64,000 bases of DNA, from the NCBI GenBank assembly GCA_900316665.1, contig ONDV01000017.1:1-64000 (forward strand), given 5' to 3'. The position numbers and the translations under genes are program-made. The notes below the pieces were generated by a model that searched no databases, had not been told where the DNA came from, and was given only the letters and a program-made list of their open reading frames with translations. Below are positions 1 through 64,000 of the stretch, one piece after another (within the stretch, counting starts at the first letter, position 1; every line of letters begins with the position of its first letter). The stretch comes from an uncultured Lachnospiraceae bacterium (lineage in GTDB: Bacteria > Bacillota > Clostridia > Lachnospirales > Lachnospiraceae).

Positions 1-124
1 GCTAAAAAGCGCGTGCGAGCAAACAGAAAAACACAACTTGTGAGCCACCACTGTGACATCTCTTGGCAAAAAGCGAATGAATCCTTGCAACGAAGATTTT
101 CATTATTTATGTGGGAAGTTTCAG
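1..124 (-). repeat. Palindromic intergenic repeat, copy A (cut by window edge)
   Basis: Bases 1-118 are almost identical to the reverse complement of 53831-53946 and share most of their sequence with the minus strand of 25214-25300. The copy runs off the left edge of the window, so only one arm is visible. It ends with a conserved tail (about 102-124) that is also present beside copy B, and it stops 5 nt before the stop codon end of gpsA, so it lies directly downstream of that gene. An open reading frame through it has no ribosome binding site and is treated as spurious. The repeat relation is seen directly; its mobility or function is not known. Confidence 0.85.
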
Positions 125-128
125 GTTT

Positions 129-1145
129 TCAGAAACTGTCCCAGGTGAAATTTTCATTTTCCTTTTTTCTGTCTCTTGTCATCAGGGACAATACTGCTTC
201 CTTTACATCCTTTCCTTCAAACAGGACCCGGTTTACTTCATCAATTATAGGAAGCTCCACATTAAATTTTTCTCCAAGTCCTTTTGCAGCACGTGCTGAC
301 ACAATACCCTCGACAACCATCTTTACTTCATTCAAAGCCTCTTTCGGTGTCTTGCCTCTACCGATGAGATATCCCGCCATCCTGTTTCTGCTGTGCACGC
401 TCTGGCATGTAACTATAAGATCCCCAATTCCCGTAAGACCGGAAAGAGTCTCCTGCATGGCTCCCATTTTGCAGGCAAGAGAGCTTATCTCTCTTATTCC
501 TCTGGTAATAAGTGCCGCTTTTGCATTGTCTCCGAAACCGAGGCCGTCGGACATCCCGGCAGCCAGAGCGATCACATTCTTAAGCGATCCGCCAATTTCT
601 ATTCCTATAACGTCAGGTGATGTATAGACTCTGAAATTTTCATTCATGAAAAGTTCCTGGACGTACATCGCAAGTTCTCTTGATTCTGATCCGGCGACCA
701 CCAGAGTAGGCATGTGCCTTATTACTTCCTCGGCATGGCTGGGACCTGAAAGGATTCCCAATTCTGATCCGGGCAGGACGTCTTCTATTATATCGCACTG
801 AGTCATAAGGGTATCGGACTCTATTCCTTTTGAAACAGTGATAATACGTCTGCCTTTTTCCCAGTATGGCTTTATTTTTTCACATGTCTCTCTTTCAGCG
901 CTTGATGGCACGGCAAGGACGACAAGATCCTTATTATTTAAGGCCTGAGACAGATCCGAAGTATATATGATCCCTTCCGGAAGATTTATTCCGGGCAGCT
1001 TTGACTCGTTTCTTCCGGTTTTTCTGAGTAACTCGGCCTCATCAGATCTGTGAGCCCATAAAGTCACATTGTGTCCGTTCCATCTTAAAAGAGCGGCAAG
1101 TGCCGTTCCCCAGCTGCCGGCGCCCAGAACTAAAACATCAGACAT
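129..1145 (-). CDS. gpsA: NAD(P)H-dependent glycerol-3-phosphate dehydrogenase
   Basis: It reduces dihydroxyacetone phosphate to sn-glycerol 3-phosphate, the backbone for phospholipid synthesis, in the cytoplasm. The 338-residue protein has the N-terminal Rossmann motif GAGSWGTA (residues 8-15), the SGPSHAEE substrate-loop motif (133-140) and GSLKN (186-190), whose Lys189 corresponds to the catalytic lysine of the family. Length is normal for the family. It follows plsY by 2 nt, so the product of this enzyme is the substrate of its neighbour, and both follow der. The gene ends directly next to repeat copy A. Assignment is secure. Confidence 0.97.
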   Translation of the reverse strand: MSDVLVLGAGSWGTALAALLRWNGHNVTLWAHRSDEAELLRKTGRNESKLPGINLPEGIIYTSDLSQALNNKDLVVLAVPSSAERETCEKIKPYWEKGRRIITVSKGIESDTLMTQCDIIEDVLPGSELGILSGPSHAEEVIRHMPTLVVAGSESRELAMYVQELFMNENFRVYTSPDVIGIEIGGSLKNVIALAAGMSDGLGFGDNAKAALITRGIREISSLACKMGAMQETLSGLTGIGDLIVTCQSVHSRNRMAGYLIGRGKTPKEALNEVKMVVEGIVSARAAKGLGEKFNVELPIIDEVNRVLFEGKDVKEAVLSLMTRDRKKENENFTWDSF

Positions 1146-1147
1146 CT

Positions 1148-1807
1148 TTATTCTTCCTTCTTCTTTTTGAACGATAGCTTATTTTCACAGTGATGTATCA
1201 ACCGGTTTATATTAGCGTGATGACGAATAAGAGCCAGGATACCGACAAGGGATGTAAGTATCATGATTTCAGTGCCGTATCTGCCCTTGTAGGGCTCTAC
1301 GCCAATTATACGGAAAATAATGGCCTGCGTCGGAAGAGATACAGCCGCTACTATAGAACCTGCTGACACATACTCAGTGATTATCACAATAAGAATAAAA
1401 CTTCCCAGCGATGCAAAAAGCGATAAGGGACAGACGGCAATCAGGAATCCAAGACCTGTTGCCACTCCCTTTCCTCCCTTGAAATGAAGGAGGACTGGAA
1501 AAATATGCCCGATAACGGCGCCAAAGGCAGCCCAGGCTTTTACTGCGTTTAAAAATTCTCCAGGTATTCCGGCAGCTCTCATGATCGCCATGGCAAGATA
1601 TGCTGCGATCACGGCCTTCAGGCAGTCAAAGAGCAGGGTAAAGGCCCCTGCTGCCGGTCCTAAGATTCTTAAAGTATTTGTCGTTCCTATATTTCCCGAA
1701 CCTTTTTTTCTGATATCTATATGCTTTATTTTTCCGATCAGAAATCCGAAAGTAACATTTCCAAAAGCATATCCTATGAGGAGTGAGATCAAACGGCTGG
1801 CAATCAT
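1148..1807 (-). CDS. plsY: Glycerol-3-phosphate acyltransferase PlsY
   Basis: This membrane enzyme transfers an acyl group from acyl phosphate to glycerol 3-phosphate, the first step of phosphatidic acid synthesis in Gram-positive bacteria. The 219-residue protein has the three PlsY signatures: GSGNIGTTN near residue 37, the [11 protein letters not shown] glycine-rich loop near 108, and a C-terminal loop ending in RHHANINRL. Five to six hydrophobic segments are visible. The start codon overlaps the stop of der by 4 nt (ATGA) and gpsA follows after 2 nt, so the three are translationally coupled. Confidence 0.96.
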
Positions 1808-3129
1808 TGATCTTTCTCCTTTCTCTCTCTTATTATGAAATGAATCTTTGTTCCCTCAAATCCGAAAGTTTCCCGGATCCTGTTCTCAAGATATCTCTGA
1901 TAGGAGAAATGCATAAGATCCCTGTAATTAACAAAAAGCACAAAAGTCGGCGGCTTGACACCTGACTGAGTGGCATAGAAAATACGAAGCCTTCTGCCTT
2001 TATCCATAGGAGGCTGCTGCATGGCGGCGGCATCAGCTATGATCTCATTCAATACTCCTGTCTGGACTCTCATGTTCTGATTTGAAAGCACAAGGTCTAT
2101 CGAATCGAAAAGCTTATCGATCCTCTGACCTGTCTTTGCCGATATAAATTGAATCAGAGCATACTGCATAAATGACAGAGTGGATCTGATTTTCTCTTTC
2201 TGCCGGTAGATAGTCTTGTCGTCCTTTTCAACTGCATCCCATTTATTCACTGCGACAATGATCCCCTTGCCCTGGTCATGGGCAATTCCGGCAATTTTTG
2301 CATCCTGCTCTGTAACACCCTCAGTTCCATCGATCATAAGGATAACAACATCAGCCCGATCCACAGCAGCTACAGCCCTGATGACAGAGTATCTCTCTAT
2401 ATCCTCATGTACCTTTGACTTTCTTCTGAGGCCGGCCGTATCAATGAAAATATAATCTTTACCGTGGAATCTGATTTCAGTATCAACAGCATCTCTCGTA
2501 GTTCCTGCAATATCAGAAACAATTGACCTGTCTGTACCTGAAATCTTATTTATCAAAGAAGATTTACCTACATTAGGCTTTCCTATTATGGCAATTCTAG
2601 GAACGTCCGAATCATCTTCATCATCGGATTTCGGAGGAAAATGAGCGCTGACAGCGTCCAGAAGATCACCAAGCCCTGTCTGGTTTGCGGCTGAAAGCGG
2701 ATGGGGATCCCCTATTCCAAGACCGTAGAACTCATATACGTCAGCCATTTGTTTCTCAAATGAATCCACCTTGTTTACTGCAAGGACAACGGGTTTTTTT
2801 GATCTTCTCAGGATATCACAGACCTTGCCGTCTGCATCCTGAAGTCCCTGCCTGACATCTGTAAGAAAAATAATGACATCAGCAGTCTCCACAGCGACAA
2901 GAGCCTGCTCTCTCATCTGAGACAGGATCACATCCCCGGAATCAGGCTCGATCCCTCCTGTGTCGATGATGGTAAATTCTCTGTCAAGCCATGAGCAGTC
3001 TGCGTAGATTCTGTCTCTGGTCACACCGGGAGTATCTTTAACAATAGATATTCTCTCACCGGCGAGAACATTGAAAAGCGTGGACTTGCCGACATTAGGC
3101 CGTCCAACGATAGCAACAACAGGTTTCAT
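1804..3129 (-). CDS. der: Ribosome biogenesis GTPase Der (EngA)
   Basis: Der is an essential GTPase that acts in 50S subunit assembly. The 441-residue protein carries two tandem GTPase domains: the first P-loop is GRPNVGKST (8-16) with DTGG and NKVD, and the second is GKPNVGKSS (around 183) with DTAGLRRK and NKWD. A C-terminal KH-like domain follows from about residue 350. Length and motif order match the family. It sits 57 nt downstream of the yraN gene and overlaps plsY. Confidence 0.98.
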
Positions 3130-3186
3130 AATGTATCCTTCCTGATAATCCTTATAAGAATAATAATTAAAATGATTTTACATTAT

Positions 3187-3582
3187 TTAACGTAAAAACT
3201 CAAATGCGTTTACAATATGTGTTATTTCATTACCCTCTATCGATACTACATCGAACCTGTAGGGCATATCAAGCGGCAGCCTGTTTTTATGTATATAAAA
3301 AGCAGCTGCAGCCGATATCCTTTTTATCTTTCCAATTCCTACAGATTCGGCAGGATAGCCGGATTTAAAATTTTTTCTGTATTTAACCTCGACAAATACT
3401 ATATGATCACCGTCTCTTGCGATTATATCAATTTCGCCAAGACGGCATCTGAAATTCCGGGAAAGCACTGTGTATCCCCTGTCCGAAAGATATTGACATG
3501 CCATATCTTCAAAATATCCGCCGGTCGCCCTGGTATTATCTGAATTCATATCATACAGCTTATTATTTTCTTTCAATATCAA
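3187..3582 (-). CDS. YraN family (UPF0102) endonuclease-like protein
   Basis: The 131-residue protein belongs to the UPF0102/YraN family, which has a restriction-endonuclease-like fold; its role is not established. Visible motifs are GEIDIIARD, FVEVKYRK (the D-ExK type metal site: Asp in GEIDII, Glu and Lys in VEVK) and the Arg/Lys-rich helix after it. The ATG at 3582 is preferred because GGAG lies 8 nt upstream; this start lies within the 3' end of the preceding gene with a 20-nt overlap. A start at 3549 would remove 11 residues that are not conserved. Confidence 0.88.
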   Translation of the reverse strand: MILKENNKLYDMNSDNTRATGGYFEDMACQYLSDRGYTVLSRNFRCRLGEIDIIARDGDHIVFVEVKYRKNFKSGYPAESVGIGKIKRISAAAAFYIHKNRLPLDMPYRFDVVSIEGNEITHIVNAFEFLR

Positions 3583-3856
3583 CCGCTCCGTCCAGCTTGC
3601 CGCGTATTTTATCCATACCGTCTACATAGAGAAGGATCTCTGCCACAACTTCATACAGTTCCTTTGGTATTTCAGAGCCTATCTCAAGTTCAGAAAGAGT
3701 CTCGGCAAGAGAGTCATCCCTGTATAAAGGTACATCTGATTCTTTTGCTTCTTTAATTATTCTTTCCGCGATCTGACCGTGGCCGGCCGCTAGTATCTTC
3801 GGGGCTCTGTCACCTTTTTCATACGAAAGCGCGACTGCCGTCTTCTTTTCATCCAT
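3563..3856 (-). CDS. FlhB-like cytoplasmic domain protein (YlqH type)
   Basis: The 97-residue protein resembles the cytoplasmic C-terminal domain of the flagellar export protein FlhB: AVALSYEKGD followed by ILAAGHGQIAERI and VPLYRDDSLAETL. It lacks the FlhB membrane part and the NPTH autocleavage site; the expected position reads EKGDRAPKI. In Bacillus subtilis the homologue YlqH sits between rnhB/ylqG and sucC, and here the order rnhB, FliK-like, FlhB-like is the same. The partner 11 nt upstream is FliK-like, which suggests that the two act together, but no flagellar gene is nearby. Confidence 0.85.
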   Translation of the reverse strand: MDEKKTAVALSYEKGDRAPKILAAGHGQIAERIIKEAKESDVPLYRDDSLAETLSELEIGSEIPKELYEVVAEILLYVDGMDKIRGKLDGAVDIERK

Positions 3857-3867
3857 ATTACTTTTTC

Positions 3868-5439
3868 CTATGCCTTAGCATCAAATGTATAGCGAATAAG
3901 CGGCTTTTTTTCAGCTTCCCCGGTAATAAGCCGGTCTATGCCTTCAGGTCTTTTATTCTTTACTAAAATTTCAGGATTATATCCCATGGAAATAAATCTT
4001 TTTTTTAGCTCTTCTATATGATTTTCTAAAAGATTTCTTGAAATATCATCTTCAATATACATATTCGTAAGAAGAGACTTATTTTTCAAACGAATGTATA
4101 TGTCTACAGGTCCCAGGCGCTTCATGTCAAAATGAAGAAAGGCCGTCAGCTCTCCGTCATTGATCCTGCTCTTTTTCTTTGCATTATTGTATATAAGAAG
4201 CTCGCCGCCGGCATACTGATCGGAAAGTCTTAAAGGTATCATGACATAGGTCATCGTATCATTCATCCGGTTCATGAAAGTAACATTGTCATGGATATTT
4301 TTTAATGACGATGACGCACGGTTTTCTTCTCCCATGCTTTTGCTTATGACAGTACTCACGGTATCGGAATCTAAAAGCGCTTTCTTATAAAGCTCATTAA
4401 GCGAATCCTTTGATTTAAGCTCACCGGGCTCTATGCTGTATCTTTGCCTTATAACTCTTTTAATTAAGTCAGAGAATGACTTTGTCTTTATTAATTCTCC
4501 AAACTTCTCATTCCATCCTCTGAGTCCGTCAATAATATCCTTTAATAAAAGTTTTGGATCATCTGATTTTAAAAGCCCTGCCTTATTCTCAAGAAATGTC
4601 TTTACTTCTTTCTCCGATTTAAAATCGATATCCGGCCCTGGAGACTTCGTCTCATCAATTAAAGAAATTTCTTTATCCATCCCTTTAGAAATAGAAGATC
4701 CTTTAACATCAGCATAAAACGCATCTTTTGTCAGGTCAGCTGCTGCAGCGGGAGAATCTGTATCTTCGCTTCCTGAACTAAGTGCATCGTATATATTAAA
4801 GAAAAGATCACCCGCATCGGAATCACTCATACTGCCAAGAGAATCAAAGACATCATCAAAAACAGATACAAAAGACTCGGTCACAGTCTCATGGCTGTTT
4901 TTCTCCATGGCATACATTCTTGCGTTCTCAGGCGTAATATCCAGACCGAATCCTTTCATGGCGTTTAAATCGCCTGCGGTGAGACCTGGATTATTCTTTA
5001 AAATCATAGAATAGGAACGAAGACTCATTGAATCTATCGGCATATTATTTCTGATCAGGGTATCAACCAAATCAATGTTCTCATCATTAAGCGGGAGATC
5101 AGCTGAAAAAAGAGCGTCCCTGAAAACCGGATTATTTTCACTGTTTCCATTCAGAATGGATATAGAAATTTTTCCATCCGAAGCCGAACGAACCTGAAAA
5201 AAGGCGGACGCACCTTCCTGAAGCGTCACGCCCTTCTCTGCAGTCGCGTAAATTTTACTGCCGTCTGAGAGCGAAAGTAGTACATTCTCTCCATCAAGTC
5301 TTAAAATGAGGCCTTCAAATACATCACCGGCTTTTAATGACATGATGTTGTCGCCGGTTCTTTGGGATCTGAAGATCGAAATATCCGGATCCGTTGAAAT
5401 ATTGTTATTCAGCTGTCCGATATTATCAGATATCTGCAT
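3868..5439 (-). CDS. FliK-like protein, Flg_hook type C-terminal domain (YlqG type)
   Basis: About 523 residues. The N-terminal two thirds is acidic, Ser/Asp-rich and probably mostly flexible. The C-terminal 120 residues (from VMIPLRLSDQYAGGE through LHFDMKRLGPVDIYIRL to the end) have the strand pattern of the flagellar hook-length control FliK C-terminal domain. The gene lies between rnhB (9 nt away) and the FlhB-like gene, the same context as Bacillus ylqG. The ATG at 5439 is chosen because GAGGT lies 6 nt upstream; the ATG at 5445 is directly against it. Function outside flagella is unknown. Confidence 0.75.
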   Translation of the reverse strand: MQISDNIGQLNNNISTDPDISIFRSQRTGDNIMSLKAGDVFEGLILRLDGENVLLSLSDGSKIYATAEKGVTLQEGASAFFQVRSASDGKISISILNGNSENNPVFRDALFSADLPLNDENIDLVDTLIRNNMPIDSMSLRSYSMILKNNPGLTAGDLNAMKGFGLDITPENARMYAMEKNSHETVTESFVSVFDDVFDSLGSMSDSDAGDLFFNIYDALSSGSEDTDSPAAAADLTKDAFYADVKGSSISKGMDKEISLIDETKSPGPDIDFKSEKEVKTFLENKAGLLKSDDPKLLLKDIIDGLRGWNEKFGELIKTKSFSDLIKRVIRQRYSIEPGELKSKDSLNELYKKALLDSDTVSTVISKSMGEENRASSSLKNIHDNVTFMNRMNDTMTYVMIPLRLSDQYAGGELLIYNNAKKKSRINDGELTAFLHFDMKRLGPVDIYIRLKNKSLLTNMYIEDDISRNLLENHIEELKKRFISMGYNPEILVKNKRPEGIDRLITGEAEKKPLIRYTFDAKA

Positions 5440-5448
5440 GGACATACC

Positions 5449-6243
5449 TCATTTAAAAAAATTACTTATAAATGTCTTTCTATGAATTGGACAGGGTCCG
5501 AACTCCTTCAAAGCTTCTATATGCTCATGAGTGCCATATCCCTTATTATTCCTGAATCCGTACTCAGGATACTTGCTGTCGAGTTCCTCCATCAGATGAT
5601 CCCTCTCGACCTTTGCGATTATTGAAGCAGCTCCGATTGAAAAAGTCTTTGCATCTCCGTGAACAATGCCGACCTGATCCATCCTGATATCAGGTATGGT
5701 CAAAGCATCGACCAGAACAAGGTCAGGCTCTATGGAGAGCCCTTCTATTGCTTTTTTCATGGCAAGATATGTGGCATTCAAAATATTAATATCATCGATC
5801 TCATTATTGTCACATAAGCCTATGCTGTAGGAAATCGCGTCTTCTTTTAAGACTTCAGCCAGTTCTTCTCTCTGCTTGGCAGATAACTTCTTTGAATCAT
5901 TTACATAATGAATTGAATAATCTGACGGGAGCACTACGGCGCATGTCATCACAGGTCCGGCCAGAGGTCCACGTCCCACTTCGTCTATTCCCGCTACGAT
6001 CTTATACCCTTTGCTGTAATTTTTCTCACATTCAATGAGTCTTTTTATCCTGTCTTCCTCATTGTCATATTTTTTGATGGTATTCTTCATGGCTTTGACA
6101 AGAGTCATTACATTAAGCCTTGTATCAGAATCATATTTCTCTACGAAATCGACAGCATTCTGCCTTTTATATTTTTTCGGTTTGCAAAGCAGAAGATCAT
6201 TTTTTATTTTTTGCTCAATGCTTCTCACTTCTGAAAGTCTCAT
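5449..6243 (-). CDS. rnhB: Ribonuclease HII
   Basis: It cleaves RNA in RNA-DNA hybrids, including single ribonucleotides in DNA. The 264-residue protein has the catalytic motif GIDEVGRGPLAGPV with the Asp-Glu pair, the Asp of LVDAL, and the conserved GAASIIAKVERDH segment. The first 70 residues form the basic N-terminal extension usual in Firmicute RNase HII. AGAGGTG stands 5 nt upstream of the ATG. Signal peptidase lepB ends 4 nt before it, within the operon. Confidence 0.97.
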   Translation of the reverse strand: MRLSEVRSIEQKIKNDLLLCKPKKYKRQNAVDFVEKYDSDTRLNVMTLVKAMKNTIKKYDNEEDRIKRLIECEKNYSKGYKIVAGIDEVGRGPLAGPVMTCAVVLPSDYSIHYVNDSKKLSAKQREELAEVLKEDAISYSIGLCDNNEIDDINILNATYLAMKKAIEGLSIEPDLVLVDALTIPDIRMDQVGIVHGDAKTFSIGAASIIAKVERDHLMEELDSKYPEYGFRNNKGYGTHEHIEALKEFGPCPIHRKTFISNFFK

Positions 6244-6246
6244 GCT

Positions 6247-6903
6247 TCACCTCTTTGGAACAAGTCCCTTCATATGGTTAAAAGGATATATTCTAAATAC
6301 CGCACGTCCCAGGATCTCATCACCCTTAATAGGTCCGACCTCCGGGAAGCGGCTGTCAAGACTGTCATTTCTGTTGTCCCCAAGGACAAAATATTCATCC
6401 TTTCCAAGAGTAATTGGCGATGCGGCCAGCCCGGGATTATTAATTACTTCTTTTCCATATGACTCTGTAAGTTTCTTGCCGTTTATATATATGGTGCCGT
6501 CTGAACCGATCCTTACAGTCTCGCCCGGCAGTCCGATGACTCTTTTGATAAAATATTCTGACGGATCTGAAGGATCGGGGAAGATGACTATGTCGAATCG
6601 TTTGGGATTGCCAATGCGGTATGTTATCTTGTCCATGATCAAATTGTCACCGTCAGAAAGCGTATTCTCCATCGAACGTCCGCTCACTACGGTTCTCTGT
6701 CCTATGAATTTAACGATAATAAAAGCAACCGCAACGATTATCGCAATATAAAGAATAAACCAGAGGGCATCCCTGACTTTCTTTTTATTCCCATCATCTT
6801 CGTCTGTATCAGATTCTTCGTCCGGATCCTTTTCCACATCACCGAAATGACGGATATCATCGTCTTCAGAATCATCATCCTTGTTTAAATCATATATTCT
6901 CAT
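6247..6903 (-). CDS. lepB: Signal peptidase I
   Basis: It removes signal peptides from secreted pre-proteins at the outer face of the membrane. The 218-residue protein has an acidic, cytoplasmic N-terminal 44 residues, one transmembrane segment (WFILYIAIIVAVAFIIV), the catalytic Ser in GRSMENT, the catalytic Lys in YFIKRVIG, and the GDNRNDSLDSR box. The long acidic N-terminus is unusual. The start overlaps the rbgA stop by 4 nt. A second signal peptidase lies on the other side of rbgA. Confidence 0.95.
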   Translation of the reverse strand: MRIYDLNKDDDSEDDDIRHFGDVEKDPDEESDTDEDDGNKKKVRDALWFILYIAIIVAVAFIIVKFIGQRTVVSGRSMENTLSDGDNLIMDKITYRIGNPKRFDIVIFPDPSDPSEYFIKRVIGLPGETVRIGSDGTIYINGKKLTESYGKEVINNPGLAASPITLGKDEYFVLGDNRNDSLDSRFPEVGPIKGDEILGRAVFRIYPFNHMKGLVPKR

Positions 6904-7754
6904 ATCTTACCTCTGAATGGTCTGTCAAGCGTAACGGGACCAAGAGATCCGCTCCTGAAATCGTTTAAAAGAAGCGAAGATGCTCTTTTTATATCTTCTC
7001 CGCCGCCGGGAAGCAGCAGATTCCTGGCAATTGCTATCTCTCTTAAAGTATCATTTTCATCTTCTGTATCGTCAATATTATAGCATTGCGTAAGTCTTCC
7101 AGGATATAAACCGTCAATTAATTTGATCAGTTCTTTCGACAGCTCAACCGGATCAGTTACATCATCAGATACAGCACCGGTTACAGAAAGCTTTATTCCG
7201 TCAAGAGGATCGGAAAATTTTGGCCAGAGTAGGCCCGGAGTATCCATAAGGTCATAACCTCCGGCGAGATGAATCCATGAGGAACCTCTGGTGACGCCCG
7301 GCTTATTCCCGGTCTTCATGCTCTTTTTCCCGGCCAATAGATTTATCACAGTGGACTTTCCGGCATTTGGGATGCCAAGAGCCATGATCCTTATCATGGA
7401 TTTTTTTATTCCTCTTTTTCTGTCACGCTCACGCTTTGGAAGAGATGCATGTTCTATCTCTTTCAATATCTTTTTTCTGTTTGAGGAATCTCTTGAATCA
7501 ATAAAGAGAAAATTTTCTCCTTTATCCCTAAATTCCCTTGAAAAAGCCAAAGAGACTTCTGCATCAGCAAGATCAGCCTTGTTAAAAATACAAAGCCTGA
7601 TTTTCCCTTTAGTCAATTCATAAAGATCCGGGTTAAAGCTTGAGATCGGGATCCTCGCGTCTCTTATCTCAAGGATCAAATCTATCTTTTTTAAATTTTC
7701 CTTCATCTGCCGCATGGCTTTCGTCATGTGGCCGGGATACCATTCAATATTCAT
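6900..7754 (-). CDS. rbgA: Ribosome biogenesis GTPase RbgA (YlqF)
   Basis: RbgA is needed for late assembly of the 50S subunit. The 284-residue protein shows the circularly permuted motif order of the family: G4 (FNKAD) near residue 58 precedes G1 (GIPNAGKST, near 132) and G3 (DTPGLLWP). The N-terminal EWYPGHMTKAMR signature is present. It is placed between two signal peptidase genes, 3 nt after the upstream one and overlapping the downstream one. Confidence 0.97.
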   Translation of the reverse strand: MNIEWYPGHMTKAMRQMKENLKKIDLILEIRDARIPISSFNPDLYELTKGKIRLCIFNKADLADAEVSLAFSREFRDKGENFLFIDSRDSSNRKKILKEIEHASLPKRERDRKRGIKKSMIRIMALGIPNAGKSTVINLLAGKKSMKTGNKPGVTRGSSWIHLAGGYDLMDTPGLLWPKFSDPLDGIKLSVTGAVSDDVTDPVELSKELIKLIDGLYPGRLTQCYNIDDTEDENDTLREIAIARNLLLPGGGEDIKRASSLLLNDFRSGSLGPVTLDRPFRGKI

Positions 7755-7757
7755 ATT

Positions 7758-8360
7758 CTACTGCATAAGACCGAAATTACCCGATGTGATATTGAACCAT
7801 ATCTTCCCGATGATCTCGTTTTTTGTAATATTGCCTATTGTCTCAAATCTGCTGTCCTCACTGTTGTTTCTATTGTCGCCGAGGACAAAATATTCGCCTT
7901 TTCTTAGTTTCATGGGAGAACTCAAAAGTCCGTCCTGATCCATAGCGTCCACATGAGAGACAGCATCACTTATCGATCCATTTACATAGAGGGTGCCGGA
8001 TCTGATTTCAAGCTTATCGCCGGGAACACCGACTATCCGCTTTATCATGATTTCCGAATTCAGATTGCCGGCCGGATGAAATGATACAATGTCTCCTCTC
8101 TTAGGTGAAGAGACCCTGTAAGAGATCCTGTCCAGAAGAAGCCTGTCTCCGGAATGAATAGTGGGATCCATGGACTGACCGTATGAATTGGTAACACGGC
8201 CGAATGCTGTTACTAAAAGATAAGCGGATAGAATTACCGCGGCTGATTCAAGAGAGATAATTATACAGTTTTTGAATCTTCCGCGATTGAATTTTCTTCT
8301 GCGCCTTCTGAAATTCAGACTGCTTTTTTTGTTTTTTATGTTTTGAAATATTGATCTCAT
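7758..8360 (-). CDS. lepB: Signal peptidase I, second copy
   Basis: A 200-residue type I signal peptidase with a very basic N-terminus (RRRRRKFNRGR), one membrane segment (IIISLESAAVILSAYLLV), catalytic Ser in GQSMDPT, catalytic Lys in MIKRIVG and the box GDNRNNSEDSRF. It differs clearly from the lepB product at 6247, so this is an old duplication. The ATG at 8360 has no ribosome binding site, but a promoter-like sequence (8368-8396) ends 7 nt before it, so the mRNA may be leaderless. No alternative start was found before the catalytic domain. Confidence 0.94.
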   Translation of the reverse strand: MRSIFQNIKNKKSSLNFRRRRRKFNRGRFKNCIIISLESAAVILSAYLLVTAFGRVTNSYGQSMDPTIHSGDRLLLDRISYRVSSPKRGDIVSFHPAGNLNSEIMIKRIVGVPGDKLEIRSGTLYVNGSISDAVSHVDAMDQDGLLSSPMKLRKGEYFVLGDNRNNSEDSRFETIGNITKNEIIGKIWFNITSGNFGLMQ

Positions 8361-8367
8361 AATCTAA

Positions 8368-8396
8368 ACTATACAAGACAAGCCATATAAAATCAA
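8368..8396 (-). promoter_or_regulatory. Sigma-A type promoter for lepB(2)-rbgA operon
   Basis: On the minus strand TTGATT (8391-8396) and TATAGT (8368-8373) are separated by 17 nt. It lies just after the rplS terminator, so it would restart transcription for the lepB-rbgA-lepB-rnhB group. The predicted start site coincides with the first base of the lepB ATG. Sequence match only. Confidence 0.55.
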
Positions 8397-8398
8397 AT

Positions 8399-8427
8399 AA
8401 AAAAGACAACCACCATAAGCGGTTGCC
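8399..8427 (-). terminator. Intrinsic terminator of rplS
   Basis: On the minus strand GGCAACC and GGTTGTC form a 7-bp stem (one G-U pair) around a 9-nt loop, followed by six U. It begins 20 nt after the rplS stop codon. Confidence 0.8.
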
Positions 8428-8446
8428 TAAATCGATCAGGTCTCGA

Positions 8447-8800
8447 TTATTTCACGATTTCCTTAACCTTAGCCTGTTTTCCGACTCTGTCACGAAGGTA
8501 GTTGAGCTTTGCTCTTCTGACCTTACCGGAGCGGACAACCTCGACCTTCTCAACATTGGGGCTGTGAAGCGGCCATGTCTTCTCTACGCCGATACCGCTT
8601 GAGAACTTTCTTACGGTGAAAGTCTCACGATTGGAACCGCCCTGTTTCTTGATCACGATTCCCTCAAACATCTGGATTCTCTCGCGGTTACCCTCTCTGA
8701 TCTTATTGTAGACTCTGACGGTATCCCCGACACGGAACTCAGGAGCTTCCGCTTTAAGTTCCTTCTCTTCGATTCCCTTGATTACTTCACTTGCGTTCAT
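8447..8800 (-). CDS. rplS: 50S ribosomal protein L19
   Basis: The 117-residue protein is a full-length L19, located at the 30S-50S interface. Family motifs are visible: [50 protein letters not shown] and the basic tail [25 protein letters not shown] stands upstream of the ATG, a structured leader precedes it, and trmD is next upstream. Confidence 0.99.
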
Positions 8801-8868
8801 TTTATTCCTCCATTATCTGATGTTCATAATGCACGACCTGCAACAGAGGAACACCAACTCACTTGTAA
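8801..8868 (-). promoter_or_regulatory. Structured mRNA leader of rplS (L19 leader-like)
   Basis: The 68-nt trmD-rplS gap can form a 7-bp stem between GGTGTTC (8849-8855, minus strand) and GAACATC (8819-8825), closing a loop that contains the sequence CTGTTGCAGGTCGTG. Placement, size and this stem are like the L19 leader described in Firmicutes, which is thought to bind L19 for feedback control. Identification as that family is from memory, without a covariance search. Confidence 0.5.
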
Positions 8869-9612
8869 CTACAAAATCATATCAGATGATGAATGCGATT
8901 GCAAGAACTTTATATCATCATCTGAAAGATTATATTTTTCAATAAGATCAGGCCGTCGCTCCCTGGTGCGAAGAAGGGCCATCTGATGGTGAAATTCATC
9001 AACTTTCTGATGATTGCCCGAAAGTAAAACAGGCGGCACGCTTCTTCCCTTCCATGTCTCCGGGCGGGAATACTGAGGGTACTCCAAAAGACCGTTCTCG
9101 AATGATTCCGTATCAGCCGAGCTGTCATTATGAAGAACTCCCGGTATAAGCCTTGCCACTGCGTCGCAGACTATCATGGCCGGAAGCTCCCCTCCTGTCA
9201 GGACATAGTCGCCGACAGAAATATTATCCGTCACTATCTCATCAAGCACTCTCTCATCGACGCCTTCATAATGACCGCATAATATCACAAGATCATCAGC
9301 TTTTGAAAGGTCATGGGCAATTTCCTGATTAAAGGTACGTCCCTGTGGCGTCATATACAGGGTCCTTACATCGCCTGTAAGTGATTTGCAGACGCTCTCC
9401 CAGGCATCATATATGGGCTGGGCCTGCATGACTAGACCAGGGCCTCCGCTGTAGGGATAATCATCTACCTTTTTATGAGGATCATTGGTAAAGTCCCTTA
9501 TATTTACGGCGCTGACTTCTATCTTTCCTGCTTTTATCGCCTTTCCGGTAACGCTGTCACCCAGTACAGCCATAACCATCTCGGGAAATATTGTAAGTAT
9601 ATGAAAATGCAT
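8869..9612 (-). CDS. trmD: tRNA (guanine-37-N1) methyltransferase TrmD
   Basis: TrmD methylates G37 of tRNAs using S-adenosylmethionine. The protein has HILTIFPEM at its start, the YSGGPGLVMQ signature, and the knotted SAM site segments YMTPQGRTFNQ, LCGHYEGVDERV and SVGDYVLTGGE. The ATG at 9612 is chosen because GAGGT lies 5 nt upstream; a GTG at 9624 and an ATG at 9615 are alternatives. Coupled to rimM, whose stop codon lies at 9621. Confidence 0.97.
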   Translation of the reverse strand: MHFHILTIFPEMVMAVLGDSVTGKAIKAGKIEVSAVNIRDFTNDPHKKVDDYPYSGGPGLVMQAQPIYDAWESVCKSLTGDVRTLYMTPQGRTFNQEIAHDLSKADDLVILCGHYEGVDERVLDEIVTDNISVGDYVLTGGELPAMIVCDAVARLIPGVLHNDSSADTESFENGLLEYPQYSRPETWKGRSVPPVLLSGNHQKVDEFHHQMALLRTRERRPDLIEKYNLSDDDIKFLQSHSSSDMIL

Positions 9613-9620
9613 CATAAACC

Positions 9621-10127
9621 TCACAGTCCGTCTTCCAGATGAAAAACAATATAACCATCAGCTGCATTGATCTCGCGGACGAAGTGAGCTACAGCAGGAA
9701 CCAGAATATCCTTCCCGCCGTCTCTTTTTATTACATATACATCATTCGCGCCAGTCGGAAATATATCCGACACTGTTCCGATCAGATCCATATTTTCATC
9801 CAAGGCTTTAAGACCGATAAGGTCTTTTACATAATATTCGCCTTCCGAGAGAGGAATGGCATTTTCCCTTGTGACAAAAAGTTCACTGCCGCGAAGAGCC
9901 TCGGCTCCATCAGCATCATTACACTCACGGAGATGAAGAAGTACCATTCCTTTCTGCATCCTCGCATTGTCAGGATGCACCATGGACTCTGTGCCGTCAG
10001 TCTTAATAAGGACAGCTTCAGAAAGATCCATAAATCTGCCTGGTTCAGAAGTCACAGGCATTACTTTTACATCCCCCTTTATCCCGTGAGGACGTACGAT
10101 TATTCCTATTCGAAACAGATCGTCCAT
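9621..10127 (-). CDS. rimM: Ribosome maturation factor RimM
   Basis: RimM binds S19 and helps maturation of the 30S head. The 168-residue protein has the N-terminal GIIVRPHGIKGDVKV motif and the C-terminal PRC-barrel domain (YYVKDLIGLKA, VSDIFPTGANDVYVI). It starts 42 nt after khpA, with a strong terminator hairpin in the gap. Next downstream is trmD. Confidence 0.96.
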   Translation of the reverse strand: MDDLFRIGIIVRPHGIKGDVKVMPVTSEPGRFMDLSEAVLIKTDGTESMVHPDNARMQKGMVLLHLRECNDADGAEALRGSELFVTRENAIPLSEGEYYVKDLIGLKALDENMDLIGTVSDIFPTGANDVYVIKRDGGKDILVPAVAHFVREINAADGYIVFHLEDGL

Positions 10128-10143
10128 ATTTTTCTCATTCCTT

Positions 10144-10169
10144 AAAAAAGGAGCAGGATTACCTGCTCC
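10144..10169 (-). terminator. Strong intrinsic terminator between khpA and rimM
   Basis: On the minus strand GGAGCAGG and CCTGCTCC form a perfect 8-bp stem around TAAT, followed by six U. It begins at the base after the khpA stop codon and ends 16 nt before rimM, so it stands inside the usual rpsP-khpA-rimM-trmD-rplS transcription unit. No convincing promoter for rimM was seen after it. Confidence 0.88.
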
Positions 10170-10409
10170 TCAGTCATCAGACAAAATGTCTACAATTACT
10201 TTCTTGTCAGATCTGGTTGCTGCTGCCTTGACAAGGGTCCTTATGGACTGGGCGATCCGCCCCTGCTTACCAATAATCTTACCCATATCGCTCTTAGCGA
10301 CACGAAGTGAAATAACCGTAGCTCCTTCTGACTCACTCTCTGTAACTGTGACCTCATCGGGTGAATCAACAAGCGACTTTGCAATGACTTCTACAAGATC
10401 CTTAAGCAC
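10170..10409 (-). CDS. khpA: KH domain RNA-binding protein KhpA
   Basis: The 79-residue protein has one KH domain with the GKIIGKQGRIAQSIR loop (family GxxG). KhpA works with KhpB in several Gram-positives to bind small RNAs and mRNAs affecting division and cell length. It lies between rpsP and rimM, the usual position in Firmicutes, 20 nt after rpsP. Confidence 0.95.
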   Translation of the reverse strand: MLKDLVEVIAKSLVDSPDEVTVTESESEGATVISLRVAKSDMGKIIGKQGRIAQSIRTLVKAAATRSDKKVIVDILSDD

Positions 10410-10429
10410 CCTTAGCCTCCATTCAGAAA

Positions 10430-10675
10430 TTATTTTATTATTCCGGCATTCTTAAAAAGACGCGCAACGCTCTCTGTGGGCTGAGCTCCGTTTGCAATCC
10501 ACTTTTCAGCTTTCTCTGCGTCAACCTTGAGTTCGCTCGGTTCCTTATTTGGATCATATGTACCGATCTCATCAACACACGCTCCGTTCATAGGTGCGCG
10601 GGAATCAGCGACGATCACGCGATAAAAAGGATTCTTTTTTTCTCCGATTCTTCTGAGACGAATCTTAACTGCCAT
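10430..10675 (-). CDS. rpsP: 30S ribosomal protein S16
   Basis: The 81-residue protein has the S16 pattern: [24 protein letters not shown] at the start (split motifs KIRLRR and YRVIVADSR) and [17 protein letters not shown]-like C-terminal text. GGAGG precedes the ATG. It is 34 nt downstream of ffh. Confidence 0.99.
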
Positions 10676-10709
10676 TTTTTTACCTCCAAAAAAATATTAA
10701 AAATATATA

Positions 10710-12053
10710 TCAGAAAGGCAGACCGAAGCCGCCCTTTCTTCCTCTTTTCATAAGACCAGGCATCTTCTTCATCATCTTTCCGGCTTCATTGAACTGTTTA
10801 ACAAGCCTGTTGACTTCGGAAATATCTACGCCTGCGCCTTTTGCTATCCTCATCTTCCTCGAAGGATTGATAACCTTCGGATGAGATCTTTCATATGCTG
10901 TCATTGAATAAATAATAGATGAAATTCTCTTCAGCTTGTCATCATCTACAAGACCTGTTATCTCATCTCTTTGTGATTTGGAAATTCCAGGCATCAGACC
11001 CAGGACCGATGAGAACCCGCCCATCTTCTTCATCTGCTCCATTGAAGCAAGGTAATCATTATAGTCAAAGCCCTTTTTTTTGATCTTCTTTCCGAGATTC
11101 AGAGCTTCTTCCTTATCAATATTCTGTTCAGCCTTCTCGATAAGCGACATTACATCGCCCATTCCAAGGATCCTGCCTGCCATCCTGTCGGGATGGAAGG
11201 GTTCAAGATCCGTCAGCTTTTCTCCCATGCCTGCATAAAGTATGGGTTTTCCGGTAACAGCCCTGATGGAAAGCGCTGCGCCGCCTCTTGTGTCGCCGTC
11301 AAGCTTTGTTAAAATCACACCGTCGATACTGACTGCTTCGTCAAATGATTTTGCAACATTAACGGCATCCTGTCCTGTCATGGAATCTACCACCAGTATA
11401 GTATCATCTACCTCGATGGTCTCCTTGATAAGAGAAAGCTCTCTCATCATATCCGTATCCACATGCAGTCTGCCGGCTGTATCAAGAATTACCGCATGAT
11501 ATCCATGACTTACGGCATGATCGTAAGCGTTTTTCGCTATTTCTGGAGCGCTGTGTCCGTCCTCCATCGAATAGACAGGCACTCCGACCTTGTCGCCATT
11601 GATCTTGAGCTGTTCCCTTGCTGCCGGACGGTATATGTCGAGGGCGGCAAGAAGCGGATTTCTGCCTTCTTTTTTTAGAATGGACGCAAGCTTTGCGGCT
11701 GTAGTAGTCTTGCCGGCACCCTGGAGACCAACCATCATAATGACAGTGACTTCCCGGGCGCTTTTAAGAGTCAGAGACGCTCCGTCTCCGCCCATCATTT
11801 CAGTCAGCTCTTCATTGACTATCTTTATTACTGTCTGGGCGGGATTAAGACCATTAAGAACATCAGATCCTATAGCTCTCTCTCTGACTTTTTTTACAAA
11901 ATCCTTTACGACCTTGAAATTGACATCAGCTTCGAGCAGAGCCATCTTGACTTCCTTGAGGGCGACATCCACATCATCCTCGGTCAGACGACCCTTTCTG
12001 CCAAGATTTTTAAATACATTCTGAAGTTTGTCAGAAAGCGAATCAAATGCCAA
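10710..12053 (-). CDS. ffh: Signal recognition particle protein Ffh
   Basis: Ffh binds 4.5S/scRNA and delivers signal-sequence proteins to FtsY at the membrane. The 447-residue protein has the N domain helical bundle (1-90), the G domain with P-loop GLQGAGKTT (109-117), DTAGRL, and TKLDGD, and a Met-rich M domain from about residue 300 (MEQMKKMGG, KMMKKMPGLMKRG). It begins at the base after the ylxM stop, the usual pairing. Confidence 0.98.
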   Translation of the reverse strand: MAFDSLSDKLQNVFKNLGRKGRLTEDDVDVALKEVKMALLEADVNFKVVKDFVKKVRERAIGSDVLNGLNPAQTVIKIVNEELTEMMGGDGASLTLKSAREVTVIMMVGLQGAGKTTTAAKLASILKKEGRNPLLAALDIYRPAAREQLKINGDKVGVPVYSMEDGHSAPEIAKNAYDHAVSHGYHAVILDTAGRLHVDTDMMRELSLIKETIEVDDTILVVDSMTGQDAVNVAKSFDEAVSIDGVILTKLDGDTRGGAALSIRAVTGKPILYAGMGEKLTDLEPFHPDRMAGRILGMGDVMSLIEKAEQNIDKEEALNLGKKIKKKGFDYNDYLASMEQMKKMGGFSSVLGLMPGISKSQRDEITGLVDDDKLKRISSIIYSMTAYERSHPKVINPSRKMRIAKGAGVDISEVNRLVKQFNEAGKMMKKMPGLMKRGRKGGFGLPF

Positions 12054-12398
12054 TTACAATTCCTCCATAAGAGAATCCGTAAGATCAATAATCTTACTGC
12101 CATATTTTTCGGGAAGGACCAGAGCTTCCGCACGTATTGCCATGATCTGTTCTCTCGCGATTCGAAAACGGCTGATAAGATGGAGACAGGTCTCATATTC
12201 TTCCATTTCTCTGGTACAGCGCCTTATAAGATCATGCACTGCCTGCCTCGATATACCTGCATTCTCTGCAATCTCAGAAAGCGACAGGTCGTCCGCGGCA
12301 TAATATGTATATATCTGTCTCTGATGTTCTGTAAGAAGACTTCCGTAAAATCCCAGAAGATCTCCCATACGAATCTTATCTTCCATATCAATCATCAC
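12054..12398 (-). CDS. ylxM: YlxM family (UPF0122) helix-turn-helix protein
   Basis: A 114-residue protein of the YlxM/UPF0122 family, which in Firmicutes stimulates or associates with the SRP; it has a sigma-70 region 4-like helix-turn-helix (LTEHQRQIYTYY, LSLSEIAENAGISRQAVHDLI). The promoter at 12405-12433 ends 6 nt before the ATG at 12398, so this ATG may be read from a leaderless mRNA; an ATG at 12386 (MEDKIR) is the alternative and aligns better with family starts. Confidence 0.93.
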   Translation of the reverse strand: MMIDMEDKIRMGDLLGFYGSLLTEHQRQIYTYYAADDLSLSEIAENAGISRQAVHDLIRRCTREMEEYETCLHLISRFRIAREQIMAIRAEALVLPEKYGSKIIDLTDSLMEEL

Positions 12399-12404
12399 TG
12401 AGAT

Positions 12405-12433
12405 ATATTAACTGACAGAATTCATGCTGTCAA
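12405..12433 (-). promoter_or_regulatory. Sigma-A type promoter of ylxM-ffh-rpsP-khpA
   Basis: Minus-strand TTGACA (12428-12433) and TAATAT (12405-12410) are separated by exactly 17 nt. It starts 7 nt after the copA stop codon. The expected start site is at about 12398. Confidence 0.75.
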
Positions 12434-12439
12434 GTATTT

Positions 12440-15061
12440 TTATTTGACAGCTTGGATCTTTCCCCCAAACTCATATCCTGCACCCTCTACAGCAGCTCTT
12501 ATATCATCTGACGATACATCTCCGGATAAAGTAAGGACAGCCATTCCCTTTTCATGATCGCAAGCCGCATCCTCTACCTTATCAAGCTTCATAAGAGCAT
12601 CCCTCACATGTTTTTCGCACATATTGCACATCATACCATTTACTTTTACAGTTATTCTTGTCATTTGTTTTTTCTCTTTCTCTGAATCTGATTTATTATT
12701 TCTGCCGGATTTCTCTGAACTGTCTCCTGTATATCTTTCTGATAAATTTTCACCGTCCTTCTTACTTTCATTATCTTCCTCTGTGTCAGATCTCATTTCG
12801 GATGATCCTTTGAATTTCACCCGGTTAAGTCTCAGGGCATTCAGACACACAGTCACGCTGGATATCGACATAGCGGCTGCGCCAAACATAGGTGAAATGG
12901 AAATATTCGGCCAGAGACCGGCCGCTATCGGAATCAGCGCCGCATTATAGAAAAATGCCCAGAAAAGATTCTCGTATATATTCTTAAGTGTCTTTTTACC
13001 AATAAATATGGCGCCGTATGCGTCAATGAGACTTGAATTCATAAGAACCACGTCAGCAGAATCTATAGCCACATCGGTTCCGGCTCCTATGGCTATTCCA
13101 ACGTCAGAACTCTTAAGAGCAGGCGCATCATTGATGCCGTCGCCGACCATGGCGGTGATCCCGCTTTTCATCAGATCTCTTACTGACTCTTCCTTTCCGT
13201 CAGGCAATACGCCGGATATTACGTCATCGACTCCGGCATATGCTGCGACAGCTGATGCGGTGCGCGGATTATCGCCTGTTATCATTACAGTACGGATCCC
13301 TGATTTTTTCATAAGCTTTATTGCTTCTTTTGAATCGTCCCTGATCGTATCCGAAAGAGCGATCGCTCCGGCAAATTTTTTGTCCTTTGAGAAATAGACA
13401 AAAGCATTTCCGGATTTTTCCATTTTGGATGCTTTTGAAAGGACGCTTTCCGGAATTTTTGTCTCTTCAGAAATAAATCTGCCTGATCCTGACCTTATCA
13501 AAGATCCCATGTAATTAAGCTCCAGACCCTTGCCAGGTATAGATCTGAAATTTGATGTATCTACGGGGCAGACATTGCCAAGCTTACTGTCAGCATACTT
13601 TACTATCGAGTCAGAAAGCGGATGGACTGACATACGTTCGATCGTCCTTGCCATATCGAGAAATTCACTTTCATCCATTTCGAAGGGGAATACTCCTGTC
13701 ACGGACATTGTTCCCTTAGTGATGGTACCTGTCTTATCTAGCGCTACATTCTTTATCTTTCCGGCTTTTTCGAGGGCCTCGGCGTTCTTGAACAGGATAC
13801 CTGACCTGGCTCCGGCTCCGGTGCCTGCCATTATAGCAAGAGGAGTTGCCAGTCCAAGTGCGCAAGGACATGATATGACGAGTACGGTTATCGCGTGTTC
13901 GAGTGCCTTCGAGACAGGAGAGCCGGATATGAACCATCCAAGAAATACAATAAGTGCCGTAAGCATGACAGCAGGAACAAAGACAAGCGATACCCGATCT
14001 GCGATTCTCGCAACAGGCGCCTTGGATTCCGAAGCGTTTCGAACAAGCTTTATTATTTCAGAATATGATGTATCATCACCTACACGCTCTGCTCTCACTT
14101 TTAATAGCCCGGTTCCGTTTATCGTAGCGGCGCTGACCCTATCTCCCTTTCCTTTAAATACAGGAACAGACTCGCCTGTAAGAAGAGATTCGTCTACGGA
14201 TGATTCGCCTGATATCACAGATCCATCAGCCGGAACAGTTGCGCCTGGCTTAATAATTATGGTATCTCCGGTAACCAGATCATCAGCGCTTACCGTTAAT
14301 TCTTTCCCGTCTCTTAAAACCACTGCCTCTTTTGGCGACGCCATAAGAAGACTCTTCAAAGAATCCGCAGTATGACCTTTGGTATAAGATTCCAGTGTCT
14401 TACCAACTGTTATTAATGCCGGTATCATGGCTGCCGATTCGAAATAAAGTTTATCATGATAAATTGAGGAAAGAGCGGAATAACTGTTCCCATCCCTCAC
14501 AATTACAGTCATAAGAAAAAGAATGTAAAGAGACCATCCGAATGATACCGTTGATCCCATCGCGACCAAAGAATCCATATTTGGAGCACCGTGGAAAAGA
14601 GATTTGAATCCCGACACAAAAAACTTCTTATTGATAATCATTACTATAAGTGCAAGAAGCATTTCCACAAGCGCAAGCCCTATGAAATTTTCATGAAGAA
14701 AACCAGGCAGAGGAAAATGGAGCATATTATGACCCATGGTTATATACATGAGCGCGAGAAGAAATACGAGCGATAAGAGAAGTCTCTTTAAAAGTACCGG
14801 AGTAGTCTTGTCGGTAAAGTCATATGTCTCTTTCGCCCCGCTCTTTTCATTCTCATCCCCGGCATTACAAAGAGACGCGTTATATCCTGCGCGCTGAACG
14901 GCTTTTATTATATCATCGTTCTTAAAATTCCCTTCCACATTCATCGTATTTGAAATAAGAGATACAGCAACTGATGATACGCCCTCGACAGCACTGACTG
15001 CCTTTTCGACATGCGCCTGACAGGATGCGCATGACATACCTGTTACATCAAATCTTTCCAT
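12440..15061 (-). CDS. copA: Cu(I)-exporting P-type ATPase with N- and C-terminal HMA domains
   Basis: A P1B-type ATPase that pumps Cu(I) out of the cell. In the 873-residue protein an N-terminal metal-binding domain carries CASC (11-14); eight membrane segments follow, with TGES (295-298), the membrane copper site CPC (398-400), the phosphorylated Asp442 in DKTGT, an HPLSDS box near 484 and the GDGINDAP hinge motif. After the last membrane helix an acidic, Lys-rich linker of about 60 residues leads to a second HMA domain (800-873) with CNMC (812-815). That domain has the size and form of the chaperone CopZ, so this seems to be a CopA-CopZ fusion. The gene lies 21 nt after csoR. Confidence 0.95.
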   Translation of the reverse strand: MERFDVTGMSCASCQAHVEKAVSAVEGVSSVAVSLISNTMNVEGNFKNDDIIKAVQRAGYNASLCNAGDENEKSGAKETYDFTDKTTPVLLKRLLLSLVFLLALMYITMGHNMLHFPLPGFLHENFIGLALVEMLLALIVMIINKKFFVSGFKSLFHGAPNMDSLVAMGSTVSFGWSLYILFLMTVIVRDGNSYSALSSIYHDKLYFESAAMIPALITVGKTLESYTKGHTADSLKSLLMASPKEAVVLRDGKELTVSADDLVTGDTIIIKPGATVPADGSVISGESSVDESLLTGESVPVFKGKGDRVSAATINGTGLLKVRAERVGDDTSYSEIIKLVRNASESKAPVARIADRVSLVFVPAVMLTALIVFLGWFISGSPVSKALEHAITVLVISCPCALGLATPLAIMAGTGAGARSGILFKNAEALEKAGKIKNVALDKTGTITKGTMSVTGVFPFEMDESEFLDMARTIERMSVHPLSDSIVKYADSKLGNVCPVDTSNFRSIPGKGLELNYMGSLIRSGSGRFISEETKIPESVLSKASKMEKSGNAFVYFSKDKKFAGAIALSDTIRDDSKEAIKLMKKSGIRTVMITGDNPRTASAVAAYAGVDDVISGVLPDGKEESVRDLMKSGITAMVGDGINDAPALKSSDVGIAIGAGTDVAIDSADVVLMNSSLIDAYGAIFIGKKTLKNIYENLFWAFFYNAALIPIAAGLWPNISISPMFGAAAMSISSVTVCLNALRLNRVKFKGSSEMRSDTEEDNESKKDGENLSERYTGDSSEKSGRNNKSDSEKEKKQMTRITVKVNGMMCNMCEKHVRDALMKLDKVEDAACDHEKGMAVLTLSGDVSSDDIRAAVEGAGYEFGGKIQAVK

Positions 15062-15082
15062 TAATAAAAAACATCCTTTCCA

Positions 15083-15385
15083 TCAGTTCATAAGCTTCAT
15101 GAGGACCTGTAAAAATTCATCCACAGCAGCTTCATCGCCTTTTCTGATATCGTCATAGACGCATCCTTTAATGTGGCATCCCAACAGGACCTTACTGAAA
15201 CTTTTAAGAGCATTAGTAGCTGCGCTTGACTGCATGAGGATATCGGGACAGTAAGCGTCCTCCTCTACCATTCTCTCCATTCCGCGTATCTGGCCTTCGA
15301 TCTTTTTCAGCCTTGTAATAAGAGCTTTCTTGTCTTCTTCAGTTCTTACAGTCTTCCTGCTTCCACAGCACTTTTTATCTTCCAT
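15083..15385 (-). CDS. csoR: Copper-sensing transcriptional repressor CsoR
   Basis: A 100-residue all-helical repressor of the CsoR/RcnR family that leaves DNA on binding Cu(I). The Cu(I) ligand set Cys-His-Cys is present: Cys in AYCPDIL, and His and Cys in GCHIKGC. The N-terminal segment ITRLKKIEGQIRGMERMVEE matches the DNA-binding face. It is first in the operon with copA and has an operator-like repeat in its own promoter. Confidence 0.96.
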   Translation of the reverse strand: MEDKKCCGSRKTVRTEEDKKALITRLKKIEGQIRGMERMVEEDAYCPDILMQSSAATNALKSFSKVLLGCHIKGCVYDDIRKGDEAAVDEFLQVLMKLMN

Positions 15386-15408
15386 TTGAACTCCTTTCTT
15401 GTTTTATC

Positions 15409-15455
15409 TATACCCCTCACGGGTATATAATATACCCCACCCAGGTATGTGTCAA
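15409..15455 (-). promoter_or_regulatory. Promoter with double CsoR-type operator upstream of csoR-copA
   Basis: The minus strand has TTGACA (15450-15455) and TATTAT (15427-15432) with a 17-nt spacer. Two inverted repeats overlap it: TATACCC-CTCAC-GGGTATA (15409-15427, perfect 7-bp arms), which covers the start-site side, and TATACCC-CACCC-AGGTATG (15431-15449, imperfect), which fills the spacer. These GC-rich centred TATACCC repeats resemble CsoR operators. Binding is inferred. Confidence 0.8.
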
Positions 15456-15460
15456 GGCAT

Positions 15461-15486
15461 AAAAAAACACCTTCCGCGGAAGGTGT
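15461..15486 (-). terminator. Intrinsic terminator of the phosphoribosyltransferase gene
   Basis: Minus strand: an 8-bp stem ACACCTTC/GAAGGTGT closes a four-base loop CGCG and is followed by seven U. It begins 13 nt after the stop of the gene at 15499. Confidence 0.9.
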
Positions 15487-15498
15487 AATAAAATAAAA

Positions 15499-16152
15499 CT
15501 ATCTCAGCGATGAGTATCCGTATCCATTTACCATAGCATCGATCTTCTGATGGGATGCGCACATGGGACAGTCATGGCTGGGAAAAGATTTGTAACCTGG
15601 AATATCATCAGCAGTAAAAAGAGAAAAAACCTTCACTCCGTCGATTTTATCCATCACGCTGAATATGGCGGAAATCCCTGCGATGTTGCCGCCATAATAT
15701 CTGACACACTCTATTACTCTTTTCACAGTACTGCCGGTGGATGTGGTATCTACAAGGATAAGCACGTTCTTGCCCTCGATCGCCATCCTGTTATTATCCC
15801 GGAATATATACTGATGCATGGAATTTTCTTCCGGACTTACTATATACATGGTCTCATGCTTATTCACAGTACGGATATTGCTCTTCTCCATCTTGTCGGC
15901 AAGGCAGGCTCCAAGAACCTCTGTGCCGTCGAGGCATACGATCGTGTCAACCACATCGACCCCGGACTGGATCAGTCCGCACATGGTCTTTGCCGCTTCT
16001 CTCGCTTCGTTAAGACGCATCTTGACTCTCGATACGTCTATATAGAAGTTGGTATGAGAATTTCCTGTGGCAAAATGACCCAGACAGGCATTTATTGTTA
16101 CCGCGGGATCTGCCTGCGCCTGAAATTTAACCATCCGATTCTGTATGTCCAT
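15499..16152 (-). CDS. Orotate phosphoribosyltransferase-like protein
   Basis: A 217-residue type I phosphoribosyltransferase. The PRPP-binding loop is LILVDTTSTGST (family consensus has two acidic residues before TxxTGxT; here one is replaced by Thr), and the N-terminal NFYIDVSRVKMR segment fits the orotate phosphoribosyltransferase group. The C-terminus has an added Cys motif (HDCPMCASHQKID) not found in standard PyrE. No other pyrimidine gene is nearby, so the substrate is uncertain. A short CCGGG hairpin (16167-16181) stands just upstream of its ribosome binding site, and a strong terminator follows the gene. Confidence 0.75.
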   Translation of the reverse strand: MDIQNRMVKFQAQADPAVTINACLGHFATGNSHTNFYIDVSRVKMRLNEAREAAKTMCGLIQSGVDVVDTIVCLDGTEVLGACLADKMEKSNIRTVNKHETMYIVSPEENSMHQYIFRDNNRMAIEGKNVLILVDTTSTGSTVKRVIECVRYYGGNIAGISAIFSVMDKIDGVKVFSLFTADDIPGYKSFPSHDCPMCASHQKIDAMVNGYGYSSLR

Positions 16153-16195
16153 ATTAGCCCCCTTTCCCGGGCAAGACCCGGATCAAAAACTTTTA

Positions 16196-16762
16196 TCACA
16201 TCAATTCCTTATCATAAACAGCTCTTTCGCCGCCAACATATTTTGGACGGCGTCGGGCACATGTAATAACGGCATTGCCGATCTTATCGAATGATATCCG
16301 AACAGGCACGACCACAGGATGTATATGCATTCCTATAAGGGTCTGCCCTATATCTATTCCGGCATCCGCGGAAGCGTTAAGACTCTCCACAAGAACCGGA
16401 TCAGACATATTTTGATAAGCTGCTGTAGCAAAAGCGCCTCCGGCATGATTGGGTCTGGGAATGGCATTTACCTGTTCGAGCCGGTATTCCCTCATCACAT
16501 TTCTTTCAACAACGAGCGCCCTGTTCAGATGCTCGCAACACTGGGCTGCGAGATAAATTTCATTTGGAATAAGCGCATCGCAAATTCCCTTATATATCTC
16601 TTCAGCCACATCCATATTTGTGTCAGTACCTATGGCATGTCCGGTTACTTCGCTTGTGGAACATCCGACTACAAAAAGCATGCCGGGCATAAGGCGGGCT
16701 TTCTTTATGATCTCGTTTACCGCCTTGAAAGACAAGGCTCTGATATCACCTTTTTCTGACAT
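16196..16762 (-). CDS. YwlG/UPF0340 family protein
   Basis: A 188-residue member of the TIGR01440/UPF0340 family, whose function is unknown; the motifs SEVTGHAIGT, GQTLIGMHIHPVVVPVR and the central CCEHLNRALVVER segment are characteristic. The start overlaps the alaS stop by one base (TAATG), so the gene is coupled to alaS. The family's conserved Cys and His residues suggest ligand or metal binding, which is inference. Confidence 0.88.
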   Translation of the reverse strand: MSEKGDIRALSFKAVNEIIKKARLMPGMLFVVGCSTSEVTGHAIGTDTNMDVAEEIYKGICDALIPNEIYLAAQCCEHLNRALVVERNVMREYRLEQVNAIPRPNHAGGAFATAAYQNMSDPVLVESLNASADAGIDIGQTLIGMHIHPVVVPVRISFDKIGNAVITCARRRPKYVGGERAVYDKELM

Positions 16763-19434
16763 TATTTAATCATCTCCGCTGCGGTCTTTTTCGCAAGAGT
16801 AAGCGCCTCGTCAATTCCATCAGCTTTCTTGCCGCCTGCCTGAGCCATGTCCTTTCGTCCGCCGCCACCGCCGCCTACTAGAGGCGCTATGGTCTTTATT
16901 ATCATTCCGGCATCAGCACCCTTTTTGACTGCTTCGGGTCCCGCCATAGCTATGAGAGATACCTTTCCGCCGTTATCGGATGCGATCACTACAAGTGAAT
17001 CAGCTCCAAGAGCGGATCTTACATTATCACCGAATTCTCTTAAATCGCCGCCGGAAATTCCTTTTACGGATGTGGCAAGGAACTTTGTGCCATTCACGTC
17101 AACCGCATTTTTCACTACATCTTTTGCAGCATCTCCTGCCGCCTTTGCCTTAAGAGACTCATTCTCGGATTTCAGAGTCTTTATTTCCGAAAGCATCTTC
17201 TGGATCCTGTCATAAAGATCCTCCGGAGCGACCTTAGCGAGTGATGCTGCTGATTTAAGCATCTTGTCACGTTCCTCATAGAATTTGATGAGTCCGTCTG
17301 ATGTGACAGCCTCTATTCTTCTGACTCCGCTCGATACGCCTGATTCAGACAGAATACGGAAGGCACCTATTTCGCTGGTATTTTTGACATGAGTACCGCC
17401 ACAAAGTTCTGTCGATACATCACCCATCCTTACGACTCTGACCTTCTCACCGTATTTCTCACCGAAAAGAGCCATTGCTCCTGTCTTCTTGGCTTCTTCA
17501 AGACTCATGACATCGGTCCTGACCGGATACGAAGCCTTTATATATTTATTTACAAGTTCCTCGACCTTTATTATTTCATCACTTGTCATAGCCTGAAAAT
17601 GAGTGAAGTCGAATCTGAGTCTGTCTTCGTTATTATCAGATCCCGCCTGTTCGACATGGTCGCCGAGTACAGTCCGAAGAGCTGCCTGCAGAAGATGAGT
17701 TGCAGAATGATTTCTGGAAATCAAATCTCTTCTGTTCTTATCGACCGAAAGATTCACATTGGAACCTGATGTGATCGCGCCCTTTGTCATGACTCCGACA
17801 TGTCCGATCTTGCCTCCAAGCAGATGGATGGTGTCTTCGACAAGAAATTCTCCGTCATCTGATACAATGACACCTTTATCTCCATTCTGTCCGCCCATTG
17901 TAGCGTAAAATGGAGTCTTCTCGGTAATAATGGTGCCTCTCTGTCCCTCGGTCAGAGCATCCGTTATCTCATCTTCCGTCGTAAGGACAGTGACTTTTGA
18001 ATCGCACTTTAATGAATCATAACCCGTAAATTCGGAAGTGACGGACGGATCGATCTTCTCATAGACAGTCGCGTCCGTTCCCATGTAATTGGTCTCTTTT
18101 CTTGACTCTCTGGCAGTCTCTCGCTGAATGTCCATGCATTTGTCAAATCCTGCACGATCAAGAGTCATACCCTTCTCGCCAAGAATCTCGGCAGTCAGAT
18201 CCACCGGGAAGCCATAAGTATCATAGAGCCTGAATGCGTCTTCACCCGGAAGGACCGTCTCTCCCTTTGCTTTCAGATCGTCCTCATATTGAGAGAGCAT
18301 GGAAAGTCCCTGATCAATGGTCTTTTCGAATTTTTCCTCTTCCTGAAGAAGCACCTTTTGAATAAATGATTTCTTCTCGGAGAGTTCCGGGTAACCTGAT
18401 TTAGAGCATTCTATAACCGTCTCGGAAAGTTTTGACAGGAAACCGCTTCCAATTCCAAGCATCCTGCCATGGCGGGCAGCCCTTCTTATTAATCTCCTGA
18501 GAACATATCCCCTGCCTTCGTTAGACGGAAGAATACCATCGGAGATCATAAATGTCGCAGATCTGATATGGTCTGTAATAAGTCTTATTGAGACATCATC
18601 ATCACCCTTGCCGGCTGTCTTGTACTGCTTTCCGGACATCTCGCAGACCTTGTTTCGAATGGCGACCATTGTATCTATATCAAAGACTGACTCAACATCC
18701 TGCATGACGACCGCGAGTCTCTCAAGTCCCATTCCCGTATCAATGTTTTTCTGCTTGAGTTCTGTATAACCGCCGTGACCGTCACCCTCAAACTGGGTAA
18801 AGACGTTGTTCCAGATCTCCATGAAGCGGTCACCCTCACCGCCCATTACGTCGTCAGGACCTGTCCCGTACTTCTCGCCTCTGTCGTAATAAATCTCAGT
18901 ACAGGGACCGCAGGGACCTGCCCCGTGCTCCCAGAAATTATCGCATGATCCGTCAGCTGCGCGGCCGATCCTCATGATCTTGGCGGCAGGTATGCCTATC
19001 TCGTCATGCCAGATATTAAAAGCCTCGTCGTCATCAATATAAATAGTAGGATAGAGTCTTTCGGGATCCAGCTCCAGTACTTCCGTAAGGAATTCCCAGC
19101 TCCAGTGAATAGCTTCTTTTTTAAAATAATCACCGAAAGAGAAGTTTCCGAGCATTTCGAAAAAAGTAAGATGTCTCTCTGTCTTTCCGACATTCTCTAT
19201 ATCTCCGGTACGCACACACTTCTGACAAGTAGTGACCCGTCTTCTGGGAGGTATCTCCTGACCTGTAAAGTATGGCTTCAGAGGCGCCATTCCCGCATTA
19301 ATAAGAAGAAGACTGTTGTCGTTATGCGGCACCAGGGAAAAACTCTTCATCCTGAGATGTCCCTTTTTCTCAGAGAAAAAGTCAAGATACATCTCCCTTA
19401 ATTCATTTACTCCGTACTTCACTTTAGTTTCCAT
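16762..19434 (-). CDS. alaS: Alanyl-tRNA synthetase
   Basis: AlaRS charges tRNA-Ala and edits mischarged Ser/Gly. The 890-residue protein has the class II catalytic core (1-240, motif 2 TERHLTFFEMLGNFSFGDYF region, split), the editing domain zinc ligands HSATH and CGGTH, and the C-terminal C-Ala domain ending in GGGGGGRKDMAQAGG. The ATG at 19434 is preferred over the GTG directly before it. No T-box leader was seen. It shares an operon with the small membrane protein before it. Confidence 0.98.
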   Translation of the reverse strand: METKVKYGVNELREMYLDFFSEKKGHLRMKSFSLVPHNDNSLLLINAGMAPLKPYFTGQEIPPRRRVTTCQKCVRTGDIENVGKTERHLTFFEMLGNFSFGDYFKKEAIHWSWEFLTEVLELDPERLYPTIYIDDDEAFNIWHDEIGIPAAKIMRIGRAADGSCDNFWEHGAGPCGPCTEIYYDRGEKYGTGPDDVMGGEGDRFMEIWNNVFTQFEGDGHGGYTELKQKNIDTGMGLERLAVVMQDVESVFDIDTMVAIRNKVCEMSGKQYKTAGKGDDDVSIRLITDHIRSATFMISDGILPSNEGRGYVLRRLIRRAARHGRMLGIGSGFLSKLSETVIECSKSGYPELSEKKSFIQKVLLQEEEKFEKTIDQGLSMLSQYEDDLKAKGETVLPGEDAFRLYDTYGFPVDLTAEILGEKGMTLDRAGFDKCMDIQRETARESRKETNYMGTDATVYEKIDPSVTSEFTGYDSLKCDSKVTVLTTEDEITDALTEGQRGTIITEKTPFYATMGGQNGDKGVIVSDDGEFLVEDTIHLLGGKIGHVGVMTKGAITSGSNVNLSVDKNRRDLISRNHSATHLLQAALRTVLGDHVEQAGSDNNEDRLRFDFTHFQAMTSDEIIKVEELVNKYIKASYPVRTDVMSLEEAKKTGAMALFGEKYGEKVRVVRMGDVSTELCGGTHVKNTSEIGAFRILSESGVSSGVRRIEAVTSDGLIKFYEERDKMLKSAASLAKVAPEDLYDRIQKMLSEIKTLKSENESLKAKAAGDAAKDVVKNAVDVNGTKFLATSVKGISGGDLREFGDNVRSALGADSLVVIASDNGGKVSLIAMAGPEAVKKGADAGMIIKTIAPLVGGGGGGRKDMAQAGGKKADGIDEALTLAKKTAAEMIK

Positions 19435-19462
19435 CACTTTCCGTATAAAATCAGGCGCCGGA

Positions 19463-19627
19463 TCAGTCTGTCACATCTCTTGAGTCAGCTGATGTGCTGT
19501 CAGAAGCTTTTTTCTTCTCGTCTCTTTTAGTCCATCGTATTCCCATGAATACGCCGAGAACTGCTACTGCAATAAGTATCAGCATAATAATAATGTATTG
19601 AAGAAAACTTCCAAGAAATGCGATCAT
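19463..19627 (-). CDS. Small single-pass membrane protein, unknown function
   Basis: A 54-residue protein with one hydrophobic segment (FLQYIIIMLILIAVAVLGVFMG) followed by a basic-then-acidic tail (RWTKRDEKKKASDSTSADSRD). The ATG at 19627 has AAGGAG 6 nt upstream, so the reading frame extension before it is left out. It lies between a consensus promoter and alaS and is therefore probably co-transcribed with alaS. No family recognised. Confidence 0.7.
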   Translation of the reverse strand: MIAFLGSFLQYIIIMLILIAVAVLGVFMGIRWTKRDEKKKASDSTSADSRDVTD

Positions 19628-19671
19628 AGGCGCTCCTTTCCTATCTCGCGGCAACTCCTGCCGTCTATGAA

Positions 19672-19700
19672 ATTATAGAATAATAGCGAAGAAGTGTCAA
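19672..19700 (-). promoter_or_regulatory. Consensus sigma-A promoter of the small ORF-alaS-ywlG operon
   Basis: Perfect TTGACA (19695-19700) and TATAAT (19672-19677) on the minus strand with a 17-nt spacer, 45 nt upstream of the small membrane protein. A short GGCA/TGCC hairpin lies in the leader. Confidence 0.9.
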
Positions 19701-19813
19701 AGGCATACTAAAAATTGGAAGTTTTTATTATTTAAACGTGGTATACTAGTTTTCGTTTGCACAAAAAAGTGTCCATTAGTATAACCTTTATGATCATTAA
19801 AAGAAACGGATAT

Positions 19814-20764
19814 ATGATGAATAAAAAAATAACAGGAAAAGACAAGTCGCCTTTCATGCAGCGCGGTATCACCGTATTCTTAGGGACAATGATCTCATGC
19901 GCCCTTTGGGGTTCGGCATTTCCCGGAGTAAAGACAGGAATGAGGCTCCTTTCCATCGGACCTGATGATACGGCAAACCAGCTTCTCTTTGCCGGTATCA
20001 GGTTCTTTATGGCAGGGATCATGATAATAGCAGTAGATTGCATCATCAGAAGAAAATTACTGATACCCGATAAAAGACAGGCTGTGAAAATACTCATACT
20101 GTCGCTCTTTCAGACCGTGGGACAGTACACTTTTTATTATATCGGAATTGCACACACATCAGGAGTCAACACTTCCATCGTCGATTCCACTTCATATTTC
20201 TTTGCGATCCTTTCATCGACTCTTTTATTTCGAATGGAGAAAATGACATGGAAGAAGATATTCGGATGCCTGCTTGGATTCTCTGGTGTAATACTTGTGA
20301 ACATGAGCGGACTGTCTCTTCATTTCAACATGACATTCTCAGGGGAAGGCATGATTCTTTTGTCATCCATGTCATACGCCTTCTCCAGTTCCTTTACAAA
20401 GATATTTTCAAAAGATGATGATCCCGTACTTCTATCAGGATACCAGTTTATTACAGGCTCTCTGATTTTAATTGCAGCATCAAAAACTGCCGGAGCCCGA
20501 ATACAAAATGTATCCGTCCCGGCAGCTGTCCTCTGGGTATATCTGGCCTTCATATCCGCCGCAGCATTTTCTATCTGGTCAGTGCTGTTAAAATATAACG
20601 ATGTCTCTCGCGTATCAATATACGGCTTTATGAATCCAATATTCGGAGTGCTGATGTCCGCCGCATTTCTCGGCGAGACCGAAGGACTCGGACTTAATTA
20701 TATTGCAGCATTAATAATAATATCCGTCGGGATCACTCTGGTAAACCGCACCGGCAGCAGATAG
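19814..20764 (+). CDS. EamA/DMT family transporter
   Basis: A 10-helix drug/metabolite transporter with two EamA repeats (about residues 20-150 and 165-305). Motifs: ISCALWGSAFPGVKTG in the first helix, the helix-4/5 SGVNTSIVDSTSYFF segment, and GVILVNMSG. Substrate cannot be told. The start is uncertain: ATG at 19814 is preferred, with ATG 19790 and TTG 19757 as alternatives, none having a good ribosome binding site; TATACT at 19742-19747 may be its -10 box. It is convergent with the metallo-hydrolase gene, only 4 nt apart. Confidence 0.85.
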   Translation: MMNKKITGKDKSPFMQRGITVFLGTMISCALWGSAFPGVKTGMRLLSIGPDDTANQLLFAGIRFFMAGIMIIAVDCIIRRKLLIPDKRQAVKILILSLFQTVGQYTFYYIGIAHTSGVNTSIVDSTSYFFAILSSTLLFRMEKMTWKKIFGCLLGFSGVILVNMSGLSLHFNMTFSGEGMILLSSMSYAFSSSFTKIFSKDDDPVLLSGYQFITGSLILIAASKTAGARIQNVSVPAAVLWVYLAFISAAAFSIWSVLLKYNDVSRVSIYGFMNPIFGVLMSAAFLGETEGLGLNYIAALIIISVGITLVNRTGSR

Positions 20765-20768
20765 TGTT

Positions 20769-21533
20769 TCATCTCTCGTCCGGAATGTCAAATACTATAT
20801 CCGGCCTGTCGATATCTATTATTCTGTCGCGAAGATTTACGATCTCAGGATCACGCTTTAATTCTCTGACCAGATCGTATTTTCCGAAAAGATGCATTGG
20901 GAAAATAAGATCGGTCGTAATATTCATGAGATAATATTTTATTCCGTCAAAACTTGTCCTGCCAAGCCTTCCGTCAAGCACCACAAAAGCCAGATCCACA
21001 TGGGTTCCCTTTATAATTTTAAGTTCCCGTCTGTATGAAGACTTCTCGGTCTGGTACATAAGATCTTCCGTATCTCCGAGATTCCAGATATTCATATTGC
21101 CGGCGTGATAGAGCCTGAGTCCTTCACAGTCAACCACATAAGATACCCCGCTTCCGGTCGAACGAAGAGATTTTATCTTTATCTCTCCAAGTTCCAGATC
21201 AGTCCTCGGATGCATCTTCTTTATTTTTCTCATATCATTTTCTGAAAGTTTAAAGCGGTCTTTTATTTCATCGCCTACCCTTATATCTGATGAAAAAACA
21301 TATCTCACATGAGGAAGGGTGTGGATATACTTAAATATCTCCGGAGAAAAATGGTCAGGATTCCGGCAGCTCGAAAAGAATACCACATTCTTTCCTCTGT
21401 CAAAAGGAGAAAGCACGGCATGCGATATGAAGCCTGCCCCAGGAGATCCCTTTGGTATAAAATCAAAAATCAGAACATGCCTGTCAAGCTCGATCTCAAA
21501 ACCGCAATGATCCAGATATGTAACCTTTATCAT
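20769..21533 (-). CDS. Metallo-beta-lactamase fold protein with altered metal motif
   Basis: About 254 residues with the UlaG/YfhI-like arrangement: YLDHCGFEIEL at the start, then a short segment NPDHFSP where the HxHxDH motif is expected, and YHAGNMNIWNL, VDLAFVVLD and FPMHLFGKYD further on. Only the Asp-His pair of the main metal motif is kept; the first two His are replaced (SSCRNPDH). The downstream His residues remain, so one-metal binding or loss of activity are both possible. The ATG at 21533 has AGGTG upstream and lies 13 nt after mtaD, so it belongs to the nucleoside operon. Confidence 0.8.
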   Translation of the reverse strand: MIKVTYLDHCGFEIELDRHVLIFDFIPKGSPGAGFISHAVLSPFDRGKNVVFFSSCRNPDHFSPEIFKYIHTLPHVRYVFSSDIRVGDEIKDRFKLSENDMRKIKKMHPRTDLELGEIKIKSLRSTGSGVSYVVDCEGLRLYHAGNMNIWNLGDTEDLMYQTEKSSYRRELKIIKGTHVDLAFVVLDGRLGRTSFDGIKYYLMNITTDLIFPMHLFGKYDLVRELKRDPEIVNLRDRIIDIDRPDIVFDIPDER

Positions 21534-21546
21534 ACAAATCACCTGT

Positions 21547-22842
21547 TTATCTCATGCGGTTAATTATGGAATTGGCTTTTTCATATACAGTCTCCGGCTC
21601 AAATCCAATGTTGAATTCACCGTCCTCATAGAGGATCCTGCCGTTTACCATTGTCATTTTGACATTCTGCTTGGAGCCTGCATATACAATATTCTTTACA
21701 ATGTTATTTTCCGGCTGCATATTGGGCTGGGAAAGATCAATCATTATTATGTCAGCAAGCTTCCCGGGTGCCAGGCAGTCACAGTCAGGAAGGTTCATGC
21801 AGCGGGCGCCTTCAGTTACAGCTGAATACAGCACCTCATCTGCCGGAACTACCGATGCGTCATTTTCTCTTACTTTTGCAAGTGCAGTAGTAAGATACAT
21901 CTCTCTGAAGAAATCAAGAGCATTATTCGATGCCGGTCCGTCCGTACCTATGGCAAGAGGAATTCCTTCTTTCAGAAATCTGTTTACCGGAGCGATCCCT
22001 GACGCCAGCTTCAGATTGGATGCCGGGTTTGTAATGGCATAAATATGATGCTTCTTCATGATCTCAAAATCATCATCGGAAAGCCAGACTGCATGATAAG
22101 AACCGCCACCGTATTCATACATGCCGAGAGATTCCATAAGGGCGGTCGGAGTCATCCCGTAACGTTCAATGCAGCCGTCCACTTCAGCTTTCGTCTCAGA
22201 ATTATGAAGGAAAACAGGGCTCTTATATTTATGTGCCAGAGAGGCGATTCCCTTCATCCGCTCCATGGATGTAGTATATTCGGCGTGGAATCCCATAATG
22301 AAAGATACCAGACCATTGTCTTCGCCCATTTCGTTTACAATGTTATAATTTTTCTCGACCTCTTCTATTGATGATCCGAAATTATTAAAACCGGAGGTCT
22401 GCACGGTCCTGAATCCTGTATCAATGGAAGCCCTGGCATTATCAGGCGGGAAGAAATACATATCAAAATTTGAAGTGATTCCCGAGGTCAGATATTCCAT
22501 TATGCCCAGGATATCAAGCCAGTAAATGTCATCCGGCTTCAAAAGCGCCTCTCTCGGAAATACCTGCTCATTCAGCCAGCTCTGAAGAGGAAGGTCATCG
22601 GCAAGACTCCGAAGAAAGGTCATGGCAGTATGAGTATGGGCATTTTTAAAGCCGGGCATAAGAAGATTTCCCCTGCAGTCTATGGTACGGTCGGCTTTCC
22701 AGTCTTCGGAATGAAGACAAGACACTTCCTCTCCCACATAAGAAATCCTCGTGTCCTCGGTTCTAAGTTCTCCCTCTATCACCCGAAACGAGTGTCCCTC
22801 TCCGGGCAGAAGTATTTTTGCATTGATAAATCTGATATTCAT
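21547..22842 (-). CDS. mtaD: Amidohydrolase, 5'-methylthioadenosine/S-adenosylhomocysteine deaminase type
   Basis: A 431-residue amidohydrolase of the ATZ/TRZ and MtaD group, which deaminates adenosine derivatives. Metal-ligand motif is NAHTHTAM, with HNSETKAEVD, HAVWLSDDD and the GTDGPASNN motif holding the metal Asp. The ATG at 22842 lies 2 nt after the punA stop; the longer open frame covers punA and is rejected. Next to punA it probably supplies inosine-type nucleosides for phosphorolysis. Exact substrate is not certain. Confidence 0.88.
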   Translation of the reverse strand: MNIRFINAKILLPGEGHSFRVIEGELRTEDTRISYVGEEVSCLHSEDWKADRTIDCRGNLLMPGFKNAHTHTAMTFLRSLADDLPLQSWLNEQVFPREALLKPDDIYWLDILGIMEYLTSGITSNFDMYFFPPDNARASIDTGFRTVQTSGFNNFGSSIEEVEKNYNIVNEMGEDNGLVSFIMGFHAEYTTSMERMKGIASLAHKYKSPVFLHNSETKAEVDGCIERYGMTPTALMESLGMYEYGGGSYHAVWLSDDDFEIMKKHHIYAITNPASNLKLASGIAPVNRFLKEGIPLAIGTDGPASNNALDFFREMYLTTALAKVRENDASVVPADEVLYSAVTEGARCMNLPDCDCLAPGKLADIIMIDLSQPNMQPENNIVKNIVYAGSKQNVKMTMVNGRILYEDGEFNIGFEPETVYEKANSIINRMR

Positions 22843-22844
22843 AA

Positions 22845-23693
22845 TTATTCTCTTTCTAAGCTGCTGATATTTTTTATTATGGCTGAAACGAGAGCAGTAA
22901 ATTTTTCTTTTACTTTTTCTCCTGCAAGAAGTACTTCCTCCTCGGTAAGAGGAGTCGGCGAAATCCCTGCCGCAAGATTTGAAATGCACGAAATACCGAT
23001 TATTTTCATATTCATGTGATTTGCGGCAACAGCCTCTATCGCCGTGGACATACCTACCGCATCAGCTCCCATGGTATGAAGCATCCTGATCTCAGCCGGC
23101 GATTCATAATTCGGACCTTTTGTCTGGACATATACACCTTCCTTCAAGTCGATTCCAAGATTTGATGCTGTATCTTTCGCAAGTACGCGAAGATCCCTGT
23201 CATATATCTCCGACATATCCGGAAATCTTGACCCGAGAAATGAAATATTTTCTCCCCGAAGAGGTGAAGGTACGAAAAATGATATCTGATCAGTGATAAG
23301 CATAAGATCGCCTGCACTAAAATCAGGATTTATTCCTCCGGCGGCATTGGTCAGAAAGAGATATTTTGCGCCAAGAAGCCCGAGTATTCTCTCCGGCATG
23401 ACCACATCGGTCACATCATATCCTTCATAATAATGAACCCGTCCCTGCATTACAGCCAGATTCAGATCTGATCCCGGAAGAGTTCCGAAAAGAAAGCTTC
23501 CCTTGTGACCGGGTGCCGTTGAAACCGGAAATCCCGGAATATCCCTGTAGCTTATCTCCTGTCTGACATCGATTACCTGACCGTAATCACCGAGTCCTGA
23601 TCCAAGCACAAGAGCCAGATCCACTTTCCAGTCACCGAGTCTGTCAGAAACATATTGGAAAGCTGTCTTAAGTGTATTTTCTACTGAATTCAT
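22845..23693 (-). CDS. punA: Purine nucleoside phosphorylase
   Basis: The enzyme splits inosine and guanosine with phosphate. The 282-residue trimeric type protein has LVLGSGLGDYG at the phosphate site, GRVHYYEGY, LTNAAGGINPDF, the GPNYESPAEIRM motif with the purine-site Glu, and GADAVGMSTAIEA. AGGAGGG precedes the ATG. It is first in a three-gene purine salvage operon with mtaD and the metallo-hydrolase. Confidence 0.96.
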   Translation of the reverse strand: MNSVENTLKTAFQYVSDRLGDWKVDLALVLGSGLGDYGQVIDVRQEISYRDIPGFPVSTAPGHKGSFLFGTLPGSDLNLAVMQGRVHYYEGYDVTDVVMPERILGLLGAKYLFLTNAAGGINPDFSAGDLMLITDQISFFVPSPLRGENISFLGSRFPDMSEIYDRDLRVLAKDTASNLGIDLKEGVYVQTKGPNYESPAEIRMLHTMGADAVGMSTAIEAVAANHMNMKIIGISCISNLAAGISPTPLTEEEVLLAGEKVKEKFTALVSAIIKNISSLERE

Positions 23694-23918
23694 CTTTTTC
23701 CCTCCTGAATGCTTCTACTTTATCACATCAAGGCAGCCTTTTGGACTTCAATAATTATTTTTTTGAGTTTATTCAAATTTTAATGTATAACTGTAATTGG
23801 AGTGCTTTTGTCTTATCCGTTGATAATGCAATATCAAGCATTTCTGCTTAAATAATTTTAAACAATGCAGACTAAAATGAATTCAACATATAATCACGAA
23901 TTAATAAATGGAGAAACA
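23694..23918 (+). other. Divergent intergenic region with a fragment of the repeat core
   Basis: This 225-nt AT-rich region separates punA (minus) from the ClC gene (plus). At 23837-23850 it has AAGCATTTCTGCTT, followed by an AT-rich tail, which matches the inner part of repeat copy C (54002-54015) and in part copy B. No reliable promoter hexamer pair was found for either gene. Confidence 0.5.
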
Positions 23919-25199
23919 ATGATCAGAGAAAAAATCAACCATTTGAAAAAAACAGGCTACCGTGTCATTACCTCATTCATGTGGATCCTGACCGCAGTGC
24001 TGACGGGAGCTGCCCTTGGTTTCATAGGATCTTTTTTCTATATAGGAATTGACTGGGCAACCGATATGAGAAAAGCTCATCCTGAGATAATGTACCTTCT
24101 CCCTGTCGGAGCTGTTGTCGTGCTTCTCTTCTATCATCTCATGGATGCGGACAACCCCGGCGGAACCAATCTCGTCATATCCGGAGTCCGGGAAGACAAG
24201 CACATTCCCCTCCGTATGGTGCCGCTTATCTTTGCCTCGACGATCTTTTCGCATTTCTGCGGAGCCTCTGTGGGACGCGAAGGCGCGGCTCTGCAGCTGG
24301 GAGGATCAGTCGGAGATTTTTTCTCAAAGATTCTCCGGCTCAATAAAAATGACAGGCATATTATGATACTTTCCGGAATGAGCGCGGCTTTTTCAGCTCT
24401 TCTCGGTACACCTCTCGCGGCAGCAGTACTTGCCATGGAAATCACAAGCGTAGGCGTGATGAATTATCCCGCTATCCTGCCATGCGTGATCTCTGCCCTC
24501 ACTGCACGAGGTATAGCTATATGGCTTGATATACCGGCTGCGAAATTTTCTCTCGGCTTAATAAAATCATTCGGAATAATTCCCGCCATTCAAATAAGCG
24601 TAGTCGGCATACTTTCAGGATTTATAAGCATACTGTTTATTATTGCAATAAGCAAAGCCGAAAAATACAGCAGCATGTTTATAAAGAATAAGTACCTGAG
24701 AGCGATCATACTTGGCTCGATCCTTCTCGGTCTGACATTTCTTTTTGATCTGACTCCGACCAGTCACGGAGCTTATAACGGCGCCGGGCTTGATATGCTT
24801 GAACTTGCGATAAGGAGAAACGCAAGCTGGTATGACTTTCTTATGAAAATAGTCTTTACAGCCCTCTCCATTGCAGCCGGATATAAGGGCGGAGAAATAG
24901 TTCCGTCATTTGTTATAGGGGCTACATCAGGGTGTCTTATCGGACAGTTTACCGGCATGGATCCGGGACTTGCTGCCGCAGTCGGAATGGTTTCGGTTTT
25001 CTGCGGAGTCACCAACTGCCCGATTACGGCATTGATGTTTGCTTTTGAGCTTTTCGGATTTGAAGCCATGCCTTATTTCATGCTGTCCATAGCGCTGTCA
25101 TATGTCTTCTCAAGCTATTACAGCCTTTATAAGACTCAGCATTTCCACTACGGAAAATTCCACGGAGACAACCGGAACAATATCAAAAATGCAATTTGA
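23919..25199 (+). CDS. ClC family chloride channel or H+/Cl- antiporter
   Basis: A 426-residue ClC protein with ten or more membrane segments. Selectivity filter motifs are GREGAALQLGG (the GREGP type motif, with Ala for Pro), GVTNCPITALMFAFE (the GxFxP region) and GMSAAFSALLGTPLAAA. The first filter motif (GSGIP) is represented by NPGGTN. The ATG at 23919 is chosen because GGAG lies 5 nt upstream. It is monocistronic and convergent with the nuclease gene, the gap being filled by repeat copy B. Confidence 0.9.
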   Translation: MIREKINHLKKTGYRVITSFMWILTAVLTGAALGFIGSFFYIGIDWATDMRKAHPEIMYLLPVGAVVVLLFYHLMDADNPGGTNLVISGVREDKHIPLRMVPLIFASTIFSHFCGASVGREGAALQLGGSVGDFFSKILRLNKNDRHIMILSGMSAAFSALLGTPLAAAVLAMEITSVGVMNYPAILPCVISALTARGIAIWLDIPAAKFSLGLIKSFGIIPAIQISVVGILSGFISILFIIAISKAEKYSSMFIKNKYLRAIILGSILLGLTFLFDLTPTSHGAYNGAGLDMLELAIRRNASWYDFLMKIVFTALSIAAGYKGGEIVPSFVIGATSGCLIGQFTGMDPGLAAAVGMVSVFCGVTNCPITALMFAFELFGFEAMPYFMLSIALSYVFSSYYSLYKTQHFHYGKFHGDNRNNIKNAI

Positions 25200-25213
25200 T
25201 ATATGGATCGTTT

Positions 25214-25433
25214 TCGTCGCAAGGATTCATTTGCTTTTTGCTTACAGATGTCACAGTGGTGGCTCACAAGTTGTGTTTTTCTGTTTGCTCGCACGCGCTT
25301 ATTAGCGGCTCTCTGACAAAAGCGCGCAGAAATGCTTGAATTAACAATGTTCGCCACCATCTGTGCATCTGTAAGCAAGCTATAATGAATCCCTTGCGAC
25401 GAAAATTTTCATTATTGATGTGGGAAGTTTCAG
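25214..25433. repeat. Palindromic intergenic repeat, copy B
   Basis: The copy begins with TCGTCGCAAGGATTCATT (25214) and ends with the complement of nearly the same sequence at about 25402, so it has terminal inverted repeats of roughly 60 nt (TTACAGATG, GTGGC and GTGTT blocks also match between arms). Bases 25403-25433 are the conserved tail seen in copy A. It fills the gap between the convergent ClC and nuclease genes; the nuclease stop codon lies against the tail. Compared with copies A and C the tail stands at the other arm, as if the core were inverted. Confidence 0.85.
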
Positions 25434-26294
25434 TCAGTTATATTCAGGTCCTGAACTTGACCCGTCCGCATAGTTAATTTCTATGCCTGGCTGGGCATTA
25501 TAGCAAAAGACACAAAACTTGATTCCGCCACCGCCGTCCTCTACTGATTCCGCCTCCATCAGCACTCCGCGCGAAAGCAGGTCGTTGCCTGTGAATATAG
25601 GCGTCACCCGGTATAAAACATGATTTCCTGTGGACTTTACATATGAAGCAATGCGGCTTTCATAAGGCTCCATGCCCTCCACATTCATATATCTTGTTCC
25701 CGTGATAAGGTTAGACTCATTCGCGTTTTCTCCAGTCAGCTGATAGCCGATAAGATGACAGCGGTTATATAAATAATGCCCCTCAACATTTTTATATTTC
25801 ACGGTATGCCAACCTGTCGGCTTTATCATACCTATCTCGCCGCGGGGACCTGTCGGCATAAGGTCTTTCCCTACCGAAGCAATGCAGGACGTGCAGCGGT
25901 TCAGGCTGTCATGATTTCCATAAGTCTCATATGAAGTACGAGCCTTGGAAAGATCCTCGCTGTTAAAATACGGATCGCCGTTATTAATTGTAACCGCCGG
26001 ACTTCCTGAAAAGGCCGGAAGACTCTCAAACTGAAAGGAGGTCTGAGCGCCTGGATCTATACCTTTCTGATCGGTATCTCCGGAATTCCCTGAAGTGCTG
26101 TTTGCATCTGCCGTAATGGATGTATTATTTTCAGTTCCGGAATTATCCCTGTTCTCTGTCTCAACAGATGAAATCTGAGAAGTCCCGGTATTGTCTGCTT
26201 TATCAGGCTTACCGTTTCCAGGATGAAATAGGGCTGCAATTATTAAAAGAGCGATCAGACCGGTCCCGCCTGTAAGACCGCGTCTCTTCTTCAT
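25434..26294 (-). CDS. Secreted DNA/RNA non-specific endonuclease
   Basis: A 286-residue exported nuclease. The N-terminus has a basic segment and hydrophobic helix (GTGLIALLIIAALFHPGNG), then a Ser/Thr/Asn-rich linker to about residue 95. The catalytic domain has NRCHLIGYQLTGE, which is the DRGH type motif with the catalytic His, followed by the metal-binding Asn in ESNLITGTRYMN and HVLYRVTPIF. It resembles streptococcal DNases of the Spd/Sda group. The ATG overlaps the sirtuin stop by 4 nt (ATGA), so it is the last gene of the galactoside operon. A transmembrane anchor rather than a cleaved signal is possible. Confidence 0.87.
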   Translation of the reverse strand: MKKRRGLTGGTGLIALLIIAALFHPGNGKPDKADNTGTSQISSVETENRDNSGTENNTSITADANSTSGNSGDTDQKGIDPGAQTSFQFESLPAFSGSPAVTINNGDPYFNSEDLSKARTSYETYGNHDSLNRCTSCIASVGKDLMPTGPRGEIGMIKPTGWHTVKYKNVEGHYLYNRCHLIGYQLTGENANESNLITGTRYMNVEGMEPYESRIASYVKSTGNHVLYRVTPIFTGNDLLSRGVLMEAESVEDGGGGIKFCVFCYNAQPGIEINYADGSSSGPEYN

Positions 26295-27058
26295 CTCCTG
26301 CCTCCGATATCAATGCCGAGAATCTCTGCAGCCTTTCTCATCACATCACCTATGTTTTCCCTGATTACAAGCGTATCAGAATTAAACGATGCATTGAGTT
26401 TGTCTCTGTTTATCACCACAGTATACTTTCCATGGAAATAATTAATGAATGAAGCTGCCGGATATACAGTGAGAGATGTTCCTCCGATTATCAGCATATC
26501 TGCTTTTTCTATGGCATTGACAGCTCCTGTCACTGCATCCTCAGGAAGCGATTCCTCATATAAAGTGATGTCAGGTCTTATAATACCTCCGCAGCTGCAG
26601 CGGGGTATTTTTTCCTTAGAATCAAAGATATAATCAGAGGGATATTTTTTCCCGCAGGACATACAATAATTTCTTAAGGCGCTGCCGTGTATCTCGTATA
26701 CGACCTTGCTTCCGGCCTTCTGATGGAGACCGTCTATATTTTGAGTGACAATAGCCTTAAGTTTTCCTGTCTCCTCCATAGCCGCAAGAAACCTGTGTGC
26801 GTCATTCGGCATAACTTTTCTTGTGTCCATTTTCTGCCTGTGAAACTCAAAATAGACTTCAGGTTCATTGATAAGACAGGAGTGGCTGAGGAGATATTCA
26901 GGCTGGTAATCCTGAAATTCCACATCTTTTGTGTTATAAAGACCATTCTTGCTGCGGAAGTCCGGTATGCCGCTCTCTGTTGACACTCCTGCCCCGCCGA
27001 AAAACACAATATCGTTTGATTCTTTTATATAATCACAGAATTTTTCTATGTCATTCAT
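26291..27058 (-). CDS. Sir2 family NAD-dependent protein deacylase
   Basis: A 255-residue sirtuin that removes acyl groups from protein lysines using NAD. It has GAGVSTESGIPDFRS, TQNIDGLHQKAG, the catalytic His in EIHGS, four zinc Cys (CMSC and CSCG), and GTSLTVYPAASF. This fits the bacterial class U/III sirtuins. The ATG at 27058 overlaps the alpha-galactosidase gene by 8 nt; the longer frame before it runs through the two hairpins at 27076-27125 and lacks conservation. Its place in a galactoside operon is unusual. Confidence 0.93.
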   Translation of the reverse strand: MNDIEKFCDYIKESNDIVFFGGAGVSTESGIPDFRSKNGLYNTKDVEFQDYQPEYLLSHSCLINEPEVYFEFHRQKMDTRKVMPNDAHRFLAAMEETGKLKAIVTQNIDGLHQKAGSKVVYEIHGSALRNYCMSCGKKYPSDYIFDSKEKIPRCSCGGIIRPDITLYEESLPEDAVTGAVNAIEKADMLIIGGTSLTVYPAASFINYFHGKYTVVINRDKLNASFNSDTLVIRENIGDVMRKAAEILGIDIGGRR

Positions 27059-29534
27059 GTCTTGCCTCATCTCTTGGAGTGGATCGAAGATCCACTCCCG
27101 GGAACGATTCCTTTGGAATCGTTCCATTTTCTGCATCTATAAAATAAAGCCGGCTGTCATTATCAGTCATTATCCTTAAGTTTTCAATACCGCATCCGCA
27201 GTAACCTTCCGTAAGCTCAAGACCTGCATACATTAAAGCATTTCCATAAAGAATCCGGTCTTCCTTCTCGTATGGGATCTTTACAAAACGAGAAATGGTT
27301 TCATGAAGAAGAGAATCCTGTCTTACATGGACCGGCAGACCCGCAGCGTTGATAAGATCGCCGAAAGTGTGAATATCAATAGAACCCGGTACATTCTTTA
27401 TATGATAAAGTCTCTCTTCATCAAGTCCTCTCGGGAAAAAATAAAGATGGGGATTTCCAGGTCTGACCCTTTTCTCTGCGACTACGGTAGCTGCCTCTTT
27501 CCCGTCATGCGATACCACTGTCCAGGTGATCACATTGTCAGGCCCTGGATCAGTGAACGGATTATTACCTGATACCCTTCCCTCTGCAAGGCCGGGATCT
27601 GTTCTATACAGCTGACCGAACTGGAAAAGCTGACGTTTCTTCTTATATAAGGCTATGCCCTCCTTCAGTCTCTCCTTATCATTTTTATTCATATCCATTA
27701 TGTTCATCTCTATTCCAAGCGACGAAAAGAATGCTATGTTCATCCTGGTATCGAGTGAGGAGACCCGAAGATCCTGATGAGAAGGCGAAGATGATATATG
27801 CGCCGTATAAGAGATCTGGGGATAACCGTAACTCAGACCTGTCTGTATATCGACTCTTGACATTGGATCAGTATTATCGGACGCCCAGATCTGATCAAAA
27901 TAAGAAAGAGCTCCGAGATCAAACCTGCAGCCACCGGAAGCGCAGCCTTCCCATAAGATCTCAGGAAAAGCTTTTTTCAGTTCTCTTATCATTCTATAGA
28001 ATCCGAGGATATAGCGGTGGGCGCACTCCCCCTGCCTGTCAGGTTTAAGATAGGGAGAATAGACATCGGACATTATCCTGTTCATGTCCCACTTTACATA
28101 TTCTATCCTTGCGGAATCAAGAAGCGACGTGATCTTTGAGATCATGTAATCCGTGACTTGGGGGTTTGCAAGGTCCAGAAATCTCTCATTTCTTCCTTCG
28201 GAATGGTTCATGCCGGGGATTGCCATCGACCAGTCAGGATGAGCCCTGAAAAGATCTGAATCTACACTTATCATCTCAGGTTCGATCCAGATGCCAAACT
28301 TCATGCCGATTTCATGAACCCTGTCGCTCAGTCGTTTTAGTCCTCCCGGCAGCTTTTTCTTGTCAAAAGTCCAGTCGCCAAGAGCTTTTTTATCATCAGT
28401 TCTGCCGGAAAACCAGCCGTCATCCATGACGAGTATCTCCGCACCAATCTCTTTTCCGGCACGTGCCAGAGACAAAAGTTTTTTCTCATTGATATTAAAA
28501 TAGAATGTCTCCCAGCTGTTCAAGATCACAGGTCTGTTTTTATCACGCCAGTATCCCCTCATCACATGCTTTTTTACAAAATAATGCATGCAGACGGAAA
28601 GACCGTTATAACCTTTGTCGGAAAAAGAAAAGACCATCTCCGGCGTCTCGAAGCTCTCGCCGGGCGACAGAGTAAAGCGAAAACCCAAAGGATTTATCCC
28701 TGAGAGCACCCTTGTCTTTCCAAACTGATTCACATCAAATGATTCATAAAAATTGCCGGAATATATGAGATTAAACCCATATACAGCACCCCTGTCCTCG
28801 TCAGTTCCCGGAACTGACATCATGATAAAGGGATTTGATCTGTTTGAAGATACTCCGGCAGAGCTCGAATTAATAAAACGTCCGCCTGTCAGGATATTCT
28901 CGGTTTTCTCCATCTCATGGACCCATCCGCCATGGAAAGATATGATTTTGTACCCTGACGATGGGAAATCCAGCGCAGCGGAAAGAGCCCTGTCAAGATA
29001 TATGTCATTTTCACTGTTGTTTACTATCAAAGAGTACCGGCTTATCACATCGCACTCAAAATAAACAATATAAAAAAGAGAAAGGCTTATGCCATGATTT
29101 CTGTCAAATAGATCCACTTTTAAAACTTCAGCATCATCTCCGTAGGAATGAGGAAGTTCAGAATCAGGACAAGACCATTTGCTGATTTCAAAAGACTTGA
29201 AAACAAAATCAAGAGTCCTTGATCCGTCAGCTGACTCAATAATGAACTGTGGATCTCTGATGTCTCCCTTGCCGGCTGCTGATGTCTCAAGCATTATGTC
29301 CTCAAGCGCGATCTCCGGGTGATCCCTGTCATAAGAGACGGCATTTCCAAATGTTGAAATATGATGGGGAGCTATATCAGAAGAGCCGGAAATACTTATC
29401 CTTCTGCCATAATAGAGATGCTCCAGCTGTCCCGTGGGAAGCGTCCTGAAGATATAGGAAGTATGCTCGGTATTTATGGAAAACGTGAGAGTTTTATCTC
29501 CATCATTTTCTTCAGATTTAATTACTTTTATCAT
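27051..29534 (-). CDS. Alpha-galactosidase, GH36
   Basis: The enzyme hydrolyses alpha-1,6-galactosides such as melibiose and raffinose. The 827-residue protein has the N-terminal beta-supersandwich, then a TIM barrel with the nucleophile Asp in VKWDMNR, the CASGGCRFD motif and the acid/base Asp in SDNTDP. No signal peptide, so it is cytoplasmic. The last 25 residues are encoded by two perfect hairpins (27076-27125), so the extreme C-terminus looks added. It follows the GPH symporter by 3 nt and overlaps the sirtuin. Confidence 0.95.
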   Translation of the reverse strand: MIKVIKSEENDGDKTLTFSINTEHTSYIFRTLPTGQLEHLYYGRRISISGSSDIAPHHISTFGNAVSYDRDHPEIALEDIMLETSAAGKGDIRDPQFIIESADGSRTLDFVFKSFEISKWSCPDSELPHSYGDDAEVLKVDLFDRNHGISLSLFYIVYFECDVISRYSLIVNNSENDIYLDRALSAALDFPSSGYKIISFHGGWVHEMEKTENILTGGRFINSSSAGVSSNRSNPFIMMSVPGTDEDRGAVYGFNLIYSGNFYESFDVNQFGKTRVLSGINPLGFRFTLSPGESFETPEMVFSFSDKGYNGLSVCMHYFVKKHVMRGYWRDKNRPVILNSWETFYFNINEKKLLSLARAGKEIGAEILVMDDGWFSGRTDDKKALGDWTFDKKKLPGGLKRLSDRVHEIGMKFGIWIEPEMISVDSDLFRAHPDWSMAIPGMNHSEGRNERFLDLANPQVTDYMISKITSLLDSARIEYVKWDMNRIMSDVYSPYLKPDRQGECAHRYILGFYRMIRELKKAFPEILWEGCASGGCRFDLGALSYFDQIWASDNTDPMSRVDIQTGLSYGYPQISYTAHISSSPSHQDLRVSSLDTRMNIAFFSSLGIEMNIMDMNKNDKERLKEGIALYKKKRQLFQFGQLYRTDPGLAEGRVSGNNPFTDPGPDNVITWTVVSHDGKEAATVVAEKRVRPGNPHLYFFPRGLDEERLYHIKNVPGSIDIHTFGDLINAAGLPVHVRQDSLLHETISRFVKIPYEKEDRILYGNALMYAGLELTEGYCGCGIENLRIMTDNDSRLYFIDAENGTIPKESFPGVDLRSTPRDEARHE
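27076..27125. repeat. Two tandem perfect hairpins at the 3' end of the alpha-galactosidase gene
   Basis: GGAGTGGATC-GAA-GATCCACTCC (27076-27098, 10-bp stem) and GGAACGATTCC-TTT-GGAATCGTTCC (27101-27125, 11-bp stem) stand two bases apart within the coding sequence, just before the sirtuin start. Both are perfect with three-base loops and no U-run follows. The downstream 54131-54155 hairpin has the same form. Seen directly; role unknown. Confidence 0.85.
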
Positions 29535-29537
29535 AAA

Positions 29538-30944
29538 TTACCCTTTATGGTGTTTTTCCTCAAGTGCTTTTGATATTTCATCCATTTTCTTGTCATCAAG
29601 CTTATAAAGAGCCTTATATGATATCAGCCCGATAATAAGAAGTATGACTGACGGAATGGTCATGAATAATCTGAGATTACTGATGGTTGATGCAGTCTGT
29701 ACGGCGCCGTCTCCCGTATTCAAACCAATGAATTTAATTATTACACCAGCAAGGGCAACAGCTATTCCTGACGCCAGCTTTACAGTAAATGTCTGCATGG
29801 AAAATATCACAGACTCATCTCTCGATCCGTTTTTGTATTCTCCGTAATCAACGGAATCCGACAAAAATATTGTCATTATTACATTTAAGATTCCATATCC
29901 TGCATATACCATTATACCCGGCAGGCAGAGAATCTGCCATCTGGAACTTGTATATACCCCTATATATGCCATGATGAGAATCGTGACAAATCCGGCTATC
30001 TGAAGAACAAAGCCGAAAAGATAGAGGGAATTCTTTGAAAATCTGCGACGGAGAAGCGGTATCACCATCATCATTATGACTTGACCAAGAAATGCAGCTG
30101 CCGTAAAGATTGAATAAGCGCCGGCATTTTTGACATCGAACTGGAAGAAATAAAGAAGCAGATTTCCGCAGATATTGAGGGAAGTATAGACGCAGATTAT
30201 AGATAAAACCACAGTCATGGCCTGATCATTCTTAAAGAGAGCCTTGAACATATCTCCGACTCCCTGGGTCTCTGTCTCATAAGCAGACTTCTCGGATACG
30301 GATAATGTCATGATGATCTCGGATATCACGAATACTGCTGCTATAATAATTGCCCATGCTATGTATCCGCTTCTCCATTCCGAATAATTTCCGCTTGCTA
30401 TCCTCTTTCCGGCAATCAGTCCTGAAAGGATGGGAACTACCGTATTTGTAAGTACGGTAGGTATGGCATCGCCGATTCCGGAACAGGTTCTCGCTATGGA
30501 TGTAAGATTTTCCCGATCTCTTCCCGGCACGGTCACGGCAGGAATCATAGACCAGAAAGGTATATCCATAAATGTATAAGTCACTCCCCAGAGTACATAG
30601 AAGACGGCAAGCCATGTCTTCATCGGAGCTCCGGAAGGGCTCCATGAGGCAGGAACGGCAAAGAGCGCATAAATTACAAAAGCATTCAAAACTGTTCCTG
30701 ACAGGATCCACGGGCGAAACCTGCCCCATCTGCTCCTGGTCTTTGCTACTATTATGCCCATGATAGGATCATTAAAAGCATCGAAAACCCTCGCTCCCAT
30801 CATGACAATGCCGATGAATACGCTGTCCATTTTCAAGACGACATTATAATAATTCAAAAGGTAAGTCGCGATCAGCATATATACCACGTCTTTACCGAAT
30901 GCCCCGAATCCAAATGCCGCCTTCTGTTTTCCTGTAATCTCCAT
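29538..30944 (-). CDS. GPH-family glycoside/cation symporter (MFS)
   Basis: A 468-residue, 12-helix transporter of the glycoside-pentoside-hexuronide:cation symporter family (MelB/LacS group). Visible motifs are FGFGAFGKDVVY at the start, DAFNDPIMGIIVAKTRSRWGR with the cation-site Asp residues, and WGVTYTFMDIPFWSM. It lacks the phosphotransferase-like C-terminal domain of LacS. Between the two galactosidases it most likely imports galacto-oligosaccharides. Its ribosome binding site (AAAGGGG) is nearly identical to that of the next upstream gene. Confidence 0.92.
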   Translation of the reverse strand: MEITGKQKAAFGFGAFGKDVVYMLIATYLLNYYNVVLKMDSVFIGIVMMGARVFDAFNDPIMGIIVAKTRSRWGRFRPWILSGTVLNAFVIYALFAVPASWSPSGAPMKTWLAVFYVLWGVTYTFMDIPFWSMIPAVTVPGRDRENLTSIARTCSGIGDAIPTVLTNTVVPILSGLIAGKRIASGNYSEWRSGYIAWAIIIAAVFVISEIIMTLSVSEKSAYETETQGVGDMFKALFKNDQAMTVVLSIICVYTSLNICGNLLLYFFQFDVKNAGAYSIFTAAAFLGQVIMMMVIPLLRRRFSKNSLYLFGFVLQIAGFVTILIMAYIGVYTSSRWQILCLPGIMVYAGYGILNVIMTIFLSDSVDYGEYKNGSRDESVIFSMQTFTVKLASGIAVALAGVIIKFIGLNTGDGAVQTASTISNLRLFMTIPSVILLIIGLISYKALYKLDDKKMDEISKALEEKHHKG

Positions 30945-30984
30945 ATTTTTACCCCTTTCATAAAAATCAGCCGATAGCTGTCTT

Positions 30985-32460
30985 TTATTTCTTTTCCCCG
31001 GTTACATTGCCGCGAAGCTTCATGGCAGTATTAATAACCTTATAAGCTCCGTCATAAAGACCCGTAGAATTATTGCTGATAATATCGTCACACATCATCT
31101 TTATCAAAGTCTTATCTTCCATGAGAAGCTTTATCATCTGAAGGATATGCGGAATATCTCTGCATTCTATAGTGCCGTCGCCCATCTCAGCAGAATGAAT
31201 AGCTCCCCACATCTCATGTTTTCCGACCCTCTTTATAAAAAGTTTCGGCACAGGATAAAAAGCCAGTTCAGAAGGCTTTGTGACAAGGACATCAGCGCTT
31301 CTCATGAGAAGATTCGTAATATATACGGCTTCAAAAATATCCGAGTGACAGAAGCTGTGAACGCCGCGCACCTTGTTATCCAAAGCGTATGACGCGAATT
31401 CAGCCGATTCGGAGAAATCATCGAAGTGTTCCTCGGATAATTCCTTTAATCCGTCTATCTTTGATACAAGATCATCCCAGACATTCCTGTAATCACCCAC
31501 ATTCACATATAAGACCGCTTTCTCATCCCTTATGAATGGCAGAAGATACTTGATTATGGCTTGGAAAATATCCTCCTGGGCGCCCGCGCCGCCTATGGAG
31601 AGGAGAAAACGGACAGGCTCCGATGAAGCCCTCCTTCTCATTCTCATAGCGCAGTCATTCTCAATATTCGATACCAGTTCATGATCTATATAATGACCTG
31701 TGTAAACCAGTGAGTCTGACGGCATGGGATTTAATATACGATCTTTGTCCATACCATTTAATGTACGATAACCCCAGTAGGCGTTTTTTGTCTGTACGGT
31801 ATGGACAGCTCCCTCGGCAAGATGCAAAGCCATTGGCCAGTTATCAGGAATCGCATTTACAACATACCTCATTCCCGCATGAAGTGCAGCCTGAGATGGC
31901 CATACATGGGTGCCGATGAAGGGAATGTCTTTGGGAATGTTACGAAACACCGCAGTCATAAGACTTGAATTTTCCTGGTCGCAGGCATTATATGAAAGTT
32001 TCCTAAAGCCTTCGTAATTCAGAGGTTCCCATATAAGCTTATTGAATAAGGCGTTTTTAGAAAGCCTGGATCCCTTTGAATAAAGATCGTTCTGATAAGA
32101 AATGACTTTGGTGCCGGTCGTCTCCGGATAAGAATTAAGGTCAAGCCAGTAAGGCGTATATCCCATGGAGTGAGCGGCAGATGCCATAGCCATTGAGATC
32201 CTGTAATGGCCGAATCCCATCCTTATGTTTCCGACTATTATTCCATTTTCTCTGTCAAAAACAGACCTGCCTTTGCCTATCCTTATATCCTCTATTCCGA
32301 TTATATCACCGAGGACTTTATTTTTCCTGATGAAAAGAGGATAATCATTGCTGCTGTCGTCGCCAAATTTTTCAATGTATTTTTTCTTTGATCTTAGAGC
32401 CTTTTTGCGGACTCCCGGCGGCATTTCATTTCCAAAAATAAATTCTGACTTACTACCCAT
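30985..32460 (-). CDS. GT-B-like protein of unknown function in galactoside operon
   Basis: A 491-residue protein not assigned to a named family. Residues about 75-105 read NIRMGFGHYRISMAMASAA, similar to the glycine-rich GHxRxxxAxA loop of MurG and MGDG-synthase type GT-B glycosyltransferases; later RFLLSIGGAGAQEDIF and VLVTKPSELAFYPVPKLF match the acceptor-donor hinge and the nucleotide-sugar loop of such enzymes. It is a plausible glycosyltransferase or a non-catalytic relative, which is inference. The ATG at 32460 has AAAGGGG 8 nt upstream. It lies between lacZ and the symporter gene. Confidence 0.7.
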   Translation of the reverse strand: MGSKSEFIFGNEMPPGVRKKALRSKKKYIEKFGDDSSNDYPLFIRKNKVLGDIIGIEDIRIGKGRSVFDRENGIIVGNIRMGFGHYRISMAMASAAHSMGYTPYWLDLNSYPETTGTKVISYQNDLYSKGSRLSKNALFNKLIWEPLNYEGFRKLSYNACDQENSSLMTAVFRNIPKDIPFIGTHVWPSQAALHAGMRYVVNAIPDNWPMALHLAEGAVHTVQTKNAYWGYRTLNGMDKDRILNPMPSDSLVYTGHYIDHELVSNIENDCAMRMRRRASSEPVRFLLSIGGAGAQEDIFQAIIKYLLPFIRDEKAVLYVNVGDYRNVWDDLVSKIDGLKELSEEHFDDFSESAEFASYALDNKVRGVHSFCHSDIFEAVYITNLLMRSADVLVTKPSELAFYPVPKLFIKRVGKHEMWGAIHSAEMGDGTIECRDIPHILQMIKLLMEDKTLIKMMCDDIISNNSTGLYDGAYKVINTAMKLRGNVTGEKK

Positions 32461-32540
32461 AAAATTTACCCCTTTCATAATCAGGAAACCCAAATTCGAT
32501 TTTGAGTTTCCGTTAAGGCAAAAAAGCCCCTTTGTTTAAA

Positions 32541-32574
32541 AAGAAAAAATATATAAGAGACATTTGTATCTCTT
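32541..32574 (-). terminator. Weak hairpin and U-rich tract after lacZ
   Basis: Right after the lacZ stop the minus strand has AAGAGA and TCTCTT (6 bp, 8-nt loop) followed by an AT tract rich in U. It may attenuate rather than end transcription, since genes of the same pathway follow. A second imperfect hairpin (32484-32511, arms GGAAAC/GTTTCC) lies before the next gene. Confidence 0.4.
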
Positions 32575-32575
32575 T

Positions 32576-35071
32576 TTAATCAGCCTCTACATTAAGCCTT
32601 ATTCTTACCGGCTTTGCGTCTCCGGTTCCTATCCTTATTTCCGCTTTTCCTGAGCGTCCCTGACTCTTTACGATTATTCCGGTCTGCCCGCCCTGAAAAG
32701 ATACTGTCTTCGGTCCTGCCAGGCTTATGGGACCGGACAATCTGATTCTCAAAGGTTCATTATAATATGGCAGGACATTTCCATATTCATCGACTGCCCT
32801 TATTCTTATCAAAGCCGCATCGCATGTATGCTTCTCCTTAAGAGAATCTGATGATATGTCGTAGTCAATTCTGACAGCTGAAACAGGACCCTTTATTACA
32901 GTCTTTACAACCTTGCCGTCTTTTACTGCCTCAAATCTGTAAATGCTTGCCGCCTGACCCCAGTTACCGATATATTTCTGATAAAGTCCTACTATATCAG
33001 ACACTTTCATCCGATAAAAGATCATGAGCTGTAATGCGGCGCCAAGCATGGCAGCATTAAAATTCCCTTCATATATCGTCCAGCCGTTAAGGACTGTCTT
33101 TAAAAGATCCGACTGCCTTCTTCCCATATTCTCGTATTTAATGAGCCTGTCGCCTATGTAATCATCCACCAGAACCGGTCCATGCTTCAGATTCTTAAAA
33201 CCCGAATCTAACGGATGATATTCCTTCAGAAGGTCATCTCCCGAATACATTCTGACCGAATCGGCATTTGATATAATGTAGATCCTGCCCCGGCTGGATT
33301 TGGGATGTTCTCCTATATCCATTGTGGATGTGACATATAAGATATCAGAAGACGAACCTTCAGCAGCATATACATATGCGGCAGGCTTTGGATTTCTGAA
33401 CATATCCATTACGCCGTGATAACAGATCCGATCACCTGATCCGAAATCCTTATGGGTATTGTAATCAAACATACACCAGCCGAAAGAACCTGTAATGTCC
33501 TTCTCTCCGGCAACGGCATCAAGGACAGTCGCGTGCCTCATGGCATGCTCCGTTCTCTTTATCTCGTCATCATACATCCTGCATGGAAACATATGACCGT
33601 TATACTCAGTGATAAGATAAGGCTTCTTCATGTCATTCGTGACTTTTCTCTTGGGAAGGCATCCCCTGCCTGTCCCGTCAAAAGAAAAATCATTATAAGT
33701 CATGACATCTTCCTGAATGATCGTATGACCGTCAGCCTTGTCTGCTCTCACACCTCCTGTCTGCCTGAAAGGATCAAGGATATGTGACAGGGCATTTGTT
33801 CTGGCATAGAATTCATTATCATCCTTTGATTCGTTGATACGCACGCCCCAGAGAATGATAGATGGATGATTTCTGTATTGAGTGATCATCTCGTATTCAT
33901 TCAAAAGAGCCTGATCTTTCCAGTTTACATCACCGATATGCTGCCAGCCCGGCATCTCTGTGAATACTAAAAGCCCTCTTTTATCACATTCATCAAAGAA
34001 AGCCTGAGAATCAGGATAGTGACTGGTCCTTACCGCATTCACTGAAAGCTCATCCTTAAGTATCTTTGCATCAAATCTGTCAATGCTTTCATTAGCAGCA
34101 TAGCCGATATAAGGATATGACTGGTGTCTGTTCAGTCCGCGTATCTTTACAATTCTTCCATTCAGCCTGAAACCGTCAGATTTAAATTCTCTTTTAAGGA
34201 ACCCTATTCTCTGCGTATATTTATCAACAACCTTGTCATTAATAAGAAGCTCGGTAAAGAGCCTGTATCTGTTAGGTGATTCTATATCCCAGAGTTTTAT
34301 GGAATTCACGGGAGCGTCAATGGATATCCGTCTCTCTAATCTTTTCCCATATACAAAAGATCCAAGATCCAAATCCGAGAGTACGTCGCCCGGCTCCAGC
34401 TTTCTTTCAAATATGACATCCGAACCCAGCCGCTGTCTTATGCTTATTTTCCCTTTGCATAAAAGCTTGAATGCACTCTTTGTAAGAGTAATGACTGATT
34501 TGATATGTCCATTGACTTTTAAATTCTTTATCTCATCTGCCGTCATGCCGCAGGTATCAGCATCAAGAGGCTCGGCAATGGCATAGATGTCTTCGATAGC
34601 TTTCTTGTCGGTGATATCAATGCATACGTCTCTATAAAGTCCTCCGTATGTCATGTAATCTATGACATATCCGAAAGGAGGCTGATTCAGATTTTCTTTC
34701 GAATCAAGCTTTACCGTGATGAGATTAGATCCGTCCTTCTTGAGCCTGCCGGTAAGATCGATAGAGAAAGCTGTATATCCGCATGAGTGTACAGTCATTT
34801 CATCGCCGTTTAAATAGACACTTGCCCTGTGAGCCGCGCCAAAAAATGTAAGTATTATTCTCATTCCGGCCCATTCGGGCTTCATGTCTATCGTATGCTG
34901 ATAGCAGGATGTCTTCTGATAAGATATCTCGTCAAAATAATGAAACGGAGTGTTTGAAACAGTATGTGGCAGATCCACGGTCATACCATCAGTCATTTTA
35001 TTCGTTATATCCGATTCGCTGAACGAATCGCGGTACAGCCAGTCTCTGTCCAGCCATACTCTTTCTCTCAT
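32576..35071 (-). CDS. Beta-galactosidase, GH2
   Basis: An 831-residue glycoside hydrolase family 2 enzyme: N-terminal sugar-binding jelly roll (1-180), immunoglobulin-like domain, TIM barrel with the RTSHYP motif, acid/base Glu in GVRINES and nucleophile Glu in LITEYNGH, then C-terminal beta-sandwich and Big-like domains (from about 590). No signal peptide. Beta-galactosidase is preferred from the galactoside neighbours; beta-glucuronidase or other GH2 activities cannot be excluded. Its start overlaps the TetR gene by 4 nt. Confidence 0.9.
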   Translation of the reverse strand: MRERVWLDRDWLYRDSFSESDITNKMTDGMTVDLPHTVSNTPFHYFDEISYQKTSCYQHTIDMKPEWAGMRIILTFFGAAHRASVYLNGDEMTVHSCGYTAFSIDLTGRLKKDGSNLITVKLDSKENLNQPPFGYVIDYMTYGGLYRDVCIDITDKKAIEDIYAIAEPLDADTCGMTADEIKNLKVNGHIKSVITLTKSAFKLLCKGKISIRQRLGSDVIFERKLEPGDVLSDLDLGSFVYGKRLERRISIDAPVNSIKLWDIESPNRYRLFTELLINDKVVDKYTQRIGFLKREFKSDGFRLNGRIVKIRGLNRHQSYPYIGYAANESIDRFDAKILKDELSVNAVRTSHYPDSQAFFDECDKRGLLVFTEMPGWQHIGDVNWKDQALLNEYEMITQYRNHPSIILWGVRINESKDDNEFYARTNALSHILDPFRQTGGVRADKADGHTIIQEDVMTYNDFSFDGTGRGCLPKRKVTNDMKKPYLITEYNGHMFPCRMYDDEIKRTEHAMRHATVLDAVAGEKDITGSFGWCMFDYNTHKDFGSGDRICYHGVMDMFRNPKPAAYVYAAEGSSSDILYVTSTMDIGEHPKSSRGRIYIISNADSVRMYSGDDLLKEYHPLDSGFKNLKHGPVLVDDYIGDRLIKYENMGRRQSDLLKTVLNGWTIYEGNFNAAMLGAALQLMIFYRMKVSDIVGLYQKYIGNWGQAASIYRFEAVKDGKVVKTVIKGPVSAVRIDYDISSDSLKEKHTCDAALIRIRAVDEYGNVLPYYNEPLRIRLSGPISLAGPKTVSFQGGQTGIIVKSQGRSGKAEIRIGTGDAKPVRIRLNVEAD

Positions 35072-35652
35072 GCGAGAATGCCTCCGATCATAGTATTCAC
35101 AAGTTCCTCAAGAGCATCGCTGTATTTGATATGAGCTCTGTAAAGTTCATCGGTAGAGATAAATCTCTCGATAGCGGATTCAAAAGTCAGTTTGAAGACC
35201 GTGTGATTCACATCCCTGAAAATGCCTTCCTTGATACCCTCATCCAATACAGTGAATGTCGATTCCCATCCGCTTTCAAGACGCTCTGCAATGTGCTCTG
35301 CGACTCTCGGATATTTGTCTTTCAGAAATGCAACGCCGGTAAGATCCACATCCTTGTATTTAACGGGAAGGACGCCAAGCATATTCGTGAATTTTTCCTT
35401 GATCGAAAGTGAATCGTCACATACGATCTCTCTCTCGCATTTCTTGACTGAATCAAAGAAATAATCCACAAGATTATAAAGAAGGCTTTCCTTATCCCTG
35501 AAAGCGACATAGATAGTCTTCTTCGACATTCCAAGCTCCTTGGAAAGATCATTCATTGTAAAAGTAGATCCCTTATCCCGGAAAACCTTGATGGTTCCCT
35601 CAAGGATACGCTCCCTGTTCATCTCGTCACGACCCGATAAAAATCCGCTCAT
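35068..35652 (-). CDS. TetR/AcrR family regulator of the galactoside operon
   Basis: A 194-residue TetR regulator: N-terminal helix-turn-helix ILEGTIKVFRDKGSTFTMND, LSKELGMSKKTIYVAFRDKE, and a helical ligand domain. The ATG at 35652 is chosen because AGGAG lies 6 nt upstream. It is first gene of the lacZ operon with a palindrome 42 nt upstream (35694-35712), so autoregulation and control of the operon are likely. Ligand unknown. Confidence 0.92.
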   Translation of the reverse strand: MSGFLSGRDEMNRERILEGTIKVFRDKGSTFTMNDLSKELGMSKKTIYVAFRDKESLLYNLVDYFFDSVKKCEREIVCDDSLSIKEKFTNMLGVLPVKYKDVDLTGVAFLKDKYPRVAEHIAERLESGWESTFTVLDEGIKEGIFRDVNHTVFKLTFESAIERFISTDELYRAHIKYSDALEELVNTMIGGILA

Positions 35653-35693
35653 AAAATTCTCCTGTCTTAATCGATAAACCGCAAAAGATACCA

Positions 35694-35712
35694 AAATGAG
35701 TCTTTCTCATTT
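35694..35712. promoter_or_regulatory. Palindrome, candidate operator of the TetR regulator
   Basis: AAATGAG-TCTTT-CTCATTT is a perfect 7-5-7 inverted repeat. It stands between the promoter at 35745-35772 and the TetR start codon, where a bound repressor would block transcription. Binding is inferred. Confidence 0.6.
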
Positions 35713-35744
35713 AAGAAACTTTTGTCGCCTCTATAGTTTCCTAT

Positions 35745-35772
35745 ATCATAACATATTAACAGAAAATTACAA
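35745..35772 (-). promoter_or_regulatory. Promoter of the tetR-lacZ operon
   Basis: Minus strand TTGTAA (35767-35772) and TATGAT (35745-35750), 16 nt apart, in an AT-rich gap downstream of galT. The predicted start lies about 25 nt upstream of the palindrome. Confidence 0.5.
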
Positions 35773-35821
35773 TGGTTTTATAATAAATTTCGGGAAAATT
35801 TCGCAGAAAAGACCTTTCTCA

Positions 35822-37333
35822 TTATAAGGAATCGATAAACCTGAAAAAAGCTGCTTCTCCTTCGTCAGTTTTCTTGAAAACTCCGGCATCTTCGAGGACA
35901 TGGCAGAACACCATACCGGTCTCATATCTTATTATCTCCCGTACATTCTCCGATGTGATATCATATCTTCCCATGATATCCTCTGCCCAGTCGGCATGAG
36001 AATTTACTGACTCGTCTTTTCTGATTCCGTCAATATCATTGTTAACCATATAGGATTCTACCAATGCCAGCTCTCTCTGAAGTCTCGACGGCAGTACGGC
36101 AAGACCCATGACCTCAATAAGCCCTATATTTTCTTTTTTTATGTGATGGTATTCGGCTCTTGGATGGAAAAGACCGAGCGGACGATCCTTTGTCGTAAGG
36201 TTGTTCCTTAGAGCAAGATCCATCTCATACTCATCCCCCCGCTTCCTCGCAATCGGGGTAATGGTATTATGAGGCTCGCCGTCTGTCTCGGCAAAAATAT
36301 TGACCGACTCATCAGTATATCCTCTCCAGACGCTTAAGATATGATAAGCAAGCTCAGCTACCCGCTCGATCTCGGCGCCGCGGAGCCTGATTACAGAAAC
36401 GGGCCAGTGAAGAAGGCATGCCTTTACGTCATCATAACCCTTTACGGTAAAGCCCCTCTCTTCTTTGGCTCTTTCCATTGCAAATTCGTACCTTCCACCC
36501 TGGAAATGATCATGAGTGAGAATAGAACCGCCGACAATCGGAAGATCTGCGTTCGAGCCGAGAAAATAAGATGGAAACTGCCTTACGAAATCAAATAATT
36601 TAAGAAAGGTATCCTTATCAACTTTCATGGGCACATGCTTTGAATTCAGTACTATGCAGTGCTCATTGAAATATGAGTAAGGGCTGTATTGAAAACCGTA
36701 CTCTTCTCCTCTTAAACTTACCGGAATGATCCTCAGAGTCTGTCTGGCCGGATGATCAAGTCTTCCTGCATATCCCTCGTTCTCAATGCAGAGCTGACAT
36801 CTGGGATAAGACGAATTTCCCTGTTTCAAAGCAGCTGCTATAACTTTTGGATCTTTTTCCGGCTTTGAAAGATTTATTGTAATATCGATATCTCCATACT
36901 CTGTTGGAGTCTTCCATTTTATGTCTTTTGCTACTCTTGCGGTCCTTATATAATTGGAATTTTTGGAAAGAGAATAGAAAAAGTCCGTGGCTTTCTCAGG
37001 AGAGACCCTGTACTCCTCCATAAACCGTCTTCTCACCTCAGCCGGTCTCATCATCACACAGTTCATGATCCTTGTATCAAAAAGATCACGGCTTACCTTA
37101 TTATCATCAATAAGACCAAGTGATACAGCTATATCGTCAAGAGAATCAAGAACCGTCTCAAGATCCCTCTCATCATCAGTCTCAGGCTCCTTATATTCAT
37201 TCTCATGAAATAAATCTATCAAAAGATTTATTGAGTATATTCTCTCACAATCCTCGATAAGACCTCGTTTGACTGCATACTTGACCAGACTGTCTATATC
37301 TGAATACAATGTGTCCCTTATTTCTTGCGTCAT
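35822..37333 (-). CDS. galT: UDP-glucose-hexose-1-phosphate uridylyltransferase, class II
   Basis: GalT of the Leloir pathway exchanges galactose 1-phosphate for the glucose 1-phosphate of UDP-glucose. The 503-residue protein is the Firmicute type II form (TIGR01239). It has NEGYAGRLDHPARQ, GGSILTHDHFQGG with the catalytic His pair, and HNTITPIARK. Next to the galactoside operon it links beta- and alpha-galactosidase products to central metabolism. It follows rsuA by 1 nt. Confidence 0.95.
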   Translation of the reverse strand: MTQEIRDTLYSDIDSLVKYAVKRGLIEDCERIYSINLLIDLFHENEYKEPETDDERDLETVLDSLDDIAVSLGLIDDNKVSRDLFDTRIMNCVMMRPAEVRRRFMEEYRVSPEKATDFFYSLSKNSNYIRTARVAKDIKWKTPTEYGDIDITINLSKPEKDPKVIAAALKQGNSSYPRCQLCIENEGYAGRLDHPARQTLRIIPVSLRGEEYGFQYSPYSYFNEHCIVLNSKHVPMKVDKDTFLKLFDFVRQFPSYFLGSNADLPIVGGSILTHDHFQGGRYEFAMERAKEERGFTVKGYDDVKACLLHWPVSVIRLRGAEIERVAELAYHILSVWRGYTDESVNIFAETDGEPHNTITPIARKRGDEYEMDLALRNNLTTKDRPLGLFHPRAEYHHIKKENIGLIEVMGLAVLPSRLQRELALVESYMVNNDIDGIRKDESVNSHADWAEDIMGRYDITSENVREIIRYETGMVFCHVLEDAGVFKKTDEGEAAFFRFIDSL

Positions 37334-37334
37334 T

Positions 37335-38057
37335 TCATACCTCCTTAAGCGATGTCACTTCATCAGCTGTCAGTCTTCTGTATTCTCCCGGCTTAAGGTC
37401 AGGATCCAGTTCAAGCGCTCCCATGGAAATTCTTTTAAGAGACAGGACCTTCATATCAAAAGCCCCGAACATCCTCTTGATCTGATGAAAGCGCCCCTCA
37501 TGGATAGTAACACTCACCTCTGTAAACTGATCCTCATGCGATAATATCCTGAGTTTCGACGGAAGTGTAGTGAATTCATCATCTATCTTAAAACCGGTTG
37601 CAAAGTCATACGCCATATTCTCATCCACAAACCCCTGTATCAAAGCCAGATAAGTCTTGTCCACATGATGTGAGGGCGACAGAAGATTATGGGAAAGAGG
37701 CCCGTCATTTGTAATCAGAAGCAGCCCCTCGGTATCAATATCAAGCCTTCCGGCCGGAAAAAGATCCTTTCTCCTGTCTCCATCCGACAGAAGATCCAGA
37801 CAAGTCCTGTGCAGATCATCTCGTGTGGCGGATACGACGCCCTTCGGCTTATTAAGCATAAAATAAAGATACTTATTGTACTTTATCTCACAGTTTTTAA
37901 AGCTGACTGCATCAGCCTCAGTATTTATCTTAACTGACGGATCATATACGGGAAAATCATTGACAGTCACATCTCCGCTTCTGATATATTTCTTTATATC
38001 AGATCTGGAATAAGACGTCATATCAGACAAAAACCTGTCAAGTCTAATACTGCTCAT
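37335..38057 (-). CDS. rsuA: 16S rRNA pseudouridine synthase (RsuA/RluB type)
   Basis: A 240-residue pseudouridine synthase with an N-terminal S4 domain (RLDRFLSDMTSYSRSDIKKYI) and the catalytic motif AGRLDIDTEGLLLIT with its Asp. It most likely modifies position 516 of 16S rRNA. The ATG overlaps the stop of the GGDEF-EAL gene by 4 nt and galT starts 1 nt after its stop. Confidence 0.92.
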   Translation of the reverse strand: MSSIRLDRFLSDMTSYSRSDIKKYIRSGDVTVNDFPVYDPSVKINTEADAVSFKNCEIKYNKYLYFMLNKPKGVVSATRDDLHRTCLDLLSDGDRRKDLFPAGRLDIDTEGLLLITNDGPLSHNLLSPSHHVDKTYLALIQGFVDENMAYDFATGFKIDDEFTTLPSKLRILSHEDQFTEVSVTIHEGRFHQIKRMFGAFDMKVLSLKRISMGALELDPDLKPGEYRRLTADEVTSLKEV

Positions 38058-41000
38058 CCGTTCACAGCTTTCTCAAATGCAACAGATGTCATCTTCATAA
38101 TATTATTTGTCTCGGAATACAGGGCATACCCCTGCGAGACATATATAGTACAGGGGATCCCATCTATATCTATTATTTTAGATGCTGACTTTTCAATTCC
38201 GTCATGGATGAATTTGATATCATCCTCAGATTTTATCTGAGCGCATATAATAAACTGATCTCCGGCATAGCGTCCGATCAGGCTCTCCCTTCCCACCGTT
38301 TCCTTCAGCCGCTGGGCAAAGAGTCTCAAGACCATGTCTCCTACTTCAGTTCCGTAATTTTCATTGAATTTCCTGAAATCGCGTATATCTACATAGAAAA
38401 GAGCGAAGTCAATACCATTCACGTTATATGCGTCCACTAAATCTATAATATCATGTTTCAGACCGTTCCTGTTAAGAAGACCTGTAAGCCTGTCATGATA
38501 TTTCTGTTCGGAAAGAAGAGCCTTTTCCTCCTCATCCTCAGTCACATCAACGAAATATCCCAACAGACCTATTATCCTTCCATCCCTGTATACAGGTCTT
38601 TTTGTAGCAGCTATATCCCTGTTAGACCCATTAGCAATGCACTTCCCCAGAATCATTCTGGTACTGCGTCCGTATTTTAAAACAGCTTCCTCGTCCTTCT
38701 TAAACGGCTCCGGATCTATATGCCACCTCATATCCTCATCGTTTTTCCCTAAAATGTCATTCTGTGACAGAAGACCATAATAATCCAGAAAAACTCTATT
38801 GGCACCAAGAAACTTTCTGTCGGCATCCTTCCAGAATATACCGAACCGCCTGTCTGACATAAAGGTATCCCACAGCTCGGACTTGGTGATTCCTTTGGTG
38901 AGATCCGTAAACGTATCATTATTTTCATCCGCCTTGCACATAAATCTATCAATAAGATAAGCTTCCCGCTCACCCAGGAATCTGAAGCATACTGCATAAG
39001 ATTTAACAGTAAGGTCAGTCCTGAAACTTAAGAATTCAGCCCAGGAAAAACCTCCCTCATTATTCAAAGCTCTGTAATAATGCAAGGAATATCCGTTTTT
39101 TGAATTTGAGATATCATTAATAAAGCGGTCTTTGGCGAAATCCCTCATAAATGAAGTCCTGTCATCGGGGTGAATATATCTCTCGGAGAATATATATGCC
39201 GCATCTTTAAGGGGAAGTCTGCCGTCCGAAATTACATTTGAAGAATCCTTCTCATACATCTTCTCATAAAAGCCATGCTCGTAGTCAATGAGAAAAATAA
39301 AATCAAATATTGAGTGCAGGCTTGTGCTTATATGACCGAGATTCTTCAGCTTCCTGTACTCCCTGCTGCCGGACAGGTTCTCAAAATACAGAAGAAAAGC
39401 ATATCTCCCGGAGGCGGAAGCAATTTTTCTTACATTGATGAGACCTATCTTTCCTTTAGATCTGAAATCGATCCTGAAAGTGTCATTCTCGCATCCAAGC
39501 TCTGAAATCTCGCTTATTTTTCTGTAAAAATTCTTGCTGAAGGGTGTAACCTTGCTGCTCAGATAATCAGCAAAATCATTTTCGTCAGCTATACCAAACT
39601 GACCTATCTCTTCCTGAAAAACAGAGTTAGAGAAAATAGTATGATATTTATTGTCATAATATTCTATGATCGCAACCGGCACCATATTCTTCCTGCCGAC
39701 ATTCTGCCTTGCTGCCGGATCCAGAAAATCATTTCTGTTAATGGAATTAATTGGAATAAGCCCGATTTTTTTATAATAATTAGTAAACACCGAAGGCTCA
39801 ATGCCCCATTTCTTTTTGAAATCGAGCATGGTCACGTCGTTGACCGGAACAGGTCTGCTGTAATAAAATCCCTGCAGCTTCTCACAGCCTATCTCTCTTA
39901 AAAATCTGACGTGTTCCTCAGTCTCCACGCCTTCAGCCAGGACATGAACGCCAAGGCTCTTTGCCATGCTGACGACAGATCTTATTATTTCCTTTGAGCG
40001 GTCATTGAATTCCGAGAGGAATTTCATATCGATCTTGATAAGATCGAAGTCATAGTCCTTCAAGACATTCAGAGAAGAATACCCGGAACCGAAATCATCC
40101 ATCCATACTTCAAATCCGCCGCTGTGAGCTCTGTCTATGATATTGGATATGTAGTCCTCATTTGTTCCAAGTGTACTCTCTGTAATTTCTATATGAAGAA
40201 GACTTGTCTGGATCCTATATTTTCTGACTGTCTTTTCAATTATTCCTATGGCGTCGCATAGCTCAAAATCAAGCCTGGAGAGATTGAATGAAACAGGAAC
40301 GGTTGGTATGCCATTATCCTCCCAGTTCTTCAGATCCCTGCATACCCTGTCAAGCACGCACATATCGAGTTTGTGAATGAGATGCTTCTCTTCAAGAGTA
40401 GGAATAAACACGCCGGGCGAGAGAAATCCGTAATTAGGATCATCCCATCTGGCAAGCGCCTCCATTCCGACGAGATTTCCTGTAATGGAGCTGATGACCG
40501 GCTGATAATAGACGCGTATATATTCATTTTGAATAGCAATGTCTATGTTTTCAGATATGTATCTCTGACGTCGTATGATGAGATCAAGTTCGTCATCATA
40601 ATATCTCACCTTGTCATTTTCGCCCCTGATGGAGTCAGCGGCGATCTTGGCACGGTCGCAGGCTATTACCGAGTCAAAAGAAGGATCTGTAATGACACAG
40701 ACACCGCTCCTGAAATGCATCATATTCAGAGTACTGTCATCGTCCATAAGCTGTCTCAGTTTGGAAACACAATAAGAAACCTCATCTGCATAGAGGATGA
40801 TAGCAAAATGATCCGAACCGAATCTGGATATAAATCTGTTATGAAACGACTCTTTCATAAGATCTGCAAACCGTATGAGAGTCTTGTCCCCTTCCTCAAA
40901 ACCTCTTCTCTCGTTCAATCCTTTGAAATCCACCAGATCCAAAAAGACGACGGCTATCTGTCTGTTTTCAAGATCCAGATTGTGCTGCAGATCGGAAGCT

Positions 41001-41065
41001 TTCTCTCTGAAAGCCCGAATTGAAAGAAGACCTGTAAGAGAATCAATCTCATCAAACTTCGGCAT
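38054..41065 (-). CDS. GGDEF-EAL-PAS-GGDEF cyclic-di-GMP phosphodiesterase
   Basis: A 1003-residue protein with four signalling domains: a first GGDEF domain whose site reads FGSDHF (8-165), an EAL domain (175-420) with MEALARW, FNLSRLDFE, EITEST, DDFGSGYSSL, LIKIDMKFL and EGVETEEHV all present, a region with PAS-like folds and a final PAS (745-850), and a second GGDEF domain with YAGDQF. Both GGDEF sites are altered, so phosphodiesterase activity is more likely than synthesis. The ATG at 41065 has GGAGG upstream. It overlaps rsuA by 4 nt. Confidence 0.88.
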   Translation of the reverse strand: MPKFDEIDSLTGLLSIRAFREKASDLQHNLDLENRQIAVVFLDLVDFKGLNERRGFEEGDKTLIRFADLMKESFHNRFISRFGSDHFAIILYADEVSYCVSKLRQLMDDDSTLNMMHFRSGVCVITDPSFDSVIACDRAKIAADSIRGENDKVRYYDDELDLIIRRQRYISENIDIAIQNEYIRVYYQPVISSITGNLVGMEALARWDDPNYGFLSPGVFIPTLEEKHLIHKLDMCVLDRVCRDLKNWEDNGIPTVPVSFNLSRLDFELCDAIGIIEKTVRKYRIQTSLLHIEITESTLGTNEDYISNIIDRAHSGGFEVWMDDFGSGYSSLNVLKDYDFDLIKIDMKFLSEFNDRSKEIIRSVVSMAKSLGVHVLAEGVETEEHVRFLREIGCEKLQGFYYSRPVPVNDVTMLDFKKKWGIEPSVFTNYYKKIGLIPINSINRNDFLDPAARQNVGRKNMVPVAIIEYYDNKYHTIFSNSVFQEEIGQFGIADENDFADYLSSKVTPFSKNFYRKISEISELGCENDTFRIDFRSKGKIGLINVRKIASASGRYAFLLYFENLSGSREYRKLKNLGHISTSLHSIFDFIFLIDYEHGFYEKMYEKDSSNVISDGRLPLKDAAYIFSERYIHPDDRTSFMRDFAKDRFINDISNSKNGYSLHYYRALNNEGGFSWAEFLSFRTDLTVKSYAVCFRFLGEREAYLIDRFMCKADENNDTFTDLTKGITKSELWDTFMSDRRFGIFWKDADRKFLGANRVFLDYYGLLSQNDILGKNDEDMRWHIDPEPFKKDEEAVLKYGRSTRMILGKCIANGSNRDIAATKRPVYRDGRIIGLLGYFVDVTEDEEEKALLSEQKYHDRLTGLLNRNGLKHDIIDLVDAYNVNGIDFALFYVDIRDFRKFNENYGTEVGDMVLRLFAQRLKETVGRESLIGRYAGDQFIICAQIKSEDDIKFIHDGIEKSASKIIDIDGIPCTIYVSQGYALYSETNNIMKMTSVAFEKAVNG

Positions 41066-41091
41066 ACATACCTCCATTATTAAAAGATTTC

Positions 41092-42459
41092 TTATTTCCC
41101 GGCTATAATGTCCGCCACATAAACACCGGCGGCGGACGCATGAGACAGGGAATGTGTCACTCCTGAACCGTCTCCGATCATGTAAAGTCCCTTATGACAG
41201 GTCTCAAGTTCATTCGTGAGTTCCACCTGCATATTGTAGAATTTTACTTCCACTCCATAGAGAAGAGTGTCATCACTTGCGGTACCGGGGGCAATCCGGT
41301 CGAGAGCATATATCATCTCAATTATACCGTCAAGGATCCTCTTTGGAAGAACTAAAGATAAATCGCCCGGAGTAGCATTAAGGGTAGGTCTGACCGTGCA
41401 CTCGGCAATTCTCTTTTCAGTACTTCTCCTGCCCCTCTCCAGATCTCCGAAGCGCTGCAGTATCACCCCGCCTCCAAGCATATTTGAAAGCCTGGCAATT
41501 GACTCGCCGTAACCATTGGAGTCATGGAAGGGCTCCGAGAAATGCTTGGATACCAGAAGAGCGAAATTAGTATTATCTGTTTTCCTTTTTGCATCCTCGA
41601 AAGAATGTCCGTTTACCGTTATTATCCCGTTAGTATTCTCATTTACTACTATGCCGTTCGGGTTCATGCAGAAGGTTCTGACCTTGTCTTCAAACTTCTT
41701 CGTTCTGTAAACGATCTTTCCTTCATACAGCTTTGAAGTGATATGAGAAAAAATCTCAGCCGGCAGCTCGGTCCGTACTCCTATGTCCACTCTGTTGGAG
41801 CTGGTCTTTATATCGAGATCCCTGCATACCTGCTCCATCCACTTGGATCCGCTTCGGCCTACCGATACTATGCATGTATCTCCCTCAGAGCTTCCGCCCT
41901 TATAAGATATTTTGTATCTTCCACCAAGATCCTCGATCTTTTCGACCCTGGTATGGAAATGAAAATCAATATGATCCTTCATCTCATCATAGAGATTCTT
42001 AAGGACGTAATAATTTTTGTCCGTACCAAGATGGCGCACGGAGGCTTCAAGAAGTGTCAGCCCGTTCTGCATACAGATCTTCTTGAATTCCGAACCGGCG
42101 GTCGTATACATTTTCGTACCCTCGCCGCCGTGAGTCATGTTTATGGAATCAACATATTTCATAAGGCTTATAGCCTTAACTCTACCTATATATTCCCAGA
42201 GAGAACCGCCGAAATCATTGGTAATATTATATTTGCCGTCTGAAAAAGCTCCAGCGCCGCCGAATCCGTTCATTATTGAACAAGTCTTACAGTGGATGCA
42301 GGACTTTATTTTGTCTCCGTCTATGGGACAGTGTCTCTCTTCCAGAGTCCCGCCTTCCTCAAAAACTCCGATCAAAAGCTCCGGAGCCTTCTTCATCAGC
42401 TCGTATGCGGCATAAAGTCCTCCCGGACCCGCGCCGATAATTATTACATCGTACTTCAT
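41092..42459 (-). CDS. FAD-dependent oxidoreductase of the COG2509 type
   Basis: A 455-residue flavoprotein with the N-terminal dinucleotide motif IIGAGPGGLYAAYEL and the conserved C-terminal MIGDGSGVTHSLSHA motif. A central Cys pair region (CIHCKTCSIMNGFGGAG) is typical of the uncharacterised dehydrogenase group COG2509. Substrate unknown. It lies 26 nt upstream of the GGDEF-EAL gene start. Confidence 0.88.
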   Translation of the reverse strand: MKYDVIIIGAGPGGLYAAYELMKKAPELLIGVFEEGGTLEERHCPIDGDKIKSCIHCKTCSIMNGFGGAGAFSDGKYNITNDFGGSLWEYIGRVKAISLMKYVDSINMTHGGEGTKMYTTAGSEFKKICMQNGLTLLEASVRHLGTDKNYYVLKNLYDEMKDHIDFHFHTRVEKIEDLGGRYKISYKGGSSEGDTCIVSVGRSGSKWMEQVCRDLDIKTSSNRVDIGVRTELPAEIFSHITSKLYEGKIVYRTKKFEDKVRTFCMNPNGIVVNENTNGIITVNGHSFEDAKRKTDNTNFALLVSKHFSEPFHDSNGYGESIARLSNMLGGGVILQRFGDLERGRRSTEKRIAECTVRPTLNATPGDLSLVLPKRILDGIIEMIYALDRIAPGTASDDTLLYGVEVKFYNMQVELTNELETCHKGLYMIGDGSGVTHSLSHASAAGVYVADIIAGK

Positions 42460-42547
42460 TTGTCCTCACAAAAAATAATAATCAAAAATCCAAACAGCGC
42501 AGAATAAACTGCCTGGTATATTCATTCGACATTATTATCATTATAAC

Positions 42548-42570
42548 AAAAAACAGACATGATATGCTGT
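42548..42570 (-). terminator. Intrinsic terminator of lon
   Basis: On the minus strand ACAG...CTGT with a short inner helix (one bulged U) is followed by six U, 14 nt after the lon stop codon. The stem is short, so efficiency is uncertain. TATAAT lies just after it and may serve the next gene. Confidence 0.6.
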
Positions 42571-42584
42571 ATTTTTTATTTAAT

Positions 42585-44900
42585 TTACCTGATTCCGACG
42601 GCTTTCAGTACATCCGATACAGTCTTTACCGGGATAATTTCCAGTGAATTCCTTGCCTCGTCAGGAACATCCGAAAGATCCCTTTCATTATCTGCAGGAA
42701 TGTAGACAGTCTTTACTCCGGCTCTTACCGCAGCCATCAGCTTCTCAGGAAGACCTCCGATGGGAAGAACTGCCCCTCTCAACGATACCTCACCTGTCAT
42801 GGCAGTCTTCGTATCTACAGGATGTCCGCTGACCAGAGAAGAAAGAGCCGTTGTCATTGTAATGCCGGCAGACGGACCGTCCTTTGGAACAGCGCCCTCC
42901 GGAACATGAATATGAATATCATGTTTTTTAAACCAGTCAGCTTTTGCGGGATACATGGAGCGGACAAGCGATACCGCGATCTCAACGCTTTCCTTCATTA
43001 CATCGCCAAGCTGTCCTGTGATCTGTACCTGCCCGGTTCCCTTCACAGCCATAGTCTCTATGAAAAGGATCTCACCGCCTGCCTCTGTCCAGGCCAGACC
43101 TGTCACGATTCCGGGCTTTGCGGAACGAAGAGTCCTGTCATGGATAAGGGGCTGCATGTCAAGATATTCATGGAGATCGGCCTCATGAACGGATACTATA
43201 GCCTTCCTTCTGCCGCGGCGCCTGTCATCCTTTTTATCAGGATTATTTTCCCTTTCCTCATTGATCTTTACGGCAGCAGTGCGGCAGAGAGTGTCGAGTC
43301 TTTTCTTCAAGCCACGCACACCGGCTTCGGCAGTGTATTCTGAAATAATCGTCTTCATGACGCTGTCGCCTATGGAGATATCGCTCTTTCCTATTCCCAT
43401 GGACTCCATAGCCTTGGGAAGGAGATGCTTTTTCGCGATCTCAAGCTTCTCATCCGAAGTATATCCCTGAAATCTGATCACTTCCATTCTGTTAAGAAGC
43501 GGGGCGGGAATATTCTCCTCGGAATTTGCCGTACATACGAAAAATACGTCGGAAAGATCATAAGGAACGTTCATATAGTGATCTGTAAAAGTTGAATTCT
43601 GTTCGGGGTCAAGCACCTCAAGGAGGGCTGATGCCGGGTCTCCGTTATAGGAAGACGACAGCTTGTCCACTTCGTCCAGAACCACAACAGGATTGGATGA
43701 GCCTGATTTTGCTATTCCATCCATAATGCGTCCCGGCATGGCTCCTATATAAGTTCTCCTGTGTCCTCTTATATCCGCCTCGTCTCTGACGCCTCCGAGG
43801 GAGACTCTTACATATTTCCGGTGAAGAGCCTCTGCAATAGAGATTCCGATCGAGGTTTTCCCTGTTCCGGGAGGTCCGACAAAGAGAAGAATAGAGCCTG
43901 ACTGCTGCTGTCTCAAATTCATAACGGCTATCTGCTGTATGATACGCTTCTTTACTTTTTTCAAACCGAAATGATCTCTGTCAAGGATCTTTTCAGCCTT
44001 CTTAAGATCTATCTTTCTGAATGGCTGCTTCTTCCATGAAAGAGTAGTCATGAAGTCAAGATAGTCAAAGAGCATGCCGTAATCATTGCCGTTCTCGCCT
44101 TCCTGCTTGAGCCTTGACAGGATCTTTTTGCATTCGCTCATGGCAGTCTCGTTCATGCCGGACTTGTCGATTTTCATCTCCATCTTGCGAAGGTCGGAGA
44201 CATTCTCCGGATGCATCTCATCAAGTTCTTTCTGCAGATAATCGATCTGCTTCTTTATAGCCTGCTCCCTGTAGACTTTTCTGTAATCTTCCTGCTGCTC
44301 GGACTCAGCATCCGTTGTAATGCGTGCTATCTCTACAAACTCATAGAGCATCTTCTCCAGAAGCCCGGCGCGCTCTTTTTTGCTCGGCGTGGAAAGAGCC
44401 GCATATCTGTCTTCGGGTGACGCATTCATCCATGGCGACATGGCGGCAGCTATCTGCTCCACTGAATCAAAGCCCCGGATAAAGACGGTCATCGAAGGTC
44501 CCCACTGGAACTTCGATATATATTCGACTATTGCCTCTTTCAGATGGTTCAGATGATCCTCTTTCTCCTTTGGATCATAATCATCGATGTCATTAAGCTT
44601 TGTAATGGAGATATTAAATGACTTGTCAGCATTCACTATCACATCATCAATAGACACACGGCTGATGGTAGATATTTCCGTATATCCCTCGTCATGTATC
44701 TCTGTCACCTTGCCTGTGACACCGATGGGGTAAAAATCCTCATCCGTCAGCTCTTCTCTCGGCTTTTCAGTCTTCTCAATAAGGAAGATCACATCTTCGC
44801 CCTTATTCGGGTCCATGCGTCCGAGTTCCCTGATCCTTTCTGTCTGAAAATAAAGGGTCGCTCCCGGAACGACAGTTACGTTATATACAGGTATTATCAT
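42585..44900 (-). CDS. lon: ATP-dependent protease La (Lon)
   Basis: Lon degrades misfolded and regulatory proteins. The 771-residue protein has the N-terminal substrate domain, the Walker A GPPGTGKTS, Walker B VVLDEVDKL, and the catalytic Ser-Lys dyad in PKDGPSAGITM and TGEVSLRGAVLPIGG. AGGAGG lies upstream of the ATG. A CIRCE element in its leader suggests heat-shock control by HrcA. Confidence 0.98.
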   Translation of the reverse strand: MIIPVYNVTVVPGATLYFQTERIRELGRMDPNKGEDVIFLIEKTEKPREELTDEDFYPIGVTGKVTEIHDEGYTEISTISRVSIDDVIVNADKSFNISITKLNDIDDYDPKEKEDHLNHLKEAIVEYISKFQWGPSMTVFIRGFDSVEQIAAAMSPWMNASPEDRYAALSTPSKKERAGLLEKMLYEFVEIARITTDAESEQQEDYRKVYREQAIKKQIDYLQKELDEMHPENVSDLRKMEMKIDKSGMNETAMSECKKILSRLKQEGENGNDYGMLFDYLDFMTTLSWKKQPFRKIDLKKAEKILDRDHFGLKKVKKRIIQQIAVMNLRQQQSGSILLFVGPPGTGKTSIGISIAEALHRKYVRVSLGGVRDEADIRGHRRTYIGAMPGRIMDGIAKSGSSNPVVVLDEVDKLSSSYNGDPASALLEVLDPEQNSTFTDHYMNVPYDLSDVFFVCTANSEENIPAPLLNRMEVIRFQGYTSDEKLEIAKKHLLPKAMESMGIGKSDISIGDSVMKTIISEYTAEAGVRGLKKRLDTLCRTAAVKINEERENNPDKKDDRRRGRRKAIVSVHEADLHEYLDMQPLIHDRTLRSAKPGIVTGLAWTEAGGEILFIETMAVKGTGQVQITGQLGDVMKESVEIAVSLVRSMYPAKADWFKKHDIHIHVPEGAVPKDGPSAGITMTTALSSLVSGHPVDTKTAMTGEVSLRGAVLPIGGLPEKLMAAVRAGVKTVYIPADNERDLSDVPDEARNSLEIIPVKTVSDVLKAVGIR

Positions 44901-44927
44901 ATCTGCCTCCTGAATTTTTTCATTTCG

Positions 44928-44954
44928 TTAGCACTCTATAAGTGTGAGTGCTGA
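44928..44954. promoter_or_regulatory. CIRCE operator (HrcA binding site) upstream of lon
   Basis: TTAGCACTC, nine bases, then GAGTGCTGA: this matches the CIRCE consensus TTAGCACTC-N9-GAGTGCTAA with one mismatch in the second arm. It lies between the promoter and the lon start, in the normal position for HrcA repression. Confidence 0.93.
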
Positions 44955-44964
44955 TATTATATAA

Positions 44965-44993
44965 AAGATAACACCTGTCATATGTCTTGTCAA
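44965..44993 (-). promoter_or_regulatory. Promoter of lon
   Basis: Minus strand TTGACA (44988-44993) and TATCTT (44965-44970), 17 nt apart, with the CIRCE operator immediately downstream. An overlapping TATAAT further on is an alternative -10 box. It lies 11 nt after the preceding stop codon. Confidence 0.6.
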
Positions 44994-45004
44994 GCAGGGC
45001 ATCT

Positions 45005-46825
45005 TTATAGGAGTTTTCGTATCTTTCTTACTATTTTTTCCATCATGCCGACACGTCCGAATGGTGTCATAAGGTAAATTCCGTCTGTGAAAGAAAGCAT
45101 TTTTCCGGCAATGGACAAAGAATAATCAATGCCCAGCTGCTCTCCCTCCTCACGGTTTTTACCATGATATGATGATATCATATCTTCGGGTATATGAATG
45201 CCTGATATTTCATCCTCCATAAATCTGCCGTTCTTCTCGGATACGACAGGGATGATCCCTCCCAGGATCCTGACATCGGGAGGAAGGGTCTTCCTTGCCA
45301 TGAAAAGATTTGAAAGGGCGTTTTCAGACATGGCCGGCTGGGTCAGAAAACCTTCAGCTCCGCATTTCACTTTTTCCTGTGCTCTCTTAAGTTCGATGTC
45401 AAAATTTGCGGCATTTACATTTAAAGCCGCGAAAATCATTGTCGGCTCAGGAAAGATTTCATTATTAAGCGATCTAATATATGCTATCAGTTTCTTGGAA
45501 TTAAACTGATATACCTTTTTCACCTCATCACGCTCAGCTGACGGTATGGGATCGCCCGTCACCGCGAGTATATTTTTTATATCCATCGCCTGGGCTCCGA
45601 GAAGGAGAGCCTTTGTGGCATTAATATTTCTGTCCCGGCAGGTCATATGAGGGATCACATCGAGATCAAGCTCCTTTTTTACGAGACATGCGAGAAGAGT
45701 GGAATCCATCCTCGGTCTCGCTATGGGGCAATCGGCAATAGTGATAGCGTCTGCTCCGGCATCCTTTAAAATTGAAGCTCCTGACATAAAGCGTGATATA
45801 TCCGTATTCTTTGGCGAGTCGAGTTCTACCGCTATTATCTTCTCACCATTCTGAAGTTTATTTCTGATGCGGTTGCTGCTGTCATGAGAAACAGGTTTGA
45901 CTTGAACATAAATATTTTTCTTTTCTCTCATCGAAGGGATAATATATTCCTTCGGCGTTATTCTTATCCCTGACAAAACCTCCGTAAGATTTTTTATATA
46001 TTCCGGATCGGTACCGCAGCAGCCGCCCAGTATCCTTACACCGGCTTCCGCGAGAGTTTTCATGTCAGCCTTGAAGCTCTCAATGTTTCCTTCGAATATA
46101 CTTCTGAATCCGCGGACCACAGGATATCCGGCATTTGGCATGGCGGATGAATAAAAGAGATCTTCTATTCCTGATTTAAGAAGCAGCTTTGACATATGAT
46201 TTGAATTGGAGACACAATTCAGTCCCGCAATGTCAAACAGTCCGGAATCATATATCTCATTTAATAATGACCTGTAGAACTGACCGTCTCTTGTATAACC
46301 GTCAGGCATGACGCCAAAGGATACCATGAGAAAGGCATCAGGCCTCCTTGACCTTATATATCTGGCGCAATCCATTAAACCGTCAGTTCCTGACATGGTC
46401 TCAAAAATAAAATTCTTCGCCCCGGATTTCAGAAAAATATCAGCGGTCTTAATATAAGCATCTCCGGCTCCGTCAGCTGATGTTCCCCGGACAGGTCCGA
46501 TATCAGCCAGAATAAAAGCCTCTTTCCCTGATTCCAGGATGGCATTTTCTGCGGCATTATATCCTGCTCTTATTATATCCGGAGCTTTCTTATCTCCATT
46601 CAAGATCAGCTGAGTGGCGCCGAAGGTATTGGTCCTTATTGCCACGGCGCCGGCATCCAGATATTCCTTATGAATTTTCTCAACTCTGTCGGGGAAGGAA
46701 ATATTTGCTGTCTCTGAAAGAGATACGTCCTCATGATATTTTGATGAATAATATGTCCCGAAAGCGCCGTCAAATATCAGAAAGCGGTCTTTTATGTATT
46801 CTCTTATGTCCAATTCTTTCTCCAA
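45005..46825 (-). CDS. Homocysteine methyltransferase / methylenetetrahydrofolate reductase fusion
   Basis: A 606-residue two-domain protein: residues 1-290 form a homocysteine S-methyltransferase barrel with the zinc motif GGCCGTDPEYI, and residues 320-606 a methylenetetrahydrofolate reductase (MetF) domain with AVELDSPKNTD and ITIADCP, ending in GGIIPVVSEKN and DGIYLMTPFGRV. It makes methyltetrahydrofolate for methionine synthesis and may itself methylate homocysteine, as in YitJ of Bacillus. It starts 4 nt after metH. Confidence 0.93.
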   Translation of the reverse strand: MEKELDIREYIKDRFLIFDGAFGTYYSSKYHEDVSLSETANISFPDRVEKIHKEYLDAGAVAIRTNTFGATQLILNGDKKAPDIIRAGYNAAENAILESGKEAFILADIGPVRGTSADGAGDAYIKTADIFLKSGAKNFIFETMSGTDGLMDCARYIRSRRPDAFLMVSFGVMPDGYTRDGQFYRSLLNEIYDSGLFDIAGLNCVSNSNHMSKLLLKSGIEDLFYSSAMPNAGYPVVRGFRSIFEGNIESFKADMKTLAEAGVRILGGCCGTDPEYIKNLTEVLSGIRITPKEYIIPSMREKKNIYVQVKPVSHDSSNRIRNKLQNGEKIIAVELDSPKNTDISRFMSGASILKDAGADAITIADCPIARPRMDSTLLACLVKKELDLDVIPHMTCRDRNINATKALLLGAQAMDIKNILAVTGDPIPSAERDEVKKVYQFNSKKLIAYIRSLNNEIFPEPTMIFAALNVNAANFDIELKRAQEKVKCGAEGFLTQPAMSENALSNLFMARKTLPPDVRILGGIIPVVSEKNGRFMEDEISGIHIPEDMISSYHGKNREEGEQLGIDYSLSIAGKMLSFTDGIYLMTPFGRVGMMEKIVRKIRKLL

Positions 46826-46829
46826 AATC

Positions 46830-49286
46830 TCATCCCAGCACTTCTCTTGCGATCCTTACGCTGTCTCTTGCGTCGTTGCAATAAAAATCAGCTCCAATTT
46901 CATCAGCATATTCAGGAGTTACCACTGCGCCTCCGACCATGATACGAGTCTCCGGCGACACTGCCTTCACTGCGTCTATTGTATCTTTCATGGCAGGCAA
47001 GGTCGTAGTCATAAGAGCGGACAGTCCCACCAGTCTGCATCCTGTCTCCTTCACGGCATCAACTACCTTTTCCACCGGTACGTCCTTGCCGAGATCTATC
47101 ATATGATATCCGTAATTTTCAAGGACGACCTTTACTATATTCTTTCCTATGTCATGGATGTCGCCCTTTACGGTGCAGATGATAATGGTACCCTTTGAGA
47201 CATCAGTCGAACCGCCGCTTTTTGCCCTGATCCTGTCTCTTATCATATCGAAAGCTGCTGTAGCGGCATTTGCTGAACTTATGAGCTGGGGAAGAAAGAG
47301 GATCCCTTTTTCGTATTGTTCACCTACTTTATCAAGGGCAGGAATGAGTTCACGGTCGATCACCTCTTCCTCGGTCATGGTAGAAAGCGCCTCTTCAGCA
47401 AGGGCTCTTGTCTCATCCTTCAGTCCTTTAAGAACTGCGTGCTCAATGGTCATGCTGCCGTCTTCGGTCTTTTTGTCAGATGATGATGCCGCGCTTACCG
47501 TCACGGTCTTTTCTTCGGTCCTTCCGGCAAAGCGTTCTATGTAGGATTCGCAGTTTTTGTCCTCTCCGGACAGGACCCTGAATGATGCGACAGCATCCAT
47601 GATCTCAAGCTGATTCGGGTTTATTATTGGAAAATCAAGTCCCATCGCCATCGCCTGAGTGAGGAAGCTCTCGGTGATATGCTTTCTCGCAGGAAGTCCG
47701 AATGAAATATTTGATACGCCGAGAGCTGCATGGGTGTGGTAGTTCTCGGTAATATAACGCATGGCATGAAGAGTCTCCACAGCCTGATCCTGCTGAGCCG
47801 ACACTGTAAGAGTCAGGCAGTCCATCAGGAGGTCATAAGCCTCTATACCGGCCTCATGGCATCTCTTTAATACATGCTCCGCCTTTTCGACACGACCTTT
47901 ACTGTCTTTTGGTATGCCGCTCTCATCCAGACAGAGGACTACTGCTGCCGCGCCGTACTTTTTTATTATTGGAAGCATGGTATCAAGCGTCTCATCGTCA
48001 GCATTTATGGAATTTACAATAGCCCGTCCCGGATAAATGCGAAGAGCCGCCTCGACGGTCTCGGGATCTCTCGAATCGATCTGGAGAGGAAGTGATACCA
48101 CACCGAGGAGAGCTCTTAATACCTCGATCATCAGAGCCTTCTCGTCGCAGCCGGGCACGCCGACATTTACATCCAGTACATCAGCCCCGGCCTCTTCTTC
48201 CTGAAGAGCGATCTTACACACATAACCCATATCGTGCTCAATAAGAGCCTTCTGGAATTTTTTCTTTCCGGTCGGGTTCAGGCGCTCGCCTATGACTCTT
48301 ACTCCGCCATATTCGCATACATTGGTGGCAGAGCAGATACCCCGCCTGATCTCAGTTTTTCTCCTGTCAGGATCCCAATCAGATACGGCATTACGGAGCT
48401 TATTTATATAAGACGGATCCGTACCGCAGCAGCCACCGAGAAAGGCCGGAGCCAGCGACTTATAAGATCCCATCTGATCAGTAAATCCCTCAGCCTTAAG
48501 AGCATACTCACCGGTCTTTGGATCAGGAAGCCCGGCATTCGGCTTTACTATAATGGGAAGGCTTGTCCACTCCTCCATCTCCTCAATGAGAGGCCTTATC
48601 TCATCAGGTCCTAAAGAGCAGTTTATACCAATGGCGTCAGCGCCGAGACCTTCCATGGTCATTGCAAATGAAGGAATGAGAGTGCCGGTAAATGTCCTGC
48701 CCGTGCTCTCGAAAGTCATCGTGACAAGCACGGGAAGATCTGAGTGCTCCTTTGCCGCAAGAACAGCAGCCCTGGCATCCGAAAGATCAGTAAAAGTCTC
48801 TATTACGATAAGATCCGCACCATATTTCACTCCGGCATCTATCTCTTCTGCGTATGCGCTGTAAGCCTCTTCAAAAGTTACAGTTCCGAGCGGCTCTAAA
48901 AGCTCTCCTATGGGTCCTATGTCAAGAGCTATGGCATGGCGTCTGCCCAAATCTGTAAGCCGCTTTGCAAGTCCCGGAAAAATATTAAAATCCGGCATGT
49001 CTCCCGGATTTTTACTTTCAAATTCTGACACAGCGTCAAGCGATGCTGAGACAGCAGCTTTGACCGCCTCGTCAACCGACACATCACAGCCTTTAAGTTT
49101 TCTTTTATTGGCTCCGAATGTATTCGTATATAAAATATCCGAGCCGGATCTCAAATATTCCGTCTCTATTTTTCTTACCACGTCAGGATGGCTTATTCCA
49201 AAAACCTCAGGATGCTCGCCCGGAGCCAGTCCCGCGGCCTGAAGCATGGTGCCTGTGGCTCCGTCTAAAATCAATGGTCTTGACAT
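46830..49286 (-). CDS. metH: Cobalamin-dependent methionine synthase without activation domain
   Basis: An 818-residue MetH. It has the homocysteine domain (1-300, with GINCSLGPDEI and GGCCGTDPSY), the pterin domain (330-600), the B12 cap, and the B12-binding domain with DIHDIGKNIV, in which the His is the lower cobalt ligand, and GGAVVTPEYA. The C-terminal reactivation domain is absent and is replaced by the next upstream gene. The whole cluster can turn homocysteine to methionine. Confidence 0.96.
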   Translation of the reverse strand: MSRPLILDGATGTMLQAAGLAPGEHPEVFGISHPDVVRKIETEYLRSGSDILYTNTFGANKRKLKGCDVSVDEAVKAAVSASLDAVSEFESKNPGDMPDFNIFPGLAKRLTDLGRRHAIALDIGPIGELLEPLGTVTFEEAYSAYAEEIDAGVKYGADLIVIETFTDLSDARAAVLAAKEHSDLPVLVTMTFESTGRTFTGTLIPSFAMTMEGLGADAIGINCSLGPDEIRPLIEEMEEWTSLPIIVKPNAGLPDPKTGEYALKAEGFTDQMGSYKSLAPAFLGGCCGTDPSYINKLRNAVSDWDPDRRKTEIRRGICSATNVCEYGGVRVIGERLNPTGKKKFQKALIEHDMGYVCKIALQEEEAGADVLDVNVGVPGCDEKALMIEVLRALLGVVSLPLQIDSRDPETVEAALRIYPGRAIVNSINADDETLDTMLPIIKKYGAAAVVLCLDESGIPKDSKGRVEKAEHVLKRCHEAGIEAYDLLMDCLTLTVSAQQDQAVETLHAMRYITENYHTHAALGVSNISFGLPARKHITESFLTQAMAMGLDFPIINPNQLEIMDAVASFRVLSGEDKNCESYIERFAGRTEEKTVTVSAASSSDKKTEDGSMTIEHAVLKGLKDETRALAEEALSTMTEEEVIDRELIPALDKVGEQYEKGILFLPQLISSANAATAAFDMIRDRIRAKSGGSTDVSKGTIIICTVKGDIHDIGKNIVKVVLENYGYHMIDLGKDVPVEKVVDAVKETGCRLVGLSALMTTTLPAMKDTIDAVKAVSPETRIMVGGAVVTPEYADEIGADFYCNDARDSVRIAREVLG

Positions 49287-49307
49287 ATTATTTCTCTTTC
49301 TATAAAC

Positions 49308-50039
49308 TCACTCGCTGCAGAAGAATCCCATCTGTCTGAATCGGCATGCGCCCTTCAGATTACAGCTTGCGCAGGACCTCTCATGCTTTTTCACTTCATG
49401 AGACGCAATGCCCAGCACCGCCGTCACGGACTTTCTCGGAGACATCAGATAATCGGAAGATACCGTGATCCCGACTCTTCTCATTTCAAGAATTTGAGAA
49501 AACTTTTCCTGCGCCATTAGAGGAAGGTCTCCGTAGCCCGGAGAAAAACGGCTTGTCAGAAATTTTCCTTCGGACAGAAGCTCTCGTCTCATATAAGCTT
49601 CAGCTGTGTCGCATACTGCCTCAATAAGTACGGAACCTGCGGAATCGACTATCACAGACTTAAGCGGATCGGAAAGAGACAGCTGACGTGTGATGATATC
49701 CTGCTTCATTCCAATCGTGGCCGCGAGAAGGACCGCCTCGCTGCAGCCTGAAAGATGCCGTCTTATATCGGATCCTTCAAGAAAAGAAAGTTCGTCCGGC
49801 AGAACTGCCGGAGGATAAGTCCCGTCCTGATCCTTATTAAGGTGACTCTCATCCTGTCCCAGAGGAAATATCTTTATCAATATTCTTGGATCAGCCGCAC
49901 CATTCACAAGATCCATACACTCATTAAATGAACTTGTAAGATCATCTGTCATTTCCTGTCCGCGATAGCCGAGATATCTCAAGACCTCACTTCTGTCAGC
50001 GTCGGTAAGCTTTACTTTTGAGACGTCAATATTATTCAT
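49308..50039 (-). CDS. Methionine synthase activation domain protein (Met_synt_B12)
   Basis: A 243-residue stand-alone relative of the MetH C-terminal domain that binds S-adenosylmethionine and helps reductive methylation of oxidised cobalamin. The core has RFSPGYGDLPL and GITVSSDYLMSPRKSVTAVLGI. A C-terminal Cys cluster (CASCNLKGACRF and a final FFCSE) is added, which could hold metal or an iron-sulfur centre; that is inference. The first 8 nt overlap the phosphoesterase gene; metH is 21 nt downstream. Confidence 0.9.
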   Translation of the reverse strand: MNNIDVSKVKLTDADRSEVLRYLGYRGQEMTDDLTSSFNECMDLVNGAADPRILIKIFPLGQDESHLNKDQDGTYPPAVLPDELSFLEGSDIRRHLSGCSEAVLLAATIGMKQDIITRQLSLSDPLKSVIVDSAGSVLIEAVCDTAEAYMRRELLSEGKFLTSRFSPGYGDLPLMAQEKFSQILEMRRVGITVSSDYLMSPRKSVTAVLGIASHEVKKHERSCASCNLKGACRFRQMGFFCSE

Positions 50040-50718
50040 ATCTTTTATGCCTCTTCATCAGAATGCTCACGTAAAGATCATAAAGCGCCGATCCTGTCTT
50101 CCCATAGACCGGATGCTCGTCATCAGCTATATCCAGATAATAACTGCCGCAGGCGTTTATTATCCTGCATCCGCTCGGATGGTCAAGAGTCCTTTTATAT
50201 GTCCTGCCGTATTCCTTATGAATATGGCCATGAACCATGTATTTGGGTTTCCAGTCGAAGAGGAGCTTATTGAAGCACTCAAATCCCATGTGGGGAATAT
50301 CGTCACTGTCCCCGTAGCCTCTTGCCGGCGCGTGAGTCACCAAAATATCAAAGCCGGCCTTCAGAGTCAGCTGCCTCTTCATTTTGGAAATGCGCTTCTT
50401 CATCATATCTTCGGTAAACATATCAGGTCCGTCATGATATTTCATGCAGCCGCCAAGCCCCAGGATCCGAAGACCTTTATAATCATAAACCTTGTCATCA
50501 ATGTCTATGCAGCCCTGCGGCGGTTTCTCATAATATCTGCCGTCATGATTTCCCCTTACATATAGAAGCGGGATATTTGCCATTGTGACTATATACTCAA
50601 GATAATAGGCAGGCAGATCTCCGCAGGATATAATAAGGTCAACTCCCTTCAGCTTTTCCCTGTCATAAAAATCATAAAGCGATTTCTCGACCTCATCAGC
50701 GAGAAATAAAATTCTCAT
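50032..50718 (-). CDS. Metallophosphoesterase
   Basis: A 228-residue calcineurin-like phosphoesterase with a two-metal site: DLIISCGDLPAYYL, YVRGNHDGRY (GNHD), VTHAPARGYGD and HGHIHKEYGR. It starts with RILFLADEVE in place of the common DxH motif, so one metal ligand is changed. Substrate unknown. Its start codon overlaps the stop of the ParB-like/BMP gene. Confidence 0.88.
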   Translation of the reverse strand: MRILFLADEVEKSLYDFYDREKLKGVDLIISCGDLPAYYLEYIVTMANIPLLYVRGNHDGRYYEKPPQGCIDIDDKVYDYKGLRILGLGGCMKYHDGPDMFTEDMMKKRISKMKRQLTLKAGFDILVTHAPARGYGDSDDIPHMGFECFNKLLFDWKPKYMVHGHIHKEYGRTYKRTLDHPSGCRIINACGSYYLDIADDEHPVYGKTGSALYDLYVSILMKRHKRYE

Positions 50719-52661
50719 TAATTATTCTCCGTTCCCAGTATTCCGCTGACCCTTACAGTCTCCACTCCTGCTTCAGTCAGTTCGTCAAGACGCGGCAGCG
50801 AGCCGATCACATTGTCATTAAGCCAATCCATTGTAATTATATCTCTGGAATCAAGCAGTCCCGAATAATAACCTTTCAGAGTCTTTCCGCTCTGATCATG
50901 GATCTCTCCGGAAAAAGGATTAAGAGTATCTTTGACCGTAGCGTTTCTGAGGCTCTGAACCAGCTTGTATGAGTAATAAGGGAGATGCTCGGAAAGTATC
51001 ACATCTATGACCCCTGCCGACATACCCCACCAGTAATTCACGGCCACGTCATCAGGCGATTCTTCCCATCTGCCTTCCAGAACAGACCTTATTATAAGCT
51101 CGTAATACTTGCCCCAGTTCCATACCGGTGTCGCCAGATTAGCTATAGAGCCGTCCTGATTTATCCGGAAAAGTCCGTATTCCCTTGACGCCGAATCGGG
51201 TTTAATAAAATCCTGACCGGATATGACAGAAACTCCGGCTTTTTTCATATCATCGTGCCAGTCTCTGTCTTTCATGGAAGACCAGGACAGGTGCACCTTT
51301 ACATCCGGATTTATCATGGCAGCCCCGATGGCAAAAGCATTTATTTCAGCAACAGTGCCGTAAATCGGATAATCCGCCACGTATCCTACATCCATCCCTT
51401 TAGAAAGCGAAGCAGCAAGAGCACCCATAAGAGCCTTGGCCTCATACATTCTGCCGTAATAAGTCCTGACCTTCGGATGTGAGAGATTGATGGAGCAATT
51501 CAAAAAATGGACCTTGGGGTAATGGATAGCGCTTCTCAAGGTCTCCTCCATCTGCTTCGGAGAGATCGTAAAAATCATCTCATTACCGTCAGCACAGGCG
51601 CTGTCAATAGCTTCCCTGAGCTTCTCGTCAGATGAACAGTCATCATATTTTACCGTTTCTACCTGACCGCTGAATATACTGTCAAGAGCGCTCCTGCCAA
51701 GTTCATGCCCATATATCCATGAAGAATTGGAAGCCGGTCTCTCATAGCAGAAAGCACACTTTAAGGGATGGGACGCCGAATACTGGGGACCGAAAAGAGT
51801 CTTCATGATTCCGCCGGAAGGCTGCTGTGACGTGCCGGGAGCCTCTTCGTCCGGATCCTTCACAAGCGCTATCTGGTCATCTCCCTGCTGTATCATGATT
51901 TCTGACCAGATCTTATCGATCCGCTTGGATAAAAGCGTCCTCGATATGCCCTGCATATGCTCGATTCCGTATATAGTCAGATAGGTAAGAAATGCATCAC
52001 TTGACGAGATACTTATCCTGCCCTCGGCCTTGCCCACATACATCTTTTCGAAGAGCTGAAAGCTGCCCTTGAGTTTCTCCACAAGTTCGATCGGCCATGG
52101 TTTTCCAAGCTCAAGGGAAAATACGTCAGCCATCTTCTGATATCCGCCGGGATAACTCAGATCTATCTCGTAAAGAGACGTGCTCTCATAGAACTGCAGG
52201 AATTCCGAGTAGACTCTCATGCTCTCGTCTTCCATGTTCGAAGGCATGATCCTCGTGACGTTGCCGAGTATCGAATAGCTGTCCACAAATTTAGATACGG
52301 AAACACGCTTGTTCCCCTCCTGGACATAGAATCTGTGGAGATATTCATATACCTTTATCGGATCTCTTATGCCCTCGACTATCTGTGAATCATAAAGAGC
52401 CGACCACTTATTGGCAAATTCTGAATTCGGCTCAAGAATCGGCATAAAATTTGTGGCAAAGGCCTGCTGGCGGCCGGAGGTCCTGGTTCCCGTTATCATG
52501 GAAAGCGGGATCTCGACAAGCCCGACAGGCACCTCAGTCAGCTTGTTTACATGATCAACCAGAAATTCAAGAGATGGAATATAGGGATATCTTCCTGACG
52601 AGACATCCTTCCTGTATTGCTTCTGTCCGAGCTTTCTTGCTTTTATATAATCATCCTGCAT
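50718..52661 (-). CDS. ParB-like N-terminal domain fused to BMP/PnrA ligand-binding domain
   Basis: A 647-residue protein without signal peptide or lipobox. Residues 45-150 include FANKWSALYDSQIVEGIRDP followed by FYVQEGNKRVSVSK, like the GNRR/GxRR box region of ParB and Srx proteins. Residues 300-645 form a BMP family periplasmic-binding fold (MIFTISPKQMEETL, VGYVADYPIYGTVAEINAFAIGA). BMP domains normally bind nucleosides outside the cell; here the location looks cytoplasmic. It precedes aroF-type and phosphoesterase genes with no ABC transporter nearby. Confidence 0.75.
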   Translation of the reverse strand: MQDDYIKARKLGQKQYRKDVSSGRYPYIPSLEFLVDHVNKLTEVPVGLVEIPLSMITGTRTSGRQQAFATNFMPILEPNSEFANKWSALYDSQIVEGIRDPIKVYEYLHRFYVQEGNKRVSVSKFVDSYSILGNVTRIMPSNMEDESMRVYSEFLQFYESTSLYEIDLSYPGGYQKMADVFSLELGKPWPIELVEKLKGSFQLFEKMYVGKAEGRISISSSDAFLTYLTIYGIEHMQGISRTLLSKRIDKIWSEIMIQQGDDQIALVKDPDEEAPGTSQQPSGGIMKTLFGPQYSASHPLKCAFCYERPASNSSWIYGHELGRSALDSIFSGQVETVKYDDCSSDEKLREAIDSACADGNEMIFTISPKQMEETLRSAIHYPKVHFLNCSINLSHPKVRTYYGRMYEAKALMGALAASLSKGMDVGYVADYPIYGTVAEINAFAIGAAMINPDVKVHLSWSSMKDRDWHDDMKKAGVSVISGQDFIKPDSASREYGLFRINQDGSIANLATPVWNWGKYYELIIRSVLEGRWEESPDDVAVNYWWGMSAGVIDVILSEHLPYYSYKLVQSLRNATVKDTLNPFSGEIHDQSGKTLKGYYSGLLDSRDIITMDWLNDNVIGSLPRLDELTEAGVETVRVSGILGTENN

Positions 52662-52665
52662 AAAA

Positions 52666-53727
52666 TCACCGGCTTTCGCCAGAGAGCATATCAGCGAGAT
52701 CGAAAATCAGTCTTTCTGTCTTTTCCCATCCGAGGCAGGGATCTGTTATGGACTTTCCATAGACACCGTCCTCGATTTTCTGATTTCCATCTTCTATATA
52801 GCTCTCGATCATAAGACCTTTAACTATTCCCTTTATATCTCTTGAGATCTGGCAGCTGTGCATTACATCCTTTGCGATCCTTACCTGCTCCAGATATTTC
52901 TTTCCGGAATTTGCGTGGTTGCAGTCTACTATAATAGCGGGATTCATGAGATCCGGATGCTCTTCATATCCCTCTATCACATTCATAAGATCCTCGTAAT
53001 GGTAGTTGGGATGGCTTCTTCCGAATTTATCGACATATCCTCTCAAAATAGCATGTGTAAGAGGGTTTCCCGTAGTATTTACTTCCCAGCCCCTGTATAT
53101 GAATGTATGAGGATTCTGAGCAGCAACGATGGCGTTCATCATAACAGACAGATCTCCTCCGGTTGGATTTTTCATTCCGGCCGGGATGCCGATACCGCTT
53201 GCCGTCAGACGGTGTTCCTGATTTTCCACTGACCTTGCTCCTATCGCCACATAAGCGAGAAGATCCGACAAATACCTGTGGTTTCCGGGATAAAGCATTT
53301 CCTCAGCGCAAGTAAATCCGGTCTCTTCCACAACTCTTGTGTGCATGTGCCTTATGGCAATCAAACCATCAAGCATATCCTCGGCCTTGGTAGGATCCGG
53401 CTGATGGAGCATCCCCTTGTAGCCAAGACCGGTAGTCCTTGGCTTATTAGTATATACTCTTGGAATAATGAGGATCTCATCAGCTACCTTGTCCTGCACT
53501 TTTCTAAGGCGGGTCATATAATCGAGTACAGCATCCTCGTTGTCGGCTGAGCATGGTCCTATAATAAGAAGAAGCTTATCTGATTTTCCGGTGAAAACAT
53601 CTGCAATTTCACTATCCCTTGCTTCTTTTAAAGCTCTGATCTTCTCACTCAGCGGAAAGCGGTCTTTTATCTCCTGCGGCGTCGGCAGCTTTCTCGCGAA
53701 TTTCATCTGCATATCCATAAAATTCAT
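52666..53727 (-). CDS. DAHP synthase, class I (AroF/G/H type)
   Basis: It condenses phosphoenolpyruvate and erythrose 4-phosphate, the first shikimate step. The 353-residue protein has LLIIGPCSADNEDAV, RVYTNKPRTTGLGYKG, GARSVENQEHR and IVDCNHANSGKK, all family signatures. The ATG at 53718 has a better ribosome binding site distance than that at 53727. A terminator-like hairpin stands 42 nt upstream. It is next to the ParB-like gene by 4 nt. Confidence 0.96.
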   Translation of the reverse strand: MNFMDMQMKFARKLPTPQEIKDRFPLSEKIRALKEARDSEIADVFTGKSDKLLLIIGPCSADNEDAVLDYMTRLRKVQDKVADEILIIPRVYTNKPRTTGLGYKGMLHQPDPTKAEDMLDGLIAIRHMHTRVVEETGFTCAEEMLYPGNHRYLSDLLAYVAIGARSVENQEHRLTASGIGIPAGMKNPTGGDLSVMMNAIVAAQNPHTFIYRGWEVNTTGNPLTHAILRGYVDKFGRSHPNYHYEDLMNVIEGYEEHPDLMNPAIIVDCNHANSGKKYLEQVRIAKDVMHSCQISRDIKGIVKGLMIESYIEDGNQKIEDGVYGKSITDPCLGWEKTERLIFDLADMLSGESR

Positions 53728-53761
53728 GTCCTTTCATAGTCACTTTAACCAATTAACGTGT

Positions 53762-53800
53762 AAAAGAAATCCCGAGACATAGTACTATAAGTCCCGGGAT
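53762..53800 (-). terminator. Terminator-like hairpin upstream of DAHP synthase
   Basis: Minus strand ATCCCGGGAC and GTCTCGGGAT pair over 10 bp (one G-U) around a 12-nt loop, followed by a U-rich run. It ends about 35 nt before the DAHP synthase ATG, so it could be a leader attenuator or the end of transcripts from the genes above. Confidence 0.55.
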
Positions 53801-53830
53801 AATGCAAGGTATGACCGGAAAGATAATTAT

Positions 53831-54128
53831 TTCCCACATCAATAATGAAATCTTCGTTGCAAGGATTCATTCGCTTTTTGCCAAGAGATGTCACAGTGGT
53901 GGCTCACAAGTTGTGTTTTTCTGTTTGCTCGCACGCGCTTTTTAGCAAAAGCGCGCAGAAATGCTTTAAAATAAATTTTGCAGTTGCAAAATATTTCAAG
54001 GAAGCATTTCTGCTTGAACGTTTGTCAACCGAGCCGCAGCTAGCGTGCTCGCTCACAACGAAAAACACAATGCTCGCCACCATCTGTGCATCTCATGGCT
54101 TCAATGAATCCTTGCAACGAAGATGATC
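53831..54128. repeat. Palindromic intergenic repeat, copy C (complete, nested inverted repeats)
   Basis: Two arms of about 90 nt (53831-53946 and about 54037-54128) are imperfect inverted copies: both carry TTGCAAGGATTCATT, the GAGATG, GTGGC and GTGTTTTTC blocks. Inside them lie CAGAAATGCTT (53956-53966) with its inverted copy AAGCATTTCTG (54002-54012), and inside these ATTTTGCA-GT-TGCAAAAT (53975-53992). The left end carries the TTCCCACAT tail. It sits between the DAHP synthase leader and the gene at 54164. One open frame of 93 codons runs through it and is not considered real. Confidence 0.87.
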
Positions 54129-54130
54129 AA

Positions 54131-54155
54131 TGTAACATCACTTCGTGATGTTACA
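54131..54155. terminator. Perfect hairpin after the gene at 54164
   Basis: TGTAACATCAC-TTC-GTGATGTTACA is a perfect 11-bp inverted repeat with a three-base loop, 8 nt after the stop codon. It has no strong U-run on either side, so terminator function is uncertain. It resembles the tandem hairpins at 27076-27125 in form. Confidence 0.5.
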
Positions 54156-54163
54156 TTAAATAA

Positions 54164-54499
54164 TTATCTCTCGAATGCAAAATATACGATAAGAGCATCA
54201 TCTGCCCTGTGGATCCAGACTCCGCAGTCGCCGTCTCCGTCAGCTTCTATTCCTCTGATATCGTATCTGCCATATTCGTGACCGGCTCTCTCGGTCTTTC
54301 CATGTTCTGCCGCGGAACCGTAATCTTTCTTCTGAAAGCGCCGAATTATATCTATGATATCAGACATTCTTCCGTCCCCATCCAGAAAAACCGTCCTTAC
54401 ACCGCTTGAAAGATATACATTGTCGCCGTCCACATTATCATACTGCGATGTGCCGAAACCCTTCTTTTTTACAGTTTCTTTCAATTCATCAAGTCTCAT
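54164..54499 (-). CDS. Hypothetical protein, 111 residues
   Basis: No family recognised. Acidic and basic residues alternate without a membrane segment; the text RTVFLDGDGRMSDIIDIIRRF and the C-terminal YDIRGIEADGDGDCGVWIHRADDALIVYFAFER suggest a small alpha/beta fold. AAAGGGG lies upstream of the ATG, similar to the ribosome binding site of the genes at 30985 and 29538. It follows the HD-GYP gene by 24 nt in the same direction. Confidence 0.65.
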   Translation of the reverse strand: MRLDELKETVKKKGFGTSQYDNVDGDNVYLSSGVRTVFLDGDGRMSDIIDIIRRFQKKDYGSAAEHGKTERAGHEYGRYDIRGIEADGDGDCGVWIHRADDALIVYFAFER

Positions 54500-54523
54500 A
54501 CCTGATACCCCTTTCTTTTTGTT

Positions 54524-55630
54524 TTATTTCTCACGCATATCATAATTTTTATCTTCGTCTATCATCCCGACCATTATGTCTGCGTAGAGGGGATCAAACT
54601 GCGTACCCCTGCCTTTTTTGATCTCATTCTTGGCGACTTCCTGTGGAAGCACATCTCTGTAGCTTCGTCGAGAAGTCATGGCGTCATAAGCGTCGGCAAC
54701 GGCGATGAGCCTCGCAATATCAGGAATATCTTCGCCCTTCAGATGATCCGGGTAGCCGCTGCCGTCATAATGCTCATGATGATGGTATGCGGCCACTGCG
54801 AGATTCGGCATCTCTGTAATATGACCGAGTATCTCGGCTCCGATCTCCGGATGGCGTCTGATAGTCTTGTATTCCTCGTCTGTAAGACCGCTGCATTTGG
54901 CAATCAGACTGTCAGGCACTCCGATCTTTCCGATATCATGGAGGAGACCGGCATAATACGCCTCATTCTGAGCTCTCTCCGTCTTTCCGGCTCTTCTCGC
55001 GATCTCTCTTGAATACTCGGCAACTCTGGATGAATGTCCGTTTGTATAATGATCCTTGGCATCTACCGCGCTGGCAAGTGTTACGAGCGACTGCTTCAGA
55101 AGAGTCGTGATCTCGGAATTACGCTTTTCAACTACCCGCATCTGCTTGTCCACTTCGTTTTCAAGGCAGGTCTGCAGATGTCTTAGTTCCAGCATCCGGT
55201 CGACACGCAGGAGGAGAAGATCAGGTTTTATCGGCTTCCTGATTATCTCTATTACTCCTGTCTTCATCGCTTCCACTTCAATATCTGTGTCGCCTCTCAG
55301 CATCATAATGACAGGCGTGCTGACGTATTCAGGTCTTTGTTTCATCCAAATGGCAAGCGGAATACCGTCATCAGAATTGAATCCATAACTTAAAAGCACC
55401 ATATCAGGACTGAATTCATACATCTTTCTCTCGAATTCATCAGCTGTTACTGCTGTCTCGGTATGGTACCTGACGCTTAATGTATCACGAACCAGAGCCA
55501 TATTTGACTCGTCCCAGTCAGCAACAAGGATCCTGTAATGCTTTCTGGCTTCGTTCCAGTCATGGATAGCGCCAAGTCTGTCTGTTTTCCGCCGCCCGAA
55601 TTGTAAAATTTTAATTTCTTCAGGCATCAT
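54524..55630 (-). CDS. HD-GYP phosphodiesterase with pseudo-receiver domain
   Basis: A 368-residue two-domain protein. Residues 31-150 are a response-regulator receiver fold, but the phospho-acceptor Asp is replaced by Ser81 (MVLLSYG) while Lys132 is kept. After a coiled-coil link (150-185) the HD-GYP domain has HDIGKIG (HD 231-232), the YHHHEHYDGSGYP motif (GYP 292-294) and RLIAVADAYDAMTS. It would degrade cyclic di-GMP. A basic N-terminus of about 30 residues precedes the receiver. Ribosome binding site GGGAG is present. Confidence 0.92.
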   Translation of the reverse strand: MMPEEIKILQFGRRKTDRLGAIHDWNEARKHYRILVADWDESNMALVRDTLSVRYHTETAVTADEFERKMYEFSPDMVLLSYGFNSDDGIPLAIWMKQRPEYVSTPVIMMLRGDTDIEVEAMKTGVIEIIRKPIKPDLLLLRVDRMLELRHLQTCLENEVDKQMRVVEKRNSEITTLLKQSLVTLASAVDAKDHYTNGHSSRVAEYSREIARRAGKTERAQNEAYYAGLLHDIGKIGVPDSLIAKCSGLTDEEYKTIRRHPEIGAEILGHITEMPNLAVAAYHHHEHYDGSGYPDHLKGEDIPDIARLIAVADAYDAMTSRRSYRDVLPQEVAKNEIKKGRGTQFDPLYADIMVGMIDEDKNYDMREK

Positions 55631-55726
55631 AATTCTCCCTTATATAGCTCTAATGTTAAATTTTTTAGAAGCGGTTGTCAATAACAGGCAGGTGAAAGCT
55701 CCATTCTATTCGATGTTTTTTCGAGA

Positions 55727-56455
55727 TCATACTTTTATCTTCAGATTCTTCAATGCCTCAAGATTTATTTTTTTACTGTGTTCAGCTTCCTTCAAAGCCT
55801 CTTTTAAGAGTATGGGATCATTAAACACCCTGTCTCTGGGTCCGGTGAAAAATTCCCTGGCAGCCTGTCGGTCTTCCTCCTTTTCACTTTCACTCATACC
55901 ATCCTTATCAGATAGAAAATCATCATGGTCATCAGTAAGTATTAACGTAAGCGAATCATAAAAGAATTTATCGCAATTCTTCAATGAGGTAATATGTAAA
56001 TATTTCTTTACAAAAGCTACATATGCATTTAGATCAGTTACCTTGTGAAATTTTGGAATAACCCATTTCACTGTTGCAGCAGCAGCCTTTCTCAATACAT
56101 CTGTCATGTTATCATTATTATATTTATCATACTCAAAGCCCATGCCATACATATAAGGATTAGTAAACATCATCAGCGATTCTTCACTTACACTAAATGC
56201 CATTTTCATCAAGCTTTCTCTTGAATATTCATTCTCCCAATCTCCAAATCTCGAAAAATATACAGAGAAAATTCCGACATATACTTTGAAACACTTATTG
56301 CTTCTGGTCGAAGCCGGAGCGCCCCTGTACCCAATGAAAAAAATCAGTTCCTGATTCTGTACTTTTACAAATCGTCTTACTTTGGAACACCATTCGAACC
56401 CGTACTGTGTAAGATATTCCGAAAATACATCCTTGAATGCTTTTGTAAATGTCAT
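55727..56455 (-). CDS. Hypothetical protein, possibly DUF4304-like
   Basis: A 242-residue protein with FKDVFSEYLTQYGFEW at the start, RFVKVQNQELIFFIGYRG and VGIFSVYFS, a layout like DUF4304 proteins, which occur as immunity or contact-dependent genes; the similarity is from memory. No signal peptide or membrane segment. A charged helical tail ends in KKINLEALKNLKIKV. The ATG at 56455 has GGAGG 7 nt upstream. Solitary gene. Confidence 0.6.
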   Translation of the reverse strand: MTFTKAFKDVFSEYLTQYGFEWCSKVRRFVKVQNQELIFFIGYRGAPASTRSNKCFKVYVGIFSVYFSRFGDWENEYSRESLMKMAFSVSEESLMMFTNPYMYGMGFEYDKYNNDNMTDVLRKAAAATVKWVIPKFHKVTDLNAYVAFVKKYLHITSLKNCDKFFYDSLTLILTDDHDDFLSDKDGMSESEKEEDRQAAREFFTGPRDRVFNDPILLKEALKEAEHSKKINLEALKNLKIKV

Positions 56456-56933
56456 TTCGATTCCTCCATGATTAACCAAAGACCAGCTTCTTTGCTATAA
56501 GTATACTTGCCAAGTCATCAGTAATTCCAACCCCTCCGCTTAAAACATCTTCATATACTGTGCCTGTCAAAAGGCTAATCTATTCGCTTGATCCTTCCAT
56601 GACACACCTTCCCCACCATATTGCCCTCATTTCCAATCCCTGAGTAGAATTCCCTTTGACAAAGACCTGTAAAGTAAACCAAAATTACATTTTTACAATA
56701 TCAAACATAAGAACTATGTTCAAGAGCGATGGCTTAAGTGGACGGCGTAAATTTATATTCGGATTTTATGGGTAAGAGAACACCCGGGATACTGCCGAAA
56801 AGATATATATCAGCCAGCCAGATGAAATCAAGACTTTCGAACTGAATTTTACGCCTGATGTTTTATGATATAATATATGCAATCAATCTTACCATTGAAC
56901 ATTTAAGAACATTAAGGATTAAGGGAGAATATT
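56456..56933 (+). other. Divergent intergenic region, 478 nt
   Basis: Separates the 55727 gene and the GH13 gene. TTTTAC (56847-56852) and TATAAT (56869-56874), 16 nt apart on the plus strand, are the likely promoter of the GH13 gene, 60 nt before its ATG. Several short frames on both strands read as fragments without starts, so decayed coding sequence is possible, but nothing could be identified. Confidence 0.5.
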
Positions 56934-58241
56934 ATGTGGGCATATGAAAGCGTATTCTATCAGATTTATCCACTTGGTCTTACAGGAGCTCCGTTTGAAA
57001 ATGACGGCGTGCAGAGGGACGGTCTGAAAAAGATAGCAGGCTGGATAGACCATATCAAAAAACTGAATGTAAATGCTGTATATTTTTCTCCTCTCTTTGA
57101 ATCCGATACACACGGCTACAATACCAGAGATTACCGGATGGTCGATAAGAGACTCGGAACCAATGAAGATCTTACGGAACTCGTAGATAAATTTCACGAG
57201 AACGGAATCCGGGTCATACTCGACGGTGTATTCAATCATGTAGGGCGCGGATCCTTCGCTTTCCGTGATGTACAAAAAAACAGGGAGAATTCACGCTACT
57301 GCAGCTGGTTCTATCTGAACTTTGACGGAGATTCTCCTTATCACGATAACTTCTGGTACGAAGGCTGGGAAGGAAATTACGATCTCGTAAAGCTTAATCT
57401 CAAAAATCCCGAGGTCACAGATTATCTTATGGATTCTGTACGTTTCTGGATTGAGACTTTTCATATAGACGGCCTGAGGCTTGACGTCGCATATATGGTG
57501 GACAGGGATTTCCTCAGAAGATTAAGAAGAGAGACAGAAGAAATGAAGAAAGACTTCTTCCTTCTCGGTGAGATGATCGGCGGCGACTACCGTGAGATCA
57601 TGAATGACCAGTGCTGCCACAGCGTGACAAACTACGAATGCCGGAAAGGTCTTTACTCGTCCATGAATTCAATGAATCTCTTCGAGATAAAGAGTTCTCT
57701 TGAAAGGCAGTTTGGTCATGAGCCCTGGTGTCTATATACCGGCATGCATCCTGTCTCATTTGTCGATAATCACGATGTGTCCAGAATAGCGACTGAACTT
57801 ACAGATAAAAATCAGCTGAAACCCCTGTACGCGCTTATGTACGCCATGCCCGGCATTCCAATGATCTATTACGGCAGCGAATGGGGAATCGAAGGATCAA
57901 AATCTGACGGGGATCAGGCTCTCCGTCCGGAAATAAAAGAGCCCCAATGGAACGATCTTACCGATTATATTGCAAGACTCGGAGCTATCAGAAAGTCCTG
58001 CTCCGTGCTTTCATACGGAGACTACAGGACTCTTTTGATCACAAACAGACAGATGATATTCGACAGACGCAGTGATGACGGCAGGATTATTTTTGCCATA
58101 AATATAGACAGCAATCCTTACCACGCTGACTTCAACGCAGAAGCCGGAAGAGCACACGAGCTGATTACCGGAACAGATGTGGATTTCGGAGGCGGGCTAG
58201 ATATTCCAGCCTATACCGCCATGATAATGCAGCCGTTTTAA
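56934..58241 (+). CDS. Alpha-amylase family glycoside hydrolase, GH13
   Basis: A 435-residue cytoplasmic GH13 enzyme, perhaps neopullulanase or cyclomaltodextrinase-like. It has the four GH13 regions: region I DGVFNHVGRG, region II GLRLDVAYMV with the nucleophile Asp, region III LGEMIGGD with the acid/base Glu, and region IV FVDNHDVSRI. There is no signal peptide and no starch-binding domain. GGGAG precedes the ATG. It is convergent with hicAB. Confidence 0.94.
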   Translation: MWAYESVFYQIYPLGLTGAPFENDGVQRDGLKKIAGWIDHIKKLNVNAVYFSPLFESDTHGYNTRDYRMVDKRLGTNEDLTELVDKFHENGIRVILDGVFNHVGRGSFAFRDVQKNRENSRYCSWFYLNFDGDSPYHDNFWYEGWEGNYDLVKLNLKNPEVTDYLMDSVRFWIETFHIDGLRLDVAYMVDRDFLRRLRRETEEMKKDFFLLGEMIGGDYREIMNDQCCHSVTNYECRKGLYSSMNSMNLFEIKSSLERQFGHEPWCLYTGMHPVSFVDNHDVSRIATELTDKNQLKPLYALMYAMPGIPMIYYGSEWGIEGSKSDGDQALRPEIKEPQWNDLTDYIARLGAIRKSCSVLSYGDYRTLLITNRQMIFDRRSDDGRIIFAINIDSNPYHADFNAEAGRAHELITGTDVDFGGGLDIPAYTAMIMQPF

Positions 58242-58331
58242 TTCTTCTTTTGTCATGTGAATCACCTCGTATGTGTCTTGCTAAGACACTTATAATGGAA
58301 ATTCCTAAGACTGCAAGAACCTCTCCTTTCT

Positions 58332-58685
58332 TTACATTTTCGCAGCCTTTGTTAGAAGATAGGTGCAATACTGGTTCATACTTATTCCTTCTTCCTTCGC
58401 CTGTTCCACAAGGGTTCGGTGAAGATCCTTCGGAATACGAAGTTTGAACTGTCCAGAATAGTCAGAAAGTTCTCTTGGTTCCGGGATCTTTACTCCTTCT
58501 TCTAACGCAGCTTTGATCCAACACCGTTTTGCATCAATAGCATTAGAATAAGCTTCTTCCAAAGTCTCTCCGCATGAAATACATCCACGAAGTTCTGGGA
58601 AAGAAACGGTAAAGCCGCCTTCCTCATAATCTTCATAAACTTCCATGCGATATTTTTTCTTCATATACATATCAATTTGATTCAT
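58332..58685 (-). CDS. hicB: HicB antitoxin
   Basis: A 117-residue HicB antitoxin with the partial RNase H-like fold (YRMEVYEDYEEGGFTVSFPELRGC, LEEAYSNAIDAKRCWI) and a C-terminal ribbon-helix-helix DNA-binding segment (FKLRIPKDLHRTLVEQAKEEG, MNQYCTYLLTKA). It neutralises HicA and represses the operon. GAGGAG lies 7 nt upstream of the ATG; it overlaps hicA by 14 nt. Confidence 0.93.
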   Translation of the reverse strand: MNQIDMYMKKKYRMEVYEDYEEGGFTVSFPELRGCISCGETLEEAYSNAIDAKRCWIKAALEEGVKIPEPRELSDYSGQFKLRIPKDLHRTLVEQAKEEGISMNQYCTYLLTKAAKM

Positions 58686-58920
58686 TTTCTGACTCCTCTA
58701 CCGCTTGTCGTACCAGATCAAGATATGCTTTCTTGATCGGTGTGTGTCGCGGAAGTGTGATTGGTGTTGATCCTGGTTTTCGGAAAGTCACATGACTGCT
58801 TCCGCCTTTTGTTTCAAGGGCAGAGTATCCATAGCGTTTCAGAATTTTTTTCAACTCTTCGTATCGCAAACCCGGATCAAGAGCATAAAGCTTTTTTAGA
58901 AGTTTGTCCCATTGTGACAT
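58672..58920 (-). CDS. hicA: HicA toxin (mRNA interferase)
   Basis: An 82-residue HicA toxin with a double-stranded RNA-binding-like fold. It has the conserved motif KRYGYSALETKGGSSHVTF with the catalytic His, and PITLPRHTPIKKAYLDLVRQA. AAGGAG lies upstream. It is first in the operon with hicB and has an operator palindrome in its promoter. Confidence 0.93.
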   Translation of the reverse strand: MSQWDKLLKKLYALDPGLRYEELKKILKRYGYSALETKGGSSHVTFRKPGSTPITLPRHTPIKKAYLDLVRQAVEESENESN

Positions 58921-58942
58921 TAATAATTCTTTCTCCTTTTTG

Positions 58943-58972
58943 ATTATATAATGGCACCATATATGGTGTCAA
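58943..58972 (-). promoter_or_regulatory. hicAB promoter with a palindromic operator
   Basis: Minus strand TTGACA (58967-58972) and TATAAT (58943-58948), 18 nt apart, surround CACCATATATGGTG (58955-58968), a perfect 14-nt palindrome. It lies 23 nt before hicA. HicB binding is inferred from the family. Confidence 0.75.
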
Positions 58973-59004
58973 CTTTTAATGAGACGGTGTATTTATTTTT
59001 ACAA

Positions 59005-59036
59005 ACCGCACACTTTTCATTTCGAAGGTGTGCGGT
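59005..59036. terminator. Bidirectional terminator after the InlB-repeat gene
   Basis: ACCGCACAC and GTGTGCGGT form a perfect 9-bp stem with a 14-nt loop, 7 nt after the stop codon of the gene at 59044. U-rich text follows on the minus strand. Confidence 0.75.
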
Positions 59037-59043
59037 ATTTTCA

Positions 59044-60987
59044 TCACTTTCCGATCTTTTTAAAGACTGAAAGTAAAAGATCCCTGCAGCTTTTGTCTTT
59101 GTACCATACAGAATTTTTCTTTAGTCCTCCATTTTTCGGATCACCTTTTTCATAATTCTTCCGATCAATAAGCCTTACATTTATAAGCCCTTTCTTTACC
59201 AGGCGTTCCTTGTCATATCCGTTTGGATCCGGCGATGTGATATGGACTTTTATATATCTGTCTGCATGGTTTCCGGCCCAGTCAGTGGCCCTGAGGCAGA
59301 CAGATATCGTGCCTGCGCCCTCAATATTTCTGAAATCATCAGGATCAAAATCAAGAACGGCTATTGTATCTTCCGGAAGCGTCTCTCCTGTTGACGATGC
59401 TTCTATATCAGCTCTGAATATAAAAGCTTCTCCGTCTTCATGATCGCGCACAGATCCGGCTGAACCAGCGAGGGCTGATCCTATATCGTCTCTCGTGATG
59501 CCGCTCTCTGCCTTTTCAGAAGAAAAATATAGATTTTTCGGCTCATCAAAAACAGGAACATCATCCCAGATAGCATAGAGATCGATATTTCCACCCTGAT
59601 AAGTTAAAGATGACGCATCTATAAGCTCCGATAACATCTTTACACCACTCTCATCAGCATGTCTGCTGATCTCCACATCACCCGGATCCGCGCCGTTTTC
59701 GTGCGGTTTTTTAGCATCAGATCTTATGCTCCATCCGGTAAATGTCTTCGGCGTCTTGCCATCGCAGGACATAGGCGCACTGAAGCCGCACTGATCTGCC
59801 TTAAGAACCCCCTTGTATCTGGAGTCTGATCCCGCCCCTGCGTCACAGTAGATTATATTTTCCTTTATATCAGCCTCCTTCTTTCCGTTATTAGCGTGAT
59901 AAGTAAGAGTATAAGAATTCAATTCCCACACAGCCTTAAGCGTCACGCTTCCTCCATCCTGGGCATGCCGCCACTCGTCCAAAGGAGACAGGGTCTCACC
60001 GGCTTTGACATCGGTATTCATTGTAGGTGAATTTACTTTATCTATGATCCAGCATGAAAATGAATATCCGGGTCTCTTTGGAACATCGCCATGTAACTTT
60101 TCAAGGTTTCCATAAGTCACATTCTGATCGGGAAATGTTCCCTCTCCTCCTCCAAGATCATAAGTTATCGTATGAGTCCAGGGACTGCCGTCTACAATTA
60201 CAGTCGTATCCTCTGAAATGGATGAAACAGTCCCCTGTGACGGCGCATTAAATCCGAAAGAAGCATATCCTCCATAGACAGGGCTTGAACCCAATTCATA
60301 CTCCCCTGTCCCATAAGTACCCGAAATGCCTCTTCCGGCATTAACGGTAAGTCTTACATTCTTCTTATATTCAGACTCAGGAATATTTATCTTATAATTA
60401 AAGCACTCATATCTGTGATTCACCGGATTCCAGTCAGGAATAAATCTATGGACTTTTTCCAGAATACGGTTCAATTCATCAGCCGTCATATAAGCAGTGC
60501 CGTCATTATATTTGGAAAACTGATTTTTCTCACGTTCAGTAAGCCCAACCGGACCGTTGAAGGCAAAATAAGTTCCCTTACCGCTTCCGTTTTCCAGTAT
60601 CACGCACTGATCAAGAACAGCCGAAACCGTATTATCGGGAGGATTTGATACAACATCGACTTTTTCAACAGTCACTCTGAAAAGTCCGTTTCTTCCGTCA
60701 AAACCTTTTGATGCAATATCGATTATACGTCTGCCCGTCTCATTGCCGGCTCTGTCGTGATACCTTACCAGCATGTAGTCAGAACTATAGCCCCGTCTCG
60801 AATTGGAATCAGTATAAGAATAGGCGCTTAAATATCCGTCATTAGTATCGGAAAACTCGACTGATGCATCCATAAATCCGCCCGATGACGCGTCAGTCTT
60901 TATCGGCTTCTCCCTCGCCATCAGAATTGCCACGGCAAGAGCCAAAAGCAGAAACAAGCTGATAGATCTTCTTCCATTTCTTTTCAT
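59044..60987 (-). CDS. Secreted protein with InlB-type repeats
   Basis: A 647-residue exported protein. The start at 60987 has AGGAG 7 nt upstream and gives a signal peptide (MKRNGRRSISLFLLLALAVAI). Two or three copies of an InlB B-repeat or Listeria-Bacteroides-like repeat lie around residues 275-490 (WTHTITYDLGGGEGTFPD, NSYTLTYHANNGK, SLTYQGGNIDLYAIW). The C-terminal part is a beta-rich segment; no LPXTG motif or membrane anchor is seen. Role unknown; adhesion or cell-surface binding is typical of the repeat. Confidence 0.8.
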   Translation of the reverse strand: MKRNGRRSISLFLLLALAVAILMAREKPIKTDASSGGFMDASVEFSDTNDGYLSAYSYTDSNSRRGYSSDYMLVRYHDRAGNETGRRIIDIASKGFDGRNGLFRVTVEKVDVVSNPPDNTVSAVLDQCVILENGSGKGTYFAFNGPVGLTEREKNQFSKYNDGTAYMTADELNRILEKVHRFIPDWNPVNHRYECFNYKINIPESEYKKNVRLTVNAGRGISGTYGTGEYELGSSPVYGGYASFGFNAPSQGTVSSISEDTTVIVDGSPWTHTITYDLGGGEGTFPDQNVTYGNLEKLHGDVPKRPGYSFSCWIIDKVNSPTMNTDVKAGETLSPLDEWRHAQDGGSVTLKAVWELNSYTLTYHANNGKKEADIKENIIYCDAGAGSDSRYKGVLKADQCGFSAPMSCDGKTPKTFTGWSIRSDAKKPHENGADPGDVEISRHADESGVKMLSELIDASSLTYQGGNIDLYAIWDDVPVFDEPKNLYFSSEKAESGITRDDIGSALAGSAGSVRDHEDGEAFIFRADIEASSTGETLPEDTIAVLDFDPDDFRNIEGAGTISVCLRATDWAGNHADRYIKVHITSPDPNGYDKERLVKKGLINVRLIDRKNYEKGDPKNGGLKKNSVWYKDKSCRDLLLSVFKKIGK

Positions 60988-61004
60988 GTGAGTCTCCTTT
61001 TCAT

Positions 61005-61050
61005 AAAAAAGACCCGCAGATATTCCCTGTACAAAGAGAATAAATGCGGG
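61005..61050 (-). terminator. Intrinsic terminator of the EAL gene
   Basis: Minus strand CCCGCA and TGCGGG pair across a loop that holds a smaller helix (ATTCTC with GGGAAT), followed by six U. It lies 72 nt after the EAL stop and ends 17 nt before the InlB-type start codon. Confidence 0.8.
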
Positions 61051-61065
61051 ACAAAAGACTGTCAA
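61037..61065 (-). promoter_or_regulatory. Promoter of the InlB-repeat gene, overlapping the terminator
   Basis: Minus strand TTGACA (61060-61065) and TATTCT (61037-61042), exactly 17 nt apart. The -10 box lies within the upstream arm of the EAL terminator, so new transcripts would miss the first stem arm. Confidence 0.65.
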
Positions 61066-61122
61066 TGAAAAGAGATGATTCTTAATAAAGATTTAATTTG
61101 TTAATAAAGTTTTAATAAAATA

Positions 61123-63060
61123 TCACGCAATATTCATGTTCTGGTGTTCCTTCATAAATTCCAGGAATTTTTCCTCCGGAATGGGCTTTGAGAAATAATA
61201 TCCCTGTTCAAAATCTACTTCCATGTCAGCCAGCCGCTCGGCCATCTCCTTGGTCTCGACGCCTTCGCAGACTATCTTCAGCCGGCTTCCCTTAAACATC
61301 TTTATTACATTGGTAAGGAAATCTCTCTTACCGTTAAAATAATCCCATACTATGGATTTGTCGATCTTCACAATAGAAAACGGAAGCTCCAGAATATTTG
61401 TAAGATTTGAAAATCCCGTGCCGTAATCATCCAGCGAGAAGGACGAACCCGCGTCGTTCATTGTCACCATCAGATTTTTCAGCTTGCCCATGTTTTCGGA
61501 AAGGCTCTCCGTGATCTCCATGTTGATCGCGTTCATATTCACATTGAATTTCTTCGCAGACATCATAAGCTCATCCGGAAGAGACTCCCTGATGCACTGC
61601 TTGGGAGACAGATTGACCTCTATATATTCAAGTCCAAGAGATTTCATATCATTCTCATGTAAGAATTTACAGGTCTTCTCGTAAACCTGCATCCCAAGCC
61701 TGATTATAGAGCCGTCGCTTTCTGACCTTGATATGAAAGCATCCGGGAAGATCACTTCTCCGGTCTTTGAATCCCTGAGTCTGGCAAGAGCTTCAGCTGC
61801 TGTGAAGCGGTGTTTTTTGGTATCAAAAATAGGCTGATAATAGACTTCAACCGTATTATTGAGGATAGAATCAGACAGCACCATCTGAATGTGACGGTCA
61901 GACTCCATGCGCTTGAAATCATCATCTGTGACATAAGCTGAAGTGAAGGCATTGCCCATCTCGATCTCATCATCGAGAGCAATATTGACAGCATCAAAAA
62001 TATCACCTGAAGGTATGCTGCCGTCACCGGACCTGAGGATCACCATGACCGGATCAAAGAGAACGCTGTCGCCGTCAAATTCCCATGGCTTATGAAATCT
62101 TTCGTTCAATATATCTTCAAGAACATCTTTCAGCTTCTCATCCTTTGATATGAAAAGAAACCTGCCTGCATGAATGTAGAATACTTCAGCATATCCCCTC
62201 ATCGACTTCATGAAATAATTCGAGATCATGAGGAGCAGCCTGTCGAGATTATTGTCGCCGTAGATAGATCTTACGGATGAATAATTTGAAAAAGCGATTG
62301 CTGCGACAGCAAGAGTCTTGCCGGCTTCCCCGGACTCATCTATAATACTTCCGGCAGCAGCCAGGTTGTAGCATTTCGTCTTGCCATCACGGAGAGCCTC
62401 AGGATTCTGAAGCGAAGAGAACATGACTATCACTCCAAGCGAACAGCAGCCGCCGTAAATAAGCGTATAACTTTTCATAAAGATCTGGACCGTCATTCCG
62501 ATAATAACAAATCCCATAAATGCAAAAAGACTTATCAGGCTCTTCATATCAAGAGTCTTAAAACGCCATATGATAAGGAAAAGCATTTCCAGGAGATAGA
62601 CTACCGTAAAGAAAATGGATACATGAAAATAATATTTTCCAAAATAGAATACTCCGTTATGGATCCTGAACATCCAGCCCGTAGCAAATGATGAAAAAGA
62701 GATAACCGCCGTTACCAAAAGCGGCAGAATAAAAAGCGCGCGGAGAATAAAAGGCTGCTTTGGCGATAAATGCGTGACGGCAGCAGTATATTCAACCGAA
62801 AGGAAAAGTGTCCCGGCAACGATTATATAATAAATAGAATTCAGAATACAGTTTGGAACATAAGGAAAATATGACGCATACGAATCCGTGACGCTTGTAA
62901 TGAGATCCAGAATCGTCAAAAAAAACGTACAAACCATCAGCTTCTGGAAAGCCCTTGATTTCCTGAGCGGGAGCCGATCCTGCATATGATAGGAAATCAT
63001 AAGGACAATAAAAGTAATAGCTGATGCAATTTCATAATTAGGATTCCATCTGAGTGCCAT
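61123..63060 (-). CDS. Membrane-bound EAL-domain c-di-GMP phosphodiesterase
   Basis: A 645-residue protein with seven or so membrane segments (1-230), a degenerate GGDEF domain (about 240-370) with HAGRF at its active site, and an EAL domain (385-640) that keeps AEALARL, EVNLSPKQC, EITESL, DDYGTGFSNL, VKIDKSIV and EGVETKEMAERL. It is thus a phosphodiesterase sensor of unknown ligand. The promoter at 63098-63126 precedes it. Confidence 0.92.
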   Translation of the reverse strand: MALRWNPNYEIASAITFIVLMISYHMQDRLPLRKSRAFQKLMVCTFFLTILDLITSVTDSYASYFPYVPNCILNSIYYIIVAGTLFLSVEYTAAVTHLSPKQPFILRALFILPLLVTAVISFSSFATGWMFRIHNGVFYFGKYYFHVSIFFTVVYLLEMLFLIIWRFKTLDMKSLISLFAFMGFVIIGMTVQIFMKSYTLIYGGCCSLGVIVMFSSLQNPEALRDGKTKCYNLAAAGSIIDESGEAGKTLAVAAIAFSNYSSVRSIYGDNNLDRLLLMISNYFMKSMRGYAEVFYIHAGRFLFISKDEKLKDVLEDILNERFHKPWEFDGDSVLFDPVMVILRSGDGSIPSGDIFDAVNIALDDEIEMGNAFTSAYVTDDDFKRMESDRHIQMVLSDSILNNTVEVYYQPIFDTKKHRFTAAEALARLRDSKTGEVIFPDAFISRSESDGSIIRLGMQVYEKTCKFLHENDMKSLGLEYIEVNLSPKQCIRESLPDELMMSAKKFNVNMNAINMEITESLSENMGKLKNLMVTMNDAGSSFSLDDYGTGFSNLTNILELPFSIVKIDKSIVWDYFNGKRDFLTNVIKMFKGSRLKIVCEGVETKEMAERLADMEVDFEQGYYFSKPIPEEKFLEFMKEHQNMNIA

Positions 63061-63097
63061 GCTTATACCTCATTATTTGTAAAAATCTACCAAAGAC

Positions 63098-63126
63098 ATT
63101 ATATAGTATGGAAGAAAAATATACAA
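63098..63126 (-). promoter_or_regulatory. Promoter of the EAL gene
   Basis: Minus strand TTGTAT (63121-63126) and TATAAT (63098-63103), 17 nt apart, 38 nt upstream of the ATG. Confidence 0.75.
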
Positions 63127-63186
63127 TTAAAATAAGAGCTGTTTACAGCCTCACAAGAATGCCATATGAGAAAGCGTATCAAAGAC

Positions 63187-63212
63187 AAAAAGAAAAAGGG
63201 CTTTCCCGCCCT
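63187..63212 (-). terminator. Intrinsic terminator of birA
   Basis: Minus strand AGGGC and GCCCT pair around a six-base loop, followed by a U-rich run, 18 nt after the birA stop. Confidence 0.8.
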
Positions 63213-63229
63213 AAATGTTCTGTAAAAAA

Positions 63230-63976
63230 TCAGACATAACCGTAAAAACCTCTGACCGATACCTCTCCGGCATCAACGTAAACGATTTTTCCATCTCTCT
63301 CGACCATAAGCCTTCCGGTTTCGTCCACGCCATGTGATATACCGTCATAATGACCCTGGGGATCCAGTACCTTCACAGGTCTTTCCTTGTTTACAAGCCG
63401 GCCGTTGTATTCATCCAGAAACCCGGACAGGTCATGAGTCTTCAGAAAGAGATCATAGTAAACCATGAAGCGCTCCCAGATCTTCTCCATCACGTCCCGC
63501 CTTTTTGCCATACGACCGCCCAGCTCTAAGTCAAGCGATGTGGCAATATCTTTTATATCAGAAGGGAAAGACGTCTGGTGCACATTTACTCCTATGCCGA
63601 CTATCACATACTTCACCTTCCCTTTTTCAGGAATCATTTCAGTAAGTATCCCGCATATCTTCTTATGGGAAATAAGTATATCATTCGGCCACTTGATCTC
63701 AGTCTTCAATGGATAGAGAGACTCCACTGCCGACGCCACTGCCATGGCAGCTGCTGTCGTGATCCTCGGAACGCATTCGATCGGCACATTTGGATACATT
63801 ATCATACTTGTTGCTACAGAATCATGCGAAGGAGATTTCCATACATGCCCGGATCTTCCCCGGCCTCCCGTCTGCTGTCCGGCAGAGACGACCGTAAACT
63901 CCGGAGAAGAATTCCCACGTCTCTTCAGCTCATTATTTGTAGAATCAATAGTGTCAAAATATTCAAAATGTATCAA
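63230..63976 (-). CDS. birA: Biotin-[acetyl-CoA-carboxylase] ligase without DNA-binding domain
   Basis: The enzyme attaches biotin to carboxyl carrier protein through biotinyl-AMP. The 248-residue protein begins with DTIDSTNNELK, has the biotin loop QTGGRGRSGHVWKSP, then KWPNDILISHKKICGIL and a C-terminal SH3-like domain. The helix-turn-helix domain of bifunctional BirA is absent, so it is a catalytic-only (group I) ligase. AGGAG lies upstream of the ATG. A gene upstream would lie outside the window. Confidence 0.96.
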   Translation of the reverse strand: MIHFEYFDTIDSTNNELKRRGNSSPEFTVVSAGQQTGGRGRSGHVWKSPSHDSVATSMIMYPNVPIECVPRITTAAAMAVASAVESLYPLKTEIKWPNDILISHKKICGILTEMIPEKGKVKYVIVGIGVNVHQTSFPSDIKDIATSLDLELGGRMAKRRDVMEKIWERFMVYYDLFLKTHDLSGFLDEYNGRLVNKERPVKVLDPQGHYDGISHGVDETGRLMVERDGKIVYVDAGEVSVRGFYGYV

Positions 63977-64000
63977 AGTAATTCTCCTGTCACTCTACTC

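Follow-up and report, generated by a model that had tools for sequence, protein, structure and literature searches.

Nested-palindrome repeats beside gene ends in an uncultured Lachnospiraceae bacterium are very probably MITEs with ISPepr1-type (IS4) ends

Results and discussion

Anatomy of the three copies in the window

What are the long, nested palindromes that lie beside genes at three places in this 64,000-nucleotide stretch of an uncultured Lachnospiraceae genome (the window; contig ONDV01000017.1, positions 1 to 64,000), and how do they spread? An earlier note, made from the sequence alone, had described them as a family of three copies without a recognised name, and had suggested either a non-autonomous mobile element (MITE-like) or a stable RNA hairpin. 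All three copies are present where that note placed them. Coordinates below are those of the window and are unstranded unless a strand is named.

Copy C is a nearly full element with worn ends. It had been given as a complete copy at 53831-54128; the palindrome is confirmed, but the extent is too short, as a perfect 13-bp hairpin module, AATGTAACATCAC-TTC-GTGATGTTACATT (54129-54157), belongs to it too, and 53831-54159 describes the copy better. The left end keeps TTCCCACAT, and the right end stops at ...TGTTACATTAA. The copy is flanked by the 8-bp repeat ATAATTAT, on the left at 53823-53830, where it is a possible target duplication, and on the right at 54160-54167, where it includes the TAA stop (54164-54166) of a minus-strand ORF at 54164-54499. 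Because ATAATTAT is itself palindromic, it is ambiguous as a target duplication of copy C. Outer arm 1 (53850-53938, plus strand) is opposed by its inverted partner, outer arm 2 (54042-54124, minus strand), which differs from it in sequence. The outermost 22 bp (53850-53871 and 54103-54124) are 100% complementary, and pairing is imperfect inward of this base, with further paired arms at 53911-53939 and 54042-54070. Inner palindromes are nested at 53934-54013, namely CGCGCTTTT (53934/53947), GCAGAAATGCTT (53955/54002) and ATTTTGCA (53975/53985). The nesting had been described correctly, but the perfect repeats are of 12, 9 and 8 bp rather than 11 and 8 bp. The predicted fold of copy C, computed over a 341-nt stretch, reaches -149.8 kcal/mol (z -15.5) on the plus strand and -161.7 kcal/mol (z -13.4) on the minus strand.

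Copy B (25200-25433) has lost its left terminus and retains the right one, ATGTGGGAAGTTTCAG, at 25418-25433. Abutting this end is a 7-bp target, TCAGTTA (25434-25440; TAACTGA on the gene's strand), which holds the TGA stop (25434-25436) of a nuclease-like gene at 25434-26294. Copy A (1-124, minus strand) consists of one arm and one terminus (109-124) and is cut by the contig end, because the window begins at base 1 of the contig. The adjoining 7-bp target position, 125-131, contains the TGA stop (129-131) of a glycerol-3-phosphate dehydrogenase gene. The early observation that one end lies beside a stop codon was accurate, the stops at copies A and B lying inside the 7-bp target.

Termini and copy number

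The element is bounded by a 16-bp terminal inverted repeat, with CTAAAACTTCCCACAT at one end and the same sequence inverted at the other. The tail TTCCCACAT that had been noticed in all three copies is indeed shared sequence, and is actually the inner part of this terminal repeat. In the 2.07-Mb draft assembly of the host, a 13-bp part of the terminus, AAACTTCCCACAT, occurs exactly 84 times against 0 occurrences of a reversed-pattern control, so that the terminal inverted repeats are common to all copies and the family is far larger than the three members first counted. The repeat has at least 95 blastn matches in its own genome (40 of the 131 candidates scored) and none in 60 relatives, eight of them from the same genus. 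Clustering of termini and arms yields some 74 loci at which a terminus is exact; copies split across two contig ends enter this count twice. Assembled contigs often terminate in a copy, and runs of N lie inside several assembled copies; since draft contigs repeatedly stop inside the element, both its copy number and its partner genes are under-counted. This MITE group interrupts draft assemblies and lies at the ends of genes. Copies that are complete, having both termini, are 142-359 bp long, foldable from end to end and built of shared modules in varying combinations. Their interior has no detectable coding content, and their length is too short for a transposase gene, as in a MITE. The 23-bp core of the hairpin module, GTAACATCAC-N3-GTGATGTTAC, occurs 57 times in the genome with up to 2 mismatches allowed.

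Target site and neighbouring genes

Direct repeats of at least 6 bp, mostly 7 bp, abut both ends in 18 of the 31 complete elements pooled from three genomes, compared with an expectation of 1.2 (maximum 5) for shuffled flanks; a clear duplication is absent from the other 13. A logo built from 84 flanks in the own genome gives the motif TWANTWA, which is exactly 7 wide (T.82, W, A.68, N, T.69, W, A.85), with no comparable signal outside it. At copy C, the same-genus genomes are about 70% identical and not collinear, and synteny demonstrated no empty site there.

The copies are intergenic, with gene starts (39) and gene ends (42) about equally frequent beside them, and the genes that start near an element are usually more distant from it. 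An element is faced by 49 gene ends at a distance of up to 300 nt; in 11 of these the target contains the stop codon, and in 8 the stop codon directly abuts the terminus. Stop codons fit the TWANTWA target, which explains the position beside a stop codon without any special function.

These data bear on whether the repeat is instead a structured non-coding RNA or a 3'-end hairpin serving the cell, for example as a terminator or mRNA stabiliser, with copies now placed at many genes. Such a role would be in keeping with the very strong folds predicted for both strands, with intergenic copies that are often directly behind stop codons, and with co-variation between the arms (see below). The target duplications and the 7-bp motif, however, show transposition, no Rfam family matches the element above the gathering score, no terminator was found in it, and the copies have no preferred orientation with respect to genes (p = 0.80), with starts and ends flanked alike. 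We therefore consider an RNA of this kind unlikely. Of the stable RNA hairpin proposed earlier, the predicted fold holds up, but an RNA function finds no counterpart in an Rfam family, a terminator or an orientation bias. By analogy with NEMIS, for which RNase III processing has been proposed (PMC2229807), some effect of the hairpin in RNA is possible.

Partner insertion sequences

Four other Lachnospiraceae genera carry the terminal 13-mer in multiple copies, and an exact 17-mer, ACTAAAACTTCCCACAT, is found in at least 98 stretches, mostly from rumen and gut Lachnospiraceae. Complete insertion sequences with both ends around one transposase gene are present in Tb.RUG.456 (L239), RUG006 (L291), UBA4364 (L292) and RUG13128 (L294), and INlla16 (L293) has a transposase gene with one such end. 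Autonomous partners with the same ends thus exist in other Lachnospiraceae, and three of these genomes (RUG006, UBA4364 and RUG13128) also carry the MITEs. The partner transposases score 532-586 bits against the NCBIfam model NF049925 (IS4 transposase; cut-off 250 bits). They contain the YREK motif in the form Y-GK-R-WxI-E-(V/I)FFK(T/S)C-K, with D-D-E spacings of 96-105 and 111-112, and six transposases satisfy Y(2)R(3)E(6)K and D(60-110)D(100-150)E, as defined for IS4.

By definition, members of the ISPepr1 subgroup of the IS4 family are 1500-1600 bp long, have ends of the form YT-AA-YTT---A and lie in AT-rich targets between direct repeats of 7-8 bp (De Palmenaer et al. 2008, PMC2266710). 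The ends of the partner insertion sequences satisfy this consensus, and their lengths of 1585-1591 bp (L239, L292 and L158), 1572 bp (L294) and, with a 25-bp end duplication, 1610 bp (L291) agree with the subgroup size. Direct repeats of 7-8 bp are found for the MITEs; for a partner insertion sequence itself the target repeat was read in one imperfect case, with 6 of 7 positions matching in L239. In ends, duplication length and AT preference, our elements match the published ISPepr1 subgroup. The window element resembles it in terminal consensus, in its 7-8-bp direct repeats, in its AT-rich targets and in having partners of 1.55-1.6 kb with a YREK transposase, and differs in having no transposase gene. 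The earlier note recognised no named family, but the termini can be assigned to the ISPepr1 subgroup. The nearest named match is ISTeha4 (IS4 family, Tetragenococcus), the transposase of which is 38-39% identical to that of the partners. Its ends begin CTAAAACTT and diverge after nine bases, and ISTeha4, unlike the window element, is autonomous.

No ISPepr1-type transposase was found in the assembly of the own genome or of three other MITE-bearing genomes. Repeats are frequently lost from draft assemblies of this kind, so the missing transposase is weak evidence, and the element in the own genome would depend on a transposase that is unassembled, lost or supplied from elsewhere. A weak transposase match in the own genome (contig C4) was set aside, as the sequence looks like an unrelated IS1380-type gene. 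In RUG006 the right end of the insertion sequence is duplicated in tandem (25 bp; L291, 2977-3026), and small hairpins, for example CACACCGAAAAGGTGTG, lie right behind the ends of the insertion sequences in L239, L291, L292 and L294.

The MITE reading, one of the two early suggestions, is supported by termini common to the copies, by 7-bp duplications and a 7-bp motif, and by autonomous insertion sequences that share these ends. We put the probability at about 90% that the repeats are MITEs with ISPepr1-type (IS4) ends that are mobilised in trans and carry a nested-palindrome interior. The assignment names the transposase type, the ends and the target rule of a MITE group that extends across many rumen and gut Lachnospiraceae.

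Comparison with other palindromic repeats and a model for transposition

NEMIS/Correia, RUP and ERIC are comparable: they too lie between genes, are short and non-coding, have terminal inverted repeats, duplicate their target and give stem-loop transcripts. These and other bacterial MITEs mostly have TA dinucleotide termini (PMC2229807). The present element has other ends, a 7-bp TWANTWA target and a nested mosaic interior. Its high copy number, intergenic position and palindromes arranged in mosaic modules also recall REP/BIME/REPIN sequences, which would owe their movement to a RAYT (Y1 single-strand) transposase; REP/BIME/REPIN elements, however, have neither the 7-bp target duplication nor long terminal inverted repeats matching the ends of a DDE insertion sequence, and with both features present here we regard such an origin as extremely unlikely. 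A MITE is a known kind of element, and what is new is the palindromic mosaic interior around the shared ends. In a literature consisting mostly of papers available without subscription, we found no palindromic MITE of the ISPepr1 subgroup and no such MITEs in Lachnospiraceae.

Building on the observed anatomy and target, a transposition step that follows from IS4 biology would have an IS4-family DDE transposase recognise the 16-bp CTAAAACTTCCCACAT ends in trans, excise the element with its mosaic of nested palindromes and insert it into a 7-bp palindromic, AT-rich TWANTWA target, which would be duplicated. As the targets often include a stop codon and the duplication keeps the stop intact, many copies would be harmless just behind genes. 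Hairpin formation may be what maintains the palindromic interior, most likely in RNA that is cut or blocked during read-through, so that an insertion would carry a lower cost. Another possibility is that the palindromes are neutral and arise by copying errors at hairpins.

Palindromic interiors

Several other genomes have elements with these ends but with interiors that are unrelated and strongly palindromic, and one may ask why one kind of transposon end should be combined again and again with palindromes of different sequence. Core fold z-scores, computed with the ends excluded, are -2.5 to -25 in most elements across genomes, and the strongest predicted folds, for interiors of up to about 330 bp, range from -114 to -217 kcal/mol. 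One AB2028 element whose end resembles an insertion-sequence end is not palindromic, nor are the short elements (62-99 bp), among which a palindrome of 90 bp in RUG231 is the one exception. One interior family is common to RGIG2452, RUG12161, UBA3720 and RUG006, and the interiors of the own genome, RGIG2871, RUG231, SRR873603 and RUG13128 have no detectable similarity to others in the compared set. The sole same-genus element with these ends (G006 contig 151, 5392-5722; L321) is a 331-bp near-palindrome with a predicted fold of -204.6 kcal/mol over about 360 nt. Two further elements with these ends, at L242 7320-7638 (319 bp, core z -25) and, in RUG231, at L200 5281-5370 (90 bp), are near-perfect palindromes.

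Within the own genome the two arms co-vary at one site, with T/T in nine copies, C/C in six and mixed pairs in none (15 of 15, p = 0.0002, for copies that share ancestry and hence are not independent events), and at a second site four copies combine TTACA with TTACA. A change must have taken place in each of the two arms, and either pairing was selected or one arm was copied from the other. The interiors may be neutral products of template switching, in which one transposon end was duplicated in inverted orientation; the near-perfect palindromes L200, L242 and the G006 element, like the similarity of the arms within one copy, point in this direction. Several genomes, however, have mosaic interiors, differing arms and extra nested hairpins, for which one duplication is insufficient, and we see template switching as a substantial possibility at somewhat less than even odds. 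Selection on the hairpin itself would instead mean that ISPepr1-type ends repeatedly gain long nested-palindrome interiors in separate lineages, a convergent 'hairpin MITE' strategy in which the hairpin brings the ends together for transposition or silences insertions as an RNase III-type substrate; we put this forward tentatively, as possible but rather doubtful. The interior palindromes could also be mobile in their own right and invade ISPepr1-ended shells time and again, as the 57 occurrences of the 23-bp module, its position at the element edge or in the loop, and its tandem arrays might suggest. Wherever sequence was read, however, elements with these ends enclose the module, and an independent unit is, in our judgement, quite improbable.

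In the RGIG2871 elements (L130-L142) the interior contains GTCATCCTGAGTGAAACGAAGGATC and GATTCTTCGCTGCGCTCAGAATGAC, which we take to resemble a repeat known from many bacterial genomes. The tandem arrays of the 23-bp hairpin module have a spacing of 73-83 bp; short arrays spaced at 79-83 bp are located on own-genome contigs at C45:14350-14538, C70:15073-15259 and C6:12597-12777, the last of these directly behind an element terminus.
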